Assembly (NCBI GenBank): GCA_018266375.1
Contig: JAFEAO010000008.1
Coordinates: forward strand, 62,001-126,000
DNA from: Bdellovibrionales bacterium
Lineage (GTDB): Bacteria; Bdellovibrionota; UBA1018; CAIMNF01
Direction of reading: 5' to 3'
Length of the DNA: 64,000 nucleotides
Part shown: one piece after another, positions 1 to 64,000 of the stretch
How the letters are laid out: each line of letters begins with the position of its first letter
Numbering within the stretch: the first letter of the stretch is position 1
Translations under genes and position numbers: made by a program
Notes under the pieces: model-generated
Database searches by the model: none
What the model was told of the DNA's origin: nothing
Seen by the model: the letters and a program-made list of their open reading frames with translations, nothing else

Positions 1-558
1 GCGGGGCTCATCCATGCCTTCCATCGGACAAGTCGCAAATCCTTGAGCCGCCATCGCAAGCATGAAGTTTTCGGCGCCGAGTGCGGCCGATTTGATCCAG
101 ACTTCCTGCAGATCCCGGCAAGTTGCAGGTCTCCGCATGAACGGCTTAAAGATTCCGATCAAGTTATAGATCAGCCATTTGAAAGGAGTAAAGATTTTCC
201 ATCCGTAAGTCGCCGGGACAACCTTGTCGTAATACAATTTCACGATTGTCGGGACCTTTGGGAGCGTGTTCAAAAACTTTTTCATCTCCGGATTGGTCTT
301 ACGCCACAGGCTCGGATTTGCGACCACGACGACTAATTCCTGCGCCGTACGCGCAGCCGACTGACTCATACAGTGCTCGACGAGCTTTTTCTTTTTTGCC
401 GGGTCTTGGACCCAGTAAAAGCCCCAGGCCTGAATATTCGAGGAATTCGGAGCAAGAATCGCCGCATCGAGCGCTCGATCCATCACCTCACGCGGAACCG
501 GCTTATCGGTGTACTTGCGGATACTTCGTCTCGCTTTGACTGCATCGAAGAAATCCAT
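1..558 (-). CDS. Nitroreductase family protein (partial, C-terminus outside window)
   Basis: The frame opens at an ATG at 558 and runs off the left edge, so 186 residues are visible. The N-terminus (DFFDAVKARRSIRKYTDKP) has the Arg-Arg-Ser-x-Arg pattern that binds FMN phosphate in nitroreductases, and LAPNSSNIQAWGFY matches the family's AxPSxxNxQxW segment. Such enzymes are cytoplasmic FMN-dependent NAD(P)H oxidoreductases acting on nitroaromatics, quinones or flavins; the substrate here cannot be told. A stretch of about 50 residues between the two conserved blocks (KVPTIVKLYYDK and on) is longer than in minimal family members. It begins 8 nt after the stop of the upstream exported-protein gene, so the two may be co-transcribed. 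Confidence 0.85.
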   Translation of the reverse strand, partial: MDFFDAVKARRSIRKYTDKPVPREVMDRALDAAILAPNSSNIQAWGFYWVQDPAKKKKLVEHCMSQSAARTAQELVVVVANPSLWRKTNPEMKKFLNTLPKVPTIVKLYYDKVVPATYGWKIFTPFKWLIYNLIGIFKPFMRRPATCRDLQEVWIKSAALGAENFMLAMAAQGFATCPMEGMDEPR

Positions 559-566
559 TCGATCAT

Positions 567-1301
567 TTAGTAAGCTCTTTTGTACTGAGGTTTGCAGCTT
601 GGACAATTGTCCGGGCCGCGTGCTGGCGGGAAAACCTTGGTGAGCGTCTCCGCATCCGCTGAAAGGCGAGCCATAATCGGCACGGAAATCTTGGGATCAT
701 CCGACGCTTTCGAATTGTGGCGGCAATTTGGAATCACGCGGCTCATATAGACATTTTTTTGATCCGCCGGCACTTTCAGTGTTTTCAGGATATCGCCGTC
801 CGGAAATTTGCTTTTTCCGAAAATTCCTAGACAGGCGTTGCCGGTTACGGCTACCGGCTTATTGGTGTACTTCGAACCCTGTGTTTTGAAGTCATAAACG
901 GTAAAACTCTGCAATTTGCAATCCGCGCCGAGCTTCACTTCGAGATCCGGAAGCAACCCCGTAAATCCTTTCGCGTTCTCATCCGGATTTTGGTGGTAAC
1001 CGCTTACGGAGATCACGACAGGCTTCTTCATGTCCGCCGAAGAAATTCCGGTGATCTTGATGTCCGATACATAAGTGCGCGCGTTGTAAGAAGCTTCAAA
1101 AACGTTGCCGGTAGGCTTTCCTACGCTACGGGATTTAGAGAAATCTTTCGCCGATATCGGTTTCGCGAGATCCGCCGTTCTTGGGTTATTGGCGTAGACG
1201 CTCAGGAAGTCGTTCACCTGCTTTTCACAATGCAATGATGCCATTGCAGAAGTTGACCCGACCAAAATTGAACCCACCGCGAGTAAGGTTAAAGATTTCA
1301 T
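567..1301 (-). CDS. Exported hypothetical protein
   Basis: About 244 residues with a classic signal peptide (MKSLTLLAVGSILVGSTSAMA) followed by a mature domain I do not recognise. Several cysteines (one just after the cleavage site, a CKLQ, a CLG, a CRHN and a C-terminal CPSC) suggest disulfides in the periplasm. The ATG at 1301 was preferred to the in-frame GTG at 1304: a perfect TATAAT lies 8 nt upstream of the ATG (5 nt upstream of the GTG) and there is no Shine-Dalgarno sequence. The partial nitroreductase gene follows at once. Function unknown. Confidence 0.7.
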   Translation of the reverse strand: MKSLTLLAVGSILVGSTSAMASLHCEKQVNDFLSVYANNPRTADLAKPISAKDFSKSRSVGKPTGNVFEASYNARTYVSDIKITGISSADMKKPVVISVSGYHQNPDENAKGFTGLLPDLEVKLGADCKLQSFTVYDFKTQGSKYTNKPVAVTGNACLGIFGKSKFPDGDILKTLKVPADQKNVYMSRVIPNCRHNSKASDDPKISVPIMARLSADAETLTKVFPPARGPDNCPSCKPQYKRAY

Positions 1302-1309
1302 CACTTACA

Positions 1310-1315
1310 ATTATA
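1310..1315 (-). promoter_or_regulatory. -10 hexamer TATAAT, 8 nt before ATG
   Basis: Consensus TATAAT on the minus strand ends 8 nt upstream of the ATG at 1301. No clear -35 box is visible 17 nt further up. With usual spacing transcription would start at or next to the start codon. Confidence 0.45.
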
Positions 1316-1384
1316 TAGATAGCGCTCTGGGAAATGGAAGAGATGGAATAATGACGCGTAGCTAGACGAGTGGGGACCGCCTTT

Positions 1385-3097
1385 TTAGAGGAGCTTCAGA
1401 TACTCCAGAAGCGCCCATTTGTCTTCGGTCGTTAACCCGGCAAATTGTGCCTCGTGGCCCGTGTTCGATTGCCCCGGCATCGAGGTATCATAAACGCCCG
1501 AACGCATCCATGGAGTATAACCGCTCGGATAAGCGTAAACGCCATCCGAACGAGTCACGCCCAAGATTCCGACGTGAACGTAATCAAGCGCGTGGCCGCC
1601 AAGTTGGAATTTCTTCGCGCGCTCTGACGGATTCATGAGTTGCCACAACGTCGGTACCGAACCGTTGTGCAAGTAAGGCGCCGTATACCAAACGCCCGAG
1701 AGAATGGGTGCGACGTATCCGCCGAGTTTCATTCCCGCATCGATGTATTTCGCGAAAATGGTTTTTTGAGTAAAGTCTCGTACCGGCTTATCGATATTTT
1801 GCCAACGCTGCGGATCCGTTTTGATTTCATCCGACGTCACGAATTTATTCGGGAACGAGACTAATTTCGGATGATCGATCCCCGGAATGTAAGTCCCGTG
1901 ACAGTCGGCGCATTTCTGTGCGTAAAGCGCCTCACCGCGAGTAGCAAGCGTCGTATTGATCGCGCCCGGAAACTTCGGCGGCTGGAGGTCTTTGATGAAC
2001 TCTTGAAACACCTGGTGCACGCGAGGAATGTTGGGTTCGATATTCTTGATATTGTTGCCCATCGCCGAGTAAGTGAAGAACGCTGCGAGCTCGGCCATTT
2101 GATCAAGATGCTTCGGATCGCGTGCGGTTCTTGCGTCCACCGGTTCCCAACGCGGTTTGCGTGGGACACCATACGCGCCGTCATAAGTAAACGACGAGCG
2201 AAACCCCCGGTTAGAAATATCCGGAATCGAAACGATGCCCGCTTCGTGCGGGTTAAACCTGTATTTGTCGACAAGACCCGCGTCGCGCTTAAACGCACCG
2301 ACACCGTTTGTGAGCCCCGGTCCGCCGTTCGGATAGCTGAACACGCGGTTCATCGGTTCGTATTTTTTAAGCTCCTTCGCGATCGTCTTAAATAAAGTCT
2401 TGATGGTCTTTTCTTCGAGCGGGTCGATGTTTGGATAAACTTGTTGAATGCGTTTATAGAACGCCTTCTGATCGGCCATACCGATTTTCAGGCCGCGATA
2501 AATCTGGTCAAAAAACCCGTCGATGTTGAGCGACGAGTTGCCGCCGCCCAACCACACTGATTTTTGCGGTATCCCGCCCGCGTCGTAAGTCACGCTCGAG
2601 TGGCAGGCGGCGCAAGTGATGTTGCCGACTTCCATCCTGAAATGTTTGAGCGGAAGTTGCGCACGCGCATACACCGGCACGTCAAAATCAATCGTCGTAT
2701 GGATAAAACCCACGATCCCAGGAACATGTGGCCGTGGAGCGAGATCCGTGCGCCAGTTCGCGATCGAAGTCGGACTAATGAAACCGTATTGTTCCATCAC
2801 TTTCGGCACATCCGAGCCCTTAATCAAATGCGCTTTCAAAGTTGGATCCGCCAGCAGGAGTGCCGTCGTGTAAATTTTGAGAGGAATGATGTTGCCCACG
2901 GTGAGGCTGTTCGGATTCAAGCTCCCGAAATCGTCCATCAAGAATCGCGCTTGGCCTGAGTGCTCGGAATTGAAAAGATTATCGCGAAAGTAAGTTTGGA
3001 GCGCCTCGGATGGATAAGGCGTGTCCGTGAAACACCCGGTGAGTGTTCCGCAGAGAGCAAGAAGTGAGAAGTTTCTAAACAGCGCGCGAGTCAGCAT
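1385..3097 (-). CDS. Di-haem cytochrome c lipoprotein, RoxA/peroxidase-like
   Basis: A 570-residue protein with a lipoprotein signal (lipobox LTGC, lipidated Cys22) and two c-type haem motifs, CAACH (162-166) and CADCH (396-400). The second haem region and the following HNGSVPTLWQLM segment are typical of the di-haem cytochrome c peroxidase superfamily, including rubber oxygenase RoxA-like proteins. Haem would attach in the periplasm and the lipid would anchor the protein to the outer membrane. It could be a peroxidase, a RoxA/LatA-like oxygenase or an electron carrier; the sequence alone does not decide. The gene stands alone, with about 105 nt to serS upstream. An AT-rich TATTATTATAG segment about 15-20 nt before the start may be its promoter. 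Confidence 0.75.
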   Translation of the reverse strand: MLTRALFRNFSLLALCGTLTGCFTDTPYPSEALQTYFRDNLFNSEHSGQARFLMDDFGSLNPNSLTVGNIIPLKIYTTALLLADPTLKAHLIKGSDVPKVMEQYGFISPTSIANWRTDLAPRPHVPGIVGFIHTTIDFDVPVYARAQLPLKHFRMEVGNITCAACHSSVTYDAGGIPQKSVWLGGGNSSLNIDGFFDQIYRGLKIGMADQKAFYKRIQQVYPNIDPLEEKTIKTLFKTIAKELKKYEPMNRVFSYPNGGPGLTNGVGAFKRDAGLVDKYRFNPHEAGIVSIPDISNRGFRSSFTYDGAYGVPRKPRWEPVDARTARDPKHLDQMAELAAFFTYSAMGNNIKNIEPNIPRVHQVFQEFIKDLQPPKFPGAINTTLATRGEALYAQKCADCHGTYIPGIDHPKLVSFPNKFVTSDEIKTDPQRWQNIDKPVRDFTQKTIFAKYIDAGMKLGGYVAPILSGVWYTAPYLHNGSVPTLWQLMNPSERAKKFQLGGHALDYVHVGILGVTRSDGVYAYPSGYTPWMRSGVYDTSMPGQSNTGHEAQFAGLTTEDKWALLEYLKLL

Positions 3098-3203
3098 TTA
3101 ATACATGGCCACTCTATAATAATAGAGAAGACAGGTCAATTGACGACTCCGCCGAGGCACTGATTCAACGGACGAGGTTGAGCTCAGGGACGCTGGCTTT
3201 GCA

Positions 3204-4475
3204 TTACTTACCGCCAATGCGGTCGACTCCGCCCATATAAGGCTGGAGTGCTTTCGGTACATGGATCGCGCCGTTATCACACTGGTGGTTCTCGATCAAA
3301 GCGATGAGCAAGCGCGGAGTCGCTGCCGCGGTGTTGTTAAGCGTGTGCATGTACTTCACCTTGTCTTCCTTATCACGGTAACGAAGATTGGCGCGGCGGG
3401 CTTGCCAGTCATGCAAGCTTGAGCAGCTGTGTGTCTCGCGGTAACGCTTTTCGCTCGGGACCCAGCACTCAATATCGTGCATGCGGAACTTGCCCGCGCC
3501 CATATCACCGGTACAAACTTCGATCACGCGGTATGGAAGCTCGAATGCTTGGCAGATTTCTTCCGACGTTTTCAAAATCTCGTTGTGCCAGTAAGCCGAC
3601 TCATCGGCGTCGTTACGGCAAAACACAAATTGCTCGACCTTATTGAATTGGTGGACACGCATGAGCCCGCGGACGTCTTTGCCCGCGCTCCCCGCTTCAC
3701 GGCGGAAACAAGGCGAAAACGCTCCGATCCGCATCGGGAGCTGAGACTCGTTCAAAATCTCGCCGCTAAATACCGAGGTCATCGGGACTTCAGCGGTACC
3801 CGAGAGATAAATGTCGTCTTCCGGCAAGTGGTAAACTTGCTCACGGCCTGCCGGGAAATGCCCGGTACCGTATAGCGCTTCTTCGCGCACCATCGCCGGA
3901 ACGGTGTAAATCTGAGAGCCTTTTTTTGTGAGGTAATCGAGCGAGTAGCGGATAACGGCAAATTCGTAGAGGGCGAGTTCGTTCTTCAAAGCGATCATGC
4001 GGCTACCGCAAACCTTTGCGATGCGCTCGAATTCGGCCCAGTTGTTTTTCAAGATCACGTCGACGTGATCTTTCATCGCAAATACAAATTCAGGCGGGGT
4101 GCCCACTTTGCGGCGCTCGACGTTTTCAGAATCGTCTTTACCGACCGGAACATCGGAAGCCGGCACCATCGGAGTGAGCCACAACAGTTTCTTCAACTCC
4201 TCTTCTTTGGAGGTTACTTCCGGCTCGAGTTTTGTGATTTCTTGCCCGATCGCACGCCCCCGCTCGATCAAGCCCGGACGCTCCTCGGGAGTCGCCTTCG
4301 GCATCTTCTTTGCGTTCGCGTTTTTCTCTTCCTGGAGCGCTTGAAGCCTCTTTTTGAAATTGAGCACGTCCTGGTCAATCCCCAACAATTGATCGAGGTT
4401 AAGATTGACCTTCTTTTGCGTGATAGCGGTCTTTACGGCTTCAACGTTTTCGCGAATATATTTAAGATCGAGCAT
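3204..4475 (-). CDS. serS: Seryl-tRNA synthetase
   Basis: 423 residues, the usual length for SerRS. It charges tRNA-Ser and, in most bacteria, tRNA-Sec. The N-terminal 100 residues form the long antiparallel coiled coil that grips the tRNA (FKKRLQALQEEKNANAKKMP). Class II motif 2 is seen at FSPCFRREAGSAGKDVRGLM and motif 3 near the C-terminus (NNTAAATPRLLIALIENHQ). The start at 4475 is supported by the coiled-coil N-terminus MLDLKYIREN typical of the family. There is no Shine-Dalgarno; a TAGGCT hexamer ends 6 nt before the ATG. The stop of the SGNH hydrolase gene lies 10 nt upstream, so read-through from that gene is also possible. Confidence 0.97.
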   Translation of the reverse strand: MLDLKYIRENVEAVKTAITQKKVNLNLDQLLGIDQDVLNFKKRLQALQEEKNANAKKMPKATPEERPGLIERGRAIGQEITKLEPEVTSKEEELKKLLWLTPMVPASDVPVGKDDSENVERRKVGTPPEFVFAMKDHVDVILKNNWAEFERIAKVCGSRMIALKNELALYEFAVIRYSLDYLTKKGSQIYTVPAMVREEALYGTGHFPAGREQVYHLPEDDIYLSGTAEVPMTSVFSGEILNESQLPMRIGAFSPCFRREAGSAGKDVRGLMRVHQFNKVEQFVFCRNDADESAYWHNEILKTSEEICQAFELPYRVIEVCTGDMGAGKFRMHDIECWVPSEKRYRETHSCSSLHDWQARRANLRYRDKEDKVKYMHTLNNTAAATPRLLIALIENHQCDNGAIHVPKALQPYMGGVDRIGGK

Positions 4476-4481
4476 GGTAGC

Positions 4482-4487
4482 AGCCTA
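4482..4487 (-). promoter_or_regulatory. Possible -10 hexamer TAGGCT, 6 nt before serS ATG
   Basis: Same hexamer and spacing as in front of the gene at 50172. It lies between two closely spaced minus-strand genes, so it could be an internal promoter; no -35 box is recognised. Confidence 0.3.
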
Positions 4488-5243
4488 CCGCAAAGGGATT
4501 TTGGATTCCAGCCAAGAAGTGACCATAAACGCCCAATCGCCGGCCGCTTTTATCCCGGCGTCATCGCGAATCGATCCCATCCAGTGGTAATGGACCTGAT
4601 CCTGGTGAGTGGAACTGATCGCGGGAAAGTGGGAATTCGGCGGACGGCTGTCGAAAAACTCGCAGGGTGCGCGGGCGGATTCCGCAGCCGCTTCGGAGAT
4701 CGCTGTCCGAATCATCTTAACCCAAAGCGCTTCCGCCGGTCCGGTGTAGTTCTTTTTCTTCATTTCGGGCGGACCAATCCAGTAGCACAACTCGCTCTGA
4801 GCATAGGCAACTTGAATCAGTTTTTTCATTTGGCTGATTTCGGCCCTTTTATATTGTTGCGCGTTCACGTAGTGAAGGTTCGTGCCTTGAACGATCAAGC
4901 TGATCCGACGTTCGTCGTCAGCGCGCGGCCCCTGCTTGTTCCACAATGCTGCAAAACTTGGGCCTACCGTCGCCGTGCAGTGCTGCGGACCGTTCGGCGG
5001 CGTCACCGAACTCGCCATCCAAACGCGATCAGATTTCCAACCGCCATTGAGCCAATTCACCGGCGCAGTCCCGCCGCTTGCGTAAAATTCGTAGGCGGTA
5101 TCGTCGCGATCACTGAGCCATTGCACGAGCGACATTCCGAACTGCCCGACCCCATGCGAATCCGAGATCACCACGAAGCGATCGAGCGCGTGGGCGGAAG
5201 AAGCAATCGCGAGGAGCGTGAGAAACAGAGCCTGCAACTTCAT
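4485..5243 (-). CDS. Exported SGNH/GDSL-like hydrolase
   Basis: 252 residues with a signal peptide (MKLQALFLTLLAIASSAHA). The mature N-terminus has VISDSHG, matching SGNH block I with Ser29 as likely nucleophile. A Gly (ASGGT), a QGTN segment in the place of block III Asn, and DQVHYHWMG near the C-terminus (Asp-x-x-His of block V) complete the pattern. Such enzymes are periplasmic or secreted esterases, lipases or carbohydrate deacetylases; the substrate is unknown. It lies 10 nt upstream of serS on the same strand. Confidence 0.65.
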   Translation of the reverse strand: MKLQALFLTLLAIASSAHALDRFVVISDSHGVGQFGMSLVQWLSDRDDTAYEFYASGGTAPVNWLNGGWKSDRVWMASSVTPPNGPQHCTATVGPSFAALWNKQGPRADDERRISLIVQGTNLHYVNAQQYKRAEISQMKKLIQVAYAQSELCYWIGPPEMKKKNYTGPAEALWVKMIRTAISEAAAESARAPCEFFDSRPPNSHFPAISSTHQDQVHYHWMGSIRDDAGIKAAGDWAFMVTSWLESKIPLR

Positions 5244-5514
5244 GTCGATCGAAATTTACTTCACCCGACCATCTTAATCAACTTTTTATTCACAGTCCTC
5301 GGAATTTAAATGATCGGCGTTTAAATTCAGCTTACCAATGAAGCCCCACGATTTCTAGACCGTTGCCTACAATGATGAGAATCGTTTTACCTGCAATCCG
5401 AAGGTTGAAACGGAAGATTTGGCCAACTTGATGGACAAATAAACTGAATCCATTTAAAAATTAGGAACATTCCTTATTTCCGACAAAATTAGTCTTGTAT
5501 TCTTTCCACGCTCT

Positions 5515-5523
5515 TGTTACACT
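5515..5523 (+). promoter_or_regulatory. Extended -10 (TGt-TACACT), 7 nt before ATG
   Basis: TG at 515-516 and TACACT at 518-523 (last three digits of positions in the 5500s), followed by exactly 7 nt and the ATG at 5531. A TTGTAT lies 17 nt upstream of the hexamer. This predicts a leaderless mRNA. Confidence 0.5.
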
Positions 5524-5530
5524 GACGCCC

Positions 5531-6121
5531 ATGAAAAACCTTTTTACGTTTGGACTGGTTTTAATGGCTGCATCTCCACTTGCTCACGCAAGCAAACCCG
5601 CTGTCGTTAAAGCAAAATCCCACAGAACCCTCTCCCACAACTTGTTCGGCGAATGGCGCGAGAACTGTATCAAGGCGTTGGATATCTCCGCTAAAGACGA
5701 GGCCGCACCTTTCGTGATGTTTAAAATGATCGTCGGCTGGGACGGATCGATTGAGTACAACTACTCTTATTACTCCGACGACAAATGTACCAAACGCAAA
5801 TCGATGAAGCGCGAGTGGGCAAAATACCAAGTTTTAGAATCGCACGACCGCCGTGCGAAGCTCCTCGTCCGTAAGGACCTCGAAGGCGGCATGATCAGCG
5901 AGAGCGTGGTCGAGCTTCACTTGCCGAGCATCAACCGCATGTCCTCCAAAGTGTTGAACACCAAAATCGAGTTCGACGATCTTCTCACCGACGAAGTCGC
6001 GAAAGAAGAGACCGACTCGAAAGACCAGGGCAACGGCGAATCAGCCAAGAACTTGAGCCGTTTCGTGACTAACGAATTGCCGGCACCGAAAGCCGCGGAA
6101 AAACCTAAATCGAAGATTTAG
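5531..6121 (+). CDS. Exported hypothetical protein
   Basis: 196 residues. The start at 5531 gives a clean signal peptide (MKNLFTFGLVLMAASPLAHA), so the upstream ATG at 5495 was rejected. The mature part is rich in Lys, Glu and Asp, with a conserved-looking core (NLFGEWRENCIKAL, then IEYNYSYYSDDKC) holding two cysteines that could pair, and a low-complexity charged tail. Its stop overlaps by 4 bp the stop of the convergent ferredoxin gene. I do not recognise the family. Confidence 0.75.
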   Translation: MKNLFTFGLVLMAASPLAHASKPAVVKAKSHRTLSHNLFGEWRENCIKALDISAKDEAAPFVMFKMIVGWDGSIEYNYSYYSDDKCTKRKSMKREWAKYQVLESHDRRAKLLVRKDLEGGMISESVVELHLPSINRMSSKVLNTKIEFDDLLTDEVAKEETDSKDQGNGESAKNLSRFVTNELPAPKAAEKPKSKI

Positions 6122-6441
6122 TTTTCGTGCGGCGGAATTTTTTTTAATTCCTCGCGAATGAAATCTTTGATTTTATCGACCTCATCGACTTTGACGTCGG
6201 TCAGCCACTCGCCGCTTGGATAGGCGACACAGGCGATACCTTCGCCACAGCGGCCAAGACAGCCGGATTTGTTCACGCGTCCTTTGCCGAACTTGTTTTG
6301 AGCCTTCAACTCGATCTTCAACCAAGGCTTGAGCTCCTCCACAAGCTTTTGCGCGCCCTTCTTGGCGCAACATTCGCCGAGAGGCTTTTCGTTGGTGCAA
6401 ATCAAAAAGTGAAACTCATAGTGGTCGCTATCTTGCTTCAT
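6118..6441 (-). CDS. Thioredoxin-like [2Fe-2S] ferredoxin
   Basis: 107 residues. Cys15, Cys24/25, Cys61 and Cys65 (FLICTNE, GECC, GCLGRCGEG) form the spacing of the thioredoxin-fold [2Fe-2S] family (Shethna ferredoxin, NuoE-like), predicting a soluble electron carrier. The ATG at 6441 has a GGAGG six nt upstream and overlaps the stop of the aminotransferase gene as ATGA, so translation is coupled; a TTG two codons earlier was rejected. The pairing with a cysteine-desulfurase-like protein suggests a role in sulfur or Fe-S chemistry, but that is inference. Confidence 0.85.
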   Translation of the reverse strand: MKQDSDHYEFHFLICTNEKPLGECCAKKGAQKLVEELKPWLKIELKAQNKFGKGRVNKSGCLGRCGEGIACVAYPSGEWLTDVKVDEVDKIKDFIREELKKIPPHEN

Positions 6442-7568
6442 CGGCAACCTCCGAGTACGCCTAAAAAACGATCGACGTCGCGATCCGAGCAGTATGCATG
6501 AATCGACGTCCGAATGAACTTACCCCGCTTCGCGATTGCGATGCGCTCTTCACGCGCTCGCACGAGTAACTTCGCCTCCCATTCGACCGGGAGCTCGAAG
6601 CTCGTGTGGCCGCCTACTTGATCGACAGGCGTGGCCGATGTTACGCCGAGCTCGCGCAAACCCGAGCGCAAGAGCGCCGTCAATCGGGAGATTTCCTGCG
6701 CGAGCGTCGCCACGCCCGCAGATTGCAGTACTTTGATCGCTGCAATGAGCGCCGCCAGACTTACGAAGTTATATCCGCCAGCTTCAAATCGCTTTGCAGT
6801 CGCCTCCATCGGCGACGACGGGTCCGCAAAAGTTCCGAAGCGGCCGAAGGTTCCGCCGCCGACGGCTTGAAGTTCGATTTGCGCCATCAACTCAGGCCTA
6901 ATCGCAAAAAATGCCTGTCCGGTCGGTCCGCACACCCATTTGTGAGAACCACTCGCGACAAAATCCACTCCAGTCTCAGCAAAAGAAAACGGCAGCTGCC
7001 CGATTCCTTGAATCGCATCCACCGCAAGGACCGCTCCGACCGAATGACAATGATCCGCAAGGCGTTTTAAATCCAAAATTGCGCCCGTTTGAAATTGCAC
7101 CCACGACACGCCGACGAGTTTCACACCAGGTTTGACCGCTGCAATCACGTCCTCGGTCGTAACTTGAGCCGATGATGACGATTGCACCACCACGAGTTTC
7201 GCGCTCGCGCGTTCCGCCGCCACTTTCCACGGATAGAAGTTGGACGAATATTCTTGATCCACCGTCACCACGATATCACCCGGATGCAAAGGGAATCCGA
7301 GCGCCACCATTGAAAGCGCTGTCGCACAATTTGGGGCAAACGCCACTTGCTCAGGCCTAGCGCCAATGAATCCGGCAACTGCGGTGCGTGCGCCGATCAA
7401 CACCGGAATGAGTTCCGAATCCGAGAGGCCGCCCAAGGTTTGATGAACCGTCACAAGCCTCGAATACTCGAGCGCGGCCGAACGGGACAAAGGCGCGATC
7501 CCCGCGCAATTAAACTGCACTCCGTCTTTGTCACTGAATTCGCCTTTAAATCTCTGCAAATCATCCAT
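6438..7568 (-). CDS. Class V aminotransferase (cysteine desulfurase-like)
   Basis: 376 residues of the PLP-dependent fold type I, class V family. The PLP lysine is Lys210 in SGSHKWVCGPTG and the cofactor-binding Asp184 is in VDAIQGIG. The family includes cysteine desulfurases, phosphoserine aminotransferases, isopenicillin-N epimerases and kynureninases. FNCAGIAPLS near the N-terminus resembles the epimerase/desulfurase branch. No obvious catalytic-Cys loop of IscS/SufS (such as a C-terminal SGSAC) is seen, so desulfurase activity is uncertain. It sits between the SrkA-like kinase gene (2 nt gap) and the ferredoxin gene (ATGA overlap). Confidence 0.8.
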   Translation of the reverse strand: MDDLQRFKGEFSDKDGVQFNCAGIAPLSRSAALEYSRLVTVHQTLGGLSDSELIPVLIGARTAVAGFIGARPEQVAFAPNCATALSMVALGFPLHPGDIVVTVDQEYSSNFYPWKVAAERASAKLVVVQSSSSAQVTTEDVIAAVKPGVKLVGVSWVQFQTGAILDLKRLADHCHSVGAVLAVDAIQGIGQLPFSFAETGVDFVASGSHKWVCGPTGQAFFAIRPELMAQIELQAVGGGTFGRFGTFADPSSPMEATAKRFEAGGYNFVSLAALIAAIKVLQSAGVATLAQEISRLTALLRSGLRELGVTSATPVDQVGGHTSFELPVEWEAKLLVRAREERIAIAKRGKFIRTSIHAYCSDRDVDRFLGVLGGCR

Positions 7569-7570
7569 GG

Positions 7571-8620
7571 TTAATCCTCGTCATCCCAAAAACCTTCGAA
7601 CTCATCTTCATCCTTTGCCCTTCCGCCGCCGACCGGTCCCAAGATGCGGTCCATTTGCTTTTCTAGATCGTACGTTAATTCCTCCCAATACCTTGGCGAC
7701 TCAAATTGCGGGAATGCGCGTTTGAACGCGGGGTCATTGTATCGCTTTGCAACCCAAGTCGCGTAGTGAATCATCCGAAGCGCACGCAAGCATTCGACCA
7801 TCGCCACACTCCCCTGCGGGAGATCGCGCATTTGCACGTAGCCATCGATAATATCTTGAAGCGCCTCCGGATCGGGGGCGAGCAACCACAAATCCTGAAT
7901 CGGCGGACCCACTACCATGTCGTCGAAGTCGATAAAGAATGGACCGAGCTTTTCGTTCCACAAAATATTGCCCGCATGACAATCACCGTGGATTCGCTGC
8001 AATGGTTGGCCTTGAAATCGCTCTTTCGATACTGAGATAATCTCGCGAACGACGGCTTTAAATCGGCGCTCGACCTGCACGCTCACAAATCGTTCATCGA
8101 GCAAGAACTGCAGCGAAGCTTCGCCATAGCTTTCAGGGACGAGCTTAATCCGGTGGTGAGATTGCTTTTGCACCCCCACCGTATGCATCCTCGCGATCAA
8201 ACGTCCGAGCTGCTGTAATTTTTCGCGCGAAAGATCTTCGGGCTGACGTCCGCCGACTTTCGGGTACAAACAGTAAAACAAGCCGTCAGTGCTTTTGCGT
8301 AAAGTATCGTCCGGTTTTTCAAAATAGTGAGGCACCACGACCGGCACCTCAGCCGCAAGAATGTCGGCCATAAACTCGTGTTCTTCGCGAATCTGAGCTT
8401 CGGTCCATCTGCCCGGGCGATAGAACTTGACCACAGCTCGCGTACGATCCTCAAATTCGAGTTCATAGACGCGGTTTTCGAAGCTTGCAAGCTGCTGAAC
8501 GTAACCGGTGCAACGCCTGAGCTCGCCTAAAATCGGCTGCGATTCGATCGCGTTCATCACCCGGTCAGGCGTCAGATCGAAAAAGTTTTGAGTTGGCCCT
8601 GAACCCCAGGTTGATGTCAT
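7571..8620 (-). CDS. srkA: Stress response kinase A (SrkA/YihE/RdoA) family
   Basis: 349 residues with the choline-kinase-like (APH) fold of SrkA. Motifs seen: ARCTGYVQ-type N-lobe (RRCTGYVQQLASFENRVYEL), a catalytic loop IHGDCHAGNILW and the metal-binding FFIDFDDMVVGP. SrkA family members are cytoplasmic Ser/Thr protein kinases that protect against stress-induced death in E. coli. A C-terminal acidic tail (KDEDEFEGFWDDED) extends beyond the usual fold. It heads a three-gene operon with the class V aminotransferase and the ferredoxin. A TAAACT hexamer 8 nt before the ATG and no Shine-Dalgarno suggest a leaderless start. Confidence 0.9.
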   Translation of the reverse strand: MTSTWGSGPTQNFFDLTPDRVMNAIESQPILGELRRCTGYVQQLASFENRVYELEFEDRTRAVVKFYRPGRWTEAQIREEHEFMADILAAEVPVVVPHYFEKPDDTLRKSTDGLFYCLYPKVGGRQPEDLSREKLQQLGRLIARMHTVGVQKQSHHRIKLVPESYGEASLQFLLDERFVSVQVERRFKAVVREIISVSKERFQGQPLQRIHGDCHAGNILWNEKLGPFFIDFDDMVVGPPIQDLWLLAPDPEALQDIIDGYVQMRDLPQGSVAMVECLRALRMIHYATWVAKRYNDPAFKRAFPQFESPRYWEELTYDLEKQMDRILGPVGGGRAKDEDEFEGFWDDED

Positions 8621-8628
8621 GAGGCAAT

Positions 8629-8634
8629 AGTTTA
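8629..8634 (-). promoter_or_regulatory. -10 hexamer TAAACT, 8 nt before srkA ATG
   Basis: Minus-strand TAAACT directly upstream of the srkA-like start, back to back with the plus-strand promoter at 8667-8694. It forms an 82-nt divergent promoter region. Confidence 0.4.
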
Positions 8635-8666
8635 CCTAAATCCGACGTAAAAAACCGGCATTTTCT

Positions 8667-8694
8667 TTGACAAGAAGCACCATGTTTGTAAGAT
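8667..8694 (+). promoter_or_regulatory. Sigma70-type promoter for dedA cluster
   Basis: TTGACA (8667-8672), a 16-nt spacer and TAAGAT (8689-8694). The ATG at 8703 is only 8 nt past the -10, so the transcript would begin at or within a base or two of the start codon. An AAGGA at 8696-8700 sits too close to the ATG to act as an ordinary ribosome-binding site. Confidence 0.65.
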
Positions 8695-8702
8695 AAAGGA
8701 AG

Positions 8703-9317
8703 ATGAATTTAGATAACATTAGGCAGTTTCTGACGACATCCGTCGGAGATTTAATCTATCTCTATTACGCGCTCATTCTGATGACGCCATCTCTTGGATT
8801 TCCGTGCAACTCGGAATTGCTCATGGTTTTGGGCGGATCTCTCGCGGCACTCGGATTTATGAAACTCGGGATCGTACTGTTCATCTCACCTCTGGCGATT
8901 CTCCTCGGTGACACCATTACTTTCCATTTGGGCAAACGCTACGGCGAAACCGTCCTGAACTCGCGACTCGTGCAAAAACTTTTCCCGCTGGATAAACAAC
9001 TTCAAGTACGCAAGATCCTGCAAGACAACGCCAAAAAATTTATTTTTTCGATTCGCTTCGTCCCGGTACTCCGGAGTTTTATCTTCCTGACCGCGGGCTC
9101 AATGCGGATCCCATCGCGAATCTTTTTTACAATGAACGGACTTTCGACCTTTATCTACGCGCCGGCAATCGTAGCGTTTAGCTACCTCACTGCAATTGGA
9201 ATGCAAGAATGGACTTCTGAAGGCCAGAGTCGCGCCAAATGGATCGCGTTTGGCGTGGTCATGATCGTCATGGTTTATTTTTTCAAAAAACAAAGGAAGG
9301 TGCAACTTGAGCGCTGA
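8703..9317 (+). CDS. DedA-family (VTT domain) membrane protein
   Basis: 204 residues with about five hydrophobic segments. The family core is visible: a glycine-rich LLGDTITFHLGKRYGE region and IRFVPVLRSFIFLTAGSMRI, the R-F-x-P-x-x-R-x-x-x-x-x-x-A-G block of DedA proteins. These inner-membrane proteins are linked to phospholipid flipping (undecaprenyl phosphate or phosphatidylethanolamine) and proton-dependent transport. It leads a plus-strand cluster and overlaps the next gene by 11 nt. Confidence 0.9.
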   Translation: MNLDNIRQFLTTSVGDLIYLYYALILMTPSLGFPCNSELLMVLGGSLAALGFMKLGIVLFISPLAILLGDTITFHLGKRYGETVLNSRLVQKLFPLDKQLQVRKILQDNAKKFIFSIRFVPVLRSFIFLTAGSMRIPSRIFFTMNGLSTFIYAPAIVAFSYLTAIGMQEWTSEGQSRAKWIAFGVVMIVMVYFFKKQRKVQLER

Positions 9318-10161
9318 ATATCAGGATGTAAATAAGAAGTTTACCCTCGGTGATCACATCACCGACGAACAGAAAAAATTTTATGAGATATTTGGTTTCG
9401 TTCACTTCAAAAAAGTGTTCGACGAAGCGACGATCATGAGGATACGTGAAGAGATCGCTGCGGCTGCTGACCGCCTCGTTCAAGGCCAAGTCGAGACCAT
9501 CAAAGGCGTGCCGATTAAATACGGTTACAACTCGCAAAACAAGATCGTGCCTCAGCGTACGCCGTTCATGAATTTTTTGAGCCCGTTTGTGAACGACATC
9601 GTGACGTCAGACCGCCTCAAAGTACTTCTCGATTTCATTCCAAACAGCCGCTTTGCATTTGAAGAACGCGACGGTGTGGTGATCAACCACTACGTCAACG
9701 CCAAGAAATCGAAGTTTAAGCGTTTGGGCTGGCACAACGATTCGTTGCGAGACCTCTTTTACTTCGAAAAGGTGCGCCCGATGTTGAACGTCGGGATCGG
9801 CCTGTTTCCGTCGTCTAAAACATTGGGGGGCCTGCGCCTCATTCCGGGCACGCACAAGCAGAGCGTCTTTAAGATGATGTTCGGCAAACTCCACATTCTG
9901 GACGGACGTCCCGATCCGCGCGAGATCCCGGTCGAAGTCGAGATCGGCGACCTCACCTTGCACGACGGACGCATATGGCACCGTGCCCAGGCTCCGACTC
10001 AAAAACTATCGTACGAACGCAAGTCGTTCTACTTTCCGATCATCTGCGGCCCTCACCGCCCAAAAGACGAAAACAGCGCTCCGCCGTTCTATCTTCGTTT
10101 CTTTGGCGGAATCGACATCAAGAAAGCGACCAAAGAAGCCAATGAACAATCTAAAACATAA
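9307..10161 (+). CDS. Phytanoyl-CoA dioxygenase (PhyH) family protein
   Basis: 284 residues of the Fe(II)/2-oxoglutarate oxygenase superfamily. The 2-His-1-carboxylate facial triad is His143 and Asp145 (WHNDS) and His225 (HDGRIWHRA), and GGLRLIPGTHK is the usual strand before the distal part. The start is a TTG at 9307: GGAAGG lies about 7 nt upstream and no ATG occurs before residue 44. Its first codons overlap the end of dedA and its last codons the start of the SDR gene, so the three are translationally coupled. Substrate unknown; a hydroxylation in lipid or secondary metabolism is plausible. Confidence 0.88.
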   Translation: MSAEYQDVNKKFTLGDHITDEQKKFYEIFGFVHFKKVFDEATIMRIREEIAAAADRLVQGQVETIKGVPIKYGYNSQNKIVPQRTPFMNFLSPFVNDIVTSDRLKVLLDFIPNSRFAFEERDGVVINHYVNAKKSKFKRLGWHNDSLRDLFYFEKVRPMLNVGIGLFPSSKTLGGLRLIPGTHKQSVFKMMFGKLHILDGRPDPREIPVEVEIGDLTLHDGRIWHRAQAPTQKLSYERKSFYFPIICGPHRPKDENSAPPFYLRFFGGIDIKKATKEANEQSKT

Positions 10162-10927
10162 AGTCCTCATCACCGGCGCAAGCCAAGGCATCGGCGCCGC
10201 ACTCGCTTGCGAGTTCGCCAAACAAAAAGCGACTCTCGTCCTCGTGGCGCGCACGCAAAGCAAACTTGAATCGGTTGCGGACAAGTGCAAAACTCTGGGC
10301 GCGGAGAGCGTTCAACTCGTTGCGGCGGATCTGTCCGAGCCTGCGTCTTGGGACAAGGTCGCGCAAGCGGGCGCTCAAGCCGGCATCAACATCCTAGTCA
10401 ATAACGCCGGTTACGGTCTTTGGGGCGAATTCGCCGAGCAGTCGCTCGAAGCACTCCAAAAAAACATGCGTCTCAATATGGACGCGCTCCTGGTACTCAC
10501 TCACAAATTGATTCCGACGCTAAAAAAGTCTCAAAAGAGCTACGTCATGAACGTATCGAGCACGACCGCGTATCAAGCGCTGCCGACTTTCGCGACCTAC
10601 GCCGCTTCTAAGAGCTTTGTGCTCATGTGGAGCCGCGCGCTTCATCACGAGCTTAAAAAATCGGGTATCTCGGTAACCGCTCTCGTACCTGGTGCGACCG
10701 ACACGGGCTTTATCGAGCGCGCGAACATGCAACACATGGAAGAGGCGGCAAAGAAACTGAGCATGACTCCGGAAGCGGTCGCTCAAATTGGGATTTCCGG
10801 CATGTTCAAAGGCAAGATGGAAGTCGTGCCGGGCCTGATGAACAAAGTATCGGCCGTTGCGGTTCCGTTGCTCCCTAAAAAGATGGTCGAAAAGATCGCC
10901 GCTAACATTTACATCAAGAAACAATGA
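10142..10927 (+). CDS. Short-chain dehydrogenase/reductase
   Basis: 261 residues. The start at 10142 gives the canonical SDR N-terminus KHKVLITGASQGIG (NAD(P)-binding TGxxxGIG). NNAGYG follows, and the catalytic Ser-Tyr-Lys is in NVSSTTAYQALPTFATYAASK. The downstream part (LVPGATDTGF) fits classical SDRs of the DltE/YqjQ kind that reduce lipid or keto substrates. It overlaps the PhyH gene by 20 nt and the YeiH gene by 4 nt (ATGA), which argues for a shared pathway with the oxygenase. Confidence 0.92.
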   Translation: MNNLKHKVLITGASQGIGAALACEFAKQKATLVLVARTQSKLESVADKCKTLGAESVQLVAADLSEPASWDKVAQAGAQAGINILVNNAGYGLWGEFAEQSLEALQKNMRLNMDALLVLTHKLIPTLKKSQKSYVMNVSSTTAYQALPTFATYAASKSFVLMWSRALHHELKKSGISVTALVPGATDTGFIERANMQHMEEAAKKLSMTPEAVAQIGISGMFKGKMEVVPGLMNKVSAVAVPLLPKKMVEKIAANIYIKKQ

Positions 10928-11859
10928 AACATATTCCGAAGGTCGTCGTCGCCGCGCTGTTTGCGTTGTGCTTCTCACCCGGAATCTCGAGTGCGCTCGC
11001 GCTCGTGATGGGAATGGTCTGCGCCTTCACGCTCGGGCAACCCTTCGAGCCGTCGAATGCTAAAAAGTTTCAAACTTATTTATTGCAGGCTTCCGTCGTG
11101 GGCTTGGGCGCCGGCATGAATCTTGTCGAAATCTTAAAGCAAGGCGCCACGAGTATTCCGATGACCTTGATTGCGCTGACTCTGATCATGACTGCAGGGA
11201 TGCTGCTCACCCGCGCCTTAAAACTCTCGACCAACCTGGGCTGGCTTCTGTCTTCAGGCACCGCGATCTGCGGCGGAAGCGCGATCGCAGCACTATCGCC
11301 GGTCATCCGCGCGCGCGATGAAGAAATCTCGATGTCGATGGGCGTGGTGTTCTTGCTCAATTCCATCGCGCTTCTGATTTTTCCGGTCATCGGCGCTCAC
11401 CTCGGAATGAACCAGCACGAGTTCGGGCTTTTCGCGGCTCTCGCCATTCACGACACCAGCAGTGTCGTCGGTGCGGCTGGGCAATACGGCGCGGAGGCGC
11501 TGAATGTCGCCACCACAACCAAACTGGTACGCGCACTTTGGATCGCTCCCCTCTGCTTGGTCATCGCCACGTACATGAAATCTCACGCTGGAGCGGCGCC
11601 GGATGGAACTCTGGCAAAAGTCAGTTTCCCGCGGTTCATTCTCTTTTTTATCGCGATGTCGGCGTTTGTAACATGGGTATGGCCGCTCCCGATCGTCTAC
11701 ACCCTAGCCAAACGCTCGCTCGTGGCTTCGATCTTTTTGATCGGATTGGGCTTTAGCCTCAAAAATCTGAAAGCAGTGGGCACGAAAGCGCTCGCAGCTG
11801 CCGTGATCCTCTGGATGTTCTCGATTAGCGTCTCGTGGATCGCGATTCACTTTAATTGA
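10924..11859 (+). CDS. YeiH/UPF0324 family membrane protein (putative sulfate exporter)
   Basis: 311 residues, about nine to ten hydrophobic segments. Family signatures GLGAGMNL, SSGTAICGGSAIAA and FAALAIHDTSSVVGAA are clear. UPF0324 proteins are annotated as putative sulfate exporters on slender evidence; the true substrate is unproven. It overlaps the SDR gene by ATGA and is the fourth gene of the cluster. Confidence 0.88.
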   Translation: MKHIPKVVVAALFALCFSPGISSALALVMGMVCAFTLGQPFEPSNAKKFQTYLLQASVVGLGAGMNLVEILKQGATSIPMTLIALTLIMTAGMLLTRALKLSTNLGWLLSSGTAICGGSAIAALSPVIRARDEEISMSMGVVFLLNSIALLIFPVIGAHLGMNQHEFGLFAALAIHDTSSVVGAAGQYGAEALNVATTTKLVRALWIAPLCLVIATYMKSHAGAAPDGTLAKVSFPRFILFFIAMSAFVTWVWPLPIVYTLAKRSLVASIFLIGLGFSLKNLKAVGTKALAAAVILWMFSISVSWIAIHFN

Positions 11860-11880
11860 CAAAAGTGATACCTCTAGCCC

Positions 11881-13125
11881 ATGAACACCCCCACGATTCC
11901 CCCAGCCGGCACCTCGGCTAATCGATCTGCCGTTACCGTAATCTTTACGACGGTCTTTTTGGATCTGATTGGGTTTGGAATGATCATTCCACTTGTGGGG
12001 ATTTACGGAAAACACTTCGGCGCCGGAGCGCTCGGTCTCGCCGTCTTAGGCTCAATCTACTCGATCATGCAGTTTTTCTTTTCGCCGATCTGGGGCCGTC
12101 TTTCGGATCGCGTCGGCCGCAGGCCGATCATTCTCATGTCGCTTGCGGGCTCAGTGATCTCCTACGGAATTTTTGCTTTTGCCCACAGCTTTCCGATCCT
12201 CGTGGTCTCGCGGGCGTTTGCGGGCATCTTTGCTGCCAACATCTCGACCGCGCAAGCCTACATGGCGGACGTCACGAGCAGCCAGGATCGCGCCAAAGGC
12301 ATGGGTCTCATCGGCGCCGCGTTCGGAATTGGTTTTACGCTTGGCCCCCCGGTCGGCGGGATTTCAGCCGGCAAAATCGGGCTTTGGGCACCCGGTGTGA
12401 TCGCAGCGAGCTTCTGCCTCCTCAACCTGATCCTGGCCTATTTTCGCTTAAAAGAAAGCCTTCCAGCCGAAATCCGCGAGAAAAACAAAGGCCGTCCGAG
12501 CACCGGAGCTCGTCGCGCTCAACTGGAAACACTCCTGCGCGTCTCCAAAGATCCAGCGCTATTTTTGCCGGTGATCTCGACATTCTTCACAACCTTTGCA
12601 TTTTCAAACCTCGAGCAAGTGTTCTCGCTTCTCATTCAAAACAAATTCACGCTCGCTACGGAAGAAGCGGGCTACAAGACCGGGATGGTTTTGATGTGGT
12701 CAGGACTTTTAGGCGTGATCGTGCAAGGCGGACTCATCCGCAAGCTCGTTCCAAAGTACGGCGAAGTGAAACTCGCGATCAGCGGTTTTTTTATTCAAGG
12801 GGCTGCGATGATTCTTTTTTCGCACAGCCCAACTTACGGAGCATTTTTTTTAGCCGCCATCCCACTTGCCTTGGGAAGCGGTTTGATCACCCCCACGCTC
12901 GCTGCACTTGTGTCGAAACGTTCAAGTGCCCACGAGCAAGGCGCGGTCATCGGACTCAAAGAAGGGCTCTCCAGTCTCGCACGTGTTTTTGGTCCATTTT
13001 GCGGACTCTTAGCGTTCGGACTTCAAGTTCATTTTCCGTTCTACATTGCTGCGTTTACCGTATTCATTCTCGGTTTTGTCTGGCTTAGCCGCGAACAAAT
13101 TTCGTCCCCACAAACGTCCTCCTGA
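11881..13125 (+). CDS. MFS transporter, DHA1/TetA-like
   Basis: 414 residues with 12 predicted membrane segments. The loop 2-3 motif GRLSDRVGRRPIILMS is MFS motif A, and GIGFTLGPPVGG is the motif C of drug/H+ antiporters (TetA group). Likely an inner-membrane proton-driven effluxer of small molecules. It starts 21 nt after the YeiH gene and probably belongs to the same transcript, though a TTGACA lies at the end of that gene. Confidence 0.88.
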   Translation: MNTPTIPPAGTSANRSAVTVIFTTVFLDLIGFGMIIPLVGIYGKHFGAGALGLAVLGSIYSIMQFFFSPIWGRLSDRVGRRPIILMSLAGSVISYGIFAFAHSFPILVVSRAFAGIFAANISTAQAYMADVTSSQDRAKGMGLIGAAFGIGFTLGPPVGGISAGKIGLWAPGVIAASFCLLNLILAYFRLKESLPAEIREKNKGRPSTGARRAQLETLLRVSKDPALFLPVISTFFTTFAFSNLEQVFSLLIQNKFTLATEEAGYKTGMVLMWSGLLGVIVQGGLIRKLVPKYGEVKLAISGFFIQGAAMILFSHSPTYGAFFLAAIPLALGSGLITPTLAALVSKRSSAHEQGAVIGLKEGLSSLARVFGPFCGLLAFGLQVHFPFYIAAFTVFILGFVWLSREQISSPQTSS

Positions 13126-13130
13126 CGTAA

Positions 13131-13152
13131 GTGGTGCCATTATGCACCTTTA
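13131..13152 (+). terminator. Weak hairpin after MFS gene
   Basis: GGTGC-CATTAT-GCACC stem (5 bp) followed by a short T-rich TTTAATTT. It lies just after the MFS stop and before the protease gene. Confidence 0.35.
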
Positions 13153-13261
13153 ATTTCAGGCGCTTACCCCTCACCATCATAATTTTGACTGATGTATTCC
13201 TAAAATAAATTTTGATAATCTTTGGTTATATAAAAATTCCCAGGGATGGGAAGGGGGAAAC

Positions 13262-14137
13262 ATGAAACACACCGCTTTGATCGCATTGATCGCGATCGCT
13301 TCAATCAACCAATCTTACGCTAGTGAAAAAGTAATCTACGGCGACGACAACCGCTTGGATCTATTTCAAGTCACTAACCCACTCTACAAGCAACTCGCGG
13401 ATTCAACCGTAGTACTCGTTCAAAACAGCGACTTGAGCCAGAACTCTTCCGGGATCATGACTGTGAACGCACAATCGTTCCAATCACTCATGGGCGTTTG
13501 CTCGAATGAGCCTTTCGCAGACCAGCCATCAGGCGGTTTCTGCTCGGGCTCACTCATCGGTAAAAATCTGGTTCTCACCGCAGGTCACTGCGTGGAGAGC
13601 ATGGACGAATGTCAAAGCACGAGCTTCGTGTTCGGCTACGCGGTTAACAAACGTGGCGAATATCCTAAAGACGTCGCTCAAAGCAATGTTTACAAATGCT
13701 CGAACATCCTTCACACCCAACGTGTGGGTTCAGGTGCGGATTTCGCGATCGTACAACTTGACCGCGACGTTGTCGGACACCAGCCTTTAAAATTGGCTAA
13801 GAGCCGAACTTCAAACGAAATCACCAAAGGGACTAAACTCGTGATGATCGGCCATCCAGCCGGCCTTCCGACTAAAGTGGACGACGGTGCATCGGTTCGC
13901 GACGCATCTCCAAACGGTTACTTCGTTGCTAACACCGACAGCTACGGCGGCAACTCCGGTTCAGCGGTGTTCAACCAAACCACCGGCGAGATTGAAGGCG
14001 TACTCGTTCGCGGTGAAACCGACTACGTTTTCCGCAACGGTTGCTACGTTTCCAACCGCTGCGCGAACGACGGCTGCCGCGGCGAAGACATCACCAAAGC
14101 AAGCTCGATCGTTCCTTTCTTGCCAGCAAGCAACTAA
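13262..14137 (+). CDS. Secreted trypsin-like (S1) serine protease
   Basis: 291 residues with a signal peptide (MKHTALIALIAIASINQSYA). The catalytic triad is His109 (LTAGHC), Asp160 (GADFAIVQLD) and Ser232 (YGGNSGSAVF). The context of the Ser and the IGHPAGLPTK strand resemble V8/glutamyl endopeptidase-like S1B members as much as trypsin. Many Cys residues suggest disulfides, and residues 21 to about 92 may act as a propeptide. A strong GGGAAGGGGGAAAC precedes the ATG. Probably a secreted or periplasmic endopeptidase. Confidence 0.93.
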   Translation: MKHTALIALIAIASINQSYASEKVIYGDDNRLDLFQVTNPLYKQLADSTVVLVQNSDLSQNSSGIMTVNAQSFQSLMGVCSNEPFADQPSGGFCSGSLIGKNLVLTAGHCVESMDECQSTSFVFGYAVNKRGEYPKDVAQSNVYKCSNILHTQRVGSGADFAIVQLDRDVVGHQPLKLAKSRTSNEITKGTKLVMIGHPAGLPTKVDDGASVRDASPNGYFVANTDSYGGNSGSAVFNQTTGEIEGVLVRGETDYVFRNGCYVSNRCANDGCRGEDITKASSIVPFLPASN

Positions 14138-14160
14138 GCGGCGAAATCAACATTCTTCGA

Positions 14161-14190
14161 AAGCCCTGGTGGAAACCACCGGGGCTTTTT
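14161..14190 (+). terminator. Rho-independent terminator of protease gene
   Basis: 11-bp stem AGCCCTGGTGG / CCACCGGGGCT (one G-U pair) with an AAA loop, followed by TTTTT, 24 nt after the protease stop. Confidence 0.9.
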
Positions 14191-14418
14191 ACTTTTGGAG
14201 CGAGATCAGAAACAAAGTCGAGTTACCGGATGAGACGATTGCCACGCCGGATTCGAGTGCAAGCGCATTACCCTCACCGAGTTCAAACTCCCCCACTCGC
14301 ACCAATCCATCGATCGCGTAGATAAAACTCCAGGCTCCGTCGGTGTTCCACTCAAACTCTTGTCCGGCTTCCACTTCGAGCGTTTATAGGACCCTTTGGG
14401 AATGAGCCTCATCACCAC
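14189..14418 (-). pseudogene. Frameshifted cupin (pirin/HutD-like) gene remnant
   Basis: Minus-strand reading gives VMRLIPKGSYK in one frame, and TLEVEAGQEFEWNTDGAW, then a glycine-rich cupin-like strand set (FIYAIDGLVRVGEFELGEG) ending in FLISLQK, in the adjacent frame. The switch falls near an AAACG at about 14380, and an in-frame TAA precedes the second part. The pieces resemble a small cupin-fold protein of the pirin or HutD/Ves kind. There is no intact start and the remnant is wedged between two terminators, so it is probably decayed. The family call is tentative. Confidence 0.4.
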
Positions 14419-14432
14419 CAGTTCAACGCAAA

Positions 14433-14461
14433 ACAGCCTCAGTAGAGTCTACCGAGGCTGT
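14433..14461 (-). terminator. Terminator of the 14507 lipoprotein gene
   Basis: Stem ACAGCCTC-GTAG / CTAC-GAGGCTGT with one mismatch and an AGT loop. On the minus strand it is followed by TTTTG; on the plus strand by TTCATTTT, so it may work both ways. Confidence 0.75.
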
Positions 14462-14506
14462 TCATTTTGGTTCGTCTTTACGTACCCAAATTTTGTGTCG
14501 TCGAGC

Positions 14507-15310
14507 TCACTGAATTTTAATCACGCGACGTGCCCCGTAGAAGAAGTTCGTGACCTTACGCTCGCCTCGAGGATGGAGCGTGTCTGCATCCACCGCTTGA
14601 TTCGAAATTTGCGAGGCCAAGCCCGTGCTTGTCGATTTTTTCGCGGTCGACGATTTCGCCGAAGTCAGCACGATCGGTGCCTCCGCAGCTGGAGTCGCTG
14701 ACTGGAGTTGCGCTCGACCAAACACGGCGATCCCGCTTTGATTGGCTTGCGTACTCCCGTACAACCCTGCAACGCCATACAAGTTGGAGTTAACTTGCAT
14801 ACCAAAGAACACGTTTGCCGGCATGCCGGCTAAGTTTGCGATCCCGTCGAGTGCTCTTACCGCAAGCGCTACACCGATAAACACACGGGTCTTCATATCG
14901 CCACCGATATAGATGCGTGAGTAGTTTAAGATCGGGAACGCAAGCATCTCACCCGCTGCTACTCCAAGCGTCGCCGGGAACTCGCGGCCGTTCGGCAAGG
15001 TCGCGCCCAGGGCCGGATCCGCGTGCAGCGCCACCGAGGCGTTTACGCCAAGCAAGACCTGCTGACTTCCGTCGGCTGCGGCATGGAGGCCGAGCGAACC
15101 AACTTCAAGGCCTGTCTTCGGATCGTGAATCGGGATTTGGAGCTGATCGAAGACCGCGTTTCCCAAATTCAGATTCGCGCTCAGAGTAATGAATTGATCA
15201 TTATTCCGCTCGGCTACTTTGACGTCTAAGGTTTTTAGGATGTTTGATTTTGAACAAGCTGACAGTTGGATGGATACCATTGCCAGCAACAACAGATTTG
15301 CTGTTTTCAT
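14507..15310 (-). CDS. Lipoprotein of unknown function
   Basis: 267 residues. The start at 15310 was chosen because AGGAGG lies 10 nt upstream and it yields a lipoprotein signal (MKTANLLLLAMVSIQLSAC, lipidated Cys19). The mature protein alternates hydrophobic and small residues (VLLGVNASVALHADP, RVFIGVALAVRALDGIANLA), suggesting beta structure, and the C-terminus is Ser/Thr/Lys-rich. No domain is recognised. The 5' leader is about 95 nt, unusually long for this window, and contains a strong hairpin. Confidence 0.75.
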   Translation of the reverse strand: MKTANLLLLAMVSIQLSACSKSNILKTLDVKVAERNNDQFITLSANLNLGNAVFDQLQIPIHDPKTGLEVGSLGLHAAADGSQQVLLGVNASVALHADPALGATLPNGREFPATLGVAAGEMLAFPILNYSRIYIGGDMKTRVFIGVALAVRALDGIANLAGMPANVFFGMQVNSNLYGVAGLYGSTQANQSGIAVFGRAQLQSATPAAEAPIVLTSAKSSTAKKSTSTGLASQISNQAVDADTLHPRGERKVTNFFYGARRVIKIQ

Positions 15311-15355
15311 AGACTCATTCCTCCTGAACAAGTTTCTGTGGCTTTGGTTAAAAGA

Positions 15356-15398
15356 AATTCGGGGACCGAGTGCGTCCAAGCTCTCGCATCCCCGAATT
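15356..15398 (-). promoter_or_regulatory. Long leader hairpin (possible attenuator)
   Basis: AATTCGGGGA (15356-15365) pairs perfectly with TCCCCGAATT (15389-15398). The 23-nt interior can form a smaller CGAG/CTCG stem. On the minus strand the hairpin is followed by TTTCTTTTAACC. It lies between the promoter at 15413-15441 and the ribosome-binding site of the lipoprotein gene. It could terminate transcription early, stabilise the mRNA or bind a protein. Confidence 0.55.
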
Positions 15399-15412
15399 AC
15401 GTTTGTAACTAA

Positions 15413-15441
15413 AGTATCCTATATCCGACTATTCTTGTCAA
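15413..15441 (-). promoter_or_regulatory. Promoter of the 14507 lipoprotein gene
   Basis: Minus strand TTGACA (15441-15436), 17-nt spacer, GATACT (15418-15413). The predicted start is near 15406, giving a leader of about 95 nt. Confidence 0.7.
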
Positions 15442-15602
15442 ACAATAATTAAGAAAACTTTGTAATTATTTATAAGCAATTGAAATTAAACGATTTTTAA
15501 CTTAAATCGATAACATTTAAATTGACCATTCCTTAACACGGGCGTAAGCCTGGGTTTAAAGAGAGGTTCCGGGACCGAATCCTGCTGCCCCAAGTTCCTA
15601 TT

Positions 15603-15899
15603 CTATCGAAAAATTTCAAGAGTAAAAATAATCGAGATAAAAGCAACGGAAGAGAGGCCGACGACAAAGCTCGCATCGCCGATCTTTTCGAATTTTACGG
15701 ATTTTTCGTGGCCTTGAGACCTGAGCGCCATGTACGAAAAAATACATGCGCAAAAGAAGGCAACAATCGGAACGAGCAGGAACTCGTCGAGAAGCGTATC
15801 GTGTGCCATTCCCGAGCGTTTCATGTAACTCACCAGCACAAAACAAATCCCGAGCAAACTTGAACCAGCGTTTAAAATGGATTGAGAAAGCACCCTCAC
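15603..15899 (-). CDS. Small integral membrane protein
   Basis: 98 residues with three hydrophobic segments (around residues 8-25, 40-60 and 75-96) and a short basic loop (RSQGHEKSVKFEK). It starts 7 nt after the stop of the rfaE1-type gene and is the last gene of the LPS-related operon. No family recognised. Confidence 0.6.
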   Translation of the reverse strand: MRVLSQSILNAGSSLLGICFVLVSYMKRSGMAHDTLLDEFLLVPIVAFFCACIFSYMALRSQGHEKSVKFEKIGDASFVVGLSSVAFISIIFTLEIFR

Positions 15900-15906
15900 C
15901 GAAACC

Positions 15907-16920
15907 TCACCCCCGCTCGTGAGCTAAGTAAGCTTGCACGATCTCTTTCGGAGAGACGGTCGCGGTTCCGCGCTTACTGACCTCGACCCCGGCCGCGATA
16001 TTCGAGATGAACGCCGCTTCCTCGATCTTTGAGCCCGAAGCCATCGAGAGCGCCAGCACTGAGATCACGGTATCGCCCGCACCCGACACGTCGTAAACCT
16101 CTTGCGCGAAGGTCGGAATGCGCGTCGGTTTTGATTTTGAATCTTTGAAGATGGCCATGCCCTCACGACCCAGCGTGATGATGAGGCTCTTTGCTTCGGC
16201 CCGGCGCAAAATCTCGTGCCCGGCACCGATCATCGTTTTGTCATCGATGATGCGGATTCCGGAGAGCGCTTCGGCTTCGCGTTTATTCGGGGTTAGCAAA
16301 TCCGCGCCGCGATACCAATGCGCCGGAGTTCGCACGTGTGGATCGACGAGAACGGGAATTGCGTATTTTTTGGCGACACGAATGCAGGCGCTAATCATGC
16401 GCTCGTTCAGTAACCCCTTGGCATAATCCTCGATGATGAGCGCATCCGACGACTTGATGGTCTTGAGCGCTTCCGCTTCGACTCGTTTTTGGGTGTTCTC
16501 AGAAATCGGTTCGAGACTTTCGTAATCGATCCGGAGTACTTGCTGAGTCTCAGCCACGATCCGCTCTTTCAAAATCGTGCGGCGTTTTGCGTCCACGATC
16601 AACGATGCACCCATCCGTTTGTCGCGGAAAAGATTTTGTAAATCCTGGGCGTCTTTGTCTTTGCCAATGACTCCGGTGATATCGACGTTACCTCCAAGGG
16701 CGACGACGTTATCGGCGACGTTTGCCGCGAGACCGAGTTTTAGGTGCTCGCTTTGCACGAATACGATCGGTACCGGCGCCTCGGGCGAAATCCGCTCGAC
16801 AATCCCTTGGGTGTAACGGTCGATGCCGACATCGCCCAAAACCGCGATGCGTTTCTTTTTAAAAACAGCGAGGAGTTCCAACAAACGGTCTTCAGTAACG
16901 GTAGCGCGTTGATATTTCAT
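15907..16920 (-). CDS. rfaE1: D-glycero-beta-D-manno-heptose-7-phosphate kinase (PfkB family)
   Basis: 337 residues from the ATG at 16920, which overlaps the stop of the glycosyltransferase gene as ATGA. Features: N-terminal VLGDVGIDRYTQGIVERISPEAP typical of HldE/RfaE kinase domains (given here in part: GDVGIDRYTQG), a substrate-binding GLAANVADNVVALGG, and the PfkB C-terminal DVSGAGDTV with the catalytic Asp. RfaE1 adds the 1-phosphate to heptose-7-phosphate for LPS core. The cytidylyltransferase half found in bifunctional HldE is absent, so a separate RfaE2 is expected elsewhere. Confidence 0.9.
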   Translation of the reverse strand: MKYQRATVTEDRLLELLAVFKKKRIAVLGDVGIDRYTQGIVERISPEAPVPIVFVQSEHLKLGLAANVADNVVALGGNVDITGVIGKDKDAQDLQNLFRDKRMGASLIVDAKRRTILKERIVAETQQVLRIDYESLEPISENTQKRVEAEALKTIKSSDALIIEDYAKGLLNERMISACIRVAKKYAIPVLVDPHVRTPAHWYRGADLLTPNKREAEALSGIRIIDDKTMIGAGHEILRRAEAKSLIITLGREGMAIFKDSKSKPTRIPTFAQEVYDVSGAGDTVISVLALSMASGSKIEEAAFISNIAAGVEVSKRGTATVSPKEIVQAYLAHERG

Positions 16921-17960
16921 AATCTGTCCAGAGTTGCTCCTACTTCGAATCGGTCCATACAATCATAATACTTACATTTTGGTCCGCGGCACCGATATTT
17001 TTCGGGACACTCGACGGCCGGGATCCAGGTCAAACGTTTTGCCGTCAGAGGTCCCCAACGTCGTTCGGACAGAACATGAAGCGGTGGGAAAATCGCAAGC
17101 ACTCGCGTATCGACAGCAGCCGCTAAGTGGAGCGGGCCAGTTCCGTGAGCAATGACCAGGTCGGCTCGACGGTAAAGCTCGGCCAAGGCGGCAAGCCCCA
17201 GGTTGTGCTCGCCGCCGAAGATCACGACGTCGGGTGCCTTCGACTTGATTTCCTGCAACAATGACTCTTCATGCGAACCGCCGGTAATCACAAGTCTGGC
17301 GCCCTCATGCGGAGCCAAGCGCGCCATACACTCGTACACGAGTTCCATCATGCGCCCCGGCTGAAGGTAACGGGCCGAACCGCTCGATCCGGGATGGATG
17401 CACCAAAACTTTACTCCGAGCATGTGATGGGCTTTTTGCCATTGATCGATCTCGCCTCGAACTTGCGTCTGATAATGAATCCAAGAATGCGGAAGTTCTC
17501 CGGCGACACGCGCGGGTTTTGCGACCGGAATCTTGATCCGTTGAAGCAGCTCAAGATTGTACTCGGCCTCGTGCTTCGAACAGCGAGACCGGCGCTGGAG
17601 CAAGCCTTGATTGAAAGTCAGAAGCGATCGGAGCGTCGAGTACGGTCCGACCCTGACCGGAATCTCGGCTCTTTTGACGGCCTGGCTTACGACGGCTTCA
17701 TCGCGCAACACAATCGCGACGTCGAAATTGCGTTCGCTCAAGGTCGCTGCGAGTTCTTTCACGTTCATGTTGGGACGGTAAGCAATGAGATCGACCTCGT
17801 CGCCGTACTGGAGAATCGGCATCCACTCCTCTCGCACGAGGAAGCTCAGTTTGGCATGCGGGTAAAATTCACGAATTTTTTTAAGGACCGGAGTCGCAAG
17901 CAACACGTCACCCAATCGATCGGTACGAGTGACGAGAATTTTGCTCTCCGACAAGATCAC
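16917..17960 (-). CDS. Glycosyltransferase family 9 (LPS heptosyltransferase-like)
   Basis: 347 residues. The N-terminus ILVTRTDRLGDVLLATPVL and the C-terminal HGTGPLHLAAAVDTRVLAIF are the acceptor- and nucleotide-binding signatures of GT9 (WaaC/WaaF/WaaQ). IHPGSSGSARYL is the donor-domain entry strand. A Cys-rich tail (CPEKYRCRGPKCKYYDC) is common in deltaproteobacterial-type members. It transfers a heptose onto LPS core at the inner face of the cytoplasmic membrane. ATGA overlaps on both sides bind it to cmk and rfaE1. Confidence 0.9.
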   Translation of the reverse strand: MILSESKILVTRTDRLGDVLLATPVLKKIREFYPHAKLSFLVREEWMPILQYGDEVDLIAYRPNMNVKELAATLSERNFDVAIVLRDEAVVSQAVKRAEIPVRVGPYSTLRSLLTFNQGLLQRRSRCSKHEAEYNLELLQRIKIPVAKPARVAGELPHSWIHYQTQVRGEIDQWQKAHHMLGVKFWCIHPGSSGSARYLQPGRMMELVYECMARLAPHEGARLVITGGSHEESLLQEIKSKAPDVVIFGGEHNLGLAALAELYRRADLVIAHGTGPLHLAAAVDTRVLAIFPPLHVLSERRWGPLTAKRLTWIPAVECPEKYRCRGPKCKYYDCMDRFEVGATLDRL

Positions 17961-18655
17961 TTTTCAGCCTCGATCTTGGACACCATCAGATCGACGACTT
18001 CATCCAACGTGTACCGAGTGGTGTCGATCTCGATCGCGTCTTCGGCTTTTTTGAGCGGAGCGATCGCGCGATTCGAATCACCATCGTCCCGTGCGCGAAT
18101 TTGCTCGCGCATTTCTTCAAACGACGGAGCATCTCCGCCCTGCGCTTCAATTTCGGCCAAGCGGCGCTTGGCGCGCTCGTCGATGCTCGCGGTGAGGAAA
18201 AACTTAACATCCGCATCCGGGAAAATCACGGTCCCGATGTCGCGGCCTTCAAGAATCGATGGAGCCGCCTTACCGAGAGTTCGTTGCAAATCCATGAGTG
18301 CCGTGCGAACTCCGGGAACGGCCGACACCCTCGAAGCCATCATGCTCATCTCGGGCGTGCGGATTTGCGAAGTAACGTCCTTGCCGTTGGCATAAAGACG
18401 GTTCGATGGGTTGCGACTCTTCACCCGCTTGAATTCGAGCCGCGTTTTTTGAGCGATCTTGGTGATCGCCGCATGATCACTTTCATCGAAGTTGAGATCG
18501 AAGCCAGCTTCGATGCACTGAAACGCAATCCCTCGATAAAGCGCGCCGGTATCCACGTGGATTAGACCCACCCGGTCGGCGATTCGTTTCGTGGCCGTGC
18601 TTTTACCGGTTCCGGCGGGGCCATCGACGGCTACGACGAACTTTTTAAAGCTCAC
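17957..18655 (-). CDS. cmk: Cytidylate kinase
   Basis: 232 residues, usual length. P-loop VDGPAGTGKSTATKRIA at the N-terminus, the DTGALYR segment and the GRDIGTVIFPDADVKFFLTA block are diagnostic. It phosphorylates CMP and dCMP. It overlaps hisC and the glycosyltransferase gene by 4 nt each. Confidence 0.97.
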   Translation of the reverse strand: MSFKKFVVAVDGPAGTGKSTATKRIADRVGLIHVDTGALYRGIAFQCIEAGFDLNFDESDHAAITKIAQKTRLEFKRVKSRNPSNRLYANGKDVTSQIRTPEMSMMASRVSAVPGVRTALMDLQRTLGKAAPSILEGRDIGTVIFPDADVKFFLTASIDERAKRRLAEIEAQGGDAPSFEEMREQIRARDDGDSNRAIAPLKKAEDAIEIDTTRYTLDEVVDLMVSKIEAEK

Positions 18656-19794
18656 TTCGCGGTCCCTCGGGATTTTTTGATTTCTTTTAACACTTTAACG
18701 GCAGCGCGGTTTTGAACCGCGGTCCCGACGGTCACGCGCAGCCAATCCGGCATGCCGTAGTTGGCGATCGGCCGAAAGATCAGCCCGCGGCGCAGAGACG
18801 CTTCGAACACTTCCATACCGGTCATCCCGAATCCTTCGCGTGTGTTGATCAAAAAGAAATTCCCCTGCGACGGAAGAAACGGGATGTTTAGGGCGCGATA
18901 GGCGGTCGACATGAACCTCATGCCGTCTTTGTTGGTCTTGATCGATTTTTTGATAAACGCACGATCGTGAAGCGCCGCCTCCGCGCCGATCAGACCGATA
19001 CTGGATACGTTAAAAGGCATACGCACTTTTTGCACGTACTTGGCGAGTTCGGTGCGCATGATGCCGTAACCGACGCGCAAACCGCCGAGACCGTAAATTT
19101 TTGAAAAAGTTTTGAGTACCGACACGTTCGAGAACCGTTTATATAGTTTTACCGGATTGCTCATGTCCTTGGCCACGACATAATCCATGTATGCGTAATC
19201 AAGCATCACGTGCACGCTACCGTCGCGGATTTTTTCAACCGCTTCGAGAAACGGGATCAGCTCGCTATCCGGAACGTAAGTCCCGGTCGGATTGTTCGGG
19301 TTCGGGAACGCTACCATCTTCACGCGCGGGTTGCGCTTGATTTCTTCTAACATCGCTTTGACGTCGAAACGGAAATCCGGAGTCATTTTTGCAAACACGG
19401 TCTCCACCCCTTGAATGCGTGCGGAAATCGGATAGGCGGCAAACACACTCTCGGACGACACCATCAAATCACCCGGGATGCAAAGGCTGCGCAGGATCAG
19501 CTCGATGATCTCGTTTGAGCCGTTACCGAGGACGATTTCATCGAAACTTACGCCTTCGAGTTTCGCGAGCGTGGTACGCAAGTGGAAGCCGCTTGCATCC
19601 GGGTAAAGCTGCAGCTCGTTCATCGCTTTTTTCATGGCGGCAAGAGCCTTCGGTGACGGTCCGAGCGGGTTTTCGTTCGAGGCGAGCTTGATGACCTTCT
19701 TTACGCCGTACTGGCGTTGGGTTTCCTCGATCGGTTTACCCGCGATGTAAGGTTTCAGTTTCTCGATATAAGTCGGGACGCGAATCGTTGCCAT
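18652..19794 (-). CDS. hisC: Histidinol-phosphate aminotransferase
   Basis: 380 residues, fold type I PLP enzyme. N-terminal IKLASNENPLGPSPKAL, FPNPNNPTGTYV and the PLP lysine in LKTFSKIYGLGGLRVGYG match HisC. Some members act on phenylalanine, tyrosine or phosphonate analogues instead, and no other his gene except hisS is nearby. A cmk gene follows directly, as in many genomes where hisC-aroA-cmk cluster; aroA is missing here. Confidence 0.88.
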   Translation of the reverse strand: MATIRVPTYIEKLKPYIAGKPIEETQRQYGVKKVIKLASNENPLGPSPKALAAMKKAMNELQLYPDASGFHLRTTLAKLEGVSFDEIVLGNGSNEIIELILRSLCIPGDLMVSSESVFAAYPISARIQGVETVFAKMTPDFRFDVKAMLEEIKRNPRVKMVAFPNPNNPTGTYVPDSELIPFLEAVEKIRDGSVHVMLDYAYMDYVVAKDMSNPVKLYKRFSNVSVLKTFSKIYGLGGLRVGYGIMRTELAKYVQKVRMPFNVSSIGLIGAEAALHDRAFIKKSIKTNKDGMRFMSTAYRALNIPFLPSQGNFFLINTREGFGMTGMEVFEASLRRGLIFRPIANYGMPDWLRVTVGTAVQNRAAVKVLKEIKKSRGTAK

Positions 19795-19824
19795 AAATTT
19801 TGCTCTACTCCGCCACTCTCAGCT

Positions 19825-20412
19825 CTACACGACCGGACGTACTTTCACGCACGCACGTGCGACGCTTTGGCACTCGGTTTCAAACCAGGATAAAATCTCT
19901 TGAATAAATTTGCGGATTGCCATCTGATCCATTCCCAGATCTTTGAGGCCTGCGGCTTTGACCGGAGCCCCGGTTGAATCGATGTTTACTCCGAGGTGGA
20001 AGAGCACCGACACCGGGCTTGCGGTCACGATCGAAACGCTGAGTTTCGAGCCGCTCCAAAAAAGGTCGTCGCCGTTGCGAGTGACGGGTTTGCCGAGCGC
20101 ATTCAAGCGTGCAGCGACCTCGCCCACAACAAGGCGTTGAATCCAAACGCCTTCGGCGAGCGTCGAACCAAAAAATTCGCCCAAGAAATGCACCATCGAC
20201 TTGGCTTTGATCGAATCGCTCGCCAGGCGATCTTCCCAATCGACGAGGTGATCTGTTTTGACGTCGCACGGGCCGACAAATGCCGCGAGAGTCGATCCCT
20301 CGATTTCAAATTTTTGGAGAATGTAATGTGGCCGCAGCTCCGGGCCGGTGTAAGGGAGTTCGGCGTCGTGAAAGTGAGTTTGAATCAGCTTCATGCGGTA
20401 GTGCTCACGCAT
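19825..20412 (-). CDS. DUF366 family protein
   Basis: 195 residues from the ATG at 20412; an alternative in-frame ATG at 20394 (MKLIQTHFHDAEL) is equally possible, as neither has a Shine-Dalgarno. The pattern FVGPCDVKTDHLVDWEDR, then MVHFLGEFFG and a C-terminal SIVTASPVSVLFHLGVNI agrees with my recollection of the DUF366 family, whose function is unknown. It lies 7 nt after queC, so a role in 7-deazaguanine metabolism is worth considering. Confidence 0.65.
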   Translation of the reverse strand: MREHYRMKLIQTHFHDAELPYTGPELRPHYILQKFEIEGSTLAAFVGPCDVKTDHLVDWEDRLASDSIKAKSMVHFLGEFFGSTLAEGVWIQRLVVGEVAARLNALGKPVTRNGDDLFWSGSKLSVSIVTASPVSVLFHLGVNIDSTGAPVKAAGLKDLGMDQMAIRKFIQEILSWFETECQSVARACVKVRPVV

Positions 20413-20419
20413 GCTGTTT

Positions 20420-21097
20420 TCATGCGGTGGCCCTCAAGAAGCGCTTGCAGGACTCGCACTCGCCGCACATCTTGCCACCGGTTTTAGAGCCATCGTGGTA
20501 GCAGCTCCACACCATTTCGAACGGAAATTTTTTAGGAAGGTTGCGAAGCGCTTGCACGATCTCGGTTTTGACCATCATGTCGGTATAGCAGCCGACTTTG
20601 ACGCCGTTTGAAGTCGAATAACGGAGAGACAAAGTCGCCACGCCGAGAAACTGCGAAGAGTTGTCCGGAAATGTCGCCGCCTCTTCTTTGTTGAATCCTA
20701 CGACGACTTGTTGGATCTCCATGCTCTCCGCGATTGCCGCCGCGACATTGATCAGTACGCCATTGCGATTCGGAACCCAGACCGCTTTCGCGGTTTGAGC
20801 CGCGGTTTTTACGTCGTCGAGTTTCGCGGTATCCATCTTTGGAACATCGATGTCGTCGGAGGTGAGCGCGCTTCCGCCCAAAGCTCCGAGCCACTTCAGG
20901 TCGAGTACTTGGTGCTTTAAACCATAGTAGTTGCAAAGCTTCTTCGAGGCTTCGACCTCCGGCTTCGTGGCCTTCTGACCGTAATCCACGGTCACCGCAA
21001 GGACAGCTTCATCAAAATGCTCTGTAAACGCGAGATTGGCAGCGCTATCGAGCCCTCCGGAGAGGAGGATGACGGATTTTCTGCGGGGATTTTCCAC
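20420..21097 (-). CDS. queC: 7-cyano-7-deazaguanine synthase
   Basis: 225 residues. The PP-loop LLSGGLDSAANLAF and the C-terminal zinc-binding cysteines (CYHDGSK then CGECESCKRF) are diagnostic of QueC. It converts 7-carboxy-7-deazaguanine to preQ0 using ATP and ammonia, for queuosine in tRNA or for DNA modification. The start is a GTG at 21097. No preQ1 riboswitch was seen upstream. Confidence 0.96.
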   Translation of the reverse strand: MENPRRKSVILLSGGLDSAANLAFTEHFDEAVLAVTVDYGQKATKPEVEASKKLCNYYGLKHQVLDLKWLGALGGSALTSDDIDVPKMDTAKLDDVKTAAQTAKAVWVPNRNGVLINVAAAIAESMEIQQVVVGFNKEEAATFPDNSSQFLGVATLSLRYSTSNGVKVGCYTDMMVKTEIVQALRNLPKKFPFEMVWSCYHDGSKTGGKMCGECESCKRFLRATA

Positions 21098-21199
21098 GCT
21101 TAGACCTTAATCCTCCCGATCGAATCTGGCAATAATTACCCCCACTCATTCCGATTTCCGATTGATTTAGTCTGAATTAAATGGTACCTTACAGCGCAT

Positions 21200-21310
21200 A
21201 TGCAAAACGAGAGTCTAAATCGTCGGGAAACGACACTCAATAAATACTCACCTCTAATCTGGGTTGGCGGTCTGACTTTCTTGGCGTGCTACCTGATCCT
21301 CAAATTTTAA
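21200..21310 (+). CDS. Possible small single-span membrane protein (36 aa)
   Basis: An open frame starting ATG CAA AAC encodes a polar N-terminus (MQNESLNRRETTLNKYS) and one hydrophobic segment (LIWVGGLTFLACYLILKF), ending in TAA. TTGATT and TACCTT with a 17-nt spacer lie upstream. It fills the otherwise empty gap between queC and the ABC-F gene. The evidence is only composition and the membrane segment. Confidence 0.35.
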   Translation: MQNESLNRRETTLNKYSPLIWVGGLTFLACYLILKF

Positions 21311-21333
21311 TAACCGCCTGACTCAGGCTCCGA

Positions 21334-22980
21334 TCAGTGCGCGAATCTTTTGGTTTTCGAGAGGTAATAGTCGAATGTCCCCTCGTAGTTCATCAGCGAC
21401 CCGTGATCGATCTCGAATACGCGTGTGGCCACTGCTTTTAAGAAGTGACGATCGTGGCTCACCATCATGACGGTGCCTTCGAATTTGACAAGGTTATTGA
21501 GCAGGATCTCGCGAGACTTGATATCCAAGTGGTTGGTTGGCTCGTCCAAGACCAAAAAATTTACCGGAGTCGCGAGAATCGTCGCGAGCAAAACGCGTGA
21601 GCGCTCGCCGCCGGAGAGCACCGCAATTTTTTTATCCGCTTCTTCGCCGCTGAACATGAAAGCACCGAGCAGGTTACGAACGAATCCAATGGTCGCTTCC
21701 GGAATACGGGCGCAGATTTCTTCGAAAATCGTTTTTTGCGGGTTCAAAACGTCGATCGAACTCTGCGAGAAGTAACCCATCCGTACCGAAGGGCCGACCG
21801 CGCAGTTGCCGTCGGTTTGCTCGATCTGTCCTGCGATGATTTTGAGGAGCGTCGACTTCCCCGCTCCGTTGACTCCGACGACCGCGACTTTGTCGAGACG
21901 TTGAACCATGCCTTGCAGGTTCTCAAACACGAGCTTGTCTTTCTTGACGCCGCCACCGTGATCCATTTGATAGACCTTTTTCAAGTTACTGAACTTCACG
22001 ACTTCCTGACCCGAGCGCGGAGGCGTCGGGAAATCGAAGTTCATCACGCGGTCCTCGGCTGGGATTTCGATACGTTCGATTTTTTCGAGCTTCTTGACGC
22101 GAGATTGCACTTGGGCCGCGTGCGAGGCGCGAGCGGCAAAGCGCGCGATAAACTCTTCTTCTTTGGCGAGCATATCTTGCTGGCGCTTGGCCTGAGAGAT
22201 CAATTGCTCTTTACGGATGTCGCGCTCGCGCACGTAGAAGTCGTAATCGCCCGAGTACGTCGTGATCGTCTTGTTCGCGACCTCGACGATACGATTCACG
22301 ACACGGTTCATGAACTCTCGATCGTGGGAAGTCATCAAGAGTGCACCTTTAAAGTTTTTGAGCCATTCCTCGAGCCACATGATGCTCTCGAGATCCAAAT
22401 GGTTGGTCGGTTCGTCCATCAGGAGGACATCCGGCTTGAGTGCCAGAATCTTCGCGAGCTCGATCCGCATCTTCCATCCGCCTGAAAACGACTCGACCGG
22501 ACGATTAAAATCGGCGGGACCGATCCCAAGACCCGTCAAAACTTCTTTCGCTCGCGGCTCGAGGTTATAACCATCGCGCGCTTCGTACTCGAGTTGGTAC
22601 TCGCCGTATTTTTCGACCACTTCCATCATCTCGTCATCACCGAGATCGCCACTTTGCAATTTCTTTTCGCACTCGCCGATGAGACGTGCAAGTTCAGACA
22701 CGCGGCCGACGCCTGCGAGCACTTCTTCGAGCGCCGAGCGGCCTTTCATCTCACCGATGTCTTGTGAGAAATATCCGAGTACGGTTTTTTCGGGCACCAC
22801 GACGTTTCCGCCGTCCGTTCCTTCTTGGCCCGCGATGATGCGGAATACGGTCGTCTTACCCGCGCCGTTCGGCCCGACGAGACCGATGCGATCGCCTTCA
22901 CGGATCTGAAAGGACGCGTCTTTATAAAGAATTTGCTCGCCGAAACCTTTTCGGACGTTGGTAAAATGAATGATGGCCAT
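21334..22980 (-). CDS. ABC-F family ATPase (YbiT/Uup/EttA-like)
   Basis: 548 residues with two ABC domains and no membrane part. First Walker A GLVGPNGAGKTTVF, signature SGGWKMRIELAK, DEPTNHLD; second VVGVNGAGKSTLL, LSGGERSRVLLA, DEPTNHLDIKSREI. The linker between (RFAARASHAAQVQSRVKKLE) is the P-site tRNA interaction motif of ABC-F proteins. These bind the ribosomal E site and help translation of difficult sequences or rescue drug-stalled ribosomes. Length and lack of a C-terminal coiled coil favour the YbiT branch. Confidence 0.92.
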   Translation of the reverse strand: MAIIHFTNVRKGFGEQILYKDASFQIREGDRIGLVGPNGAGKTTVFRIIAGQEGTDGGNVVVPEKTVLGYFSQDIGEMKGRSALEEVLAGVGRVSELARLIGECEKKLQSGDLGDDEMMEVVEKYGEYQLEYEARDGYNLEPRAKEVLTGLGIGPADFNRPVESFSGGWKMRIELAKILALKPDVLLMDEPTNHLDLESIMWLEEWLKNFKGALLMTSHDREFMNRVVNRIVEVANKTITTYSGDYDFYVRERDIRKEQLISQAKRQQDMLAKEEEFIARFAARASHAAQVQSRVKKLEKIERIEIPAEDRVMNFDFPTPPRSGQEVVKFSNLKKVYQMDHGGGVKKDKLVFENLQGMVQRLDKVAVVGVNGAGKSTLLKIIAGQIEQTDGNCAVGPSVRMGYFSQSSIDVLNPQKTIFEEICARIPEATIGFVRNLLGAFMFSGEEADKKIAVLSGGERSRVLLATILATPVNFLVLDEPTNHLDIKSREILLNNLVKFEGTVMMVSHDRHFLKAVATRVFEIDHGSLMNYEGTFDYYLSKTKRFAH

Positions 22981-23022
22981 GAGTAGGCTAGTCTACCCTA
23001 AATTGACCATTTTGCACAGAGA

Positions 23023-23595
23023 CTATTTATTACCGATCTGAGTAATCACTCGAACATCACAGCCTATCCAAGCGCCTGACTCGGTACAATCGATGGCCTT
23101 ACCGCTATAGGTGTACATTGCAAGCTGACGTTTTCCGTCACGGTCAACATAGGACGGGTATTCCTTAAACTGCACTTTTTTCGAATCGTTCTTTCGAATC
23201 GTCTTCAGCCCTTTAAGAAGCACTGGTTTGTCCCACTCTTCTAAATTACTTCTAGAAATATTAAGCCACCAAATGCTTTGCACGCCCGGAGTGATCTTAA
23301 TCCTTGAATGGTCTTTTTTATTAACTGAAAGATACTCGGTATAATCGAACCAATTTGTGTATGTTTTTGGATGGTGCTTTTCCGTTCCACCCGCCACAAG
23401 GTAAATTTCTTTGGCTTCGTTAATCAAATCGCTCGTTGGACCTTGGCTCTCGATAATCGCATCAGAACCCACGGACAACTTAATATAATCAGCAAAAACA
23501 GGGGTTGACGCTAAAAAACCAGCAAAAAAAAACAAATCATATTCATCTTTAACATGAGCGTACCCTACCCCCCCCCTTGGCGCAGGCGTCAACAT
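23023..23595 (-). CDS. Exported hypothetical protein with homopolymeric 5' tracts
   Basis: The open frame as it stands begins at 23595 and has a poor N-terminus. A proper start at 23555 (MLKMNM then ICFFF, AGFLASTPVFA) would give a signal peptide cleaved before DYIKLSV, but it is one base out of frame: the T9 run at 23524-23532 would need one more T. A G9 run (23568-23576 on the plus strand as C9) sits just upstream. So the gene is either phase variable, frameshifted, or carries a sequencing error. The mature domain (about 160 residues, two near-terminal Cys) is unrecognised. A+T content is higher than the neighbours. Confidence 0.55.
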   Translation of the reverse strand: MLTPAPRGGVGYAHVKDEYDLFFFAGFLASTPVFADYIKLSVGSDAIIESQGPTSDLINEAKEIYLVAGGTEKHHPKTYTNWFDYTEYLSVNKKDHSRIKITPGVQSIWWLNISRSNLEEWDKPVLLKGLKTIRKNDSKKVQFKEYPSYVDRDGKRQLAMYTYSGKAIDCTESGAWIGCDVRVITQIGNK

Positions 23596-23627
23596 TAATT
23601 AAATAAAATTAATTTAACTTTCGAAGA

Positions 23628-23942
23628 TCAAGCGGCCAGATCTTCGAATATCTTACCCAGAGTCTCAAGTGTCGGGTTAAAAGGCTTATCCTCGTCCATC
23701 AAATCATAGAGCGTAGTCCGGCCGATCTTGGCTTTGCGCGAGAGCCTGGATTTCATGCTGACTCGCAAATAGGCGACGAGCACATCCTGAAAAGCTTCAA
23801 GATCATTAACTGACAGCGCATACAATAGAGCCTCTCGAACGATTTTTTTGCTTTTTAGGTTCCGGCTTTCACTTGGATAGAAAGGTTCGAACCCAGCGGT
23901 TTTTAATTTTTTGAGCGTCTTTGATGTCAGCTTGCTGGCCAT
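23628..23942 (-). CDS. HigA-like antitoxin (helix-turn-helix)
   Basis: 104 residues. The C-terminal half (SRLSRKAKIGRTTLYDLMDE, NPTLETLGKIFEDLA) is an XRE-type helix-turn-helix of the COG3636 antitoxin group. REALLYALSVNDLEAFQDVLVAY matches the usual leading helices. It neutralises the toxin encoded just upstream and likely represses the operon. The first 74 nt overlap the toxin gene, an unusually long overlap; a later start would remove part of the first helices. Confidence 0.85.
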   Translation of the reverse strand: MASKLTSKTLKKLKTAGFEPFYPSESRNLKSKKIVREALLYALSVNDLEAFQDVLVAYLRVSMKSRLSRKAKIGRTTLYDLMDEDKPFNPTLETLGKIFEDLAA

Positions 23943-24174
23943 TTTTGTTACCTCCGTTCAAGGCAACCACGACAGCACCTTGAAAAACAAATGTATAAAT
24001 CCTCATTCCTGATGTCCATTTTAGCTCAATCAACCCGTCAAACCTGTTTACGAACCCGAAATGCCCGAATTCCGCGATGCGATCCAACCTAGCATCGACT
24101 ATAGCTTTTACGGAACGAGGTTGCCTCGCATACCATTGACTGAACTCTTCGGACCGCAAAACATCAAATTTCAT
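23869..24174 (-). CDS. HigB/RelE-like toxin
   Basis: 101 residues. FSQWYARQPRSVKAIVDARL, the central GLIELKWTSGMRIYTFVFQG and the C-terminal ALNGGNKNGQQADIKDAQKI are the signature of the COG3657 RelE-superfamily toxins (ribosome-dependent mRNA interferase fold). The toxin precedes the antitoxin, the reverse of relBE but typical of higBA. A near-consensus promoter and an 18-bp palindrome lie just upstream. Confidence 0.88.
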   Translation of the reverse strand: MKFDVLRSEEFSQWYARQPRSVKAIVDARLDRIAEFGHFGFVNRFDGLIELKWTSGMRIYTFVFQGAVVVALNGGNKNGQQADIKDAQKIKNRWVRTFLSK

Positions 24175-24186
24175 GGCCCTACCCCG

Positions 24187-24215
24187 ATTGTACGGTATAC
24201 CGAACAGATGGTCAA
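24187..24215 (-). promoter_or_regulatory. Promoter of toxin-antitoxin operon
   Basis: Minus strand TTGACC (24215-24210), 17-nt spacer, TACAAT (24192-24187), then 12 nt to the toxin ATG. The palindrome at 24189-24206 covers the spacer and -10. Confidence 0.8.
24189..24206 (-). promoter_or_regulatory. Operator palindrome TGTTCGGTATACCGTACA
   Basis: 18-bp inverted repeat with a single mismatched pair, centred on GGTATACC, placed inside the toxin-antitoxin promoter. Its position fits autorepression by the HigA-like protein. Confidence 0.75.
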
Positions 24216-24288
24216 CCAGGATTCGAATCCAGAATACGGACTACGATCAAACCACCGGTGCGAATATAGTCGCGAAACACGAAAAAAC

Positions 24289-24312
24289 ATGCTCAAGCAT
24301 CAGCAAGAGTTG
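24289..24312 (-). terminator. Possible weak terminator of HD-domain gene
   Basis: Minus strand ATGCT-TG-AGCAT (4-5 bp stem) followed by TTTTTT, 22-45 nt after the stop of the HD gene. The stem is short. Confidence 0.35.
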
Positions 24313-24333
24313 AGCCAAGCGATAAACGCTCGC

Positions 24334-25758
24334 CTAAATCAATTTCTTCGATTTGAACAGCTTGATCGCCGCATCGTTTGCATATACGTTGGGCACGAAA
24401 TTGATGTAATCGGCCAGGCGGCGGACGATGGAATTTTCGACCTCGATCAAGAGCTTAGGACCGCTCCGCTTGGTCACGATCTTCACGGGTTCCTGCTCCA
24501 AATAAAGTGGGCCTTTGCGCTCTTTCTTATTGAGCTTTTCCTTCGAGGCCGTAAAGGAAATATCCTTCTGCGGGATATCGGCCAAAATCCATTCATTTCC
24601 TTTACCGTGCTTCTCGATCACGTCTTCAAAATCCTGAACGATGGCTCGGATGCGCTTGATCCGGCGTTCGCGTTCGGCCTCGCTCCCCGTGCTCTCCAAA
24701 ATCCGGTGCTCGAACTCCGGGTGGTGTACGGTCTTCGGCGCCTGACGGTACAAAAGCATCTGGATGAGCTCGTTGACCTTCGGATCTTCAACAAGCCCGA
24801 GGTGACGCACTTCCTGGCAGCGATTGATGAAGTAAACATCGTTCCACCAGTAAAAGCGCTCGTCGCCTTCTTGAATCATGCCCAAGAGATCATGAAACTG
24901 GTGCACCAGATCCTCGTTCAAAAAATGTTCGGCGATCGCGGTCGAAATCACGTCGAACTTGCTCGACTGCGGGTTCTTAACCACTTGCGAGTACCAGTTA
25001 AAACGCGCAATCAAGAAATCCTCGACCGCTCTCATCGCGTTGTCGCGCACTCCGAACCCCACCTGGCCTCGACCGAGATCGAACGTCGTGAGGTTTGCAA
25101 GAATGTAATCGCGGTCAAACTGTCCGTACTGAATGCCGGTATAATACGAATCGCGCATGAGATAATCCATGCGGTCGGCATCGAGATCCGAGTGCATCAA
25201 TTGATTGGCCACCGCGTACGGCGATTCGCCCTTGATGATTTTTGAAATCATTTGCACGTCAAACCCGTAGTCCTCGAGAATACGGGTAATCCCGCCTTCG
25301 TATCGCGTGTTCTTGATGATGAACGCTCCCAGGTGTTCGTGGTTGTTGACGAGATCTTTTGCGGTTCCACGCTTGGGTTTGCGGCGATCATCGTTACCGT
25401 GACGAATGTAACCGTATTCCACGGTGTGCGAAAACGGGAAGGTACCGATATCGTGCATCAGCGCCGAAATCCGCAAGCTCTTGTGAAGCATCGCCTTTTG
25501 ATTCGTGGCTTTCGGGTTATGGAGTTCGTCGTCCGAAACCGCAAGGCCGAGTGCGCGAAGCATCTGGTCCATCGAGTGCATCACGCCGATCGTGTGACTG
25601 AAGCGGTTATGGACGGCGCCCGGAAAAATGTAGTCGGCGAAGCTAAGCTGCTTGACCCAACGCAGTCGCTGAAAGAAGGGGGAGTTGATAATCTTCTCTT
25701 CCCATTCCGTTACGGGGACGAAACCATATAAGACGTCATACAAAACGCCGCGTTTCAC
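24334..25758 (-). CDS. HD-domain phosphohydrolase (COG1078, dNTPase/SAMHD1-like)
   Basis: 474 residues starting at a GTG. Metal ligands of the HD domain are seen: HNRFSHTIGV (His50 and His55), ALMHDIGTFPFSHT (His102-Asp103) and HSDLDADRMDYLMRDS. The group includes dNTP triphosphohydrolases and related nucleotide hydrolases, so a role in nucleotide pool control is likely; the exact substrate is not. A TACAGT hexamer lies 7 nt before the GTG and no Shine-Dalgarno is present. Confidence 0.88.
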   Translation of the reverse strand: MKRGVLYDVLYGFVPVTEWEEKIINSPFFQRLRWVKQLSFADYIFPGAVHNRFSHTIGVMHSMDQMLRALGLAVSDDELHNPKATNQKAMLHKSLRISALMHDIGTFPFSHTVEYGYIRHGNDDRRKPKRGTAKDLVNNHEHLGAFIIKNTRYEGGITRILEDYGFDVQMISKIIKGESPYAVANQLMHSDLDADRMDYLMRDSYYTGIQYGQFDRDYILANLTTFDLGRGQVGFGVRDNAMRAVEDFLIARFNWYSQVVKNPQSSKFDVISTAIAEHFLNEDLVHQFHDLLGMIQEGDERFYWWNDVYFINRCQEVRHLGLVEDPKVNELIQMLLYRQAPKTVHHPEFEHRILESTGSEAERERRIKRIRAIVQDFEDVIEKHGKGNEWILADIPQKDISFTASKEKLNKKERKGPLYLEQEPVKIVTKRSGPKLLIEVENSIVRRLADYINFVPNVYANDAAIKLFKSKKLI

Positions 25759-25836
25759 TCTATATACTGTATCGGGTTTTGGGCGATAAGCCTACAGAGT
25801 CAATGCTTTGGCCCTTTTACGCCTCGCGGCCACGTC

Positions 25837-25865
25837 TTGCCATTTAAATTATTTTAGTGTATAAA
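25837..25865 (+). promoter_or_regulatory. Promoter TTGCCA-17-TATAAA, leaderless
   Basis: TTGCCA (25837-25842), exactly 17 nt, TATAAA (25860-25865), then 6 nt and the ATG at 25872. Both boxes match consensus at 5 of 6 positions. Confidence 0.75.
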
Positions 25866-25871
25866 ATATAA

Positions 25872-26270
25872 ATGCGTTCTTTGCTCGCACTTCTTGCGCT
25901 CGCCTCCATTTTATACGGAAACCCGTCCCCGGCCGCGGCCGATCACTACTCCTGCACCCGCTCGGGCAAAACCGATGCCGCCCCGGCCAAGATCGACCTT
26001 CGCCGTTGGTCCGAGCTTCTCCGGATCAAACTCGCCCCTCAGGGCAAAATTGAGTTTGCCGGTACCTACGATTCGACTTACCGCCCGGAAACCACCGAAG
26101 ATGCCGGAACATTCCGGTTTAAAGATTTTACTTCGCAAAATGCCGCCTATCGCGCCATTATTTTAAGCCCTGCAATTTACGCAGGGCGGAGCAGCGGTAA
26201 AGTACGCCTCGAAATCCCGTCCATTGGCCAATCCAAACGCGTGACATACGACTGCTCTCAGGTAAAATAG
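25872..26270 (+). CDS. Exported hypothetical protein
   Basis: 132 residues with a signal peptide (MRSLLALLALASILYGNPSP, cleavage near AAA-DHYSC). The mature protein has two cysteines, one at each end (HYSC and YDCSQVK), that could form one disulfide, with a predicted beta-rich middle (KIEFAGTYDSTYRPETTEDA). Family unknown. It ends 7 nt before rimI and shares its promoter. Confidence 0.7.
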   Translation: MRSLLALLALASILYGNPSPAAADHYSCTRSGKTDAAPAKIDLRRWSELLRIKLAPQGKIEFAGTYDSTYRPETTEDAGTFRFKDFTSQNAAYRAIILSPAIYAGRSSGKVRLEIPSIGQSKRVTYDCSQVK

Positions 26271-26277
26271 TAATTGC

Positions 26278-26751
26278 ATGAAAGCCGTGAGCGCTCGACC
26301 CGCGGTGGACGAGGATCTGGAACAGATCCTGGCCATCGAGGCGCAATGTTATCCGGAACCTTGGACTGAGGGACATTTCCACCACGAAATGCAGAAAGCG
26401 TTTTCACGCATGATGGTCATCACCGATGATGACACCGATTCAGTCATCCTGGGTTACATCATTTTTTGGGTTCAAGCCGAAGGCGTCTCCCTCCATAACA
26501 TCGCGGTCGACCCGAAATGGCGCGGAATGGGCGTCGCTAAAAAACTCATGCACATCATGATCAACGAAGCGGTTCGCGACGAAATTCCAAAAATCTCCCT
26601 CGAAGTTCGTCAAAGCAACAAAGCCGCGATCACACTCTACAAAGCCATGGGCTTTAAGAAAACGCATGAGCGTCCGAAGTTTTATAACAATGGCGAAACC
26701 GCATTCGTCATGGAATTGAAATCAAGCGACCTCACCGCGATCGTGCACTAA
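26278..26751 (+). CDS. rimI: RimI-type N-acetyltransferase
   Basis: 157 residues of the GNAT fold. VDPKWRGMGVAKKLM is the acetyl-CoA loop (Q/RxxGxG/A), LEVRQSNKAAITLYKAMGF is diagnostic of RimI, and a Tyr near the C-terminus (KFYNNGETAFVMEL) fits the catalytic region. RimI acetylates the N-terminus of ribosomal protein S18. It follows the small exported-protein gene in one transcript. Confidence 0.88.
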   Translation: MKAVSARPAVDEDLEQILAIEAQCYPEPWTEGHFHHEMQKAFSRMMVITDDDTDSVILGYIIFWVQAEGVSLHNIAVDPKWRGMGVAKKLMHIMINEAVRDEIPKISLEVRQSNKAAITLYKAMGFKKTHERPKFYNNGETAFVMELKSSDLTAIVH

Positions 26752-26787
26752 AACGATCTATAGTCAGCGCGGCTAACCGCTTGAAAG

Positions 26788-27297
26788 TCAGTCGTGATGG
26801 CACTCTTCGCGCATCACAAACGTCTCGGGCTCGTCGATGAGCATGGCGCAGCCTTCCGTCTTAATGGCCTTTTTACTGTAGATCGTAAACCGGATCGCGT
26901 CGGTGATGTTTACGAATCCGGCGTTCTTTTTGCCGATGTAATGGAATTTCACCGTGTAGATCCCGGTCACGCCGTTTTTAGTCAGAGGGTCGATCTTCAC
27001 TTCCTTACCTTTGGCAAGGAGCACCTTCGGGTCCAAGAGACTTGAGTCGCCATAAATGAGCTTCCGCGCGTTCACGAGATCAAACTTACTTTGATCGAGG
27101 CAATCCGAAGCCCCACCCTGCCAACGAACTCCCGCGAGTTCGCGCTCGATCAACTCCTGCGCGATTTTTTCGATATCGTCACATTTGCTTGGATCAAACT
27201 CGGTTGGCTTTACAATCGCCACCGCCGTCGTGTCAATCACCTCATCGTCAGCTCGTACCGGTAAAGCGATTAAAAGGAGGAGCAGCAAATTCTTCAA
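26788..27297 (-). CDS. Exported hypothetical protein
   Basis: 169 residues from a TTG at 27297 that overlaps the TGA of the upstream NlpC/P60 gene (TTGA overlap) and has GGGAG 8 nt upstream. This start gives a signal peptide (MKNLLLLLLIALPVRA), unlike longer versions. Four cysteines are spread through the mature chain (KCDDI, DCLDQ, GCAML, EECHH). The coupling to the NlpC/P60 protein suggests a partner or inhibitor, but nothing proves it. Confidence 0.7.
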   Translation of the reverse strand: MKNLLLLLLIALPVRADDEVIDTTAVAIVKPTEFDPSKCDDIEKIAQELIERELAGVRWQGGASDCLDQSKFDLVNARKLIYGDSSLLDPKVLLAKGKEVKIDPLTKNGVTGIYTVKFHYIGKKNAGFVNITDAIRFTIYSKKAIKTEGCAMLIDEPETFVMREECHHD

Positions 27298-28730
27298 ATC
27301 GCCGTCTCCCTCTCGCTGAAGGTGGATTCCAAATTGCAAGTGTCCGCGCACGCATACGGGTCAAACTTCGCTTTGCTTGGATTTTTAAGCGAAGTTTCCA
27401 GACATTCCGGCGTCAGCCTGTGACGCGCCTGCATGACTTTGCCGGACATAAAGTCGGCCGACTCGTTGAGATAATCGCTCTCATACTTGTCGACGCATTT
27501 TTTATCGGTCGGGCCGCAGGGCTCGTAGTTCCGTGATGTCACTTTAATCCGGCCCTTTTTAGTTTTTTCGTAAGTGGTGGTGACATTGAGCTTCATTTTC
27601 TTTTTGTGAAGCTCGCCACCGCCCCAAAGTTTCCACATCTCGGCCATGCACACGATCTTAGCTTTCTCTACCACGTTTGAACCGATCGTGCTGTTACTCA
27701 AGCCCGGATAGCCCCTGTTGTTTTGATAGCCGATTTGACTGCCTCGACCGCCGCCCGACGGAAGTGGAGCACTTTGAAACACCGTGAATTTAAATTTTTC
27801 TTTGCGGCCGGGCTCATCGAGAGCACCGCACTGGTTAAGAGCAAAGCGATCCTTTTCTTGGGTCGATTTGCCGTTCATCGATTCGATATCGATACCTTTG
27901 GAGCGAAGTTCGGTAAAAAACGGCTGAATATTGAACGGATCCTTGGCAACGGTATCGACCATCACCATGTGTCTGCCGGCGTAGTTCAAAACGTCGCCGG
28001 GCTTTAAGTCATCGAAAACCGACACCGGTTTGAAGCAGCTGTTGCCGATACGCATGTAATCCCAAAACGCGGTCGTCGTAAAGCGGCTCATCTCGGTTTT
28101 CGGAACGATCAACAAGCCCGAAGCACGCATCGCCAGTTCGACCGACGCCGAACAATCAAATCCACCGGGCTGAGGATTGCCCCTCGCGTATTTGTAAAAC
28201 AATGCCGCGCCGTTCGCGCGCTGATAGAGCGGCGGATGCCAGTAAAAAAAACACTGTGTTTGATCACAGGTCGTTGGTTCCACGACTTTCGAAAAGCTTT
28301 TGCATTTGTTGGCGAGATCGCATTTTGCGACTTCGCCTTTGAGGTACGGATGCTGAGCGACGATCTGAGCGTGAGTGATGTTTTTGAAGGTACGCGGGTC
28401 GTAGTACTCGCCAAGATCGTGGTGGACGACTTTGCCGTTAAACGGATCATCCTCGCGACCGAGCAAATGCGACTGAAGCGCGGCGCAACCATACACCGTG
28501 GCTAAAACCTTGCGCGCGCCGAACGCAAGCGGAGTCGACGAATAGTTTTCGCCGTTCAACACGGATTGCGAGCAGAGGTTACCGGTGAGCGCGCGGCGAT
28601 CCACCTTGCCAATCGAATCGAGAATCTTGGCTGCTTGCTTCGGATCCGAATAACCGCAACTTCCTCCCGAAAGTTGGGCGTGGGCGCTTGAAAACAAGCA
28701 GAAAACAAGTAAAACTGCGAGGTGTCTCAC
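27294..28730 (-). CDS. Secreted NlpC/P60-like cysteine peptidase
   Basis: 478 residues with a signal peptide (MRHLAVLLVFCLFSSAHA). The NlpC/P60 core is PGGFDCSASVELAMRASG with nucleophile Cys193, and GDVLNYAGRHMVMVD with His254. These enzymes cleave peptidoglycan stem peptides. Long N- and C-terminal Cys-rich regions with no recognised domain flank the core. The GTG start at 28730 has an extended -10 (TGa-TAAACT) ending 6 nt upstream, where TGA is also the valS stop codon. Confidence 0.8.
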   Translation of the reverse strand: MRHLAVLLVFCLFSSAHAQLSGGSCGYSDPKQAAKILDSIGKVDRRALTGNLCSQSVLNGENYSSTPLAFGARKVLATVYGCAALQSHLLGREDDPFNGKVVHHDLGEYYDPRTFKNITHAQIVAQHPYLKGEVAKCDLANKCKSFSKVVEPTTCDQTQCFFYWHPPLYQRANGAALFYKYARGNPQPGGFDCSASVELAMRASGLLIVPKTEMSRFTTTAFWDYMRIGNSCFKPVSVFDDLKPGDVLNYAGRHMVMVDTVAKDPFNIQPFFTELRSKGIDIESMNGKSTQEKDRFALNQCGALDEPGRKEKFKFTVFQSAPLPSGGGRGSQIGYQNNRGYPGLSNSTIGSNVVEKAKIVCMAEMWKLWGGGELHKKKMKLNVTTTYEKTKKGRIKVTSRNYEPCGPTDKKCVDKYESDYLNESADFMSGKVMQARHRLTPECLETSLKNPSKAKFDPYACADTCNLESTFSERETAI

Positions 28731-28736
28731 CCCTTT

Positions 28737-28745
28737 AGTTTATCA
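28737..28745 (-). promoter_or_regulatory. Extended -10 (TGa-TAAACT) embedded in valS stop
   Basis: TAAACT at 28742-28737 with TG at 28745-28744, 6 nt before the GTG of the NlpC/P60 gene. The TGA of the motif is the valS stop codon. Confidence 0.45.
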
Positions 28746-31406
28746 CGCCTTCAAATCAGGACCGTACTCAATATGCTCGATTGCGAAGGCATTTTTTTCC
28801 TGTGTGGCGTCCTCAACCATTTCGAGTTTCTCGATTTTGGTCGCTCCGCAAACGTCGCCTTTGACGATCGTCAAGTTTTTGATCGTTTCCGGATGTGCCT
28901 TGAGCTTGATGTGGGTGATCGCGCGAGCAATCGACACTTTTGAATGGGTCTTTTGCTGGTTCACGGCCGCCTGTGCCGCCATCGCCGTATCAAAAATCTC
29001 GGGATTGCCGCACTCAATGCCAGCGAAATCCGCGGCCGACGGATAGCGAGCATGGTGCACGCTTGCCGACTCATCGGTAAACGCCCAACGCCAGGCTTCG
29101 TCCGTGGTGTATGGCAAGAAAGGAGCAAAGAGCTTCAAGAAGGTCCGTACGCCAAAACGCAGAGCATGCACTGCGGAAGCCTTAGCGCGCTTCTCAGCGT
29201 CAGTCGCCTTCTCGCCGAGTGAGCGCGATTTTACCAACTCAACGTAGCTGTCGGTAAAGTTCGACCAAAAGAACTTCTCGGTTTCCATGAGTGCCGATGC
29301 GGGCTCCCACGCTTCAAAAGCTTTAGCGGCGTCTTCGCACTGGGCGCGAAGCTTGGCCAAGAACGCCAAATCCAACGGCTCGGTCACGTCACCTGCATCG
29401 GCAGACGACTGAAGCGAGAATTTCGAGGCGTTAAAAATTTTCATCGCCAAACGGCGGCCGATCTTCATGATGCCCGTATCAAACGTGGTATCCGAACCGT
29501 ATCGAGCGAGACCCGACCAGTAGCGAACGGCGTCCGCACCAAACTCATCGATGTGAGCGGTCGGGGTAACGACGTTGCCTTTAGACTTGGACATTTTTTT
29601 ACGGTCTGGATCAAGGACCCAACCCGAAATCACGATGTGCTTCCACGGGATTTTTTCTTCGTGGAGCATGGCTTTGGCAATCGTGTAGAACGCCCAAGTA
29701 CGAATGATCTCGTGCGCTTGCGGGCGCATGTCCATCGGAAATAATTTTTTATGGCGCGCGGGATTCAGTTCCCAGTGCGAGCCGAGTTGTGGCGTGATCG
29801 ATGACGTAAACCAAGTATCGAAAACGTCCGACTCACCGACAAACCCACCCGGTTTATTGCGTTGGGCTTCGGTGTAGCCTTCCGGGCAATCCGACATCGG
29901 ATCGACCGGAAGTTGGTCCACAGTTGGAACCATCGGCTTGTCATACTGGATGACGCCTTTGTCATCAAGCGGGTACCAAACCGGAATCGAAACGCCGAAG
30001 AAACGTTGGCGGCTCACGCACCAATCGATGCCCAAGTTTTCGGTCCAGTTTTTGTAACGGACTTCCATGAACTCCGGATGCCATTTGATCTTGGAACCGT
30101 ACTCGAGGAGCTTTTCTTTTTTGTCGAGGAGGCGCGCGAACCACTGACGGGTGATCAAGAACTCGACCGGACGATCGCCCTTCTCGTAAAATTTAACCGC
30201 GTGCTGGATCGGCTTCGGCGGTGCCTTCAAAGCGACTTTACCGTTCGCGCCCGGTTGGCCGAGCATCTCCACAACGAGCTTTTGCGATTGCTTGACGTTG
30301 CGACCTTGGATCTTCGCGAAACACGCGTTCGCGAAATCCGGATTCGTCGATGGAAACTCCTTCGTTCCGAATTGAACCGGAATCATGAGGCCCGCCTTGC
30401 CGATGATTTGGCGGGTTTCGAGTTTGTTTTCGCGCCACCACTGAACGTCGGTTTGGTCACCGAAGGTACAAACCATGAGGATGCCCGTACCTTTATCCAT
30501 CTGCACGAGCTCGCTCGGGAAGATCGGCACCGGCGCGCCAAACAGTGGCGTGATCGCTCTCTTGCCTTTGAGACTGGCGTAACGAGGATCAGCCGGGTGA
30601 TAAGTCACACCCACGCATGCGGGCAGGAGCTCGGGACGAGTGGTTGCGATCGTAAAGTTACCCCCACCTTCGACTTCGAATTCGATGTCGTGGAACGCGC
30701 CCGGAAGCTCGCGGTCCTCAAGCTCGGCTTGCGCGACCGCGGTTTGGAAATCGCAATCCCAAAGCGTCGGTGCTTGCACTTGATACATGTGGCCCTTCTT
30801 GAACAAATCCAAGAAACTCATTTGCGAAAGCTTGCGCGAGTGATCGTCAATGGTCGCGTACTCGAGCTTCCAATCGACCGAGAGACCGATGCGAGACCAA
30901 AGTTTTTTGAACAGTTCCTCGTCCTGAACCGTCAGGCGATGGCAGTGTTCGATAAAGTTTTTGCGAGAAAGGTTTTTTTGCGGGAGACGTTTTTCCTGCA
31001 GCTCTTTTTCGGACATCGTCGAGAGAATCGGCTCGAGCTCGAGACCCGGCTCATAGGGCTGATTCGCGTCGCAACGGATGTGGAAATAGTTTTGGACCCG
31101 GCGCTCCGTCGGTAGGCCGTTGTCGTCCCAGCCCATGGGGTAAAACACGTTCTTGCCTTGCATGCGCTGATAGCGGGCCATGATGTCGGTTTGAGTGTAC
31201 GAAAAGATGTGACCGACGTGGAGCGATCCCGATACGGTCGGCGGCGGAGTATCGATCGCAAAAGTAGGCTTCGAGGATGACTCGTCAAACTCGTAAAGTT
31301 TTTCGCGAGCCCAGGTTTCCTGCAAGCGCGTTTCGACTTCCGGAAATTCCATGTTTTTAGGAAGAGAATTAAGTTCAAGTCCTTGTACTTTTTGAAACTT
31401 TGCCAT
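28743..31406 (-). CDS. valS: Valyl-tRNA synthetase
   Basis: 887 residues from the ATG at 31406 (an upstream in-frame ATG at 31427 was rejected: the extended -10 TGc-TAGACT ends 7 nt before 31406). Class I signatures are HVGHIFSYTQ (HIGH) and KKMSKSKGNVVTP (KMSKS). GWDDNGLPTERRVQNYFHIR is typical of the ValRS subgroup that lacks the long C-terminal arm of E. coli. The editing domain is present (TTRPELLPACVGVTYHP). It charges tRNA-Val. Confidence 0.97.
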   Translation of the reverse strand: MAKFQKVQGLELNSLPKNMEFPEVETRLQETWAREKLYEFDESSSKPTFAIDTPPPTVSGSLHVGHIFSYTQTDIMARYQRMQGKNVFYPMGWDDNGLPTERRVQNYFHIRCDANQPYEPGLELEPILSTMSEKELQEKRLPQKNLSRKNFIEHCHRLTVQDEELFKKLWSRIGLSVDWKLEYATIDDHSRKLSQMSFLDLFKKGHMYQVQAPTLWDCDFQTAVAQAELEDRELPGAFHDIEFEVEGGGNFTIATTRPELLPACVGVTYHPADPRYASLKGKRAITPLFGAPVPIFPSELVQMDKGTGILMVCTFGDQTDVQWWRENKLETRQIIGKAGLMIPVQFGTKEFPSTNPDFANACFAKIQGRNVKQSQKLVVEMLGQPGANGKVALKAPPKPIQHAVKFYEKGDRPVEFLITRQWFARLLDKKEKLLEYGSKIKWHPEFMEVRYKNWTENLGIDWCVSRQRFFGVSIPVWYPLDDKGVIQYDKPMVPTVDQLPVDPMSDCPEGYTEAQRNKPGGFVGESDVFDTWFTSSITPQLGSHWELNPARHKKLFPMDMRPQAHEIIRTWAFYTIAKAMLHEEKIPWKHIVISGWVLDPDRKKMSKSKGNVVTPTAHIDEFGADAVRYWSGLARYGSDTTFDTGIMKIGRRLAMKIFNASKFSLQSSADAGDVTEPLDLAFLAKLRAQCEDAAKAFEAWEPASALMETEKFFWSNFTDSYVELVKSRSLGEKATDAEKRAKASAVHALRFGVRTFLKLFAPFLPYTTDEAWRWAFTDESASVHHARYPSAADFAGIECGNPEIFDTAMAAQAAVNQQKTHSKVSIARAITHIKLKAHPETIKNLTIVKGDVCGATKIEKLEMVEDATQEKNAFAIEHIEYGPDLKA

Positions 31407-31413
31407 AAAGGCG

Positions 31414-31422
31414 AGTCTAGCA
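31414..31422 (-). promoter_or_regulatory. Extended -10 (TGc-TAGACT), 7 nt before valS ATG
   Basis: TG at 31422-31421, TAGACT at 31419-31414, then 7 nt to the start codon. The same nonamer and spacing recur before the gene at 45273. Confidence 0.5.
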
Positions 31423-31440
31423 TTCAAACGCTAAAATAAA

Positions 31441-31471
31441 AAGAGCGGCCTGGAATCCCCAGGTCGCTCTT
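31441..31471 (-). terminator. Terminator between 31505 gene and valS
   Basis: Stem AAGAGCGGCCTGG / CCAGGTCGCTCTT (13 bp with one G-U) and a 5-nt loop, followed on the minus strand by TTTTTATTTT. It ends the transcript of the exported protein at 31505. Confidence 0.88.
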
Positions 31472-31504
31472 TTCGATAATTTTTGCCGCAAATTCGGCCG
31501 AAGG

Positions 31505-31987
31505 CTAGTTTCCGCGAACGTAGCTCTGAAGCGTCAGAATCGTGGTCATTCCGGCAGAAGACGCCTGTTGGAAACGTGCGTTCAAGAACGGAACCGCCGC
31601 AACGTTGATCACGGTTACTGCACCGTTTTGTACACCAGAAAGTTTGCAGGTGTTGAGTGCTTCGCCGGAAGCGAGAGTGATGGTCTCGTTGATACCGCCT
31701 TTAGCTGCGCAGTTTGCAACGAGGTCAGCCGCTTGAGCTTCGTCGCCGATTTCAGTCGCAGAACGAACCGAAGTCGACTCTTGGGTTTGACCCATGACAC
31801 TGACCGAGCTCGACACGTTGAAAGTGCCGTCAGAGTTAGCGGAAGTGACTTTCATGGTGAGAGTCGCCGGGTAAGAAGCGGAACCGTTAGAAATGGTGCC
31901 GGAGAGGTTGGCCATGTCGCCAACTTTTACAGCGTGAGCGCTGACTGTGAACATCAAACCTGCGATCAAAAGACTGAATGCTTTCAT
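31505..31987 (-). CDS. Exported hypothetical protein
   Basis: 160 residues with a signal peptide (MKAFSLLIAGLMFTVSAHA). GAGGAG lies 6 nt before the ATG. The mature domain is Ser/Thr-rich with predicted beta strands (TLTMKVTSANSDGTFNVSSS) and two Cys (VANCAA, NTCKLS) that may pair. Family not recognised. It is a single-gene unit with its own terminator. Confidence 0.8.
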   Translation of the reverse strand: MKAFSLLIAGLMFTVSAHAVKVGDMANLSGTISNGSASYPATLTMKVTSANSDGTFNVSSSVSVMGQTQESTSVRSATEIGDEAQAADLVANCAAKGGINETITLASGEALNTCKLSGVQNGAVTVINVAAVPFLNARFQQASSAGMTTILTLQSYVRGN

Positions 31988-32053
31988 GGAATCTCCTCGA
32001 GTTATCGGTTGTTAAAAACTTAACTCGTAGAGACATATCTTTTAATGCGGTGC

Positions 32054-32791
32054 TCAGTAAAGGCAATTCGCGCGGCCTTGATCGTTAGTGTTTAGGCTGC
32101 GCTTTTGAACTCCGTTCATTCCATTGAAGCCCAGAGCCGGATACATTACGGCTTCTTTATATTCGTCGGGCGCATTGGTACAGGCGCTGCCGTTACAGGA
32201 ATGATCGAGGCCGAGCATATGGCCAAGTTCGTGGACAATAACGCTTTCCAGGTCAGGCACTGGCTTCCCACTTCTGAAATAGTCGACAAAATTTACTTCC
32301 ATCACCGCTGACGTGTACATACGGTAAGTGCTATTGGAAGTCGCGACCGGGCAGATACTCGTGAGCGCAATCACCGCCGAACCGTAAGTCCAGGTCGTTG
32401 CGTTTTTATAAATCATGATCTTGTTGGTGAACCCGTTTGGTCCGATCACGGTCTGGCTGCAAGCGCTCGCCGAAGTCAGACGAGTGCCGCCATTCCCGAC
32501 TTGCGCCAGAGTGCTCGAGCCCGCCATATACAGCTCAAATCCCTTGGCAGATTCAAAATGACTGTTCCAGGTGTCGATGGCACTTTGAAGTGCGCTGATC
32601 TCGCTCGATGAGAAATCGTTGACGACCACGGCGAGTGGAATCGGACGCGCTGTCCAGTGGCCTTTAAAGAGACGGGTCTGATCGGCGTTGACTACGCATT
32701 CAGTAACGGTATCGCCCACGCCCTTTGCGCAGGAGACGAGAAGGATAGCAATGCTTGCGATGGTCGCCCATCGACGAACTGGACCCAACAT
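32054..32791 (-). CDS. Matrixin-like zinc metalloprotease lipoprotein
   Basis: 245 residues with a lipoprotein signal (ILLVSC, lipidated Cys21). VHELGHMLGLDH at His187-Glu188, His191 and His197 is the metzincin zinc motif HExxHxxGxxH, and AVMYP supplies the Met-turn. A predicted M10/matrixin-type endopeptidase on the periplasmic or surface side of the outer membrane. The prodomain Cys-switch of animal matrixins is absent; the Cys at C31 region (ECVVNADQ) could play such a part, but this is speculation. Confidence 0.85.
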   Translation of the reverse strand: MLGPVRRWATIASIAILLVSCAKGVGDTVTECVVNADQTRLFKGHWTARPIPLAVVVNDFSSSEISALQSAIDTWNSHFESAKGFELYMAGSSTLAQVGNGGTRLTSASACSQTVIGPNGFTNKIMIYKNATTWTYGSAVIALTSICPVATSNSTYRMYTSAVMEVNFVDYFRSGKPVPDLESVIVHELGHMLGLDHSCNGSACTNAPDEYKEAVMYPALGFNGMNGVQKRSLNTNDQGRANCLY

Positions 32792-32871
32792 ACCTTATCA
32801 ATCTTGTCGGGTATTTTGGCGTAAACATTGAGGTTCGTAATGAAATAAATTAAATCAAAAATTACAATGAT

Positions 32872-33066
32872 TTACTTGGACGCAGGAAGAGCGGCGGGAG
32901 CTCGCCAGGTCGGCTCGCCTTTGGTTGCTTCGCCGATATACTCGACTGACGGTTTGACCGGTTTTGCGCGTCCCATTTCCATGTGGAGGAGGATCGAACC
33001 TGCCATCACAATGCCAATGACTAAGAACCAAGTGCCTCGCTTCTGATATCCCGAAAAGCCTTCCAT
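32872..33066 (-). CDS. Small single-span membrane protein
   Basis: 64 residues from the ATG at 33066: MEGFSGYQKRGTW, a membrane helix (FLVIGIVMAGSILLHMEM) and a Pro-rich tail. An alternative GTG at 33123 lies 1 nt after the lipB stop and adds 19 residues. Neither start has a clear ribosome-binding site. Function unknown. Confidence 0.5.
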   Translation of the reverse strand: MEGFSGYQKRGTWFLVIGIVMAGSILLHMEMGRAKPVKPSVEYIGEATKGEPTWRAPAALPASK

Positions 33067-33124
33067 GCTAAGAACTAGTTTAACAAAGTTTGTGTAATTG
33101 AAAAGCCGTGTCTTGCGCGACACC

Positions 33125-33766
33125 TCAATTTTTTATGATTAAATCGAACTGACGCGTCAGCCGAGCCGGAAGGTTTTCAAAACTTTTGCTCCAATCGGCC
33201 TGATTTAAGCGGTTTTTGAAAAGAAAATCCGGAGCGGCATCCTGCAATCCGCACGGTTGAATTCCCAAGAAACTCTCAAGCTGCGGTATGACATTTAGGG
33301 CAAAGCCGCTCGTCACCCAACCATTTTTGACCCGAATTCCGATACTCACGAGCTTTCCGGCGTCGCTCCACACGCCGAGGCGATCCCCTTCCTCGACCCT
33401 CGATTTTGGCTCAAAATCGCGCACAACACCCTGAACAGCGCCCAAGATCGCGTGCACCGCCTTGCGAACTCCGCGCGAATCTCCGGCAAGCCGCTCGATC
33501 GGTGTGACGACAAACCCCACCCACTGGCCCGGACCATGCCAGGTCTCAAGGCCGCCGCGATGTCCGCGCACGACATCGATGCCCTGCCTGCGGAGCGGCT
33601 CAAAAGCTTCGGGGTCCTGACGATTACCGAGCGTAACCGTCGGCGCGAGTTCGGCAAAAATGAGCGTCGGCTCCGCACGCTCGAGCACACGATCTTGCAA
33701 GTCGATCAAATCTTGGAAGGTAAACGGGGATTCTTTGGAATGTCGGTTAATACAAACGGACCACAT
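33125..33766 (-). CDS. lipB: Octanoyltransferase
   Basis: 213 residues. The LipB signature RGHRGGLETWHGPGQ (70-81), catalytic Lys138 (GKLVSIGIR) and Cys172 (QPCGLQD) are present. It moves octanoyl from acyl carrier protein to lipoyl-dependent enzymes. The usual His in the HG(L/F)ALNV block is Ser here (TSGFALNV). It overlaps the CsgG-like gene by 20 nt. LipA is not nearby. Confidence 0.92.
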   Translation of the reverse strand: MWSVCINRHSKESPFTFQDLIDLQDRVLERAEPTLIFAELAPTVTLGNRQDPEAFEPLRRQGIDVVRGHRGGLETWHGPGQWVGFVVTPIERLAGDSRGVRKAVHAILGAVQGVVRDFEPKSRVEEGDRLGVWSDAGKLVSIGIRVKNGWVTSGFALNVIPQLESFLGIQPCGLQDAAPDFLFKNRLNQADWSKSFENLPARLTRQFDLIIKN

Positions 33767-34727
33767 CGCCTTCCTGGAAGTTACCGCCGGTGTGAATCAG
33801 AGTCAATGCGCTATCCTCGCCGATGAACTCCGTCACTTCAAGCGTGCCCTTCAGAAAGCCTTCCGAACGACCCAGATAAGACTTGGTCACCGGGTCGACG
33901 ATCTCTTCGCCCGGGCTCATTACCTTCAAGATGTCGCCGGAGAGCAAGCCCGATTGGCGGCCAGCATTGAGGTACACTTTGTTTCCAAGAATTTTTGCGA
34001 CCCGCCCCTGCCAATCCATCTTGTCCATGGACACGAGCGCCTCGGGAACGAGCTTCATCATCGCATCGTGGAGCGCGTCTTTCGCGATTTCTTCGCGTGC
34101 TTCGCGGCCGTTCACGGCGTCTTCGTTAAACGCGATTTTTGCAGTATTTTGCGCATAGCCCGTGCGTTTTGCGCTATGCACCTCACGCCCGCTGATCACG
34201 TCAAAGACTTTCATTTCAACGTCGACGGCCACGGCGTTCTGGGCCTCACGCAATATACCCACTTCTTCGCGATCCTGGCGGATCGTGATTTTAGAGATGC
34301 GGCCAACGATGATACTCGACACGCCGAACTTGCGACCTTCGCGCACGAGCTGAGTCGTGTTGACGTGATCCCCATCGACAAAGTCCTTGGTCACCGTCGT
34401 GATCGCGTCGGTACGCGGGAGAAGCACGCGTTTACTTAGAAACATTTCACGGCGAAGCTCTTCGGCCGAGTACGCGCCAAGCGCGTCGTCGCCGGTCGGA
34501 GTATCATTCCAGAAGTTAAGAACGAGCACTTTTTTCTTGGGTTGCTTGATCTTTTCGATGCCGCTCATCTCACCGGGCGATTTGTATTGCTGGGTGTAGT
34601 AACCCTCAGGCGTTTCTTCGTAAAACTCCTGATCTTTTTTAAATTGGTCGGAGCGCGCGCAGGATTGCAAAAACGCGAACGCCGAAACCAGTGCAACGAC
34701 GGATAGCAGCGAGTAAAAGGCTTTCAT
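33747..34727 (-). CDS. CsgG/FlgT-like lipoprotein
   Basis: 326 residues with a lipoprotein signal (LQSC, Cys23). The middle (KKVLVLNFWNDTP, VREGRKFGVSSIIVGRISKI) resembles CsgG/TolB-N-type domains, and the C-terminal part (KVYLNAGRQSGLLSGDILKV) resembles the FlgT C-terminal fold. Such proteins sit at the outer membrane in curli export or polysaccharide and flagellar assembly. No curli genes are nearby. TGa-TAAAAT ends 8 nt before the ATG. Confidence 0.65.
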   Translation of the reverse strand: MKAFYSLLSVVALVSAFAFLQSCARSDQFKKDQEFYEETPEGYYTQQYKSPGEMSGIEKIKQPKKKVLVLNFWNDTPTGDDALGAYSAEELRREMFLSKRVLLPRTDAITTVTKDFVDGDHVNTTQLVREGRKFGVSSIIVGRISKITIRQDREEVGILREAQNAVAVDVEMKVFDVISGREVHSAKRTGYAQNTAKIAFNEDAVNGREAREEIAKDALHDAMMKLVPEALVSMDKMDWQGRVAKILGNKVYLNAGRQSGLLSGDILKVMSPGEEIVDPVTKSYLGRSEGFLKGTLEVTEFIGEDSALTLIHTGGNFQEGDVVRLY

Positions 34728-34735
34728 ACCCTTCT

Positions 34736-34744
34736 ATTTTATCA
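34736..34744 (-). promoter_or_regulatory. Extended -10 (TGa-TAAAAT) before CsgG-like gene
   Basis: TAAAAT at 34741-34736 preceded by TGA; 8 nt to the ATG at 34727. The intervening AGAAGGGT could also act as a very close ribosome-binding site. Confidence 0.45.
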
Positions 34745-34824
34745 CGCGGGTTTGCGAGACGGCGTTAATTTGTGAGCGGAAATTATTGCCGTGTCAAAAT
34801 CCTAACGACTCGCGCTCGCGTGAT

Positions 34825-35424
34825 TTAGCGCACCTGCAGATTCAGGTTCGTGTTCAAAGGCAAACTGTTCGCGTTCGCCGGCAATACCGAAGTCGCTCCC
34901 TCGAATCGGACTTCCAAGTGACCTTGCGAGACTTGCCGCAAGGTCAGGTAACAACCGGTCGGATCGTTCGCGACGACCCTGTTGTTATCGATGCCGACCA
35001 GGGTAAAACTCAAAGTACTCACACCCGGCTGAATCGTGCCGAAATTTTTTACCGAGAACACGCAGCTCGTGTTGGGCGAAGTCACGGTGATGTTGCGAGC
35101 GTTCATCAGATACACGCCATGGATCGAGACCTGCGGCTGCATCTGAATCCGAGTCAAAGTGATCGTGCCCTCAAGTGTCGACATGACAGCTCCACCCGAT
35201 TCCTGCGTGCGCACGCGGCCATAGCTACCCATCTTGCCTTGCGCGATCACTTCGATCGTACCGTTAAATTGGTTCGGCACTGAAACCGCTGGGCTGCTGT
35301 CCGCGCCTGCGACTGAAGTCTGGAGTGCCCTTTTGTGAGTACCTCCGAGAAGCTCGGTTTCCGGCTTTTTACCGCAGCTCATGAATGCAAACAACAGTAT
35401 GGCGGCAATCCATTTCATTTTCAT
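34825..35424 (-). CDS. Lipoprotein of unknown function
   Basis: 199 residues from the ATG at 35424 (MKMKWIAAILLFAFMSC, lipidated Cys17); an upstream ATG at 35463 was rejected as it hides the signal and lacks a site. The mature chain is rich in beta-prone residues (GTIEVIAQGKMGSYGRVR, TITLTRIQMQPQVSIHGVYL) with two Cys (TSCVF and GCYLTL). TGt-TACATT ends 7 nt before the ATG. Function unknown. Confidence 0.72.
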   Translation of the reverse strand: MKMKWIAAILLFAFMSCGKKPETELLGGTHKRALQTSVAGADSSPAVSVPNQFNGTIEVIAQGKMGSYGRVRTQESGGAVMSTLEGTITLTRIQMQPQVSIHGVYLMNARNITVTSPNTSCVFSVKNFGTIQPGVSTLSFTLVGIDNNRVVANDPTGCYLTLRQVSQGHLEVRFEGATSVLPANANSLPLNTNLNLQVR

Positions 35425-35431
35425 GCACGGG

Positions 35432-35440
35432 AATGTAACA
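35432..35440 (-). promoter_or_regulatory. Extended -10 (TGt-TACATT), 7 nt before ATG
   Basis: TG at 35440-35439 and TACATT at 35437-35432, directly followed by 7 nt and the ATG of the lipoprotein gene. Confidence 0.45.
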
Positions 35441-35484
35441 CAAAGTCTCGTTTTTACATACAATTAATTTAGTGTAAAAATCGC

Positions 35485-35513
35485 TTGTCATTTATAGTTT
35501 ATTTGTTTATATA
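35485..35513 (+). promoter_or_regulatory. Promoter TTGTCA-17-TATATA
   Basis: TTGTCA (35485-35490), 17 AT-rich nt, TATATA (35508-35513). It is 33 nt upstream of the ATG at 35547 and leaves room for an AAGGAG ribosome-binding site. Confidence 0.6.
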
Positions 35514-35546
35514 TTCGCCGCGCCCAGAGAGAAGGAGTACAGAGAA

Positions 35547-36317
35547 ATGAAGAATCTTTTTGCCGTCGCATTCGCGATTACTCAAGTTTTGTCCGCTACC
35601 GCGCAAGCCCAGCTGCCGGCGGCTTCCGCTAACCGCCCGGCACTTGACCAAGTCGCGCCGGGATATCAGCCCACCGTTTTTAGTTCACGCGATCAAGTCC
35701 AGAAGTTGTTCGACGAGATGCCGTACAGTTTCCGCGCCCCAAGCTTGTTCGGTTTGAACCAAGGTTCACAGTGCTATATGCGCGCGGAGATTTGGACCTA
35801 CGACTGGTACCGCAATCAAAACATCAAGGCGATGAAAGCGTTCGTGTTCTATACCCACGCGTACAAAGAGGCCTATAAAAAGATTTATAAAAAGAGATTC
35901 GATTGGTGGTTCCACGTTACTCCGTACGTGCTCGTCCGTGACCCGCAAACTCAAACACTCACCGAGCTTGCTCTTGATGCGACTTTCTCGGACAATCCCC
36001 TGGAGATGAAACCTTGGACCGACCTTTTTGTATACACAAAGCGTCAGTGCGCTGAATTCGTTCCTTACGATCAGTTTCGCTGCGAAGTCGAAGGCGCATC
36101 CGATGCTTGCCCTCGCACCGTGATCGGTACCGAACACTGCTATCTCGTGCGCGTTCCTGCAAATATTTACCAACCTGAAGACATCGAGGCTTATCAGGCC
36201 GGTCGGAAGCATGGATTTGATTTCGAGATCAACCAAGTATCCGAGTCTTTGGATAAGGCTCCTTTAAATAGTTCTAAGAAATTTTGGAAAAGTCGGTTAG
36301 GATTTTCGACAAAGTGA
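35547..36317 (+). CDS. Exported protein-glutaminase-like enzyme
   Basis: 256 residues with a signal peptide (MKNLFAVAFAITQVLSATAQA). The arrangement NQGSQCYMRAEIW (Cys76), WWFHVTPYVLV (His123) and LALDATFSDNP (Asp144) matches the Cys-His-Asp triad pattern of bacterial protein-glutaminases, which deamidate glutamine side chains and share a transglutaminase/papain-like fold. WTDLF after the Asp also fits. Extra cysteines in the C-terminal third suggest disulfides. The assignment rests on motif order and context, not on a search. Good AAGGAG site and promoter upstream. Confidence 0.6.
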   Translation: MKNLFAVAFAITQVLSATAQAQLPAASANRPALDQVAPGYQPTVFSSRDQVQKLFDEMPYSFRAPSLFGLNQGSQCYMRAEIWTYDWYRNQNIKAMKAFVFYTHAYKEAYKKIYKKRFDWWFHVTPYVLVRDPQTQTLTELALDATFSDNPLEMKPWTDLFVYTKRQCAEFVPYDQFRCEVEGASDACPRTVIGTEHCYLVRVPANIYQPEDIEAYQAGRKHGFDFEINQVSESLDKAPLNSSKKFWKSRLGFSTK

Positions 36318-36327
36318 AATCCAAACA

Positions 36328-36774
36328 GTGAACTGGCTATTTAAAACTGAACCGGAAACTTATTCGTTCGATACCCTTGCCAAAGACAAGAAAACCGTTT
36401 GGAACGGCGTACGCAATTTCCAGGCGCGCAACTTTTTGAACAAGGCCTCGAAGGGCGAATACGCGCTCATCTACCACAGCGGTAAAGATAAAGCGGTCGT
36501 GGGAGTGGCCCGAGTCGCTAAAGAAGCCTATCCCGAGCCCGATCCGGAAAAACCGGGCGACTGGGTACAGCTCGATATCAGCTACGCGCTCAAGCTAAAA
36601 TCCCCGGTGACGCTCGCGGCGATCAAATCGGTTGCGGCGAAATCGGACTCCACGTTAAAGAATCTCCTCCTGATCAAGCAATCGCGTCTGTCGTGTATGC
36701 CTATCGGAGATAAGGAATTTAAAACAATCTTGGAGCTTGGGGACTCATGGGCCGATTTTCAGAAACTCAAATAG
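36328..36774 (+). CDS. EVE domain protein
   Basis: 148 residues covering a whole EVE domain (PUA/YTH-like fold). MNWLFKTEPETYSFDTL, KTVWNGVRNFQARNFL, LIYHSGKDKAVVGVARVAKE and LLLIKQSRLSCMPI are the family blocks. EVE domains bind modified bases in DNA or RNA; stand-alone bacterial members are of uncertain role. The GTG at 36328 lies 10 nt after the previous stop. It overlaps the next gene by 28 nt. Confidence 0.93.
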   Translation: MNWLFKTEPETYSFDTLAKDKKTVWNGVRNFQARNFLNKASKGEYALIYHSGKDKAVVGVARVAKEAYPEPDPEKPGDWVQLDISYALKLKSPVTLAAIKSVAAKSDSTLKNLLLIKQSRLSCMPIGDKEFKTILELGDSWADFQKLK

Positions 36775-37376
36775 ACTGGGCTCCGTTTACAGTTTGTCGT
36801 GATGGCGAGAAGGCACCCTACCCGCGCTCGCTCAACACGCCCGAAGGCTTGGGCGATCGGTTGCGCTTTGTCGCGTTTGCCGAGAAGCAAGCCTCACATG
36901 CGTTTACTCTCGCCGTCGATTTTTTTGAAGACGTCTCGCCCGGTGTTCATGAGATCTGGCAAATACTGGCGCGTGAAGAATCCAAGCACTTGCAGTGGTT
37001 GCTCTGGCGCATGGAAGAACTCGGCGTCAACTCGGACGAGCGTCCACAGTCGCTTGCTCTTTGGAAATCATTTGATCACTGCACGACCGCGTACGAGTTC
37101 GCCGTCTTTATGGCCAACGCCGAAGAACGTGGACGCATCGCGGGCGAGCAGTTTTTTGAGACGCTCATGTCGGTCGACCCGACGAGTGCCAAGATTTTTT
37201 ACCAGATCGCTTTGGAAGAACGCGAGCATATCCGTCTCGCGCAAACCATTATCGACCAAAACTTCAAGGTGCCGACGAATTTCGAGGTACGTCTCAATAC
37301 CGTTGCGCTCGAGAGGTTCGCGACCATTCAAACGCTCGATCTCAATCCGAATTCATTTAAGGAAGTGGCGCTGTAG
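36747..37376 (+). CDS. Ferritin-like di-iron protein (DUF455-like)
   Basis: 209 residues, mostly helical. Candidate di-iron ligands are Glu46 (FAEKQASH), Glu78/His81 (EESKH), Glu127 (AEERG) and Glu158/His161 (EEREH), the four-helix-bundle pattern. YPRSLNTPEGLGDRLRF and the helices agree with the DUF455 family, distantly related to MiaE tRNA hydroxylase. It starts inside the EVE gene, so the two are translationally coupled. Reaction unknown. Confidence 0.72.
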   Translation: MGRFSETQIDWAPFTVCRDGEKAPYPRSLNTPEGLGDRLRFVAFAEKQASHAFTLAVDFFEDVSPGVHEIWQILAREESKHLQWLLWRMEELGVNSDERPQSLALWKSFDHCTTAYEFAVFMANAEERGRIAGEQFFETLMSVDPTSAKIFYQIALEEREHIRLAQTIIDQNFKVPTNFEVRLNTVALERFATIQTLDLNPNSFKEVAL

Positions 37377-37391
37377 GCCGAAGCTCCTTCT

Positions 37392-38642
37392 TTAGTCCTC
37401 AACCTCGAGGTTCTCTTCGACCTTTTGGTAATCACCCTCGAACTTCATCCGTTCGATCCGATCCAGGTTCATTTGCAAACGCATCATGAAAGAAAGGTAT
37501 GCCGCTTCAGTTTCGATAACGGTCTTCGACGACTCGATCAAATCAATCGCCGGTACAACTTGACCCAGTTTCATTCGCTGGTTCAGCGCATCCATATACT
37601 GCATACCCAGCGCCCTGCGCTTCGTGACGTTTGCAAACGCATCCTTGTCGCTATCGATGTTTTGAATCGTCAATGCAAGTTGGCGCTTCAGGACTTCGGT
37701 CGCTGCTTCTTGTTGAATTGCAATTTGCTCACGCTGGGACTTGACGATTCTCACCGAAGCGCCAATCCCAAAACCCAAGCCTTGCTGGACCGGATATTGA
37801 TCGAATACGCCGCCCATCACTCCGCGAGACAGGCTTGAAACGCCGAGGATGCTGAATTGGACTTCGCGTTTTACGTATCTCGCCGCATCGTAGAGATAAT
37901 CGAACTGCTCAATTTCGGGAGAACGCTCCACTACCAATTTTTCGAGTGCCGAATACAAAAGAGCTGGAATACGGCTCACATCGAGCTCTACCGGCTTTTT
38001 TAGCGATATGTCGTTTTGCGCCGGAATGCCTACCATCAGCGCCAGGGTTTTCTTTTCTTCAAAAGTCAGCTTCTCCAGAGCACGCGCATCTTCGATTAAG
38101 CCGAGGTATCGAATTTCGATGGCCTTACTTGTTCCAACGGGTACCTGCCCGAATTTTTCTTGAAGTTGCGTGTATTCCAAAATACTTTTTGAACTCGTAA
38201 TGCTCGTTTGTATCGCGGCCAGCAAGTTTTCATCCGCAACCGCTTGGAGGAAAATCCCCTTGGCAGTCATGATTTGATTTGCGCGTAAGGATCGCATTCC
38301 TGCGACTTCCGCTTCGTGGAACAGAGCTTGTTGTTTTTTGCGGAACCAGTTAGCCGGAACCAAAAAAGGCACCAGATCTTCGATTAGGCCGACGGCATTC
38401 TGCCAGCCCCCAAATATGCTTAAGACCTTCCAAATGTTCAGTCTCGGGAGCAAGTTCATCCTCGCTACCTGAACCGCTTCCTTGGATTGATACACACGCT
38501 CGGCGTTGGCTTGAACGGTAAAATCAGCCTTCTTGACTTTCGTTGCCACTTCATCGAGAGACAACGTCGTCGTAGCGGCAATTGCTTGAAGCGAAAACGA
38601 AAGCTGCGACAGAACCAAGATCAAAACAATCGTCCTTTTCAT
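37392..38642 (-). CDS. TolC-family outer-membrane protein
   Basis: 416 residues with a signal peptide (MKRTIVLILVLSQLSFSLQA). Long amphipathic helices and repeated OEP-type segments (SLDEVATKVKKADFTVQANA, IDLIESSKTVIETEAAYLSF) identify an outer-membrane efflux channel. It overlaps the lipoprotein gene by ATGA and is the last gene of the RND operon, which already holds a CzcC-like channel. A hydrophobic stretch at about 75-95 (GGWQNAVGLIEDLVPFLVPA) is unusual. It may serve another exporter. Confidence 0.78.
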   Translation of the reverse strand: MKRTIVLILVLSQLSFSLQAIAATTTLSLDEVATKVKKADFTVQANAERVYQSKEAVQVARMNLLPRLNIWKVLSIFGGWQNAVGLIEDLVPFLVPANWFRKKQQALFHEAEVAGMRSLRANQIMTAKGIFLQAVADENLLAAIQTSITSSKSILEYTQLQEKFGQVPVGTSKAIEIRYLGLIEDARALEKLTFEEKKTLALMVGIPAQNDISLKKPVELDVSRIPALLYSALEKLVVERSPEIEQFDYLYDAARYVKREVQFSILGVSSLSRGVMGGVFDQYPVQQGLGFGIGASVRIVKSQREQIAIQQEAATEVLKRQLALTIQNIDSDKDAFANVTKRRALGMQYMDALNQRMKLGQVVPAIDLIESSKTVIETEAAYLSFMMRLQMNLDRIERMKFEGDYQKVEENLEVED

Positions 38643-39283
38643 TGCCCAATCCTTTCAACGCTAAAGCTCATCGAAGTGCCCGCGGTTTTCGGTTGGATTA
38701 TACCATTTAAAATCGAAATCTGCTGAGTTCGGCCCGACATGAGACCGCGAGACAAATCCCGGCTTCGATCCACGATCTCGTTAGTTCTTGAGCTCGGTGA
38801 AATCGTATTATCACCGATCTGAATCAGGAAATATGCACCACACTCGCTCGGCGCGAACTGGATCCGGCCATTTTCGATGTCCGGGTTGATGCCCGATACC
38901 TGACACGCGACATCCGCGATAGCCGATCCTGCGCGAAACAAACCAAGTTGCACGGTGAAAGACAACTTTTCCAGATCGGCCGCCACCTCTTCCTGCATCC
39001 GCACACGGTCAGTTGGAAGAACAACATGATCCGGGATCAAACGAATTTGAAACTTATAGGCTGTGGATTGATCAACTGCCTTTCCTTCATACATTCCGGC
39101 CACACCTTCATAGAAACGATTCCTGCGCGCAAGATCGCGCTCCATCTTTTCTACCAGTCCTGCCTTTGCCTGTTGTTCGGCCTCAAATTGCTTGGTGCTG
39201 ACTTCGGCAATCCGCTCATCGCCCTGACACCCGCTCAGCAACAAACTCACCAATCCCAAACACCCTAATACCATTTTATCCAT
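38639..39283 (-). CDS. Lipoprotein in RND operon
   Basis: 214 residues from the ATG at 39283, which has AAGGAG 6 nt upstream. Lipoprotein signal MDKMVLGCLGLVSLLLSGC (Cys19). A charged helical segment (FEAEQQAKAGLVEKMERDLA) is followed by a probable beta domain (YKFQIRLIPDHVVLPTD). It lies between the CzcA-like pump gene (22 nt gap) and the second TolC gene (ATGA overlap). It may be a periplasmic or outer-membrane accessory of the efflux system; no family recognised. Confidence 0.7.
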   Translation of the reverse strand: MDKMVLGCLGLVSLLLSGCQGDERIAEVSTKQFEAEQQAKAGLVEKMERDLARRNRFYEGVAGMYEGKAVDQSTAYKFQIRLIPDHVVLPTDRVRMQEEVAADLEKLSFTVQLGLFRAGSAIADVACQVSGINPDIENGRIQFAPSECGAYFLIQIGDNTISPSSRTNEIVDRSRDLSRGLMSGRTQQISILNGIIQPKTAGTSMSFSVERIGQ

Positions 39284-39305
39284 GCTATTCTCCTTATTCG
39301 TAAAT

Positions 39306-42300
39306 TCAGTGAGCGACCTTCCCGTCGGCCATCCACTTTTCAAATTTTGCATACATTGCGGGCACCACTAAAAGCGTGAGCATTGTCGAGGATATCACCC
39401 CGCCAATCACGACGGCCGCAAGCGGCCGCTGCACCTCCGCCCCGATCCCCGTCGACAAAACCATTGGCAAGAATCCAAAAATATCCACAAGTGCCGTCAT
39501 GAGCACCGGACGCAAACGAATCAAAGCGCCTTCTTCAATGAGTGCGAGGCCGGACATTCCTTTGGTTGCCCTAAGCTGATTAAAGTAGTTCACCAAGACC
39601 ACGCCGTTCAATACGGCGATCCCGGATAGCGCGATAAATCCAACTCCCGCCGAAATACTGAACGGAAGCCTGAAGATCATCAAACCCATGACTCCACCGA
39701 CAAGTGCTAGCGGGACGCAAACAAAGATCAGCGCGGTCTGCGCCAAGCTTCCGAATGCGATGTAGATCATCGCCAAAACCAATAGCAACGCGATCGGCGT
39801 CAGAATTACGAGTCTGTCTTTAGCTTCTTGGAGGTTCTTGAAGTTACCTCCCCATTGGACGTAGTATCCCTCTGGAACTTTGACTTTACTTGACACAATC
39901 TTCTGAGCTTCTTCAACAAAACTCTCCGTATCCCGACCTCGCAAGTTGATCATCACCGCCGTACGCCGATTCGACTCTTCGCGATTGATCACGCTGAATG
40001 TCTCTTTGAAGCTCACATCCGCGAGATCAGTTAGAGGCGCGGTGCTGCTGCCGGTAACACCGACCGGGAGGCTCCGAATCGCGTCGAGATCAGACCTGAG
40101 CGACTCATCCAGGCGTACCACAATGGGATAACGACGGTCTTTCTCGTAGAGATGACCTACCTCTTCGCCTCCGAGCGCAATGGTAACGGCTTCAAGAACT
40201 TCGCCTTTTTGAATTCCGTAACGGTTTAGGACTTCGGTCTTCGGTTCGATCTTCAAAACTGGTGACTGACCGGCGATATCGAGTTCGACGTCTCCGGCGC
40301 CTTTAACTTCCGAGATCACTTCCTGCATCTCTTTGCCGATTTCAACGAGCTTATTCAAATCAGGGCCAAAGACCTTTACGGTGACATCTGCGCGCGTCCC
40401 CTCCAAAAGCTCATTAAAGCGCATTTGAATCGGCTGAGATGCAAGGAACCTCATTCCCGGAAGCTCTCGCTCCAATCGATCAACGATATCGGCAGTCAGC
40501 TCCTCATACGTTTTCTTACCGAAGAATTTGCCTCCCGGCCATTCCGAGCGAGCCTTCAGCATGATGTAGCAGTCAGCGACGTTGACTCCCATCGGGTCCG
40601 TCGCGATTTCGCTCGTGCCTAAACGCGCAAAAGTAAATTTGACTTCAGGGAAGGACTGAACGACCTCCTCCGCCTTCTTTTGATACTCGATCGCCCGAGT
40701 GAGACTGATGTTTGCCGGCCTGATCATATGGAACGCAAACGACCCTTCGCTCAGTTGCGGCAAGAACTCGCCGCCTAAAAACAGGAACAGAACGATACCC
40801 GCCATGACCGAAGCCAAAGCTCCAAGCAAAGTCTTCTCACGACGCTTGAGCGACCAGTCGAGTAGCTTATGGTATTTGGCGCGAATGGACCGCATGAGCT
40901 TGGGTTCTTTATCTTCGGTGTTACCGCTTAAAAGAACGCTGGCGAGGGCCGGGGCGGTGGTAAACGAAAGCGCGAGAGCCGCGAAGAGCGCGATCACGAA
41001 GGTCGCCGCCATCGGCATGAACATCTTGCCCTCGATTCCGGTGAGCCCAAAGATCGGCAAGAACACCACGATGATGATTAACTCGCCGAATCCCGCCGCG
41101 GTTCTAATTTCAACCGCCGCCGAGCTAATGGTTTCAAGCAACTCGTTCTTCGTGAGGGATTTCCCGGTCGCTTTTACGCGCTCTTCAACCCGCCGCACAC
41201 AGTTGTCGATGACAATGACCACGCCATCCACGATAATACCGAAGTCGAGTGCGCCCAAGCTCATGAGGTTCCCCGAAATGCCTAGCGGCTTCATGATCAA
41301 GAACGTGATTAAAAGCGACAATGGAATCGTAATCGAAGTGATAACCGCTGCCCGGACGTTACCTAAAAGCAACAGCAAGATAACGATCACAAGCGAAGCG
41401 CCCATGACCAAGTTGTGCTCAACGGTACCCAAGGTCGCGTTCACCAAATCCGAGCGGTTGTAGACAGTTGTGGCGATGACCCCTTGCGGGAGACCCTTGG
41501 AGACTTCTTGTAGCTTTTCGTGAATACGAGTCGATACAGCCCGACTGTTTTCACCCACAAGCATCATCACCGTGCCCAAAACCGTCTCGCGACCGTTCAT
41601 GGTGGCGGCACCCGTACGAAGCTCTTTTCCAAGCCCGACGCTGGCGACATCGCCAACGGTGATCGTCCTAAAAGTCTCCAAAGATTTGATCGGGACCTTT
41701 TTGATATCGTCGATACCCTGGAAAAGCCCCACGCCTTGCACTAGAAACTGCTCGGACGTCTGCTCAATATATCCACCACCGACGTTTTGGTTCGCCTTTT
41801 CAAGGGCGTCGATAATGTTACTAAAGTGAAGCGCATAGCGCGCCATTTTTTCAGGATCAGGACGGACGTGGTATTGCTTTTCAAAACCGCCGGTCGTATT
41901 GACTTCAGCGACTCCAGGGACCGTCAAGAGCCGGGGTTTCAGATACCAATCTTGAATCGCGCGAAGCTCGATGAGCTGCTTGAATCTCTCGTCCGGATCG
42001 GCCGCGGGTTTGTCGAAATCGAGAGTATATTGATAGACCTCTCCCAACCCGGTCGAAATCGGGCCGAGCTGCGGTTTTGCATCTTTAGGGAGATCGCTCG
42101 CGATTCGTTGAAGGCGCTCTGAAACCAACTGGCGCATCCGATAGATGTCCGTGTCATCTTCAAACACGATCGTGACCTGAGACAGACCAAAACGCGTAAT
42201 CGACCGCACTTGAGTGACACCGGCAATGCCTCGCATGGACGACTCAACCGGAAAAGTGACCGAACGTTCTATCTCTTCCGGAGCGAGACCTTCAACGGTC

Positions 42301-42458
42301 GTGTTCACCTGCACCTGATTGTTTGTGATGTCGGGTACGGCGTCGATCGGTAGCCGCTGAAATCCGATAAAACCGGCCACTGCAACCGATAAAGTCACCG
42401 CGAGGACGATGTACCGGTGATAGACCGAAAAATGAATGATTTTATTGATGGCGTTCAT
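39306..42458 (-). CDS. Heavy-metal RND efflux pump (CzcA/CusA family)
   Basis: 1050 residues from the ATG at 42458, one base after the adaptor stop. This start gives the standard HME-RND N-terminus INKIIHFSVYHRYIVLAVTL. The TM4 motif LGALDFGIIVDGVVIVIDN, with the proton-relay Asp residues, marks the heavy-metal class. AVPDITNNQVQVNT is the first periplasmic block. It exports divalent or monovalent metal ions (Zn/Co/Cd or Cu/Ag) from the periplasm. The metal cannot be read off safely. Confidence 0.95.
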   Translation of the reverse strand: MNAINKIIHFSVYHRYIVLAVTLSVAVAGFIGFQRLPIDAVPDITNNQVQVNTTVEGLAPEEIERSVTFPVESSMRGIAGVTQVRSITRFGLSQVTIVFEDDTDIYRMRQLVSERLQRIASDLPKDAKPQLGPISTGLGEVYQYTLDFDKPAADPDERFKQLIELRAIQDWYLKPRLLTVPGVAEVNTTGGFEKQYHVRPDPEKMARYALHFSNIIDALEKANQNVGGGYIEQTSEQFLVQGVGLFQGIDDIKKVPIKSLETFRTITVGDVASVGLGKELRTGAATMNGRETVLGTVMMLVGENSRAVSTRIHEKLQEVSKGLPQGVIATTVYNRSDLVNATLGTVEHNLVMGASLVIVILLLLLGNVRAAVITSITIPLSLLITFLIMKPLGISGNLMSLGALDFGIIVDGVVIVIDNCVRRVEERVKATGKSLTKNELLETISSAAVEIRTAAGFGELIIIVVFLPIFGLTGIEGKMFMPMAATFVIALFAALALSFTTAPALASVLLSGNTEDKEPKLMRSIRAKYHKLLDWSLKRREKTLLGALASVMAGIVLFLFLGGEFLPQLSEGSFAFHMIRPANISLTRAIEYQKKAEEVVQSFPEVKFTFARLGTSEIATDPMGVNVADCYIMLKARSEWPGGKFFGKKTYEELTADIVDRLERELPGMRFLASQPIQMRFNELLEGTRADVTVKVFGPDLNKLVEIGKEMQEVISEVKGAGDVELDIAGQSPVLKIEPKTEVLNRYGIQKGEVLEAVTIALGGEEVGHLYEKDRRYPIVVRLDESLRSDLDAIRSLPVGVTGSSTAPLTDLADVSFKETFSVINREESNRRTAVMINLRGRDTESFVEEAQKIVSSKVKVPEGYYVQWGGNFKNLQEAKDRLVILTPIALLLVLAMIYIAFGSLAQTALIFVCVPLALVGGVMGLMIFRLPFSISAGVGFIALSGIAVLNGVVLVNYFNQLRATKGMSGLALIEEGALIRLRPVLMTALVDIFGFLPMVLSTGIGAEVQRPLAAVVIGGVISSTMLTLLVVPAMYAKFEKWMADGKVAH

Positions 42459-42459
42459 G

Positions 42460-42879
42460 CTAGTGGCCATGCCCTTCGTCTTCGCCGTTACTTGCATCCA
42501 TCTCAGCCACTCGCAAGTAACCCGCCCCGGAAACGACGACCTCATCACCGTTGGATAAATGCTCCGCTTTGATCGTCGCCGTATCTTTACCTTTGCTCAC
42601 GACCCGCACGTCTTCGCTCTTAATCTTTCCATTTTTCTGAACGTAAACGCGCACCTCGTCGAGCGTATAAACCAAAGCGCGTTTCGAGATCGACCAAGGT
42701 CCATTGCCCGCAAGCTTTGCGGTTGCGATCTTGAATCGCGCACGGGCTTCCGCGCTCAATTCAAAGCCGTCGTGCTCGTCAAACGACACAATCCCTTTTC
42801 CAATCTTCAAAGGCGCTCCTTCGTCATGGGCGAGCGCGAGAGTCGCCATAAAGACCGCGGCTACCAAAACTGTTCTCAT
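42460..42879 (-). CDS. Miniature RND periplasmic adaptor (CzcB/CusB-like)
   Basis: 139 residues with a signal peptide (MRTVLVAAVFMATLALA). LSAEARARFKIATAKL resembles the lead-in of CzcB/CusB, and VRVYVQKNGKIKSEDVRVV followed by HLSNGDEVVVSGAGYLRVAEM is the membrane-proximal domain. The barrel-sandwich and helical hairpin of a normal 350-450-residue adaptor are missing. The ends are metal-ligand rich (HDEG at the mature start, EDEGHGH at the end). It is intact and in frame between the CzcC and CzcA genes with ATGA/1-nt junctions, so it looks like a genuine short protein. Confidence 0.8.
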   Translation of the reverse strand: MRTVLVAAVFMATLALAHDEGAPLKIGKGIVSFDEHDGFELSAEARARFKIATAKLAGNGPWSISKRALVYTLDEVRVYVQKNGKIKSEDVRVVSKGKDTATIKAEHLSNGDEVVVSGAGYLRVAEMDASNGEDEGHGH

Positions 42880-44114
42880 AGCCTAATCTCCTCGACTCGG
42901 CCTTCATTTTTGTAGATTGACCACAAGGCCTTCATGGCGTTGATCTCGGCCTCATGGCGGGTCCGCTGGAAGTCAATGAGCGATCGATGCGCTTCAATCA
43001 CAAGCGCACTGCTGACCAAACCTCTAAAAAACTGCGCTTCGACCCGGCGGTGTTTCTCATCGAGTTCTTTTTGCGCCGGGATCGCTTCAAGAGTCTTTTT
43101 GAGTTCCGAGTAAAAACGTTTCAGATTCTCGTGGTCCGCACGCACTTTGGCGAGCGAATAGGCGTGTCGCGCTTCGGCACCATTGAGCGCGGAGCTGGCG
43201 GCGGCGACACCGTATCCATTTTGGTTCCAAATCGGAAGCGGAAAATTGATCTGGAACCCGTACCAAGTGTTTTTGAAAGGGCCGTCGGCATCGAATTGCA
43301 CCATCGGTCCGATCGTGATGTCCGAGAAAATTTCTGACTTCTCACCCGCATATCTCGATTGAGCCAGCTCCAATTCACCACGCGAACGAAACACATCGGG
43401 CGAAGTTTCGATTCCGTCGTTGCCGGGCTTCAAGTCCGGAAGCTTAATTGCCGAGGGCGTTTGGATCGCTCGGATTCGATCTTCAGAAAGACCAGATTTG
43501 ATCTTTAGTTCATTAAGGAAGTTTTGTTCGTCCCGATCCAAGGCAATAAGTCTTAGCTGATAATCGCTTTTCGAGAGTTTGAACACCGAAAGCGAAACCT
43601 CTTGCTCGGGAGTCAAACGAGGCCGGGAGGCATACTGCTGAATTAACTTTCCAAAGGTTTCTACGCCCTCCTTTAAAGACTCACGTTCGTTTTTGAGTTG
43701 TGCCAACCGATACAAACCCAGGTAACCCAACTCACGGGATGATTGGAGCGCATCCAGGTAATCGGCTTCGGCGGTAGACTGGGACGCCTGCGCCCCTAAC
43801 CTGCGATACTCGCGCTTTGCACCGAATTCGATCGGCTGCAAAAGCGCAAACTGAAGCTGATAGGTTTGGTTTCCCTGATTCTTGGTGAACAACGACTGAT
43901 TATTGATCCCGGGATTGAGCCAGCGTTTGGACGCGGCGACGGCGTTTTCGGCTGATTCAAGATCTTTTCTGGCCTTCATTAAATCCGGCGACCGACTCTC
44001 AATGCATGCGGCAAAGTCAGATGCGGTTTGAACCGATCCGCAAGGCGCAACATCGTCGGCCGACGACTCACTTGAAAAGCAAAGCTGAAGGGCAATTGCA
44101 ACTACGACTAACAT
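42876..44114 (-). CDS. CzcC-like outer-membrane efflux protein
   Basis: 412 residues with a signal sequence (MLVVVAIALQLCFSSESSA). SPDLMKARKDLESAENAVAA and the repeated second half (SPDVFRSRGELELAQSRYAG) are the two OEP repeats of CzcC/CusC. AAGGAG is 7 nt before the ATG. It would dock on the CzcA-adaptor complex and carry metal out across the outer membrane. Its 3' end overlaps the adaptor gene (ATGA). Confidence 0.88.
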   Translation of the reverse strand: MLVVVAIALQLCFSSESSADDVAPCGSVQTASDFAACIESRSPDLMKARKDLESAENAVAASKRWLNPGINNQSLFTKNQGNQTYQLQFALLQPIEFGAKREYRRLGAQASQSTAEADYLDALQSSRELGYLGLYRLAQLKNERESLKEGVETFGKLIQQYASRPRLTPEQEVSLSVFKLSKSDYQLRLIALDRDEQNFLNELKIKSGLSEDRIRAIQTPSAIKLPDLKPGNDGIETSPDVFRSRGELELAQSRYAGEKSEIFSDITIGPMVQFDADGPFKNTWYGFQINFPLPIWNQNGYGVAAASSALNGAEARHAYSLAKVRADHENLKRFYSELKKTLEAIPAQKELDEKHRRVEAQFFRGLVSSALVIEAHRSLIDFQRTRHEAEINAMKALWSIYKNEGRVEEIRL

Positions 44115-44164
44115 GGGAATACTCCTTAAATTCCTAGACTATGGCAAAACCAAAGGGACGGAAT

Positions 44165-44503
44165 TTAGGCGGCAGGAGGACGAGGAATGGATTCGAGATG
44201 GACGGAAACAAGATCATGCCCAGCATTCACTTCAATAATCGCGATCGACTGAAGCGCCTCAATCGTTACTTGAGTGGACAGGGTAAAATGACAAGCTACC
44301 GGATTACAGTGAACGTGCTCCGACGGGACTGAATCCGACTTTGAGGCAGGCTGAACGTGGTCATCTTGACAATACCCGATACTCGAATGCCGGGCTGATA
44401 AATCGGATTCGGCACAATGACTGACGGTCGATCCGAACGCCGTAGGACCAGCGACGAACGCGAAGAAAGCAACAAATAGAGCAATCTTTTTAAGCGCAGT
44501 CAT
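44165..44503 (-). CDS. Cys/His-rich exported protein (putative metal binder)
   Basis: 112 residues from the ATG at 44503 (a GTG one codon earlier is possible). Signal peptide KKIALFVAFFAFVAGPTAFG. The mature domain holds HCAE, YCQDDH, EHVHCNPVACH, a compact set of Cys and His typical of periplasmic metal-binding or sensing proteins placed before czc/cnr operons. It is the first gene of the RND operon, 50 nt before czcC. No known family named. Confidence 0.65.
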   Translation of the reverse strand: MTALKKIALFVAFFAFVAGPTAFGSTVSHCAESDLSARHSSIGYCQDDHVQPASKSDSVPSEHVHCNPVACHFTLSTQVTIEALQSIAIIEVNAGHDLVSVHLESIPRPPAA

Positions 44504-44590
44504 CACTAACGCGTACCATCTAAACTTTATGCACTCAAGCGAATTCCAAATAGAACCCAGCTAAACAAGAGTAACCTCAGAGGTTTGGAC

Positions 44591-45013
44591 TTATTTACCA
44601 GAACTTCCGAAACCTTGGCCACTTCTTTCTGAAGGCGGGAGCTCTGCCGCTTGTGCAGTCTGCGGAGTCGCGACGGCTTGAATGAGAAGCTGCGCGATAC
44701 GTTCGCCCGCTTTGATCTCTTGGGGTTGATTCGAGATATTCCACAAAACTACACCGATCTCGCCGCGATATCCGCTATCGATCACGCCACCCATCGTCTT
44801 GAGCCCACGGTTACCCATGGATGACCGATCCCACACCAGGCCGACAAATCCATGCTCAATTGCAACTGCGAGGCCTGTTTTGAAGTGTTTTCCTTCGCCC
44901 GGCTTGATGATGCCATCTTCGACGGTCGTGAGATCGAGACCGGCATCACCCGAATAAGCACGGGCGGGAATCATCGCAAGCTCGTGCAATTTTTGAAACG
45001 GTACGGCTTTCAT
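44591..45013 (-). CDS. dut: dUTP diphosphatase
   Basis: 140 residues, trimeric dUTPase. All five motifs are visible: SGDAGLDLTT, DRSSMGNRG, GGVIDSGYRGEIGVVLWN, AGERIAQLLI and the C-terminal RSGQGFGSSGK P-loop-like tail. It hydrolyses dUTP to dUMP, keeping uracil out of DNA. The ATG overlaps as ATGA the stop of an upstream open frame that has no start. Confidence 0.97.
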   Translation of the reverse strand: MKAVPFQKLHELAMIPARAYSGDAGLDLTTVEDGIIKPGEGKHFKTGLAVAIEHGFVGLVWDRSSMGNRGLKTMGGVIDSGYRGEIGVVLWNISNQPQEIKAGERIAQLLIQAVATPQTAQAAELPPSERSGQGFGSSGK

Positions 45014-45144
45014 GTTTTCAATTCATACACCGGAATCTCGTTCCCCGTCCACGAGAGATCGTGTTCAGATCCGCAAAGCCGCGCCGGAAAAATCGTCGGG
45101 ATGACCCAATGGGCGCGCGATCCACCCCCATAAAACGCTTGGCT
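45010..45144 (-). pseudogene. Start-less open frame coupled to dut
   Basis: From 45144 down to a TGA at 45010 the frame reads SQAFYGGGSRAHWVIPTIFP, then RLCGSEHDLSWTGNEIPVYE and LKT. Codon choice (TCG, CGC, GTC, CCG, GCG, AAC, GTG) is that of genuine genes here and the stop overlaps the dut ATG, yet there is no ATG, GTG or TTG before the first 40 codons and an in-frame TAA lies just upstream. Likely the 3' end of a gene broken by deletion or a frameshift near 45145. Family unknown. Confidence 0.4.
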
Positions 45145-45196
45145 TTATCCAAGAAATATATCCGACAAAAAATCTAAAGTATTGCCCAAATCAATA

Positions 45197-45235
45197 TGTG
45201 GATTTCCTCATCCACACTCTGTGGGTCTGATTTTT
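45197..45235 (+). promoter_or_regulatory. Mutually exclusive hairpins (attenuator-like)
   Basis: TGTGGAT (45197-45203), ATCCACA (45210-45216) and TGTGGGT (45220-45226) can pair first-second or second-third; the latter is followed by TTTTT at 45231-45235. The three could also be half-sites for a regulator. It lies in the dut / 45273 divergent gap. Confidence 0.4.
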
Positions 45236-45256
45236 ATGTAAATTTAGTTTAATTTA

Positions 45257-45265
45257 TGCTAGACT
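45257..45265 (+). promoter_or_regulatory. Extended -10 (TGc-TAGACT), 7 nt before ATG
   Basis: TG at 45257-45258, TAGACT at 45260-45265, then 7 nt to the ATG at 45273. AT-rich upstream sequence could act as an UP element. Confidence 0.5.
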
Positions 45266-45272
45266 CCAACGT

Positions 45273-45992
45273 ATGAACGCGCTCCGGACTGTGATCATCC
45301 TCCTGTCCGTTTTTTGGGGCCAGGCCCACGCCTTGCCAGTCGCCAAAAACGAGCGCGCTTTGATCGCCGTGATCAACGTCAACACCAAGGACAAAGGCTT
45401 TAAGCTCAACGCCTGGTACGCGCTTGAAGATATCGGTGCTCGTGCGTGTATTAAAACCAATGCCGGCAGCTCGTATGGTTATGTTCGATACCTCGTTGGG
45501 AGAAACGCATCCCTCACCAACCTCGCTCGATTGATTCGCTCGCTCGATTCCAATCCGTCGATCAAAGCGATCGACCTCATCGTTTATATACACGGCATGC
45601 CGGGCCAGCTCAAGTTTATCAACGAGACCAAAGGCAAGGGCGAGCCTTACGCAAAATTTTTGAACATGTCGGAAATCACCGAGCGCGTAAAAGCGACCGG
45701 CTCGCAGAAGCTGCGGGCTGTGTACTCGGATGCTTGCTACAGCGCTTCGCACGTTGAAGGCTGGCTTGACGCCGGATTCAAAATCGCGTCCGGAAACGTC
45801 GCGGTGGACTCGAATCAAAGCCGCGATCTCGGAAAATTCCTCCGTAACTGGACCGACAACGAAACCTTTGAGTATTCGATCCAACGCGCGAATACGGAAG
45901 GCACTTACCACACCACCGACAAATGGGTCAAAAACGGCAACAGCTTCAAACAATGGAGCGGCCACGGCGCCGTGACGATCGACCAGTTCTAA
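45273..45992 (+). CDS. Exported protein with clan CD peptidase-like motifs
   Basis: 239 residues with a signal peptide (MNALRTVIILLSVFWGQAHA). A hydrophobic strand ending in His-Gly (IDLIVYIHGMPG, His107) and a later strand ending in Asp-Ala-Cys (LRAVYSDACYSASH, Cys155) are the two catalytic blocks of clan CD cysteine peptidases (caspase, gingipain, clostripain). The rest is unfamiliar. If active it would be periplasmic or secreted. Confidence in the fold is moderate, in the activity low. It is a single-gene unit with no Shine-Dalgarno. Confidence 0.5.
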   Translation: MNALRTVIILLSVFWGQAHALPVAKNERALIAVINVNTKDKGFKLNAWYALEDIGARACIKTNAGSSYGYVRYLVGRNASLTNLARLIRSLDSNPSIKAIDLIVYIHGMPGQLKFINETKGKGEPYAKFLNMSEITERVKATGSQKLRAVYSDACYSASHVEGWLDAGFKIASGNVAVDSNQSRDLGKFLRNWTDNETFEYSIQRANTEGTYHTTDKWVKNGNSFKQWSGHGAVTIDQF

Positions 45993-46076
45993 GTGTGGCC
46001 TCCACCTTTTGATTTAGGCGCACGTGATAGTGTCATCTTCATGACTGTTGAATGTTCACGGAGGTAAACCGACAAT

Positions 46077-46988
46077 ATGGAAATGAAGACTTCAGTCCCT
46101 CTCATTTTCGGGCTCTTAGCCCTACTCAACCTCACCGCCTGCAATAAAAAAAACTCGAGTGGTTATGACGCATTCAGGGAAAGCGCTCAGCAGATCGGCG
46201 ATGTGGCCGCAGCGATCGACGAATCCGGCGGAGCATCCGGCTCGCTCACATTGCTCGATGAAGACAAACTTCTACGCCAATCCAAACCGCTTTTTGCACG
46301 TTACGGCGTGAGCGCAGGCGACTTTAGTTTGATTCCAAATGCATACGCCTCAAACTGCGTTTTTGATCCGGGCTTTGGTGCATGCGACACAGGCGCCAAC
46401 ACTCTCACCCGCGACTTCAAAGGATGCTTTTTAGGCGCTCTAACCTTTAGCGGCACCGTCGTGTTTACCTGGAGCGGAGGAGCGATCAACTGCCACATGA
46501 CCGGAGCCGGTCATCAAGTCGCGCGGAATCCGAATTTTTCGATCACTTATGGAAATCTCGTCTATTCGGTTTCAAAAACCAACTCTTTCGGACAACGCAT
46601 TCTTTGGAATAGCGGCTCAGTGCCAAACGTAAATTTTTCGTTCGCGAACGACGGAATCCGGCGGACTCTAAGCTTAAACGGCAGCACTGTTCTCGATTAC
46701 ACGACGATCACCACGAGTTCGATCGGCATCACCGGGACCAATCGACTCGGCCGCGTCGTCAACGGCGGAACTTTGCGAGTGACGAACAATATATCCGGAG
46801 TGACCTGTGACTACTCCCCAACCGCGGTGACTTGGACGTCGGCCAATTGCGTATGCCCGACCTCGGGAAGTTGGAGCGGTACTTGTTCTGACGGGAAAGT
46901 CAGCTCTCTCGTTCATACCGGTTGCGGTAGCGCGACGTACACGCTTGGTTCGGATTCGAGCAACATCAACTTTGACCGCTGCTTCTGA
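46077..46988 (+). CDS. Ser/Thr-rich lipoprotein
   Basis: 303 residues with lipobox LTAC (Cys22). GGAGG lies 12 nt before the ATG. After a short helical stretch the mature protein is rich in Ser, Thr, Asn and Gly with many predicted strands (LVYSVSKTNSFGQRILWNSG, LNGSTVLDYTTITTSSIGIT), ending in a Cys-rich segment (NCVCPTSGSWSGTCSDG, GCGS, DRCF). It looks like a surface-exposed beta protein with disulfides. Family unknown. It converges with hisS. Confidence 0.75.
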   Translation: MEMKTSVPLIFGLLALLNLTACNKKNSSGYDAFRESAQQIGDVAAAIDESGGASGSLTLLDEDKLLRQSKPLFARYGVSAGDFSLIPNAYASNCVFDPGFGACDTGANTLTRDFKGCFLGALTFSGTVVFTWSGGAINCHMTGAGHQVARNPNFSITYGNLVYSVSKTNSFGQRILWNSGSVPNVNFSFANDGIRRTLSLNGSTVLDYTTITTSSIGITGTNRLGRVVNGGTLRVTNNISGVTCDYSPTAVTWTSANCVCPTSGSWSGTCSDGKVSSLVHTGCGSATYTLGSDSSNINFDRCF

Positions 46989-46997
46989 GGTGTTGCG

Positions 46998-48308
46998 TTA
47001 TTTCCGAAGTAATTTAGCGATCGCATTTGCAACCTCGTCATCAGCATAGACGGATTGAGTGCCAGTTCTTAAATCCTTCGTAATGACTGACTTGTGCTTC
47101 CACTCCTCATCGCCAAAAAGAACGGCAAACTTGGCTTCATGCTTATTGGCAAGCTTGAGTTGCTTTCCGAAGTCAGCGATTCCGAGCGGAGTGATCACTG
47201 TCAACCCCCGCTCACGCAATTGAGACGCAATCTTCTCGGCTTCGAGGCGGTACTCTTCTTTCGGGAGCGTCACCATGACGTCGACTTCAGATTCGAACTT
47301 TGGAATGAGGCCGTGAGTTTCCAAGAAATGCTGAAGCGAAACGTCGCCCATCCCCAAGCCCACTCCGGAAAGCGCCTCTTTACCGAAGATACCCATCAAA
47401 TTGTCGTAACGGCCACCGCCGAACATCGCGCGGCGGTTTTCAGGACTCGTGTCGTACATCTCAAAGACAGTACCGGTGTAATAATCGAGGCCTCGCATGA
47501 TCGATGGATCGAAAACGACGACACCCTCTTTAACGCCGGATTGTTTTAGGAACTCGAACAACTTAGTAAGATGCTCGGCACCTTCGCCGGGAGCGAGCCT
47601 CGCAGCCGACTCCAGATCGGCTCTAAAAAAGTTTTCAAGCGTCGACATCTGATCCGCATTCACACCGGCTTCAGTCAGCCAGGCTTGAAATTTTGCGGCG
47701 TCGACTTTGTCTTTGTTGTCGACCGCGCGGACCACTTTTTGAGTTTGCTCAGGATTGAGGCCCATCTTCTCGCGAAAAAAAGCGTCCATCAGCTTGCGAT
47801 GATTGATGCGGACCTGGGTTTTACCCTCACCACCAAACGCGCGCAGAATCTCGACCGCGACTTGCAAAATCTCAGCGTCGGCGTAGAGCGGATCGCCACC
47901 CAGGACGTCAACGTTCAGTTGCCAGTGCTCGCGCAAACGGCCGCGCTGAGGACGTTCGTAACGCCACAAATTTGGAATCGAGTACAAGCGCACGGGCCGT
48001 GCGAGCTCGTTGATTTTGTTTGCGACCATGCGAGCGAGCGTCGGCGTCATTTCTGGGCGCACCGCGATCTTGCGCTCACCGCGATCCATCATCCAGTAAA
48101 GTTGCTGATTGACGATCTCTTCGCCCGTCTTTGCCGCATAGAGTTCAAAACTCTCGAGCATCGGCCCGCTGTATTCCAAATACCCGAAAGAACGTACGGT
48201 TCTCTGCAATTTTCCGAACATCCAGTTTCGAAATTGCATATCTTTTGGATAAAAATCGCGCGTGCCTTTGTAACCCTCCGTAGATAGCCGGACCGACAAT
48301 TTGCTCAT
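46998..48308 (-). CDS. hisS: Histidyl-tRNA synthetase
   Basis: 436 residues from the ATG at 48308, chosen over 48350 since the N-terminus SVRLSTEGYKGTRDFYP matches HisRS and the extra residues do not. Class II motif 2 (NLWRYERPQRGRLREHWQLN), HisA (GLDYYTGTVFEMYD) and GGGRYDNLMG are clear. It charges tRNA-His. A TATCAA hexamer precedes the ATG. Only 35 nt separate it from the divergent gene at 48344. Confidence 0.97.
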   Translation of the reverse strand: MSKLSVRLSTEGYKGTRDFYPKDMQFRNWMFGKLQRTVRSFGYLEYSGPMLESFELYAAKTGEEIVNQQLYWMMDRGERKIAVRPEMTPTLARMVANKINELARPVRLYSIPNLWRYERPQRGRLREHWQLNVDVLGGDPLYADAEILQVAVEILRAFGGEGKTQVRINHRKLMDAFFREKMGLNPEQTQKVVRAVDNKDKVDAAKFQAWLTEAGVNADQMSTLENFFRADLESAARLAPGEGAEHLTKLFEFLKQSGVKEGVVVFDPSIMRGLDYYTGTVFEMYDTSPENRRAMFGGGRYDNLMGIFGKEALSGVGLGMGDVSLQHFLETHGLIPKFESEVDVMVTLPKEEYRLEAEKIASQLRERGLTVITPLGIADFGKQLKLANKHEAKFAVLFGDEEWKHKSVITKDLRTGTQSVYADDEVANAIAKLLRK

Positions 48309-48343
48309 ACCTTTTGATAGCATTTTGTAGTACAAAGAACAAC

Positions 48344-49267
48344 ATGACACATACCAACATTGGCTTTAATGAAGAGTTATTCGTCCTTCCATTCGACCAT
48401 CGCGGCTCGTTCGCTGAGAAGCTGTTTGGCATCAAAGGCCGCCAGCCGACTCCTGAAGAAACCGCTGAAATCGCAAGCTACAAAGACATCATTTATCAAG
48501 GTTACAAAAAAGCTCTCAAAATGGGCGTCGATCAAAAGAAATCCGGCATTCTCGTTGACGAGCAATTCGGCAACAAGATCCTCCTCGATGCCCACGCCGC
48601 CGGTTACAACACCGCTTGCCCGGCTGAGAAATCCGGGCAGGACGAGTTTGACTTCGAATACGGCAAAGAGTTCGGCGCGCACATCGCAAAATACAAGCCT
48701 TCGTTCGTAAAAGTTCTCGTCCGTCAAAACCCGGAAGGCGACGTGGAAGCGAACAAACGCCAGATGGCCCGCCTGAAAGAACTTTCAGACTACTGCCACC
48801 AACACGGCAACAAGTTTATGTTCGAATTGCTCGTACCGGCGACAAAAGCCCAGCTCGAAAAATTCAGCGGCGACACTTCAAAGTACGACAAAGAAATGCG
48901 CCCAAGCCTCATGGTCAAGGCCATGAAAGACATTCAAGACTTCGGCATCGAAGCCGACGTGTGGAAACTTGAAGGCGTCGAGACCAAAGAAGACTGCGCG
49001 AAAGTCGCAAATCAGGCTCGCGTCGGCACTCACCGCCAAAACGTAGGCGTGATCCTTCTCGGCCGCGGCGAGAACGCTGAGAAAGTAAAACACTGGCTCA
49101 AGACCGCCGCGTCGGTTCCGGGTTTGATCGGCTTCGCAGTCGGCCGTACCGTGTTCTGGGAACCACTCAAAGCGGTGAAAGAAGGCAAGATGGACCGCGA
49201 AATGGCGTCTACCACGATTGCAAACACTTTCAAGGGCTTCTGTGACCTGTGGGTCAGCTCGAAATAA
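48344..49267 (+). CDS. DUF2090 aldolase-like protein (IolC C-terminal-like)
   Basis: 307 residues from the ATG at 48344 (48314 rejected as it lies inside the divergent hisS start region). LFVLPFDHRGSFAEKLFGI, GILVDEQFG, FVKVLVRQNPEGD and GFAVGRTVFWEPL fit the DUF2090 family, fused to the kinase in some IolC proteins, and resembling class I aldolases such as 5-keto-2-deoxygluconate-6-phosphate or tagatose-bisphosphate aldolase. No other inositol genes are here, so the substrate may differ. Its TAA overlaps the serB ATG (TAATG). Confidence 0.8.
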   Translation: MTHTNIGFNEELFVLPFDHRGSFAEKLFGIKGRQPTPEETAEIASYKDIIYQGYKKALKMGVDQKKSGILVDEQFGNKILLDAHAAGYNTACPAEKSGQDEFDFEYGKEFGAHIAKYKPSFVKVLVRQNPEGDVEANKRQMARLKELSDYCHQHGNKFMFELLVPATKAQLEKFSGDTSKYDKEMRPSLMVKAMKDIQDFGIEADVWKLEGVETKEDCAKVANQARVGTHRQNVGVILLGRGENAEKVKHWLKTAASVPGLIGFAVGRTVFWEPLKAVKEGKMDREMASTTIANTFKGFCDLWVSSK

Positions 49268-50142
49268 TGTCCGACCGGATCTTAACTTTGATTAGCCCTT
49301 CCCTTTCTCACAAAGAACTGGAGGGGCTTTTTCATTGGACGGGATCGACGGGCCTCCGACACGTTTTGTCGGAACCAAGCGCCGGCAAAGAAGCGATGCG
49401 GACGACTTTCTCGACCGCGCTTGATGCCCGACAGTTTTATTCCAAGCTAAAGTTGGATCCGCCTGGGGTGGCGATCCACGCGGCATCGATCGTGTCGTCG
49501 CAGGCCAAGAAGACACCAAAAAAACTTTTTGTCTTCGATATGGATAGCACTTTCATCAATCAAGAGGTGATCGACGAGATCGGCCGCGAGATCGGCGTCT
49601 ACGATCGTTTCGCGGAGATCACCGAGGAAGCGATGAAGGGTCAGATCGACTTCGTGCAGGCCTTCTATGATCGGATCGCGATGCTCAAAGGCGTCCCGGT
49701 GGAGAGTGCGTACAATATTCTTCCTCGGATCACCTTGAGTCCGGGCATCGAAACGTTCTTGGAATGGATTCGCTCAACCGGCGCTCAAACCATGATCGTC
49801 AGCGGCGGATTTCAGTTCGTGCTCGAGCATCTCCAAAAATCGACCGGCGTGGACTGTATCCACGGTCACACGCTTGAAACCGATTCTTCGGGCGTCTTCA
49901 CGGGTAAACTTGCCGGTTCGATCATCGACGGCGAACGCAAGCGAAAACTCGTTCAAGAAAAAATACGCGAACTAGGAGTGACCGCGGATGAAGTCGTGAT
50001 TGTCGGCGACGGCGCAAACGATATCAAAATGATGGCCGAAGCATCGACCCGCGTCGCCTTTCAAGGTAAAGAAAAGCTCAACCTCGAAACCAACACCTGG
50101 ATTCTCGACCGGCACTATCGCTGGCTCAAAGCCCTGTTGTAG
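49267..50142 (+). CDS. serB: Phosphoserine phosphatase
   Basis: 291 residues. HAD motif I FVFDMDSTFINQEVIDEIG with Asp91 nucleophile and Asp93 acid, motif II TMIVSGGFQFV, and motif III/IV VIVGDGANDIKMM. It makes serine from phosphoserine. The ATG overlaps the previous stop, so translation is coupled to the aldolase-like gene. The N-terminal 80 residues could be a degenerate ACT-like region. Confidence 0.93.
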   Translation: MSDRILTLISPSLSHKELEGLFHWTGSTGLRHVLSEPSAGKEAMRTTFSTALDARQFYSKLKLDPPGVAIHAASIVSSQAKKTPKKLFVFDMDSTFINQEVIDEIGREIGVYDRFAEITEEAMKGQIDFVQAFYDRIAMLKGVPVESAYNILPRITLSPGIETFLEWIRSTGAQTMIVSGGFQFVLEHLQKSTGVDCIHGHTLETDSSGVFTGKLAGSIIDGERKRKLVQEKIRELGVTADEVVIVGDGANDIKMMAEASTRVAFQGKEKLNLETNTWILDRHYRWLKALL

Positions 50143-50156
50143 GCCTGACCACCCTC

Positions 50157-50165
50157 TGCTAGGCT
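50157..50165 (+). promoter_or_regulatory. Extended -10 (TGc-TAGGCT), 6 nt before ATG
   Basis: TG at 50157-50158 and TAGGCT at 50160-50165 with 6 nt to the ATG at 50172, in the 29-nt gap after serB. Confidence 0.4.
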
Positions 50166-50171
50166 ACCTCT

Positions 50172-50594
50172 ATGGACGAAACCCCGAAGGACTCAACCCC
50201 GAATTTCACACCAGGCACTGAAGCTCCGGCCAAGCCGAGCGAAATGAAATACGATTATCGTCGTAACGTCACACTTGACCTGATCCTGACGGTGGCGCTC
50301 TGCTTGATGTGGAACTTGGTCGTTCAGTACCACCAGTGCGAAACGTTTAACGCCTTATTGAAACGCGAAAAGTACAGCTTTTGGCGGTTCTGGGCGTTCT
50401 CGCTCCTGACCTGCGGCGCTTACCTCGTCTATCACGAGTATCAAAAATCAAAAGACTGGCAGGAGATCTCCGGTAAAGCGGATGACTCGGATCAAATCTT
50501 GGCCGTCGTGCTCGGAATTTTCGGTTTAAACTTTATCTACGATGCGATCTTGCAAACCAAGATCAATGAGTATCTCGATCGCTTCCCCGCTTAA
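50172..50594 (+). CDS. DUF4234-like membrane protein
   Basis: 140 residues. After a polar Pro-rich N-terminus come three hydrophobic segments (LILTVALCLMWNLVVQY, FWAFSLLTCGAYLVYHE, AVVLGIFGLNFIYDAIL). The W-x-x-x-x-L(T)CGxYxxYxxY pattern resembles DUF4234/DUF805-like small membrane proteins. Function unknown. It converges on the FHA protein gene. Confidence 0.6.
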   Translation: MDETPKDSTPNFTPGTEAPAKPSEMKYDYRRNVTLDLILTVALCLMWNLVVQYHQCETFNALLKREKYSFWRFWAFSLLTCGAYLVYHEYQKSKDWQEISGKADDSDQILAVVLGIFGLNFIYDAILQTKINEYLDRFPA

Positions 50595-50601
50595 GGGCAA
50601 T

Positions 50602-50617
50602 GGGCTGCAAGGAGCCC
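50602..50617. terminator. Small hairpin between convergent genes
   Basis: GGGCT-GCAAGG-AGCCC, extendable by TAAGGG/CCCTTA flanks with a bulge. It lacks a clear T run on either strand, so its terminator role is doubtful. Confidence 0.3.
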
Positions 50618-50618
50618 C

Positions 50619-53570
50619 TTACTTCGATGCCGGACGGCGTGAGTTTACGACGACTTGTTCGTTGTAGAATCTTTGCTCGAGCGCGCGGATCATGTTCCAC
50701 TTCTGCTCCGCGGTTGTCGTGCGTGCGCGGTCCGAAGACGGAAGCGTCTTATTTCTAAGAACGCTCAACAGATCGTTCTTCGCGTCTTTGCTCTGATTTT
50801 TCATCTGAGCGATGAATTCCTCTTTGTTCAGGCCGTTCATCTTGCTCTTCTTGTCAGCAAGATCCAGGAAAAGAGCATGCTCGATACGGATATAATCGAC
50901 AAGTGCTTCCTCATCCATCCCCATCGTTTTCTCACCGGTCATAATATTATTGAGTTCTTTGACCCAAGCGCTTTGGAGTTTGTTGTCTAGCTTCATCTCG
51001 AGGTAACCCTCGTTATAAAGCACGTTGTTAGCGTAATCCATTTGGAAGTCGGTACGCACATCGAGTTTCAGCGCCAGACGCTGCTCGCGCTCCGCTTGAA
51101 TTTTCTTGATCCATTCGCCGGTTGCGCCGTCTTCGTGTGATGCACGACGTTCACGCGCGGCCTCACGGATCGCGTCTGGCGCATAATATGCGGTAATGCC
51201 AAGGAGTACGACGACGATACTTGCAACCGCGCTCTTGACCCAGAAGCTCTTAATGTCTTGTTTACGGTCCGGGTTAAACGGAGCTACGATCTCGTTACCT
51301 TCGCTGGTAAGCGCATTTTTGAGCTCGATGGCGAACTTGCCGTGGAACTCATGAATCAGCGACGAAAAACTCGAGTTCTGACCGACTTTTGAAAGTGCCG
51401 TACGAGTCACACTATCGACGAACGCATCCAAATCGCCCGAAAGGCGGTCTTGAAGTTTCTTCTTTTCGTCAGCGGCCCAAAGATTCATCTGATTCTGTTC
51501 GCGAGATTTACGCGAAGAGAGATCGTTCTTCCACTCGTCCTGCTCGGACTCGAGCTCGGCTTGAGCGGCCGCGCGAAGCGCGTTGACTTCGTCAAAAGTT
51601 GCTTTGCGAGTTGCCGCCTGGAACTCGTCCATCTCTTTGCGGACCTTCGCTTCGTGAGCCTCTGCTTCCTTGCGGCCCTCCAAGATGATATTGGTCTTTT
51701 CTTCGTGAGCGAGTTTTACCGCGGTATCGCGATCGAGCTTGTTCTTCTTTTGTTGCTCGGTGAACTCGGCTTCGAGTTTAGTCAAAGCTGCTTTTTTAGC
51801 TTCAGTCTGCTCGGTGAGCTTTCTGAACTCGGTCTGAAGTTTCAATTCAAGCGTTTCATGGACGCCAATCACCTTTTTCAGGTCGGACTCTTCGTTGCGG
51901 CGACGTTCGAGTTTTTCGTTAGCGGCAGCGACGTCTTTCACTAAGCGCTCGAGATCCTTCTTCGCGTCTTCGATAGTTCTTTTGACTTCGGTGAGTTCGC
52001 GCTCAAGGACCACTTTCTCGGTACGGCGCTGCTCGATGACCTTTTGCTCTTGGGTCTCACGCAGGTCGATCTCCGCGACGAGTCTTTCCAGGCGAATCTG
52101 ATGGGTCTTTTGCTGAGCCTCGAAAGCCGTACGAAGTTCTTTTTCTTCGTCAGCGAGCTTCGCAGCAGTCGTTTTGTGCTCATCGCTGATCCGAACAGTT
52201 TCACGCTCGGTGGTCTGACGGTGATCGTTCAAATCGTCCGTGAGACGCTTCTTTTCGCGTTCGGTTTCCGTACGAGCCCGTTCCGCCTCGTTTTCAAGCT
52301 TACGCGTCAGCGCCGTCTGCTCATTGTTCAAGCGCTTCATCAAATCCGCGTGCTCAGCTTCGTTACTCTCAACGAGAGCCCTGTGCTCGGCTTCGAGTTT
52401 GACTTTACGCTCATTGTGGTAACCGGCGAGGTCCGCTTCGCGAGCCGCGTGCGTCGCTTCGAGCTTTTCTTTGAGCACGCGGAACTCGTCTTCCGTCTTC
52501 GCTTTCGCAGTACGGTGGTCTTTCATGAGCTTTTCGTGCTCATTGCCGTAGTATTCTTTTTCGTTCTCGAGGTCCTTTTCGAGCTTATCTTTGGTCTCAG
52601 CAAGCTCGGACTTCAGTTCGGCCGTCTCGCGATGGAGTTTCTCGACCGCTTTTTGATCGCGTTCTAGTTCTTCACGGCGACCCTTGAAGTAAGTTTCTTC
52701 ACGACTGAAGTTTTCTTCAAGCTCGGCCGCCTTTTTCCGAAAACGAGCATCCTCGTCTTTGATCTTGTCACGAAGACCGCTTAGGCGATTTTCCTGCTCG
52801 ACCATCTCCTGACGGAGCTGGCGAATTTGATCCTCGACTTCGTGTTTTTTAATTTCGGCTTCGCGAAGCTCTTTTTCGACTTCAAGCTGTCTCAGGCGTA
52901 AACGCTCGAGCTCGGCTTTGACTTCGAGCTGGCGAGAGACCGACAACAGGATCGAGTTCTCGGATTCAGTTTCCCAGCCCTTTGCAGCAGGTTTTTGAAC
53001 CGGTTCCTTCAGAACGGATGGCGTGTCCTCACCGTCGAGCTTCTTGTTCAGAGCCTCGACGTCATTCGGGTCCATTTCTTTGATCACGCTTTCTTCTTCG
53101 CCGATGACTTGCTCGTGGTGTTCGACTACGATCGAACGGGACGGATCGTGGCCAATAGGCTCAAGATGCGCTTCGATTTTTCTCGACTCGTCTTTTTTGT
53201 CAGGTTTGGAGAGCGCCTTAGCGCGCGTGAAAGTCTTCGTTCCATCTTTGACCGCGGTCTCTTCCAGAATCTCGATGATATTTCCATCCGAAGCGGGGCC
53301 GAGGTTGAACGGCCCGCCGAAATAATCCACAGGCAGGTTCAGCGGCAGTTTTTTGCCTTTGTAGAAAGTTCCGTTCGTAGAGCCGAGGTCGGTCAGAGCG
53401 ATTTCGCCATCGGCTATTTTAATTTTGAGGTGCTTGCGGCTGATTCCGGCGCTATCGATACAGACATCGTTCTCCGAGGAACGGCCTACCGTCGTTTCGT
53501 CCTTCGTCAGGAGAAGCTCAGTACCCGTCTTCGGAGTCTTGATCTTGATCTTGAATAGCGGCTTCGGCAT
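50619..53570 (-). CDS. FHA-domain giant coiled-coil membrane protein
   Basis: 983 residues. Residues 1-105 are an FHA domain: GRSSEND (29-35), SRKH (44-47) and STNGTF (64-69) are its phosphothreonine-binding loops. From about 205 to 730 runs an almost unbroken Lys/Glu-rich coiled coil. A single membrane helix (about 778-797, VASIVVVLLGITAYYAPDAI) precedes a 185-residue helical C-terminus expected in the periplasm. The FHA and coil would be cytoplasmic. It is the last gene of the operon, 8 nt after the MotA-like gene with no ribosome-binding site, so translation is probably coupled. A kinase-regulated link between signalling and the stator is a fair guess. Confidence 0.88.
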   Translation of the reverse strand: MPKPLFKIKIKTPKTGTELLLTKDETTVGRSSENDVCIDSAGISRKHLKIKIADGEIALTDLGSTNGTFYKGKKLPLNLPVDYFGGPFNLGPASDGNIIEILEETAVKDGTKTFTRAKALSKPDKKDESRKIEAHLEPIGHDPSRSIVVEHHEQVIGEEESVIKEMDPNDVEALNKKLDGEDTPSVLKEPVQKPAAKGWETESENSILLSVSRQLEVKAELERLRLRQLEVEKELREAEIKKHEVEDQIRQLRQEMVEQENRLSGLRDKIKDEDARFRKKAAELEENFSREETYFKGRREELERDQKAVEKLHRETAELKSELAETKDKLEKDLENEKEYYGNEHEKLMKDHRTAKAKTEDEFRVLKEKLEATHAAREADLAGYHNERKVKLEAEHRALVESNEAEHADLMKRLNNEQTALTRKLENEAERARTETEREKKRLTDDLNDHRQTTERETVRISDEHKTTAAKLADEEKELRTAFEAQQKTHQIRLERLVAEIDLRETQEQKVIEQRRTEKVVLERELTEVKRTIEDAKKDLERLVKDVAAANEKLERRRNEESDLKKVIGVHETLELKLQTEFRKLTEQTEAKKAALTKLEAEFTEQQKKNKLDRDTAVKLAHEEKTNIILEGRKEAEAHEAKVRKEMDEFQAATRKATFDEVNALRAAAQAELESEQDEWKNDLSSRKSREQNQMNLWAADEKKKLQDRLSGDLDAFVDSVTRTALSKVGQNSSFSSLIHEFHGKFAIELKNALTSEGNEIVAPFNPDRKQDIKSFWVKSAVASIVVVLLGITAYYAPDAIREAARERRASHEDGATGEWIKKIQAEREQRLALKLDVRTDFQMDYANNVLYNEGYLEMKLDNKLQSAWVKELNNIMTGEKTMGMDEEALVDYIRIEHALFLDLADKKSKMNGLNKEEFIAQMKNQSKDAKNDLLSVLRNKTLPSSDRARTTTAEQKWNMIRALEQRFYNEQVVVNSRRPASK

Positions 53571-53578
53571 AGGTTAAG

Positions 53579-54583
53579 TTAAGAAGCTTTCTTATCTTCT
53601 CCTTGTTTCTTTTCAAAGCTCATGGTGACTTCTTTGACCGGCGGCACCACCGGATCACGACGTTGGTCATGACCGCGTTTAGCGTCCCCTTCAGCCACTT
53701 GCTTTTGCACCGACAATGCGGCGAGCGCTTCGTTAGGGTTTTTGTGTTCATCGAACGCCGGGAGGTTCGCAGGGATTTCGTTGTTGTCGCTGTGTTTCCA
53801 CAAAAAAGACATAGTGTCTTGATAACGCTCGACGACGCCTACAAATAATTTCTCCGGGTTGAAGAACGAGTTAAATACTTGAGTCAACACCGAGTACAAG
53901 ATCCCGAGAGTCGACGTCGCCATCGAGAACGCCACCTTGAGGAGGAATGTGTCCATTACGGCTTTAGTTGAGTTCGGATCGTTGACGTCCATACCGCCGA
54001 GTTCAGGAAGGGCTTTCATGATCCCGAGGAAGGTACCGAAGATCCCGCCGACCACGAAGAGGCCGGGCAAAATCGAAGTGAAATCGAAAATCGGTCCGGA
54101 TTGAATTACACCGAACATCTTTGAGAAGCACGGGTTGTTCGAGAGCACGTTCTTCGATACGCCGAGGAGCATCGAGTCGTCGGTATTTTCTTTCTTGAGC
54201 ACCTTACTTTGCTTCAAAGTGTCGCGCACCATGTACGCGCAACCTTGCTGGATCAAAAATATCCGGTCGCTCGGTGCCATGATATTGTCCGTTTTGCGGC
54301 GACGCATGGAGTTTCTGATCTCGAAGAGCTCGTAGAAAGTCTTTTCGAGCAATGTCTTCATCGAGACAAAGTATGAAAACTTCGCGTGTCCGTTTTCGTT
54401 TTCGAGCCAGCGGTGCGCGCGCTTCTCGAACTCCTTTACAAACCACTCTTGCCGCTTGACCGTGAAGTACAAGACTGCCCGGCTGAAGAGCCCTCCGAAG
54501 AAGAAAATGGTCATGATCGGGAGGAGTAACTCCTTCCCAAACAGCACCAATCCGTCAATAAACGCGTGGATGATCGTATTCAT
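53579..54583 (-). CDS. MotA/TolQ/ExbB-like proton channel
   Basis: 334 residues with three membrane segments: about 10-40 (LLLPIMTIFFFGGLFSRAVL), 165-195 (SILPGLFVVGGIFGTFLGIM) and 215-240 (FLLKVAFSMATSTLGILYSV). GIFGTFLGI and the AFSMATSTLGI strand match the conserved channel helices of the family. GAGGAG precedes the ATG. About 75 cytoplasmic residues follow the last helix (EKKQGEDKKAS end). With the MotB/OmpA-like partner it should form a stator-type ion-driven complex in the inner membrane. Identity among flagellar, Tol, Exb, Agl or Zor types is open. Confidence 0.88.
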   Translation of the reverse strand: MNTIIHAFIDGLVLFGKELLLPIMTIFFFGGLFSRAVLYFTVKRQEWFVKEFEKRAHRWLENENGHAKFSYFVSMKTLLEKTFYELFEIRNSMRRRKTDNIMAPSDRIFLIQQGCAYMVRDTLKQSKVLKKENTDDSMLLGVSKNVLSNNPCFSKMFGVIQSGPIFDFTSILPGLFVVGGIFGTFLGIMKALPELGGMDVNDPNSTKAVMDTFLLKVAFSMATSTLGILYSVLTQVFNSFFNPEKLFVGVVERYQDTMSFLWKHSDNNEIPANLPAFDEHKNPNEALAALSVQKQVAEGDAKRGHDQRRDPVVPPVKEVTMSFEKKQGEDKKAS

Positions 54584-54594
54584 ATGTTCTCCTC

Positions 54595-56391
54595 TTAATC
54601 CTTCAACTTAAATTTAATGATGACCTTTTGGGCCGATTTACAATTGTATTGCTTACAAAATTCTCTTTCAGGCATGCCGTTTCGGAAATCGTCTGACGTT
54701 TTACCGTCCGGGAGGAACCCACGGCCGACGACCTTGATCTTAGGAAGAAGCTCTTTTTGGTGCTCGAATTTCATCTGCTTTGTATCGAAAATGTGCTTGA
54801 AGATCGAGTTCGCGCGGTCGAAGCTGAGCTTTAAGTTATAGTTAACCGCTGCCTGATCTTCGGGACGCAAACTGTCCGGAGCGACGTAACGTCCACCATA
54901 CGTCGACGACGCGAAACCGATGATTTCGACGTTCTCGATTTTCTCGGCGATCTGGCCGTCTTTGAACAAACTGCGCGAGTAACCCGGAAGGAACTTCTCG
55001 AGCGTGCGTTCCATCGTCGGCTTCAGGTGCGCGCTGCCGGTATCGAAGTATTCTTCGCCGAACGCGAGGGTCACGTCGCCGGTTTTGCCGTCAACCGTCC
55101 CCTTCAAGCCGGCTTTCTTCAACTCGCTTTGAATCCGCCCCGCCAGCATTTTACGAGCGTTTGCAATTTCTTGGGCATGTTTGAGCTCCGTATTAAGTGA
55201 AGCCATATTGCGTTGGAGGCCTTCCTTTTCGCCTCTCAAACGTTCCGCCTGTCCGCGCGCGGCATCGGCAGCCGCACGAGCGCCAGCCGCTTCCGCTTTC
55301 GCGCCCTCAACCTGAGACTCAGCGGCGGCAGCGCGTCTTTCGACATCGCCGAGTTTGCCGGCGAGCTCCGCCTCACGGGCCTTGGATTGAGCCGCATACG
55401 CTGCGATCCGCTTCGCGCGCTCTTGGCCGCTCAAACGTTCCTTACGCAATGAATCCTCAAACGCTCCGCGTTCCGCTTTCATGCGGGCTGCGTGTTCGCT
55501 TTTCAAACGAGCCATTTCCGCATTTGCTTGAGCGCGGGTATTTTGAACTTCGTTTTGTGCCTCAGCCAGCTGTCCCGAAACCGAAGCCAAGTTGCTCTTC
55601 GCGCTGTTCAATTCCTTCATGAAATTGTTATTTTTAGACTCGAGCGCGGAGACCTTTTGATCGCTCTCTTTGCGAAGCGAAGCGATCTTCTTGTTCAACT
55701 GTTCGCGCGAGCTGTGAAGGCGTTTTTGCTCCGCAGTCATCTTCGCGATCTTGTCGTCCATCTGTGACTTGATCGACTTGATTAAAGCGCGGTTGGCGTT
55801 CAAATTTCTGGTCTTTGCTTGAATATCCGCGTTCAAGTCTTCGATCTCTTCTTGGTTGTGGGCGATCTCGACGTTCTTGTTAGCAATGACGGTACGTTGC
55901 TCGCCGATCTTGGTCTCTTTGTTCGTGATCAACTCCTCGCGATTTTTGATCTTGGACTTCGCGAGAATGTTGTTGTTGATGATGTTGCGGATCATCTGCT
56001 GATATTCGTTCAGAGCCAGTTCCTTCTCTTCGTTTTCCTTGGCTTGCTTACGCAGGTCTTCTTTTTCGTTCTTGGCATCTTCTTTCAAGAGCGTGAGCTT
56101 GTTCATCAAGCGGTTGTAAACTTCTTGCTCTTTCTCGGACGACTCTTTGAGCTGTTGCTCCTTCAAGGCGTTGTACACTTGAATCTGCTGCTCAAGATCC
56201 GCAGCTTTTTGCGAAAGCTTTTGGTATTCGATGTTCTTTTGTAAACTCGACGTCTGAGTTTTCACGCTCGCGGTGACGTACAAAAGCAGGAATACAATAG
56301 ACAACATCAGGAACAAGTCGCTGTATGACGTCCACATGCTGTCTGAGCCGTGCTCGGTTTGTTTTTTTGCCTTCTGGTAGTCGAAGCTCAT
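54595..56391 (-). CDS. MotB/OmpA-like stator protein with long coiled coil
   Basis: 598 residues from the ATG at 56391 (GGAG 10 nt upstream; 56439 rejected). A short cytoplasmic tip is followed by one membrane helix beginning WTSYSDLFLMLSIVFLLLYV, with Asp25 placed like the proton-carrying Asp of MotB, TolR and ZorB. Residues about 45-414 are a coiled coil, Ala-rich toward the end. Residues 415-598 form an OmpA-like peptidoglycan-binding domain (FGEEYFDTGSAHLKP, VEIIGFASST, LSFDRANSIF). First gene of the three-gene unit, 11 nt before the MotA-like gene. Confidence 0.9.
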   Translation of the reverse strand: MSFDYQKAKKQTEHGSDSMWTSYSDLFLMLSIVFLLLYVTASVKTQTSSLQKNIEYQKLSQKAADLEQQIQVYNALKEQQLKESSEKEQEVYNRLMNKLTLLKEDAKNEKEDLRKQAKENEEKELALNEYQQMIRNIINNNILAKSKIKNREELITNKETKIGEQRTVIANKNVEIAHNQEEIEDLNADIQAKTRNLNANRALIKSIKSQMDDKIAKMTAEQKRLHSSREQLNKKIASLRKESDQKVSALESKNNNFMKELNSAKSNLASVSGQLAEAQNEVQNTRAQANAEMARLKSEHAARMKAERGAFEDSLRKERLSGQERAKRIAAYAAQSKAREAELAGKLGDVERRAAAAESQVEGAKAEAAGARAAADAARGQAERLRGEKEGLQRNMASLNTELKHAQEIANARKMLAGRIQSELKKAGLKGTVDGKTGDVTLAFGEEYFDTGSAHLKPTMERTLEKFLPGYSRSLFKDGQIAEKIENVEIIGFASSTYGGRYVAPDSLRPEDQAAVNYNLKLSFDRANSIFKHIFDTKQMKFEHQKELLPKIKVVGRGFLPDGKTSDDFRNGMPEREFCKQYNCKSAQKVIIKFKLKD

Positions 56392-56561
56392 GGATAAGGT
56401 TCTCCAGTAGTCTATTTCGGCAGAACCCTGACAATTCATGAGTTTGCGGCCGATTTTCCGTCGACCGGGGGCGAATTGCGTTTTACGCCGGTTGCAGGAC
56501 CCTCTTTATCGTCAAAGTCCTGACCATACTTTAGTTTTTAGAGTGCTTTATCCCGTTGATC

Positions 56562-57377
56562 TCAGGGAACGGCGGGATCGTGCTCGACCCCGGGGATCGT
56601 GCTCGCGGAAGTTAGCACCTCGCCTTCTTGAAACATCCAAAGCGAACCCGGGGGCATCGGGTTCCACCGTTCATCGTGGGTAAGCGGGGCCGTCGCGATG
56701 ACCGCAACCCGATCGAAGTTGGTGGTCACTTCGCTGAAATCAATCGTGACCTCCTGGTCCGAAAGCTTCGCCTTCGTAAACGGCGCCTGACGGACGATGT
56801 AAGTGAGATGAGTCGAGGCATGAGCGAAGAGCACCGAACCGTTTGAAAAGAGAAAGTTGAACTCGCACTCCGCGTCGCCGACTTCGAGAGTGAGACGTTT
56901 TACCTCGGCAAACAGCGCGTCGGTCTCCGGAGCTTCCACCCCGAATTTCTTTTTCAGACTCTGCATGATGTAGCAAAATGCGCGTTCACTATCGGTCGTC
57001 CCGACCGGCACGAACGTGCCGTCAAAGACGGGCTTAAAATTTTTAAGGTGTCCGTTGTGGGCAAAAATCCAATACTGCCCCCAAAGCTCTCGCATAAACG
57101 GATGCGTGTTTTCCAACCGCACCTCGCCCTGAGTGGCTTTGCGGATGTGCGAGATCACGGTCTTGGATTTGATCGGATAGCTGCGCACGAGTTCGGCGAC
57201 GGGAGAATGGGCCGAAGCATTGGAATCGAGGAACTGGCGTACGCCCTTACCCTCGAAAAACGCAATCCCCCATCCGTCGGCGTGCACATCGGTGAGGCCG
57301 CCGCGAGCCTGAAATCCGGTGAACGAAAAGCAAATGTCGGTTGGGACGTTACAACTCATCCCGAGCAGCTGACACAT
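56562..57377 (-). CDS. Class II glutamine amidotransferase (YafJ-like)
   Basis: 271 residues. MCQLLGMSCN exposes Cys2 as N-terminal nucleophile; HADGWGIAFFEGKG, SHIRKATQGEV and FAHNGHLKNF are the Ntn-type glutaminase blocks of the YafJ/EgtC family. It hydrolyses glutamine-like amides; the cognate reaction is unknown. TAAAAT 7 nt before the ATG and absence of a Shine-Dalgarno suggest a leaderless start. Confidence 0.9.
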   Translation of the reverse strand: MCQLLGMSCNVPTDICFSFTGFQARGGLTDVHADGWGIAFFEGKGVRQFLDSNASAHSPVAELVRSYPIKSKTVISHIRKATQGEVRLENTHPFMRELWGQYWIFAHNGHLKNFKPVFDGTFVPVGTTDSERAFCYIMQSLKKKFGVEAPETDALFAEVKRLTLEVGDAECEFNFLFSNGSVLFAHASTHLTYIVRQAPFTKAKLSDQEVTIDFSEVTTNFDRVAVIATAPLTHDERWNPMPPGSLWMFQEGEVLTSASTIPGVEHDPAVP

Positions 57378-57384
57378 TTTCTTT

Positions 57385-57390
57385 ATTTTA
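57385..57390 (-). promoter_or_regulatory. -10 hexamer TAAAAT, 7 nt before ATG
   Basis: TAAAAT at 57390-57385 directly upstream of the YafJ-like start, back to back with the plus-strand element at 57416-57424. Confidence 0.45.
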
Positions 57391-57415
57391 ACCCTATTCC
57401 TTATCGGATGTGCAC

Positions 57416-57424
57416 TGATAACAT
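57416..57424 (+). promoter_or_regulatory. Extended -10 (TGa-TAACAT), 6 nt before ATG
   Basis: TG at 57416-57417 and TAACAT at 57419-57424, then 6 nt to the ATG at 57431. Confidence 0.45.
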
Positions 57425-57430
57425 TTACCC

Positions 57431-57586
57431 ATGAGTCAAATCTGCTATTTTTGTAAACGTGCCCCGGCCGATAGTACCTGCGAGACCTGCAAACGCGCGG
57501 TCTGCATCCAGTGTTCGGGCTCCGGCAATCACAACTGCTATCAGCGTCGATGGGTCCGTTGGTTTAAAAACTGGCTCGTGACATGA
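57431..57586 (+). CDS. Small zinc-finger-like protein (51 aa)
   Basis: 51 residues: CYFC (5-8), CETC (17-20), CIQC (25-28) and HNC (34-36) give eight potential zinc ligands spaced like a double CxxC finger (B-box or AN1-like). The C-terminus is basic and aromatic (RRWVRWFKNW), suggesting nucleic-acid or membrane contact. Its stop overlaps the next start (ATGA). The coding call rests on the Cys pattern, overlap and upstream -10. Confidence 0.65.
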   Translation: MSQICYFCKRAPADSTCETCKRAVCIQCSGSGNHNCYQRRWVRWFKNWLVT

Positions 57587-57741
57587 GCTCGGACAAAAAG
57601 TGCTCGAAGTGCAAAGAAGTGCTCTCTGAGTGCACATGCATTGCCGAAGAAGATCCGAAGACCTACAAATCCATCGCGGTCCTGCGTCTTGAAAAACAAG
57701 GCCGAGGCGGAAAGACGGTAACAGTGAGTTTCAAACAATAA
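57583..57741 (+). CDS. Truncated SUI1/YciH-like protein (52 aa)
   Basis: 52 residues: an N-terminal CSKCKEVLSECTC zinc knuckle and then VLRLEKQGRGGKTVTVSFKQ, which matches the start of the SUI1/eIF1-YciH fold (RxxxxGRxGKxVTxI). The family's second half, with its GGTVK-type and IQGDHR-like blocks, is missing: TAA follows at once and then a terminator. It may be a natural short form or a remnant. Start ATG overlaps the stop of the zinc-finger gene. Confidence 0.6.
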   Translation: MSSDKKCSKCKEVLSECTCIAEEDPKTYKSIAVLRLEKQGRGGKTVTVSFKQ

Positions 57742-57753
57742 GAGCAAAAACAA

Positions 57754-57785
57754 TTCGGGCCCGATTGCACGCAACCGAGCCCGAA
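57754..57785 (-). terminator. Terminator after rpmE
   Basis: Outer stem TTCGGGC / GCCCGAA with partial inner pairing. On the minus strand it is followed by TTGTTTTTG, so it serves rpmE; it may also stop the plus-strand small genes. Confidence 0.75.
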
Positions 57786-57809
57786 AACAATGGAATGAAC
57801 TTTAGCGGA

Positions 57810-58061
57810 CTATTTCTTGATATTTTTGTACTTGTTCATGAACTTCTCTACGCGGCCGGTAGTATCAACGCGCTTGTCTTGGCCGGTGTAGAAAGGGTGT
57901 GACTTGGAAGAAATCTCGACCTTTGCGAGTGGATATTCTTTGCCGTCTTCCCAAACGATGGTTTCTTTAGTTTGAATCGTAGAACGGGTCAAAAATTGGA
58001 AACCGCTCTGGAGGTCCTTGAAAACTACTTCTTTGTAAACCGGGTGAATATTTTCGCGCAT
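57810..58061 (-). CDS. rpmE2: Ribosomal protein L31, type B (Cys-free)
   Basis: 83 residues from the ATG at 58061 (AAGGAG upstream; 58088 rejected). [35 protein letters not shown] and [10 protein letters not shown] are L31 type B landmarks. None of the zinc-binding cysteines of type A L31 is present. It belongs to the 50S subunit. It lies just downstream of rpmG. Confidence 0.95.
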
Positions 58062-58099
58062 GCTAGCTCCTTGCGCCGTCAGGCGCATAATTTAATAGA

Positions 58100-58270
58100 T
58101 TATTTCTTCGAGTGAGAAGGCATTTTGGTTTCAGTAAACACGACGTGCTTACGAGCGACTGGATCATACTTTTTGAGTTGGATCTTGTCGGTTTGCTTCT
58201 GCTTGTTCTTGGTAGTGTAGTAGCTATAGCCAGTTTTTGCTGAAGAAATCAGCCTTACTTTTTCGCGCAT
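58100..58270 (-). CDS. rpmG: Ribosomal protein L33 (Cys-free)
   Basis: 56 residues: [20 protein letters not shown], then [20 protein letters not shown] and KHVVFTETK fit L33. The two CxxC pairs of zinc-binding L33 are absent. AAGGAT stands about 10 nt before the ATG. A small 50S protein near the E site. With the Cys-free L31 next door it forms a zinc-independent ribosomal pair. Confidence 0.95.
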
Positions 58271-58381
58271 AATCTTATCCTTAATGGTTGCTCAGAGGAG
58301 ACACTAGTGAGGACACCAGGTCACCCAACACAACCCCGATTAATGTAATAGTCCTGAGAATTTAGGCTATTTTGGCCAAAA

Positions 58382-59854
58382 TTACAAGAAAGAGAATAAA
58401 AGTTTAATATCTTCGTCTTCGAAGCGGATCCCCGCACCGTAGAAGGTCGACAGCTTGCCGCCGACCTTACGATAGCCCTCGATCCCGCCCGAGAGGTAAA
58501 AAATGGAAATTGGCTGGAATATCAAATAGCTGCGGCCATCCGCCAGGGCAGTCCAGTTCCCTGCTCCATCGGCCTGAGACCTAAAATAGAGCTCATTTTT
58601 AAGCTGGATCTGCTCCAGGTGCTCCGGGTCCCAACCCAGGTTAATCCCCAAAGAAGCAGCCCCATCTCCGTATAAAAGACCGACGGCGAGGTCAAAGCGT
58701 TGGGCAAACACCTTCCCGATCATCACGCTATAGGAGAACCCTCCCTTGTTATTGGTGGTGTTGCGAGTGGTGTTTGTGATCCCGTTTGAATCGACCGTGT
58801 TCGTGACTTGGTTCACCGTTCCGCGCGGATCCGATGATATGCCGATCAAGTAGTAGCGATCGGGTTTTGGCCAGATACTCAGCTGGAATGAGGAACGAGC
58901 ACCGGTCCACGCATCCATTTCTTGGATTCCGAGATTCACGAGGAGCTTAATCTCGCTCGCACGTCCCAAAAGCTTATTGACGCTGGTGATCGCCTTCTTC
59001 AATTCATCGGCGTAGTAAGGATCATTGAGCACCATCCCCACCGATCCTTTGCCTTGGTTGATCCGAGTCGCTTGATCGCGCAACTGCTCGATCGCGTCTT
59101 CGAGCTTGATGAGCGAACGCTGTGCGGTCGCGGTCAATCCGCCTTGAGGCGAAAACGCTTTCGACGCGTCCTTCAATGTGTCGTTCAATTGTTTGATCGT
59201 CGAGCGAATCTCTTCGGGACGGATCGACTCCTTCAGCGAAGTCATGATGGTGTTGAGTTGGCCCATGACTTGTTGCATGTCGGCAGCTTTTTCGCCGATC
59301 GGAATTTCTTTCGCGCCCTTCGTACGGTTCGGTGCCGGAGGCGCGTCAGCCTGAGCGTAAGCATCGCTGATCCAGAATAATTTTTTAAGTAAGTTCGAGC
59401 TTTTCGGCTGAGCCGGTTGCTCGGCAGGCGCGCCTTCTTGCGGGCTCATCGTCGAGTTCGGAACCGCGTCTTCCATTCTGTGAGTGCCGGTGTATCGAAC
59501 CGGTTTCAACTCCAAAAAGCGATCACCCAAAAAACCTTCGGCACGGACAAATGCTTTCGTGTCGGGCACGACTTCAACCGGCGCGGTGATACAGATCTTA
59601 AGCTTCACGCCGTTCGGAACCATCGCGATATCCTCAATGAATCCGATGTCCAATCCCAGCGATTTAACCGGGGCTTTGGTCTTCAGGCCCGTCGCGTCTT
59701 CAACCGTCACCATCACTGAATCGCATGGACGCCACCAAAACGGGCGGTTGTTAACATAGATGGAAAGAGCACCGAGCAGGAGTAACGTCGCGAGGGTAAA
59801 AAATCCGACCCGGAGTTTTGTTTTTGTGCTGGCTTCGTTTGAATTTGTACTCAT
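58382..59854 (-). CDS. MCE-domain (MlaD-like) lipid-transport protein
   Basis: 490 residues with an N-terminal membrane anchor (LRVGFFTLATLLLLGALSIYV) and an MCE domain (VMVTVEDATGLKTKAPVKSL, GFIEDIAM, AFVRAEGFLGDRFLELKPV). A Pro/Gln-rich linker, a helical region (about 190-310) and a beta-rich C-terminus (SFQLSIWPKPDRYYLIGISS) follow, far beyond the 180 residues of MlaD. It should be the periplasmic lipid-binding unit of a Mla-type transporter. The next gene upstream is the permease. Confidence 0.88.
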   Translation of the reverse strand: MSTNSNEASTKTKLRVGFFTLATLLLLGALSIYVNNRPFWWRPCDSVMVTVEDATGLKTKAPVKSLGLDIGFIEDIAMVPNGVKLKICITAPVEVVPDTKAFVRAEGFLGDRFLELKPVRYTGTHRMEDAVPNSTMSPQEGAPAEQPAQPKSSNLLKKLFWISDAYAQADAPPAPNRTKGAKEIPIGEKAADMQQVMGQLNTIMTSLKESIRPEEIRSTIKQLNDTLKDASKAFSPQGGLTATAQRSLIKLEDAIEQLRDQATRINQGKGSVGMVLNDPYYADELKKAITSVNKLLGRASEIKLLVNLGIQEMDAWTGARSSFQLSIWPKPDRYYLIGISSDPRGTVNQVTNTVDSNGITNTTRNTTNNKGGFSYSVMIGKVFAQRFDLAVGLLYGDGAASLGINLGWDPEHLEQIQLKNELYFRSQADGAGNWTALADGRSYLIFQPISIFYLSGGIEGYRKVGGKLSTFYGAGIRFEDEDIKLLFSFL

Positions 59855-59886
59855 ATTGTTGTCGCTTTGTGTTTAAACACCCGTGG

Positions 59887-60672
59887 TTAATGAAAAAAAA
59901 GTTTAGGCGCGCGAACCGGCAGCACCATCGTCCAAAAATAATCGAGTAAGAGAATCGTCAAGCAAGTCGCGACGACCGTCGAGCGCGTCGAAAGGCCGAC
60001 CGCTCTCGCGCCGCCGGTTGCGCGAAACCCGTAAAAACATCCGATCGTCGTGAGCGCGAATCCGAAGGTCGCTCCTTTAATTACGCAGTGGACGAAATCC
60101 ACCCAGTCGACCCAGGCGCGGAATGTTTTCCAAAACACCGGCATGCTCAGGCCAAGAACGCTTGTTGCAATCAAGCAGCCCGCAAGCGTCGCTATCGCGC
60201 CAAACACCACCGACAAAAGCGGCATCATCGCCATCCCCGCCGCCACGCGAGGCGCGACCAAATACTCAAACGGATCGACACCCATCACATCGAGCGCGTC
60301 GATTTGCTCGGTCACTCGCATCGATGCGACTTCGGCACCGATCGCGGCACCCGCACGGCCCGTCACCATGATCGCGCCCATCACCGGGGCCATCTCGCGA
60401 AAGAGCGACACGCCGATGGTGCCGCCAACCATCGCCTGCGCGCCGAAGAGCGCAAACGAGGTGTAGAGTTGGTAGCCCAAGACTGCGCCCATAAAGACGG
60501 CCGCGACGGAGAGGATTCCGAAACTCGACACACCAATGAACTCGCATTGGTTGATAAAGAGATCAAAACGCTTCGGAAGGCGCCTTGCGCCTTGGAGCAA
60601 GCGGCCCAAAAACAAACTGAGTTCGCCGAGCCAAGATACGGCTCCAAAGAATGGGGACAAAAGGGTCGTCAT
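59887..60672 (-). CDS. mlaE: MlaE-family ABC permease
   Basis: 261 residues with about five membrane segments. ITVTGRAGAAIGAEVASMRV-like block (VTGRAGAAIGAEVASMRVTE) and ALDVMGVDPFEYLVAPRVAA are the MlaE signatures. It is the inner-membrane permease of a phospholipid transporter. No MlaF ATPase gene lies in this cluster, so it must come from elsewhere. Confidence 0.95.
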   Translation of the reverse strand: MTTLLSPFFGAVSWLGELSLFLGRLLQGARRLPKRFDLFINQCEFIGVSSFGILSVAAVFMGAVLGYQLYTSFALFGAQAMVGGTIGVSLFREMAPVMGAIMVTGRAGAAIGAEVASMRVTEQIDALDVMGVDPFEYLVAPRVAAGMAMMPLLSVVFGAIATLAGCLIATSVLGLSMPVFWKTFRAWVDWVDFVHCVIKGATFGFALTTIGCFYGFRATGGARAVGLSTRSTVVATCLTILLLDYFWTMVLPVRAPKLFFH

Positions 60673-60713
60673 TACTTATTGACTTTAAGGGCAAACAAAA
60701 CGAATTCAAAGGT

Positions 60714-61682
60714 TTATTCACGGTAGACGCCGTGCAAAAAATCATGAAGAAAGTGCAGGCCGAACGACAGCGCCCCAAGGGCATAGGCAAAGCCAACCCC
60801 GAAAGCAATCAGGACCGGATGCACATGCGGAAAAATGTGTTGTCCGAAAAGACCCAAGACCAAAAAACAGAGACTCATCACGGCAAAGATGTTGTCGTCG
60901 CTCACAAAAGCCGTGGCCCTCACCGCGCGCCTGAACTCCGTCTTTCGGGTCACACTGGCAAGTTCGTTCATCAGGCGGGCGTCTTGAATCGCCTTCTCTT
61001 GCCAATCCGCCGCGGTTGAACGACGGGACACCTTATCGAACCACTCTTTAGATACAAACTGAATGGTCTTCGAGTCCATCCAAAGACCAATGTGCGAGAG
61101 ATAGTTGGCTTCCGGCGAGTTGGCTCGCTCGTAGTGCTCACGCCACTCCGTCTCCACCTTGTCGACTTCGGTACGGATGATCGCGCCGAGCTTACGCTTC
61201 ATGAGATGGTAAACAGTCCCGCAATGAGCCGCTACAAAGGCAAACAAGAAGACTCCAGCGGTAATCAGATACGGATTGTAGTTGCGAAAATCCTGCACCA
61301 AACGCAGGGCCCCGGCGATCATCAGAGCATTGAAAGAAACTCCGTCGCCGATGGCATCGAGAGTGCGACCCATCGCCGATGAGTTGCCTTTGACCCGCGC
61401 GAGCTCTCCATCCAGGCAATCAAGCAGGTTGCGAAGTTCGTACGCGATAACGGCTGGAATATAGCTCTCGCGATAAATGAGGAGCGCCGCGAATACGCCG
61501 ACACCCGTGTGCGAAATTGAAATGAGGTTGGGATGAACCGGGACGTTCTTGAGTTTGTTGGCGAGGTAGTGCGCGAACTTAAACCGGTACAACCGGTTGA
61601 CCGGATCGATCAGCTGAGTCTGAAGGTGAAGTTGGTTTGCGAGTTGGACTTCCCTCGGAGAGGTGGTCCCTACCGTTGCCAT
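60714..61682 (-). CDS. CDP-alcohol phosphatidyltransferase family protein
   Basis: 322 residues from the ATG at 61682 (a TTG two codons earlier rejected; TACACT ends 6 nt before the ATG). LLDCLDGELARVKGNSSAMG then RTLDAIGD is the family motif DxxDGxxAR(x)8GxxxDxxxD that binds CDP-alcohol and metal. Several membrane helices. It makes a phospholipid by displacing CMP; the acceptor is unknown. It stands directly upstream of mlaE, linking lipid synthesis to transport. Confidence 0.88.
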   Translation of the reverse strand: MATVGTTSPREVQLANQLHLQTQLIDPVNRLYRFKFAHYLANKLKNVPVHPNLISISHTGVGVFAALLIYRESYIPAVIAYELRNLLDCLDGELARVKGNSSAMGRTLDAIGDGVSFNALMIAGALRLVQDFRNYNPYLITAGVFLFAFVAAHCGTVYHLMKRKLGAIIRTEVDKVETEWREHYERANSPEANYLSHIGLWMDSKTIQFVSKEWFDKVSRRSTAADWQEKAIQDARLMNELASVTRKTEFRRAVRATAFVSDDNIFAVMSLCFLVLGLFGQHIFPHVHPVLIAFGVGFAYALGALSFGLHFLHDFLHGVYRE

Positions 61683-61688
61683 CTTCAA

Positions 61689-61694
61689 AGTGTA
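61689..61694 (-). promoter_or_regulatory. -10 hexamer TACACT, 6 nt before ATG
   Basis: TACACT at 61694-61689 with 6 nt to the ATG of the phosphatidyltransferase gene. It favours 61682 as the true start. Confidence 0.4.
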
Positions 61695-61862
61695 TCGAAA
61701 ATTTGGAGATTTTGAAGAGGTATTTTGGGGCTTAGCGCAACGACTGGAGGAGAGTGCGCCTCACTCTTTGAACCGTTCCGGAGTGATGTCATTACCCCGA
61801 GCAGAGGACGGCCATCGATTCTCCCCGTAAAATGATATAGTGGTACGGACTGGAGTCAACTC

Positions 61863-62162
61863 ATGCCAAATTTAACCAAAATTGCACCATCCGCAACGGG
61901 ACAAATCATGATGCAATTCGATACCGGGGAGCAGTTCGAAATCGCTCCCCTCGACCTTCGGTTTGCCTGCCCATGCGCAAGTTGCGTGGATGAGATAACC
62001 GGCAAGCGTACGCTTAAGCGCGAAAATCTCAAAGCCGACGTGAAGCCCACCAAGATCGAACCCGTAGGACGTTATGGGATTCATATCGATTGGTCGGATG
62101 GCCATCGCACGGGCATGTATCATTTCGATAGTTTGTATTCGCTCGCGAAGGCAAAAACGTGA
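61863..62162 (+). CDS. DUF971 (GBBH-like N-terminal) protein
   Basis: 99 residues. FEIAPLDLRFACPCASCVDE with its CxCxxC cluster and IEPVGRYGIHIDWSDGHRTGMY define DUF971, the N-terminal domain found before gamma-butyrobetaine hydroxylase and also alone near Fe-S genes. It likely binds zinc or iron. GGAG is 7 nt before the ATG and a TATAGT -10 lies further up. Confidence 0.9.
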   Translation: MPNLTKIAPSATGQIMMQFDTGEQFEIAPLDLRFACPCASCVDEITGKRTLKRENLKADVKPTKIEPVGRYGIHIDWSDGHRTGMYHFDSLYSLAKAKT

Positions 62163-62256
62163 ACGGCTTTAGGTGAAACCACGTTAGACTTTTATAACCG
62201 CTTCTGAAGTCGTGGCAATGCTCACGGATTTTATAGCGCAAACCACGGTGATCCGA

Positions 62257-62727
62257 TCAGTCCTGGCATCCAAGCCGTCTGTTCAGATCTGACACGGCAT
62301 TTTTGATACCTTCGGTAGTCTGATAAATGTCATTCGCGGAGAACTGCTGGACTTCCTTGCTGGCACACGTATCCGTGAGCTTTCGTTCCGCTTTCCGGAG
62401 TGTCTTTATAAAATCGCTAAATTCACCTGGGTTTTGGCTTCGTGAAAGAGATTTTTGCATCATGTACATAGCGAGCGTACTTTTACCCACCGCCATGCAG
62501 TATTCAGGTGTCGCACTTGCCAATAGTGATTCAACGGTCTGATTCACGCTAAGCTGGTGCCGGAAAGCATTGTACATATCCTGATTTTCTTGAAGGAGCG
62601 ACCAAGCTTGCTTGTAGATTTCAGACGAGCAAAGTGGATCTTTAGCACCGATGAAGGTGGCATAACCTTTTGTCGTCGTTAGAAACAACGCCAATACTAC
62701 TACTGAGACTGTCTTTATCAATTTCAT
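62257..62727 (-). CDS. Exported hypothetical protein
   Basis: 156 residues with a signal peptide (MKLIKTVSVVVLALFLTTTK). The mature chain is helical with five Cys (LCSSE, YCMAV, DTCASK, LGCQD), implying disulfides. AGGAGAAAGG lies upstream. Family unknown. The flanking gap at 62728-62934 holds no gene. Confidence 0.75.
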   Translation of the reverse strand: MKLIKTVSVVVLALFLTTTKGYATFIGAKDPLCSSEIYKQAWSLLQENQDMYNAFRHQLSVNQTVESLLASATPEYCMAVGKSTLAMYMMQKSLSRSQNPGEFSDFIKTLRKAERKLTDTCASKEVQQFSANDIYQTTEGIKNAVSDLNRRLGCQD

Positions 62728-62934
62728 ATTCAGAGCCTTTCTCCTGTTTGTAAGGATATAGAGTCGTCCGTGCTCGAATCGCTCAAAGCCTTCGCAGCCT
62801 TAGACTTGCGGGAATTTAGCACACATCAGAATCGATTGACACTTTTTTAATAAATTAAATTAAAAAAATAGAATTGAATCTTTCGGCACGCTCCTGCTTC
62901 AAGTGGCGCCAGGCATCCAAGACTTATCGTCAAC

Positions 62935-64000
62935 CTACCCCCGATTCAACCGATCGTAAAACTCCCGCACCGCGGGATCGGCGAGGAACACGCGCGGGCT
63001 CAATCCTTCGATCGTAAGATCGGTAAGCGCACGCACGCGCGAGAGCGCGACGTAAGACTGACCGTGCTCCCACACGCCTTTGAGATTGGCGTGCACCTTG
63101 TCGAGGGTCGCGCCTTGCGCCTTATGAATCGTGCAGGCCCACGCCAAATTAAGCGGGAAGTTCGTCGCCGTCGCAACAGGCTCGCCTTCGGCGTCGAGGA
63201 CACTGAACGAAGATTTTTTGAGCTCGATGGTTTTTCCGCCGATCAACAACTCCACCGTGACAAGATGGTCTTCGAGCTTACTCACAAACCCGAGTGTGCC
63301 GTTGACGAAACGAAACTCAGGATCGTTCTGGCGGAACATCACGAACGCGCCTTCCTTTAAATATAAAACTTCCGGAATGGGCGCGTTCCGTTTGAGCTCG
63401 TCGACCTTGGCGGCGACACCCATGTACACCGTATTGTATTCACGCACTTTACTCGGCAATTTTTCGAGGCGATCGTGATTAAGCGCTTCGACCTGCGCGC
63501 GACGAGCGAAAAGACGCGTTCCTTCAAACTCCGCCGCGACGGTCTTCATTCGGGACTGCAGCACCTCGACAGCATACTCTGATAGTTCTGCCCACCGCAC
63601 TTCAGCCAGGATTTGATTCCACGAGGCATCCCGCGACCGCACGATTTGCGACAGGTTCACGCCTTCGAGCTCGGATTTTTGCCAGATCTCGGAATTAAAA
63701 CACCACGGGCGTTCGGGGCGCTCTTCGCCCGAGCGCGATTGTCCTGAAAAATTTTGGATCGGCGGCAATTGCGCGAAGTCGCCGACCATGACGACTCTCA
63801 TTCCACCCCAAGGCGCATCGAGTTTGCGCGCTTTGCGCGCGATTTGATCGGCGGCCGTGAGTTCGGTCGCGCCGAGCATCGATACCTCATCGATCAAAAT
63901 CAAATCGATTTTTTTGAGACGCTGGACGATGCCTTTGTGATGGGTGACGCGCTCGACGGTTTTTTCGAGACCGCCTTCCATGATTCCGAGTCCAAAAAAA
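62935..64000 (-). CDS. PIF1-like helicase (partial, N-terminus outside window)
   Basis: The visible 355 residues run past the right edge; the frame upstream of the internal ATG at 63981 stays open (FFGLGI before it), and Walker A is not in view. LILIDEVSMLG is Walker B, VMVGDFAQLPPI is motif III, and the C-terminal WACTIHKAQGATLDKV with YVALSRVRALTDL are motifs V and VI of the PIF1/RecD-like superfamily 1B. It unwinds DNA 5' to 3', including G-quadruplexes. The C-terminal 2B/SH3-like part (FVMFRQNDPEFRFVNGTLG) is complete. Confidence 0.9.
   Translation of the reverse strand, partial: FFGLGIMEGGLEKTVERVTHHKGIVQRLKKIDLILIDEVSMLGATELTAADQIARKARKLDAPWGGMRVVMVGDFAQLPPIQNFSGQSRSGEERPERPWCFNSEIWQKSELEGVNLSQIVRSRDASWNQILAEVRWAELSEYAVEVLQSRMKTVAAEFEGTRLFARRAQVEALNHDRLEKLPSKVREYNTVYMGVAAKVDELKRNAPIPEVLYLKEGAFVMFRQNDPEFRFVNGTLGFVSKLEDHLVTVELLIGGKTIELKKSSFSVLDAEGEPVATATNFPLNLAWACTIHKAQGATLDKVHANLKGVWEHGQSYVALSRVRALTDLTIEGLSPRVFLADPAVREFYDRLNRG

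Follow-up and report, generated by a model that had tools for sequence, protein, structure and literature searches.

A Phylum-Wide Family of Adaptors Predicted to Consist of the Membrane-Proximal Domain Only in CzcA Metal Pump Operons of Bdellovibrionota

The heavy-metal RND operon of a Bdellovibrionales bacterium carries, between the genes of the CzcC-like channel and the CzcA-like permease, a short gene whose product, as judged from its structural model, is a stand-alone membrane-proximal (MP) domain of a CzcB/CusB-type adaptor. This MP-only adaptor represents a phylum-wide family and not a local oddity. The favored reading, to which a probability of about 0.55 was assigned, is that the short gene encodes a conserved, working MP domain seated on CzcA, which would sense or load metal and activate the pump and would not bridge to CzcC.

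Results

Operon Structure

The analyzed stretch of DNA, here called the window, comprises 64,000 nt of contig JAFEAO010000008.1 (positions 62,001–126,000) of the Bdellovibrionales bacterium assembly GCA_018266375.1. On its minus strand, the genes of a small Cys/His-containing protein, czcC, the short adaptor, czcA, the lipoprotein F4 and the TolC-like protein F5 lie in a row (Table 1). From czcC to F5, consecutive genes first overlap by ATGA, then are spaced by 1 nt and 22 nt, and finally overlap by ATGA again. The start codon of czcA was set at ATG 42458, 1 nt past the stop codon of the short adaptor gene; the alternative version of 1080 aa begins at an upstream GTG, and the 1050-aa version was used. 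A preliminary description of this DNA had reported clean junctions and a clean frame of the short gene as well as intact neighboring genes. The former were confirmed from the ORF coordinates (ATGA and 1 nt), and the latter by profile matches, which for CzcA covered TIGR00914 over its full length. ZneA and CusA are the nearest solved structures to this CzcA. As in a CzcCBA operon, the adaptor gene thus lies between the genes of the channel and of a CusA/CzcA-family permease, and it encodes the MP domain only. The small protein preceding czcC, which we take to be CzcI-like by position, fell outside family F3 in the clustering; similar-looking small proteins of F3 precede czcC in many of the 37 loci compared.

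Table 1. Features of the metal pump operon in the window.
Feature	Position	Strand	Remarks
TolC-family-like protein F5	37392..38642	(-)	416 aa; ATGA overlap with F4
Lipoprotein F4	38639..39283	(-)	22 nt past czcA; no Pfam family
CzcA-like heavy-metal RND permease	39306..42458	(-)	1050 aa; TIGR00914, 1235 bits
MP-only adaptor (mini-CzcB; predicted)	42460..42879	(-)	139 aa; ATG start; clean frame
Approximate splice point, residues 56–61 of the short adaptor	42697..42714	(-)	expected site of the barrel, lipoyl and hairpin domains in ordinary adaptors; from the adaptor alignment and the CusB structural alignment
CzcC-like outer-membrane channel	42876..44114	(-)	412 aa; Pfam OEP, 1.5e-20
Small Cys/His-containing protein, signal-like start	44165..44506	(-)	no Pfam match

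Domain Content and Predicted Fold of the Short Adaptor

The 139-aa protein comprises a signal helix (residues 1–17), a lead-in (about 28–55), the MP domain (about 62–117) and a C-terminal helix followed by the His tail GHGH. It matched no Pfam family. Its residues 63–123 matched positions 254–314 of the 322 positions of RND_mfp (TIGR01730) with an E-value of 1.1e-6, and the score of 27.8 bits lay below the curated whole-protein cut-off of 94.9 bits. When aligned with ten larger adaptors, the lead-in and the C-terminal MP part found counterparts, while the barrel, lipoyl and hairpin domains that characterize RND_mfp adaptors were all missing.

The AlphaFold model, computed with 58 relatives in the alignment, reached a pLDDT of 89. 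It shows the MP fold, with chain 3ne5_C of CusB from the CusBA complex as its best structural match (Z 11.6, rmsd 2.1, 95 residues), followed by ZneB (Z 10.3) and BesA (Z 9.1). Foldseek assigned a probability of 1.00 to adaptor chains, at a modest best E-value of 2.0e-3. Since residues 36–131 of the model pair with CusB residues 79–396, about 220 residues of CusB are without counterpart, and because the structural alignment skips them, the model pairs with the two terminal portions of CusB, which jointly build the MP domain. Searching the PDB by sequence with the single short protein returned an unrelated repeat protein as the sole match, and the family profile gave weak matches only, SilB and 4l8j among them (E 0.35–0.41). 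The model and the alignment with the CzcB/CusB families, which the preliminary description had called for, thus agree with its account of an adaptor with a signal peptide that has kept the lead-in and MP parts only and is devoid of barrel and hairpin.

Distribution and Evolution of the Short Adaptor

In a search with the single protein, homologues were found in 120 of 368 Bdellovibrionota genomes at E <= 0.01. The matches cover the lead-in and the MP domain with no gap that could accommodate a barrel, and none of their open frames exceeds 290 codons between stops. Among the homologues listed, 131 of 150 lie directly beside a listed czcA. Neighborhoods were inspected in stretches of 8–19 kb around 36 relative loci and the window (n = 37); a czcC homologue was found in 35 of them, and the order czcC, short adaptor, czcA is kept in nearly all. 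This architecture is conserved in many Bdellovibrionota families, including the complete genome of Bdellovibrio sp. qaytius. Common to the family are a signal peptide, a variable linker that is often rich in His, Glu and Asp, the lead-in and the MP domain. A C-terminal His motif is usual: among 74 distinct short adaptors, HxH forms the C-terminus of 58, and 67 carry a His within their last four residues.

Whole-gene synonymous change was unsaturated, and thus dS measurable, in three of ten pairs, for which dN/dS of the short gene amounted to 0.04–0.12. The dN of the short gene was 2–5 times higher than that of czcA. Over 50 loci, distances of short adaptor and CzcA correlated with r 0.91, a value reached in none of 500 permutations and to which shared ancestry contributes; for CzcA and CzcC, r was 0.71.

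A scan of contigs with two narrow peptide patterns yielded 28 loci, all with record titles from Bdellovibrionota except one titled Streptomyces griseus and one titled only bacterium. Since just these two patterns were used, the 28 loci leave room for members of the family in other groups. The title Streptomyces griseus (L101, contig CALQIT020000006.1) looks wrong. A plasmid search with the short adaptor of a relative gave no match.

CzcA Homologues and Pumps without an Adaptor

CzcA was matched at E <= 1e-260 in 128 of 368 genomes, and 150 homologues from 120 genomes were listed. Directly upstream of 139 of these lies a short adaptor, namely the 131 listed ones and eight that were missed or unlisted in the single-protein search (L117–L123, L132). 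Orthologous short adaptors in related genomes, which the preliminary description had proposed to look for, are therefore common. Four of the 150 czcA genes (in G167, G258, G126 and G190) were judged from their coordinates alone to be cut by contig ends, and none of the 146 with a readable upstream side is preceded by a longer adaptor. Finding one at this place in close relatives would have pointed to a recent deletion. Within the genus, close czcA homologues occur in two of 12 genomes, that of the window and G315 (czcA identity 66%), and both have the short adaptor.

One further listed czcA (L116, genome G268) has neither a channel nor an adaptor gene upstream. The remaining six (L124–L129) lack an adaptor, czcC and czcA being spaced by 0–13 nt (genomes G098, G093, G103, G101, G104 and G090). 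No adaptor-like gene was found in the stretches around these six czcC-czcA pairs. A profile search for the short adaptor found none in the genomes G098, G103 and G093 and only weak matches, above E 0.03, in G101 and G104; the match in G090 belongs to a second operon. Most of the six genomes are incomplete drafts (81–92% complete). That six relatives do without the short adaptor argues against its being indispensable to this kind of pump.

CzcA Phylogeny and Graded Reduction of Adaptors

A CzcA tree of 86 sequences was computed by a quick method; it contains some long branches and has no inferred root. A branch with a support of 100 sets apart 70 sequences, which comprise 63 with a short adaptor, the six without an adaptor and L116. 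The six form one group adjoining the short-adaptor sequence L123. The near outgroup of the 70 consists of seven plasmid-borne CzcA with larger adaptors; these have a hairpin in Thauera and Pseudomonas and none in Legionella, Novosphingobium, Xanthomonas and Asticcacaulis. The proteobacterial relatives retain larger adaptors, several of which are already hairpin-less. Barrel and MP domain only are present in a CusB-like adaptor of the window genome and in one adaptor of G143. Across relatives, the adaptors therefore make up a stepwise series that runs from full through hairpin-less, barrel-plus-MP and MP-only forms to none. From the order on the tree, we infer that the direction of this series was loss.

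Several observations were made alongside. Contig C2 of the window genome encodes a second metal pump, whose 343-aa CusB-like adaptor (L065:8050-9078, minus strand) is the one mentioned above; it consists of a heavy-metal-binding domain, barrel and MP domain, without lipoyl domain or hairpin. On contig C7 of the same genome, a channel-RND gene pair has no adaptor gene in between (L130:240-4716, plus strand), and a lone 292-aa HlyD-type adaptor gene (L064:8833-9708, minus strand) lies a few kb away. In G043, an adaptor-like gene of 219 aa (L160:1486-2142, minus strand) is located between TolC-like and RND-like genes, so named from their starts, and is possibly another reduced adaptor.

Compensating growth of CzcA or CzcC was considered and rejected. 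Between the CzcA of 63 short-adaptor and six adaptor-less pumps and those of six pumps with larger adaptors, only indels of 4 residues or fewer were seen, a comparison that covered 75 of the 86 tree sequences and left out 11 (distant permeases, L116 and the shortened L139). The lengths of CzcC are ordinary.

Discussion

The MP-only fold, the phylum-wide pairing with czcA, the single CzcA clade and the co-divergence with CzcA together tilt the balance, by a little, towards an activator on the permease. The short protein would descend from a CzcB that was stripped of its barrel, lipoyl and hairpin domains, leaving a free-standing MP domain. It would be exported, presumably to the periplasm, and may dock on the porter domain of CzcA, where its His-rich ends could sense or load metal and turn CzcA on. 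Such a role is modeled on the termini of CusB: the N- and C-termini of CusB contact the CusA cleft (PMC6975555), and the N-terminal piece 1–61 is competent for pump activation (PMC6235853). Since the short protein keeps the ends equivalent to those of CusB and drops the bridge, a role in activation and metal loading on CzcA is suggested. His-rich linkers and tails are present in larger adaptors too, as the alignment with ten of them showed, and hence do not prove a switch role. Because the short protein would be unable to reach CzcC, metal would be handed over from CzcA by direct or loose docking, and since neither CzcA nor CzcC carries a compensating extension, it is the channel that would have to dock in this manner. 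In one sub-clade, the activator switch would have been lost as well.

Alternatively, a full-length adaptor encoded elsewhere might link CzcA to CzcC, with the short protein as an accessory. The preliminary description had raised this option, and other adaptors do exist: each of the genomes surveyed for adaptors has at least one besides the short adaptor, and that of the window has three, an EmrA-like one by an MFS transporter, the lone 292-aa one and the CusB-like one by its own CusA. The sharing of AcrA and AcrE between RND pumps (PMC6975555) provides a precedent. Nevertheless, little speaks for such a role in trans. The CusB-like candidate is itself without lipoyl and hairpin domains, a second MP domain would probably compete for the one site on CzcA, and the only full adaptors in the 37 neighborhoods are three that accompany a second permease of their own. 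The two other adaptors of G175 have an MFS transporter and a MacB-type ABC transporter as neighbors. Where the surroundings of full adaptors in G154 and G134 were examined, these adjoin MFS, ABC or FtsX-type proteins; beside a further adaptor match, G134 C1:2535770, no transporter was seen, and the match G154 C1:3181414 lies outside this comparison. Judging from these neighbors, sharing in trans is possible, but these three genomes offer no RND-type candidate. A full adaptor acting in trans is thus less likely than an activator on CzcA, and we consider it improbable. An adaptor divided into two genes, the second of them close by, was rejected, as no second piece occurs in the neighborhoods apart from the adaptors that accompany a second permease of their own. 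Only slightly less credible than an adaptor in trans is the option that the short protein moves freely in the periplasm as a metallochaperone or sensor, with a role like that of CusF, instead of remaining on CzcA. The short protein is small, with a signal peptide, a His tail and often a His-rich linker, and a solved look-alike is available in the SilB construct 5a4g, which combines an N-terminal metal site with an MP domain. However, it retains the fold by which CusB binds the permease, a fold that a stand-alone chaperone need not keep, and the short gene tracks the evolution of czcA.

It is quite unlikely that F4 and F5 stand in for the missing bridge. They follow czcA in the window at operon-like spacing, and the F5 model has TolC-like helices, with low confidence in the two regions expected to hold beta-barrel strands. 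Yet F4 is near the short-adaptor operon in just 14 of 37 loci and F5 in 11, a count that leaves out three other TolC-like proteins clustering with F5; neither is near many others, such as L074, L076, L043 and L075. Homologues of F5 occur in 103 of 368 Bdellovibrionota genomes at E <= 1e-12, some of which, such as G288, lack this czcA. Being optional, F4 and F5 were not counted as the missing bridge. A recent deletion, a pseudogene or an assembly error, for which the short length alone speaks, has next to no probability. The architecture recurs in many families, the measurable pairs indicate purifying selection, and recent decay was rejected on the grounds of the relatives in 120 genomes and of the readable listed czcA loci, none of which has a longer adaptor. 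The preliminary description had likewise doubted that the gene was a deletion wreck.

With CzcB, CusB and ZneB the short protein shares the signal peptide, the lead-in strand, the MP domain, the His-rich ends and the location between czcC and czcA; unlike them, it has no barrel, lipoyl or hairpin domain. BesA from Borrelia burgdorferi (PDB 4KKS-4KKU; PMC3807786) is a hairpin-less adaptor of a working RND pump, but BesA retains the lipoyl and barrel domains, whereas the short adaptor retains the MP domain alone. The same two domains are kept in the hairpin-less adaptors of the Legionella, Xanthomonas, Novosphingobium and Asticcacaulis plasmid homologues, close relatives by their CzcA, which are of the IhpB type (NF045680), measure 310–418 aa and do not reach the cut-off of NF045680. 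In its domain content, 5a4g comes very close to the short adaptor, but it is an engineered fragment and not a natural gene. In the accessible text of a literature search on MP-only or truncated adaptors and on Bdellovibrio czc pumps, with most subscription journals outside its scope, no MP-only adaptor was described. New in comparison with BesA is that the lipoyl and barrel domains are gone too, and then the entire adaptor. The earlier notion of an unusual pump therefore stands, extended by a phylum-wide family and by six related pumps without any adaptor.

These pumps bear on an old dispute, i.e., whether a tripartite pump requires its adaptor as a sealed bridge or chiefly for activating the permease. 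The hairpin-less BesA has already been cited against strict tip-to-tip models (PMC4446572). In the Bdellovibrionota, the two jobs of the adaptor seem to be separated in nature, with the permease-touching domain kept and the bridging domains gone, and close relatives are without both. Metal pumps with a full, hairpin-less, barrel-plus-MP or MP-only adaptor and those without any are now open to direct comparison. It is put forward tentatively, at somewhat less than even odds, that this RND clade has pump and channel cooperating without a bridge, first with a bare MP activator and then, in the czcC-czcA sub-clade, as a two-gene system with direct docking. Found in relatives of predatory bacteria, the short-adaptor and adaptor-less pumps challenge the need for a bridge to the outer membrane.

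Follow-up and report, generated by a model that had tools for sequence, protein, structure and literature searches.

A recurrent three-gene cassette of Bdellovibrionota, apparently encoding a Zorya-related membrane motor with a transmembrane FHA protein

The window analyzed here, a 64,000-nucleotide stretch of DNA from a Bdellovibrionales bacterium, contains at 50619-56391 on the reverse strand three co-directional open reading frames, separated by 11 bases (MotB-like/channel) and 8 bases (channel/FHA gene). The earlier note had described this region as a stator-like three-gene system, and the three frames were indeed found there with the expected domains: a MotB/OmpA coiled-coil protein (598 aa), a three-helix channel (334 aa), and an FHA coiled-coil membrane protein (983 aa). 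Nearby, the window encodes MlaD-like and MlaE-like components of a lipid-transport system (58382-60672). The features of the cassette are as follows.

54595-56391, reverse strand: ZorB/MotB-like subunit, 598 aa, with a WTSYSD membrane helix, a coiled coil at about residues 46-410, and an OmpA-like domain with two invariant Cys; assigned from the ZorB1 model PDLC00609 (E=4.7e-30)
53579-54583, reverse strand: ZorA/TolQ/ExbB-like channel subunit, 334 aa, with three helices and no ZorA-type tail; assigned from ZorA_4 (E=4.1e-8)
50619-53570, reverse strand: FHA protein, 983 aa, with the FHA domain at about 10-100, a Pro-free charged helical region at 211-745, a membrane helix at about 772-801, and a conserved C-terminal domain, predicted to be periplasmic, at about 805-983
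50622-51275, reverse strand: C-terminal 218 residues of the FHA protein, comprising the membrane helix and a conserved all-helical, predicted periplasmic domain with the motif YxDNxLYT; no Pfam family or PDB fold matched

The MotB-like protein, which would be 614 aa long if translated from an upstream ATG at 56439, has a single N-terminal membrane helix led by the sequence WTSYSD, which places Asp25 at the start of the helix. Asp25 is invariant in 69 of 69 sequences, in agreement with the expectation that the Asp of the YSD motif is conserved among homologues, and is the candidate proton acceptor of the helix. Residues 46-410 contain no Pro in 365 residues and form a long helical or coiled-coil region that leads to the C-terminal domain. 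The OmpA-like model PF00691 matched this domain in 40 of 44 relatives at E<0.01, with the window protein itself below the Pfam cut-off, and the ZorB models matched all 44 relatives in addition to the window protein. Its only PDB match was the ZorB of a type II complex (E=3.4e-7). The N..LS..R motif of the domain is invariant, as are its two Cys, which likely form a disulfide. In the known motors cited by the earlier note, the OmpA domain grips peptidoglycan; in the cassette, the classical peptidoglycan-binding Asp is replaced by Ser in 77 of 77 sequences, but type II ZorB has Ser at the same position. Between the membrane helix and the OmpA-like domain, the helical stretch has a median length of 329 residues (~330 in most relatives), corresponding to ~49 nm when fully extended. 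This coiled coil exceeds the perpendicular span of a normal periplasm and is several-fold longer than the straight reach to the peptidoglycan, and therefore, it must run along the wall or fold back.

For the channel, three membrane helices are predicted and the AlphaFold2 model has a mean pLDDT of 89; in this model, the last helix ends at residue 306, after which the chain is structureless, with residues 312-334 below a pLDDT of 50. T184 and S224 are invariant in 55 sequences and, by our own reading, occupy the positions of the pore Thr residues of ExbB and TolQ. When the channel was compared with PADLOC and NCBIfam, the ZorA models scored best, though under the NCBIfam curated cut-offs. The channel family profile, searched against solved proton channels, matched ZorA only (E=1.6e-5), and a fold search with the channel model returned ZorA first, followed by TolQ and ExbB, all as loose superpositions with TM-scores of 0.3-0.5. 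The comparison with ZorA was therefore an apt one, as ZorA is the nearest solved relative of the channel both by sequence profile and by fold. The Pfam MotA_ExbB model (PF01618) scored under its cut-off, and the channel is not among the eleven MotA/ExbB copies that Pfam detects in the genome; its fold and the conserved pore Thr/Ser fit the MotA/TolQ/ExbB superfamily.

Based on the ZorA and ZorB profile, fold, and PDB matches, the MotB-like/channel pair belongs with ZorAB rather than with MotAB. We also considered a flagellar MotAB and rejected it, given that the Pfam MotB_plug and MotA_ExbB models stay under their cut-offs and that the topology is three-helical. MotAB resembles the pair in having a B subunit with an Asp-bearing helix and a peptidoglycan-type domain, whereas MotA differs from the three-helix cassette channel by a fourth membrane helix and a torque-generating domain. 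The Zorya ZorAB complexes (PDB 8qyd, 8vvn, and 8vvi) come closest to both subunits in sequence-profile searches and to the channel in the fold search, and ZorB shares with the MotB-like subunit the N-terminal Asp helix and the OmpA-like domain. The ZorA chains, however, are 696-729 aa long (8vvn, 8qyd) and carry a fused tail, while the cassette channel has 334 aa and no tail; the cassette also lacks a Zorya effector neighbor and possesses instead an FHA transmembrane partner gene and the ~330-residue periplasmic helical stretch. Zorya defense requires both the wall-binding domain of ZorB and the extension of ZorA (PMC11890865), so that, if the FHA protein does not provide such an extension, the missing fused tail truly sets the cassette functionally apart from Zorya.

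The FHA domain was identified by Pfam (PF00498, E=3.7e-14), and the residues of its phosphothreonine pocket, G29 R30, S44 R45 x H47, and N66 G67 T68, are invariant in 10 relatives; across 74 relatives, only the Gly is fully invariant and the remaining pocket positions are majority residues. The genome encodes two clear Ser/Thr kinases, and eight further FHA matches were found in it. The kinases and the intact phosphothreonine residues are consistent with the link to Ser/Thr phosphorylation that had been raised as a possibility. Residues 211-745 are helical, with no Pro and 45% charged residues, and in relatives the FHA domain and the membrane helix lie 175 to 1138 residues apart. The partners at L116 (9991-11394) and L118 (9991-11388) have ~466 residues with a short middle, and that at L058 reaches 1445 residues; from this size range, the coil length is not conserved.

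The earlier note had described the protein as an FHA coiled coil with one C-terminal membrane helix. The FHA domain, the coil, and the single helix were all found, but the helix (~772-801) is followed by ~180 conserved residues and is not C-terminal. The mean net charge is +3.2 before the helix and +0.4 after it, and the N-terminal side is the more positive one in 50 of 54 relatives. From this positive-inside pattern, the FHA domain and the coil are predicted to be cytoplasmic and the C-terminal domain periplasmic, which does not agree with a separate cytoplasmic effector, the role first proposed for the FHA protein. The C-terminal domain has 12-26% identity among relatives, in which it is recognizable by YxDNxLYT, and its model consists entirely of helices (pLDDT 88). 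It matched no Pfam family, and a PDB fold search with the model gave no match at E<=0.001; a TonB_C domain was sought in 43 relatives of the FHA protein and found in none. As to the idea that the ZorA tail has been split off into the FHA protein, the channel has no fused tail, and the FHA protein has no sequence match to ZorA and the opposite polarity, running from a distal N-terminal FHA head to the membrane. That the FHA protein stands in for the ZorA tail is thus a guess.

To describe the distribution of the cassette, we used an alignment query, which was needed as a single window protein found nothing in the genome scan, and obtained 80 loci from named public genomes, nearly all of them from Bdellovibrionota or from unplaced proteobacterial bins (L063 and L127 look mis-binned). 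In 75 of these 80 loci, which were found by the channel, the order is MotB-like gene, channel, and FHA gene, the last directly downstream of the channel. Three of the five exceptions (L078, L089, and L127) are at or near contig ends, L096 has its FHA gene on the other side and strand, and L068 has no FHA gene. Conversely, when 18 loci of other families were retrieved by their FHA domain, 17 had the channel directly upstream of the FHA gene. At the level of whole genomes, 132 of the 369 examined from the phylum have the FHA C-terminal domain, 129 have this group's channel, and 128 have the two together; 5 are discordant and 236 have neither, so that the FHA gene does co-occur with the stator pair in relatives, as the earlier note had predicted. 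The pairwise distances of the three proteins also correlate (r=0.71-0.82, with 0 of 2000 permutations as high), a correlation to which shared ancestry contributes. Since it recurs across a phylum, the cassette is beyond chance. The three genes apparently encode an uncharacterized ion-driven membrane motor related to that of Zorya. We also noted a lone FHA/C-terminal-domain gene at L144 6926-8803 (genome G118), for which the 16 kb retrieved contained no motor genes, and two genomes, G304 and G305, with the FHA C-terminal domain but no detected channel.

These data bear on whether the FHA protein is part of the motor at all. It could instead have a cytoskeletal or scaffolding role outside the motor and only be encoded in one operon with a Tol/Zor-like envelope pair; the variation of its middle (175-1138 residues) is scaffold-like, and in four genomes the FHA domain was detected but no channel. 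We consider this very unlikely because the co-occurrence and adjacency of the FHA gene with the channel are near-perfect, and because a pure cytoplasmic scaffold would need neither a membrane helix nor the predicted periplasmic domain.

Six loci in the order of the window (L039-L044) form a second motor branch, in which a MotB/MotA-like pair occurs without an FHA gene. Five of these loci have an upstream, divergently transcribed gene for a membrane protein that carries ankyrin repeats at its C-terminus.

L039, 5486-7573: ankyrin-repeat membrane protein gene
L041, 11086-13167: ankyrin-repeat membrane protein gene
L042, 6567-8060: ankyrin-repeat membrane protein gene
L043, 1526-3037: ankyrin-repeat membrane protein gene
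L044, 12359-14005: ankyrin-repeat membrane protein gene

The absence of the FHA gene together with the presence of the ankyrin-repeat protein suggests a replaceable partner, and the FHA partner is therefore not obligatory for every relative. The first ~100 residues of the ankyrin-repeat protein form a domain; we considered that this protein might start with an FHA domain and rejected the idea, as a profile comparison gave no match. Beside the sister motor pair of L039, two related genes are found at 10873-13105, the first with clear flagellin domains, and in L043 the pair is located near relatives of the dut, hisS, serB-like, and mlaD-like genes of the window.

The kinship with ZorAB raises the question of anti-phage defense. 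In such a scenario, the cassette would be a tail-less Zorya relative whose FHA protein replaces the ZorA tail and, on an alarm raised at the wall, signals to an effector whose gene lies elsewhere. Both motor subunits have ZorA and ZorB as their nearest known homologues, the cassette occurs in some members of a genus but not in others, and it has no conserved place in the genome. Some other families (f11 and f18) are intermingled in the channel tree, suggesting occasional transfer. The FHA-linked copies of the window's order nevertheless constitute one clade in the same tree (100/94 support), and those genomes of genus g89 that have the cassette hold one copy each. Neither the 72,556 plasmids searched with the channel nor the 50,697 phage records searched with the MotB-like protein yielded a match, which also led us to reject a mobile or phage-borne origin. 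A PADLOC scan of the ten genes flanking the cassette in the window detected no defense gene and no Zorya effector (ZorC/ZorD, ZorE, or type III partners), and no gene family beyond the cassette recurs in at least 8 of 99 neighborhoods; nucleases, proposed earlier as neighbors to look for, are thus not found nearby. A genome-wide search for EH_Signature, which we take to be the ZorC domain, gave no match, and the control searches likewise matched nothing. A complete Zorya system was rejected from the lack of a tail, an effector, and defense neighbors, and the broader defense scenario appears quite unlikely to us. According to the channel tree, the cassette has mainly been passed down within lineages, with a degree of transfer and numerous losses. 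The cassette is missing from many near-complete genomes, several of them even in the genus of the window, and it is therefore not essential.

Predators are among the carriers, including Bacteriovorax sp. BSW11_IV (L075) and a genome of genus g89 with a length of 3,782,950 bases, which we take to be B. bacteriovorus HD100 and which has a complete cassette at about 1,107,724-1,112,616. The open reading frame at L128 14318-15880 is presumably Bd1176, an L,D-transpeptidase gene. By gene order only, counting back from Bd1176, Bd1167 probably belongs to the cassette. A Tn-seq study of B. bacteriovorus names Bd1176 as a gene for remodeling prey peptidoglycan, and its main text names no gene of the cassette. 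Our literature search found no paper on the three-gene cassette.

The nearest precedent for an FHA partner on a motor is the gliding machinery of Myxococcus, in which the stator AglRQS has as its partner GltG, a membrane protein combining an FHA domain on the cytoplasmic side with a C-terminal domain on the far side of the membrane, an architecture that resembles the one predicted for the cassette FHA protein. A two-hybrid assay showed AglR to interact with GltG (PMC3169522), which is one experimental precedent for an FHA transmembrane partner on a gliding stator. Together with the presence of the cassette in predators, this speaks for a gliding or prey-interaction motor, similar to AglRQS-Glt but with a different stator family, that would serve attachment, entry, or exit. 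There are also differences. AglQ and AglS are ExbD/TolR-like and have no OmpA domains, whereas the B subunit of the cassette is MotB/ZorB-like with an OmpA-like domain; GltG ends in TonB_C and the cassette FHA protein in a helical domain; and the match of the GltG model to the FHA protein covers only the FHA domain (residues 26-75). No Glt genes for TPR or outer-membrane components are conserved near the cassette, Bdellovibrio already carries aglRQS/glt clusters (PMC3169522), and the silence of the Tn-seq main text on the cassette also counts against a prey-related motor. We therefore regard this narrower form of our model, described below, as somewhat unlikely. In genome G000 (contig C10, 487872-500183), two MotA/ExbB genes and an FHA gene lie within ~12 kb, possibly a separate Agl/Glt-type cluster.

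In the model that we consider probable, an ion-driven motor linked to the wall acts together with the FHA protein, a transmembrane coiled-coil transducer that responds to phosphorylation and that is either moved by the motor or gates it. By analogy with the 5:2 complexes of the ZorAB/TolQR kind, five channel copies and two MotB-like copies would assemble into an inner-membrane motor, and ions, either proton or sodium, would pass via Asp25 of the MotB-like subunit and Thr184 and Ser224 of the channel. The long periplasmic coiled coil of the MotB-like subunit would carry its OmpA-like domain to the cell wall. The FHA protein would have its phosphothreonine-reading head and its long coil on the cytoplasmic side and its small helical domain on the periplasmic side, and it may dock on the channel through its single membrane helix, comparable to TolA, TonB, and GltG. 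The TolQRA and ExbBD-TonB systems share with the cassette the three-helix channel fold and a separate single-helix transducer that reaches the periplasm, but TolA and TonB have no cytoplasmic FHA domain or coiled coil, TolR and ExbD have no OmpA-like domain, and TolQ and ExbB were found by the channel fold and not by the channel sequence profile. The movement of the motor might be passed to the FHA protein or, in the other direction, the phospho-state of the FHA protein might gate the motor. Either way, the FHA protein could connect the envelope, and the mechanical work or sensing done there, with a cytoplasmic structure or with Ser/Thr phosphorylation.

As for the function of this motor, a cell-envelope or predation role, including gliding, is likelier than defense because the module is chromosomal, mostly lineage-bound, and effector-free; its patchy presence and its kinship with Zorya leave some probability for defense. 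We put forward, tentatively and as a possibility short of an even chance, that the cassette represents a new class of envelope machine, in which a ZorAB-family motor works outside defense, the FHA protein is the moving or gating part, and Ser/Thr kinase signaling controls envelope work in predatory and related bacteria. If so, the ZorAB motor of phage defense would belong to a larger family, of which it is a single branch and which has a chromosomal role throughout the Bdellovibrio phylum, and the part on which the motor acts would be exchangeable, being a fused tail, an FHA protein, or perhaps, in the second branch, an ankyrin-repeat membrane protein. In laboratory predators, the cassette also makes it possible to test whether FHA/Ser-Thr phosphorylation is linked to an ion-driven envelope motor.
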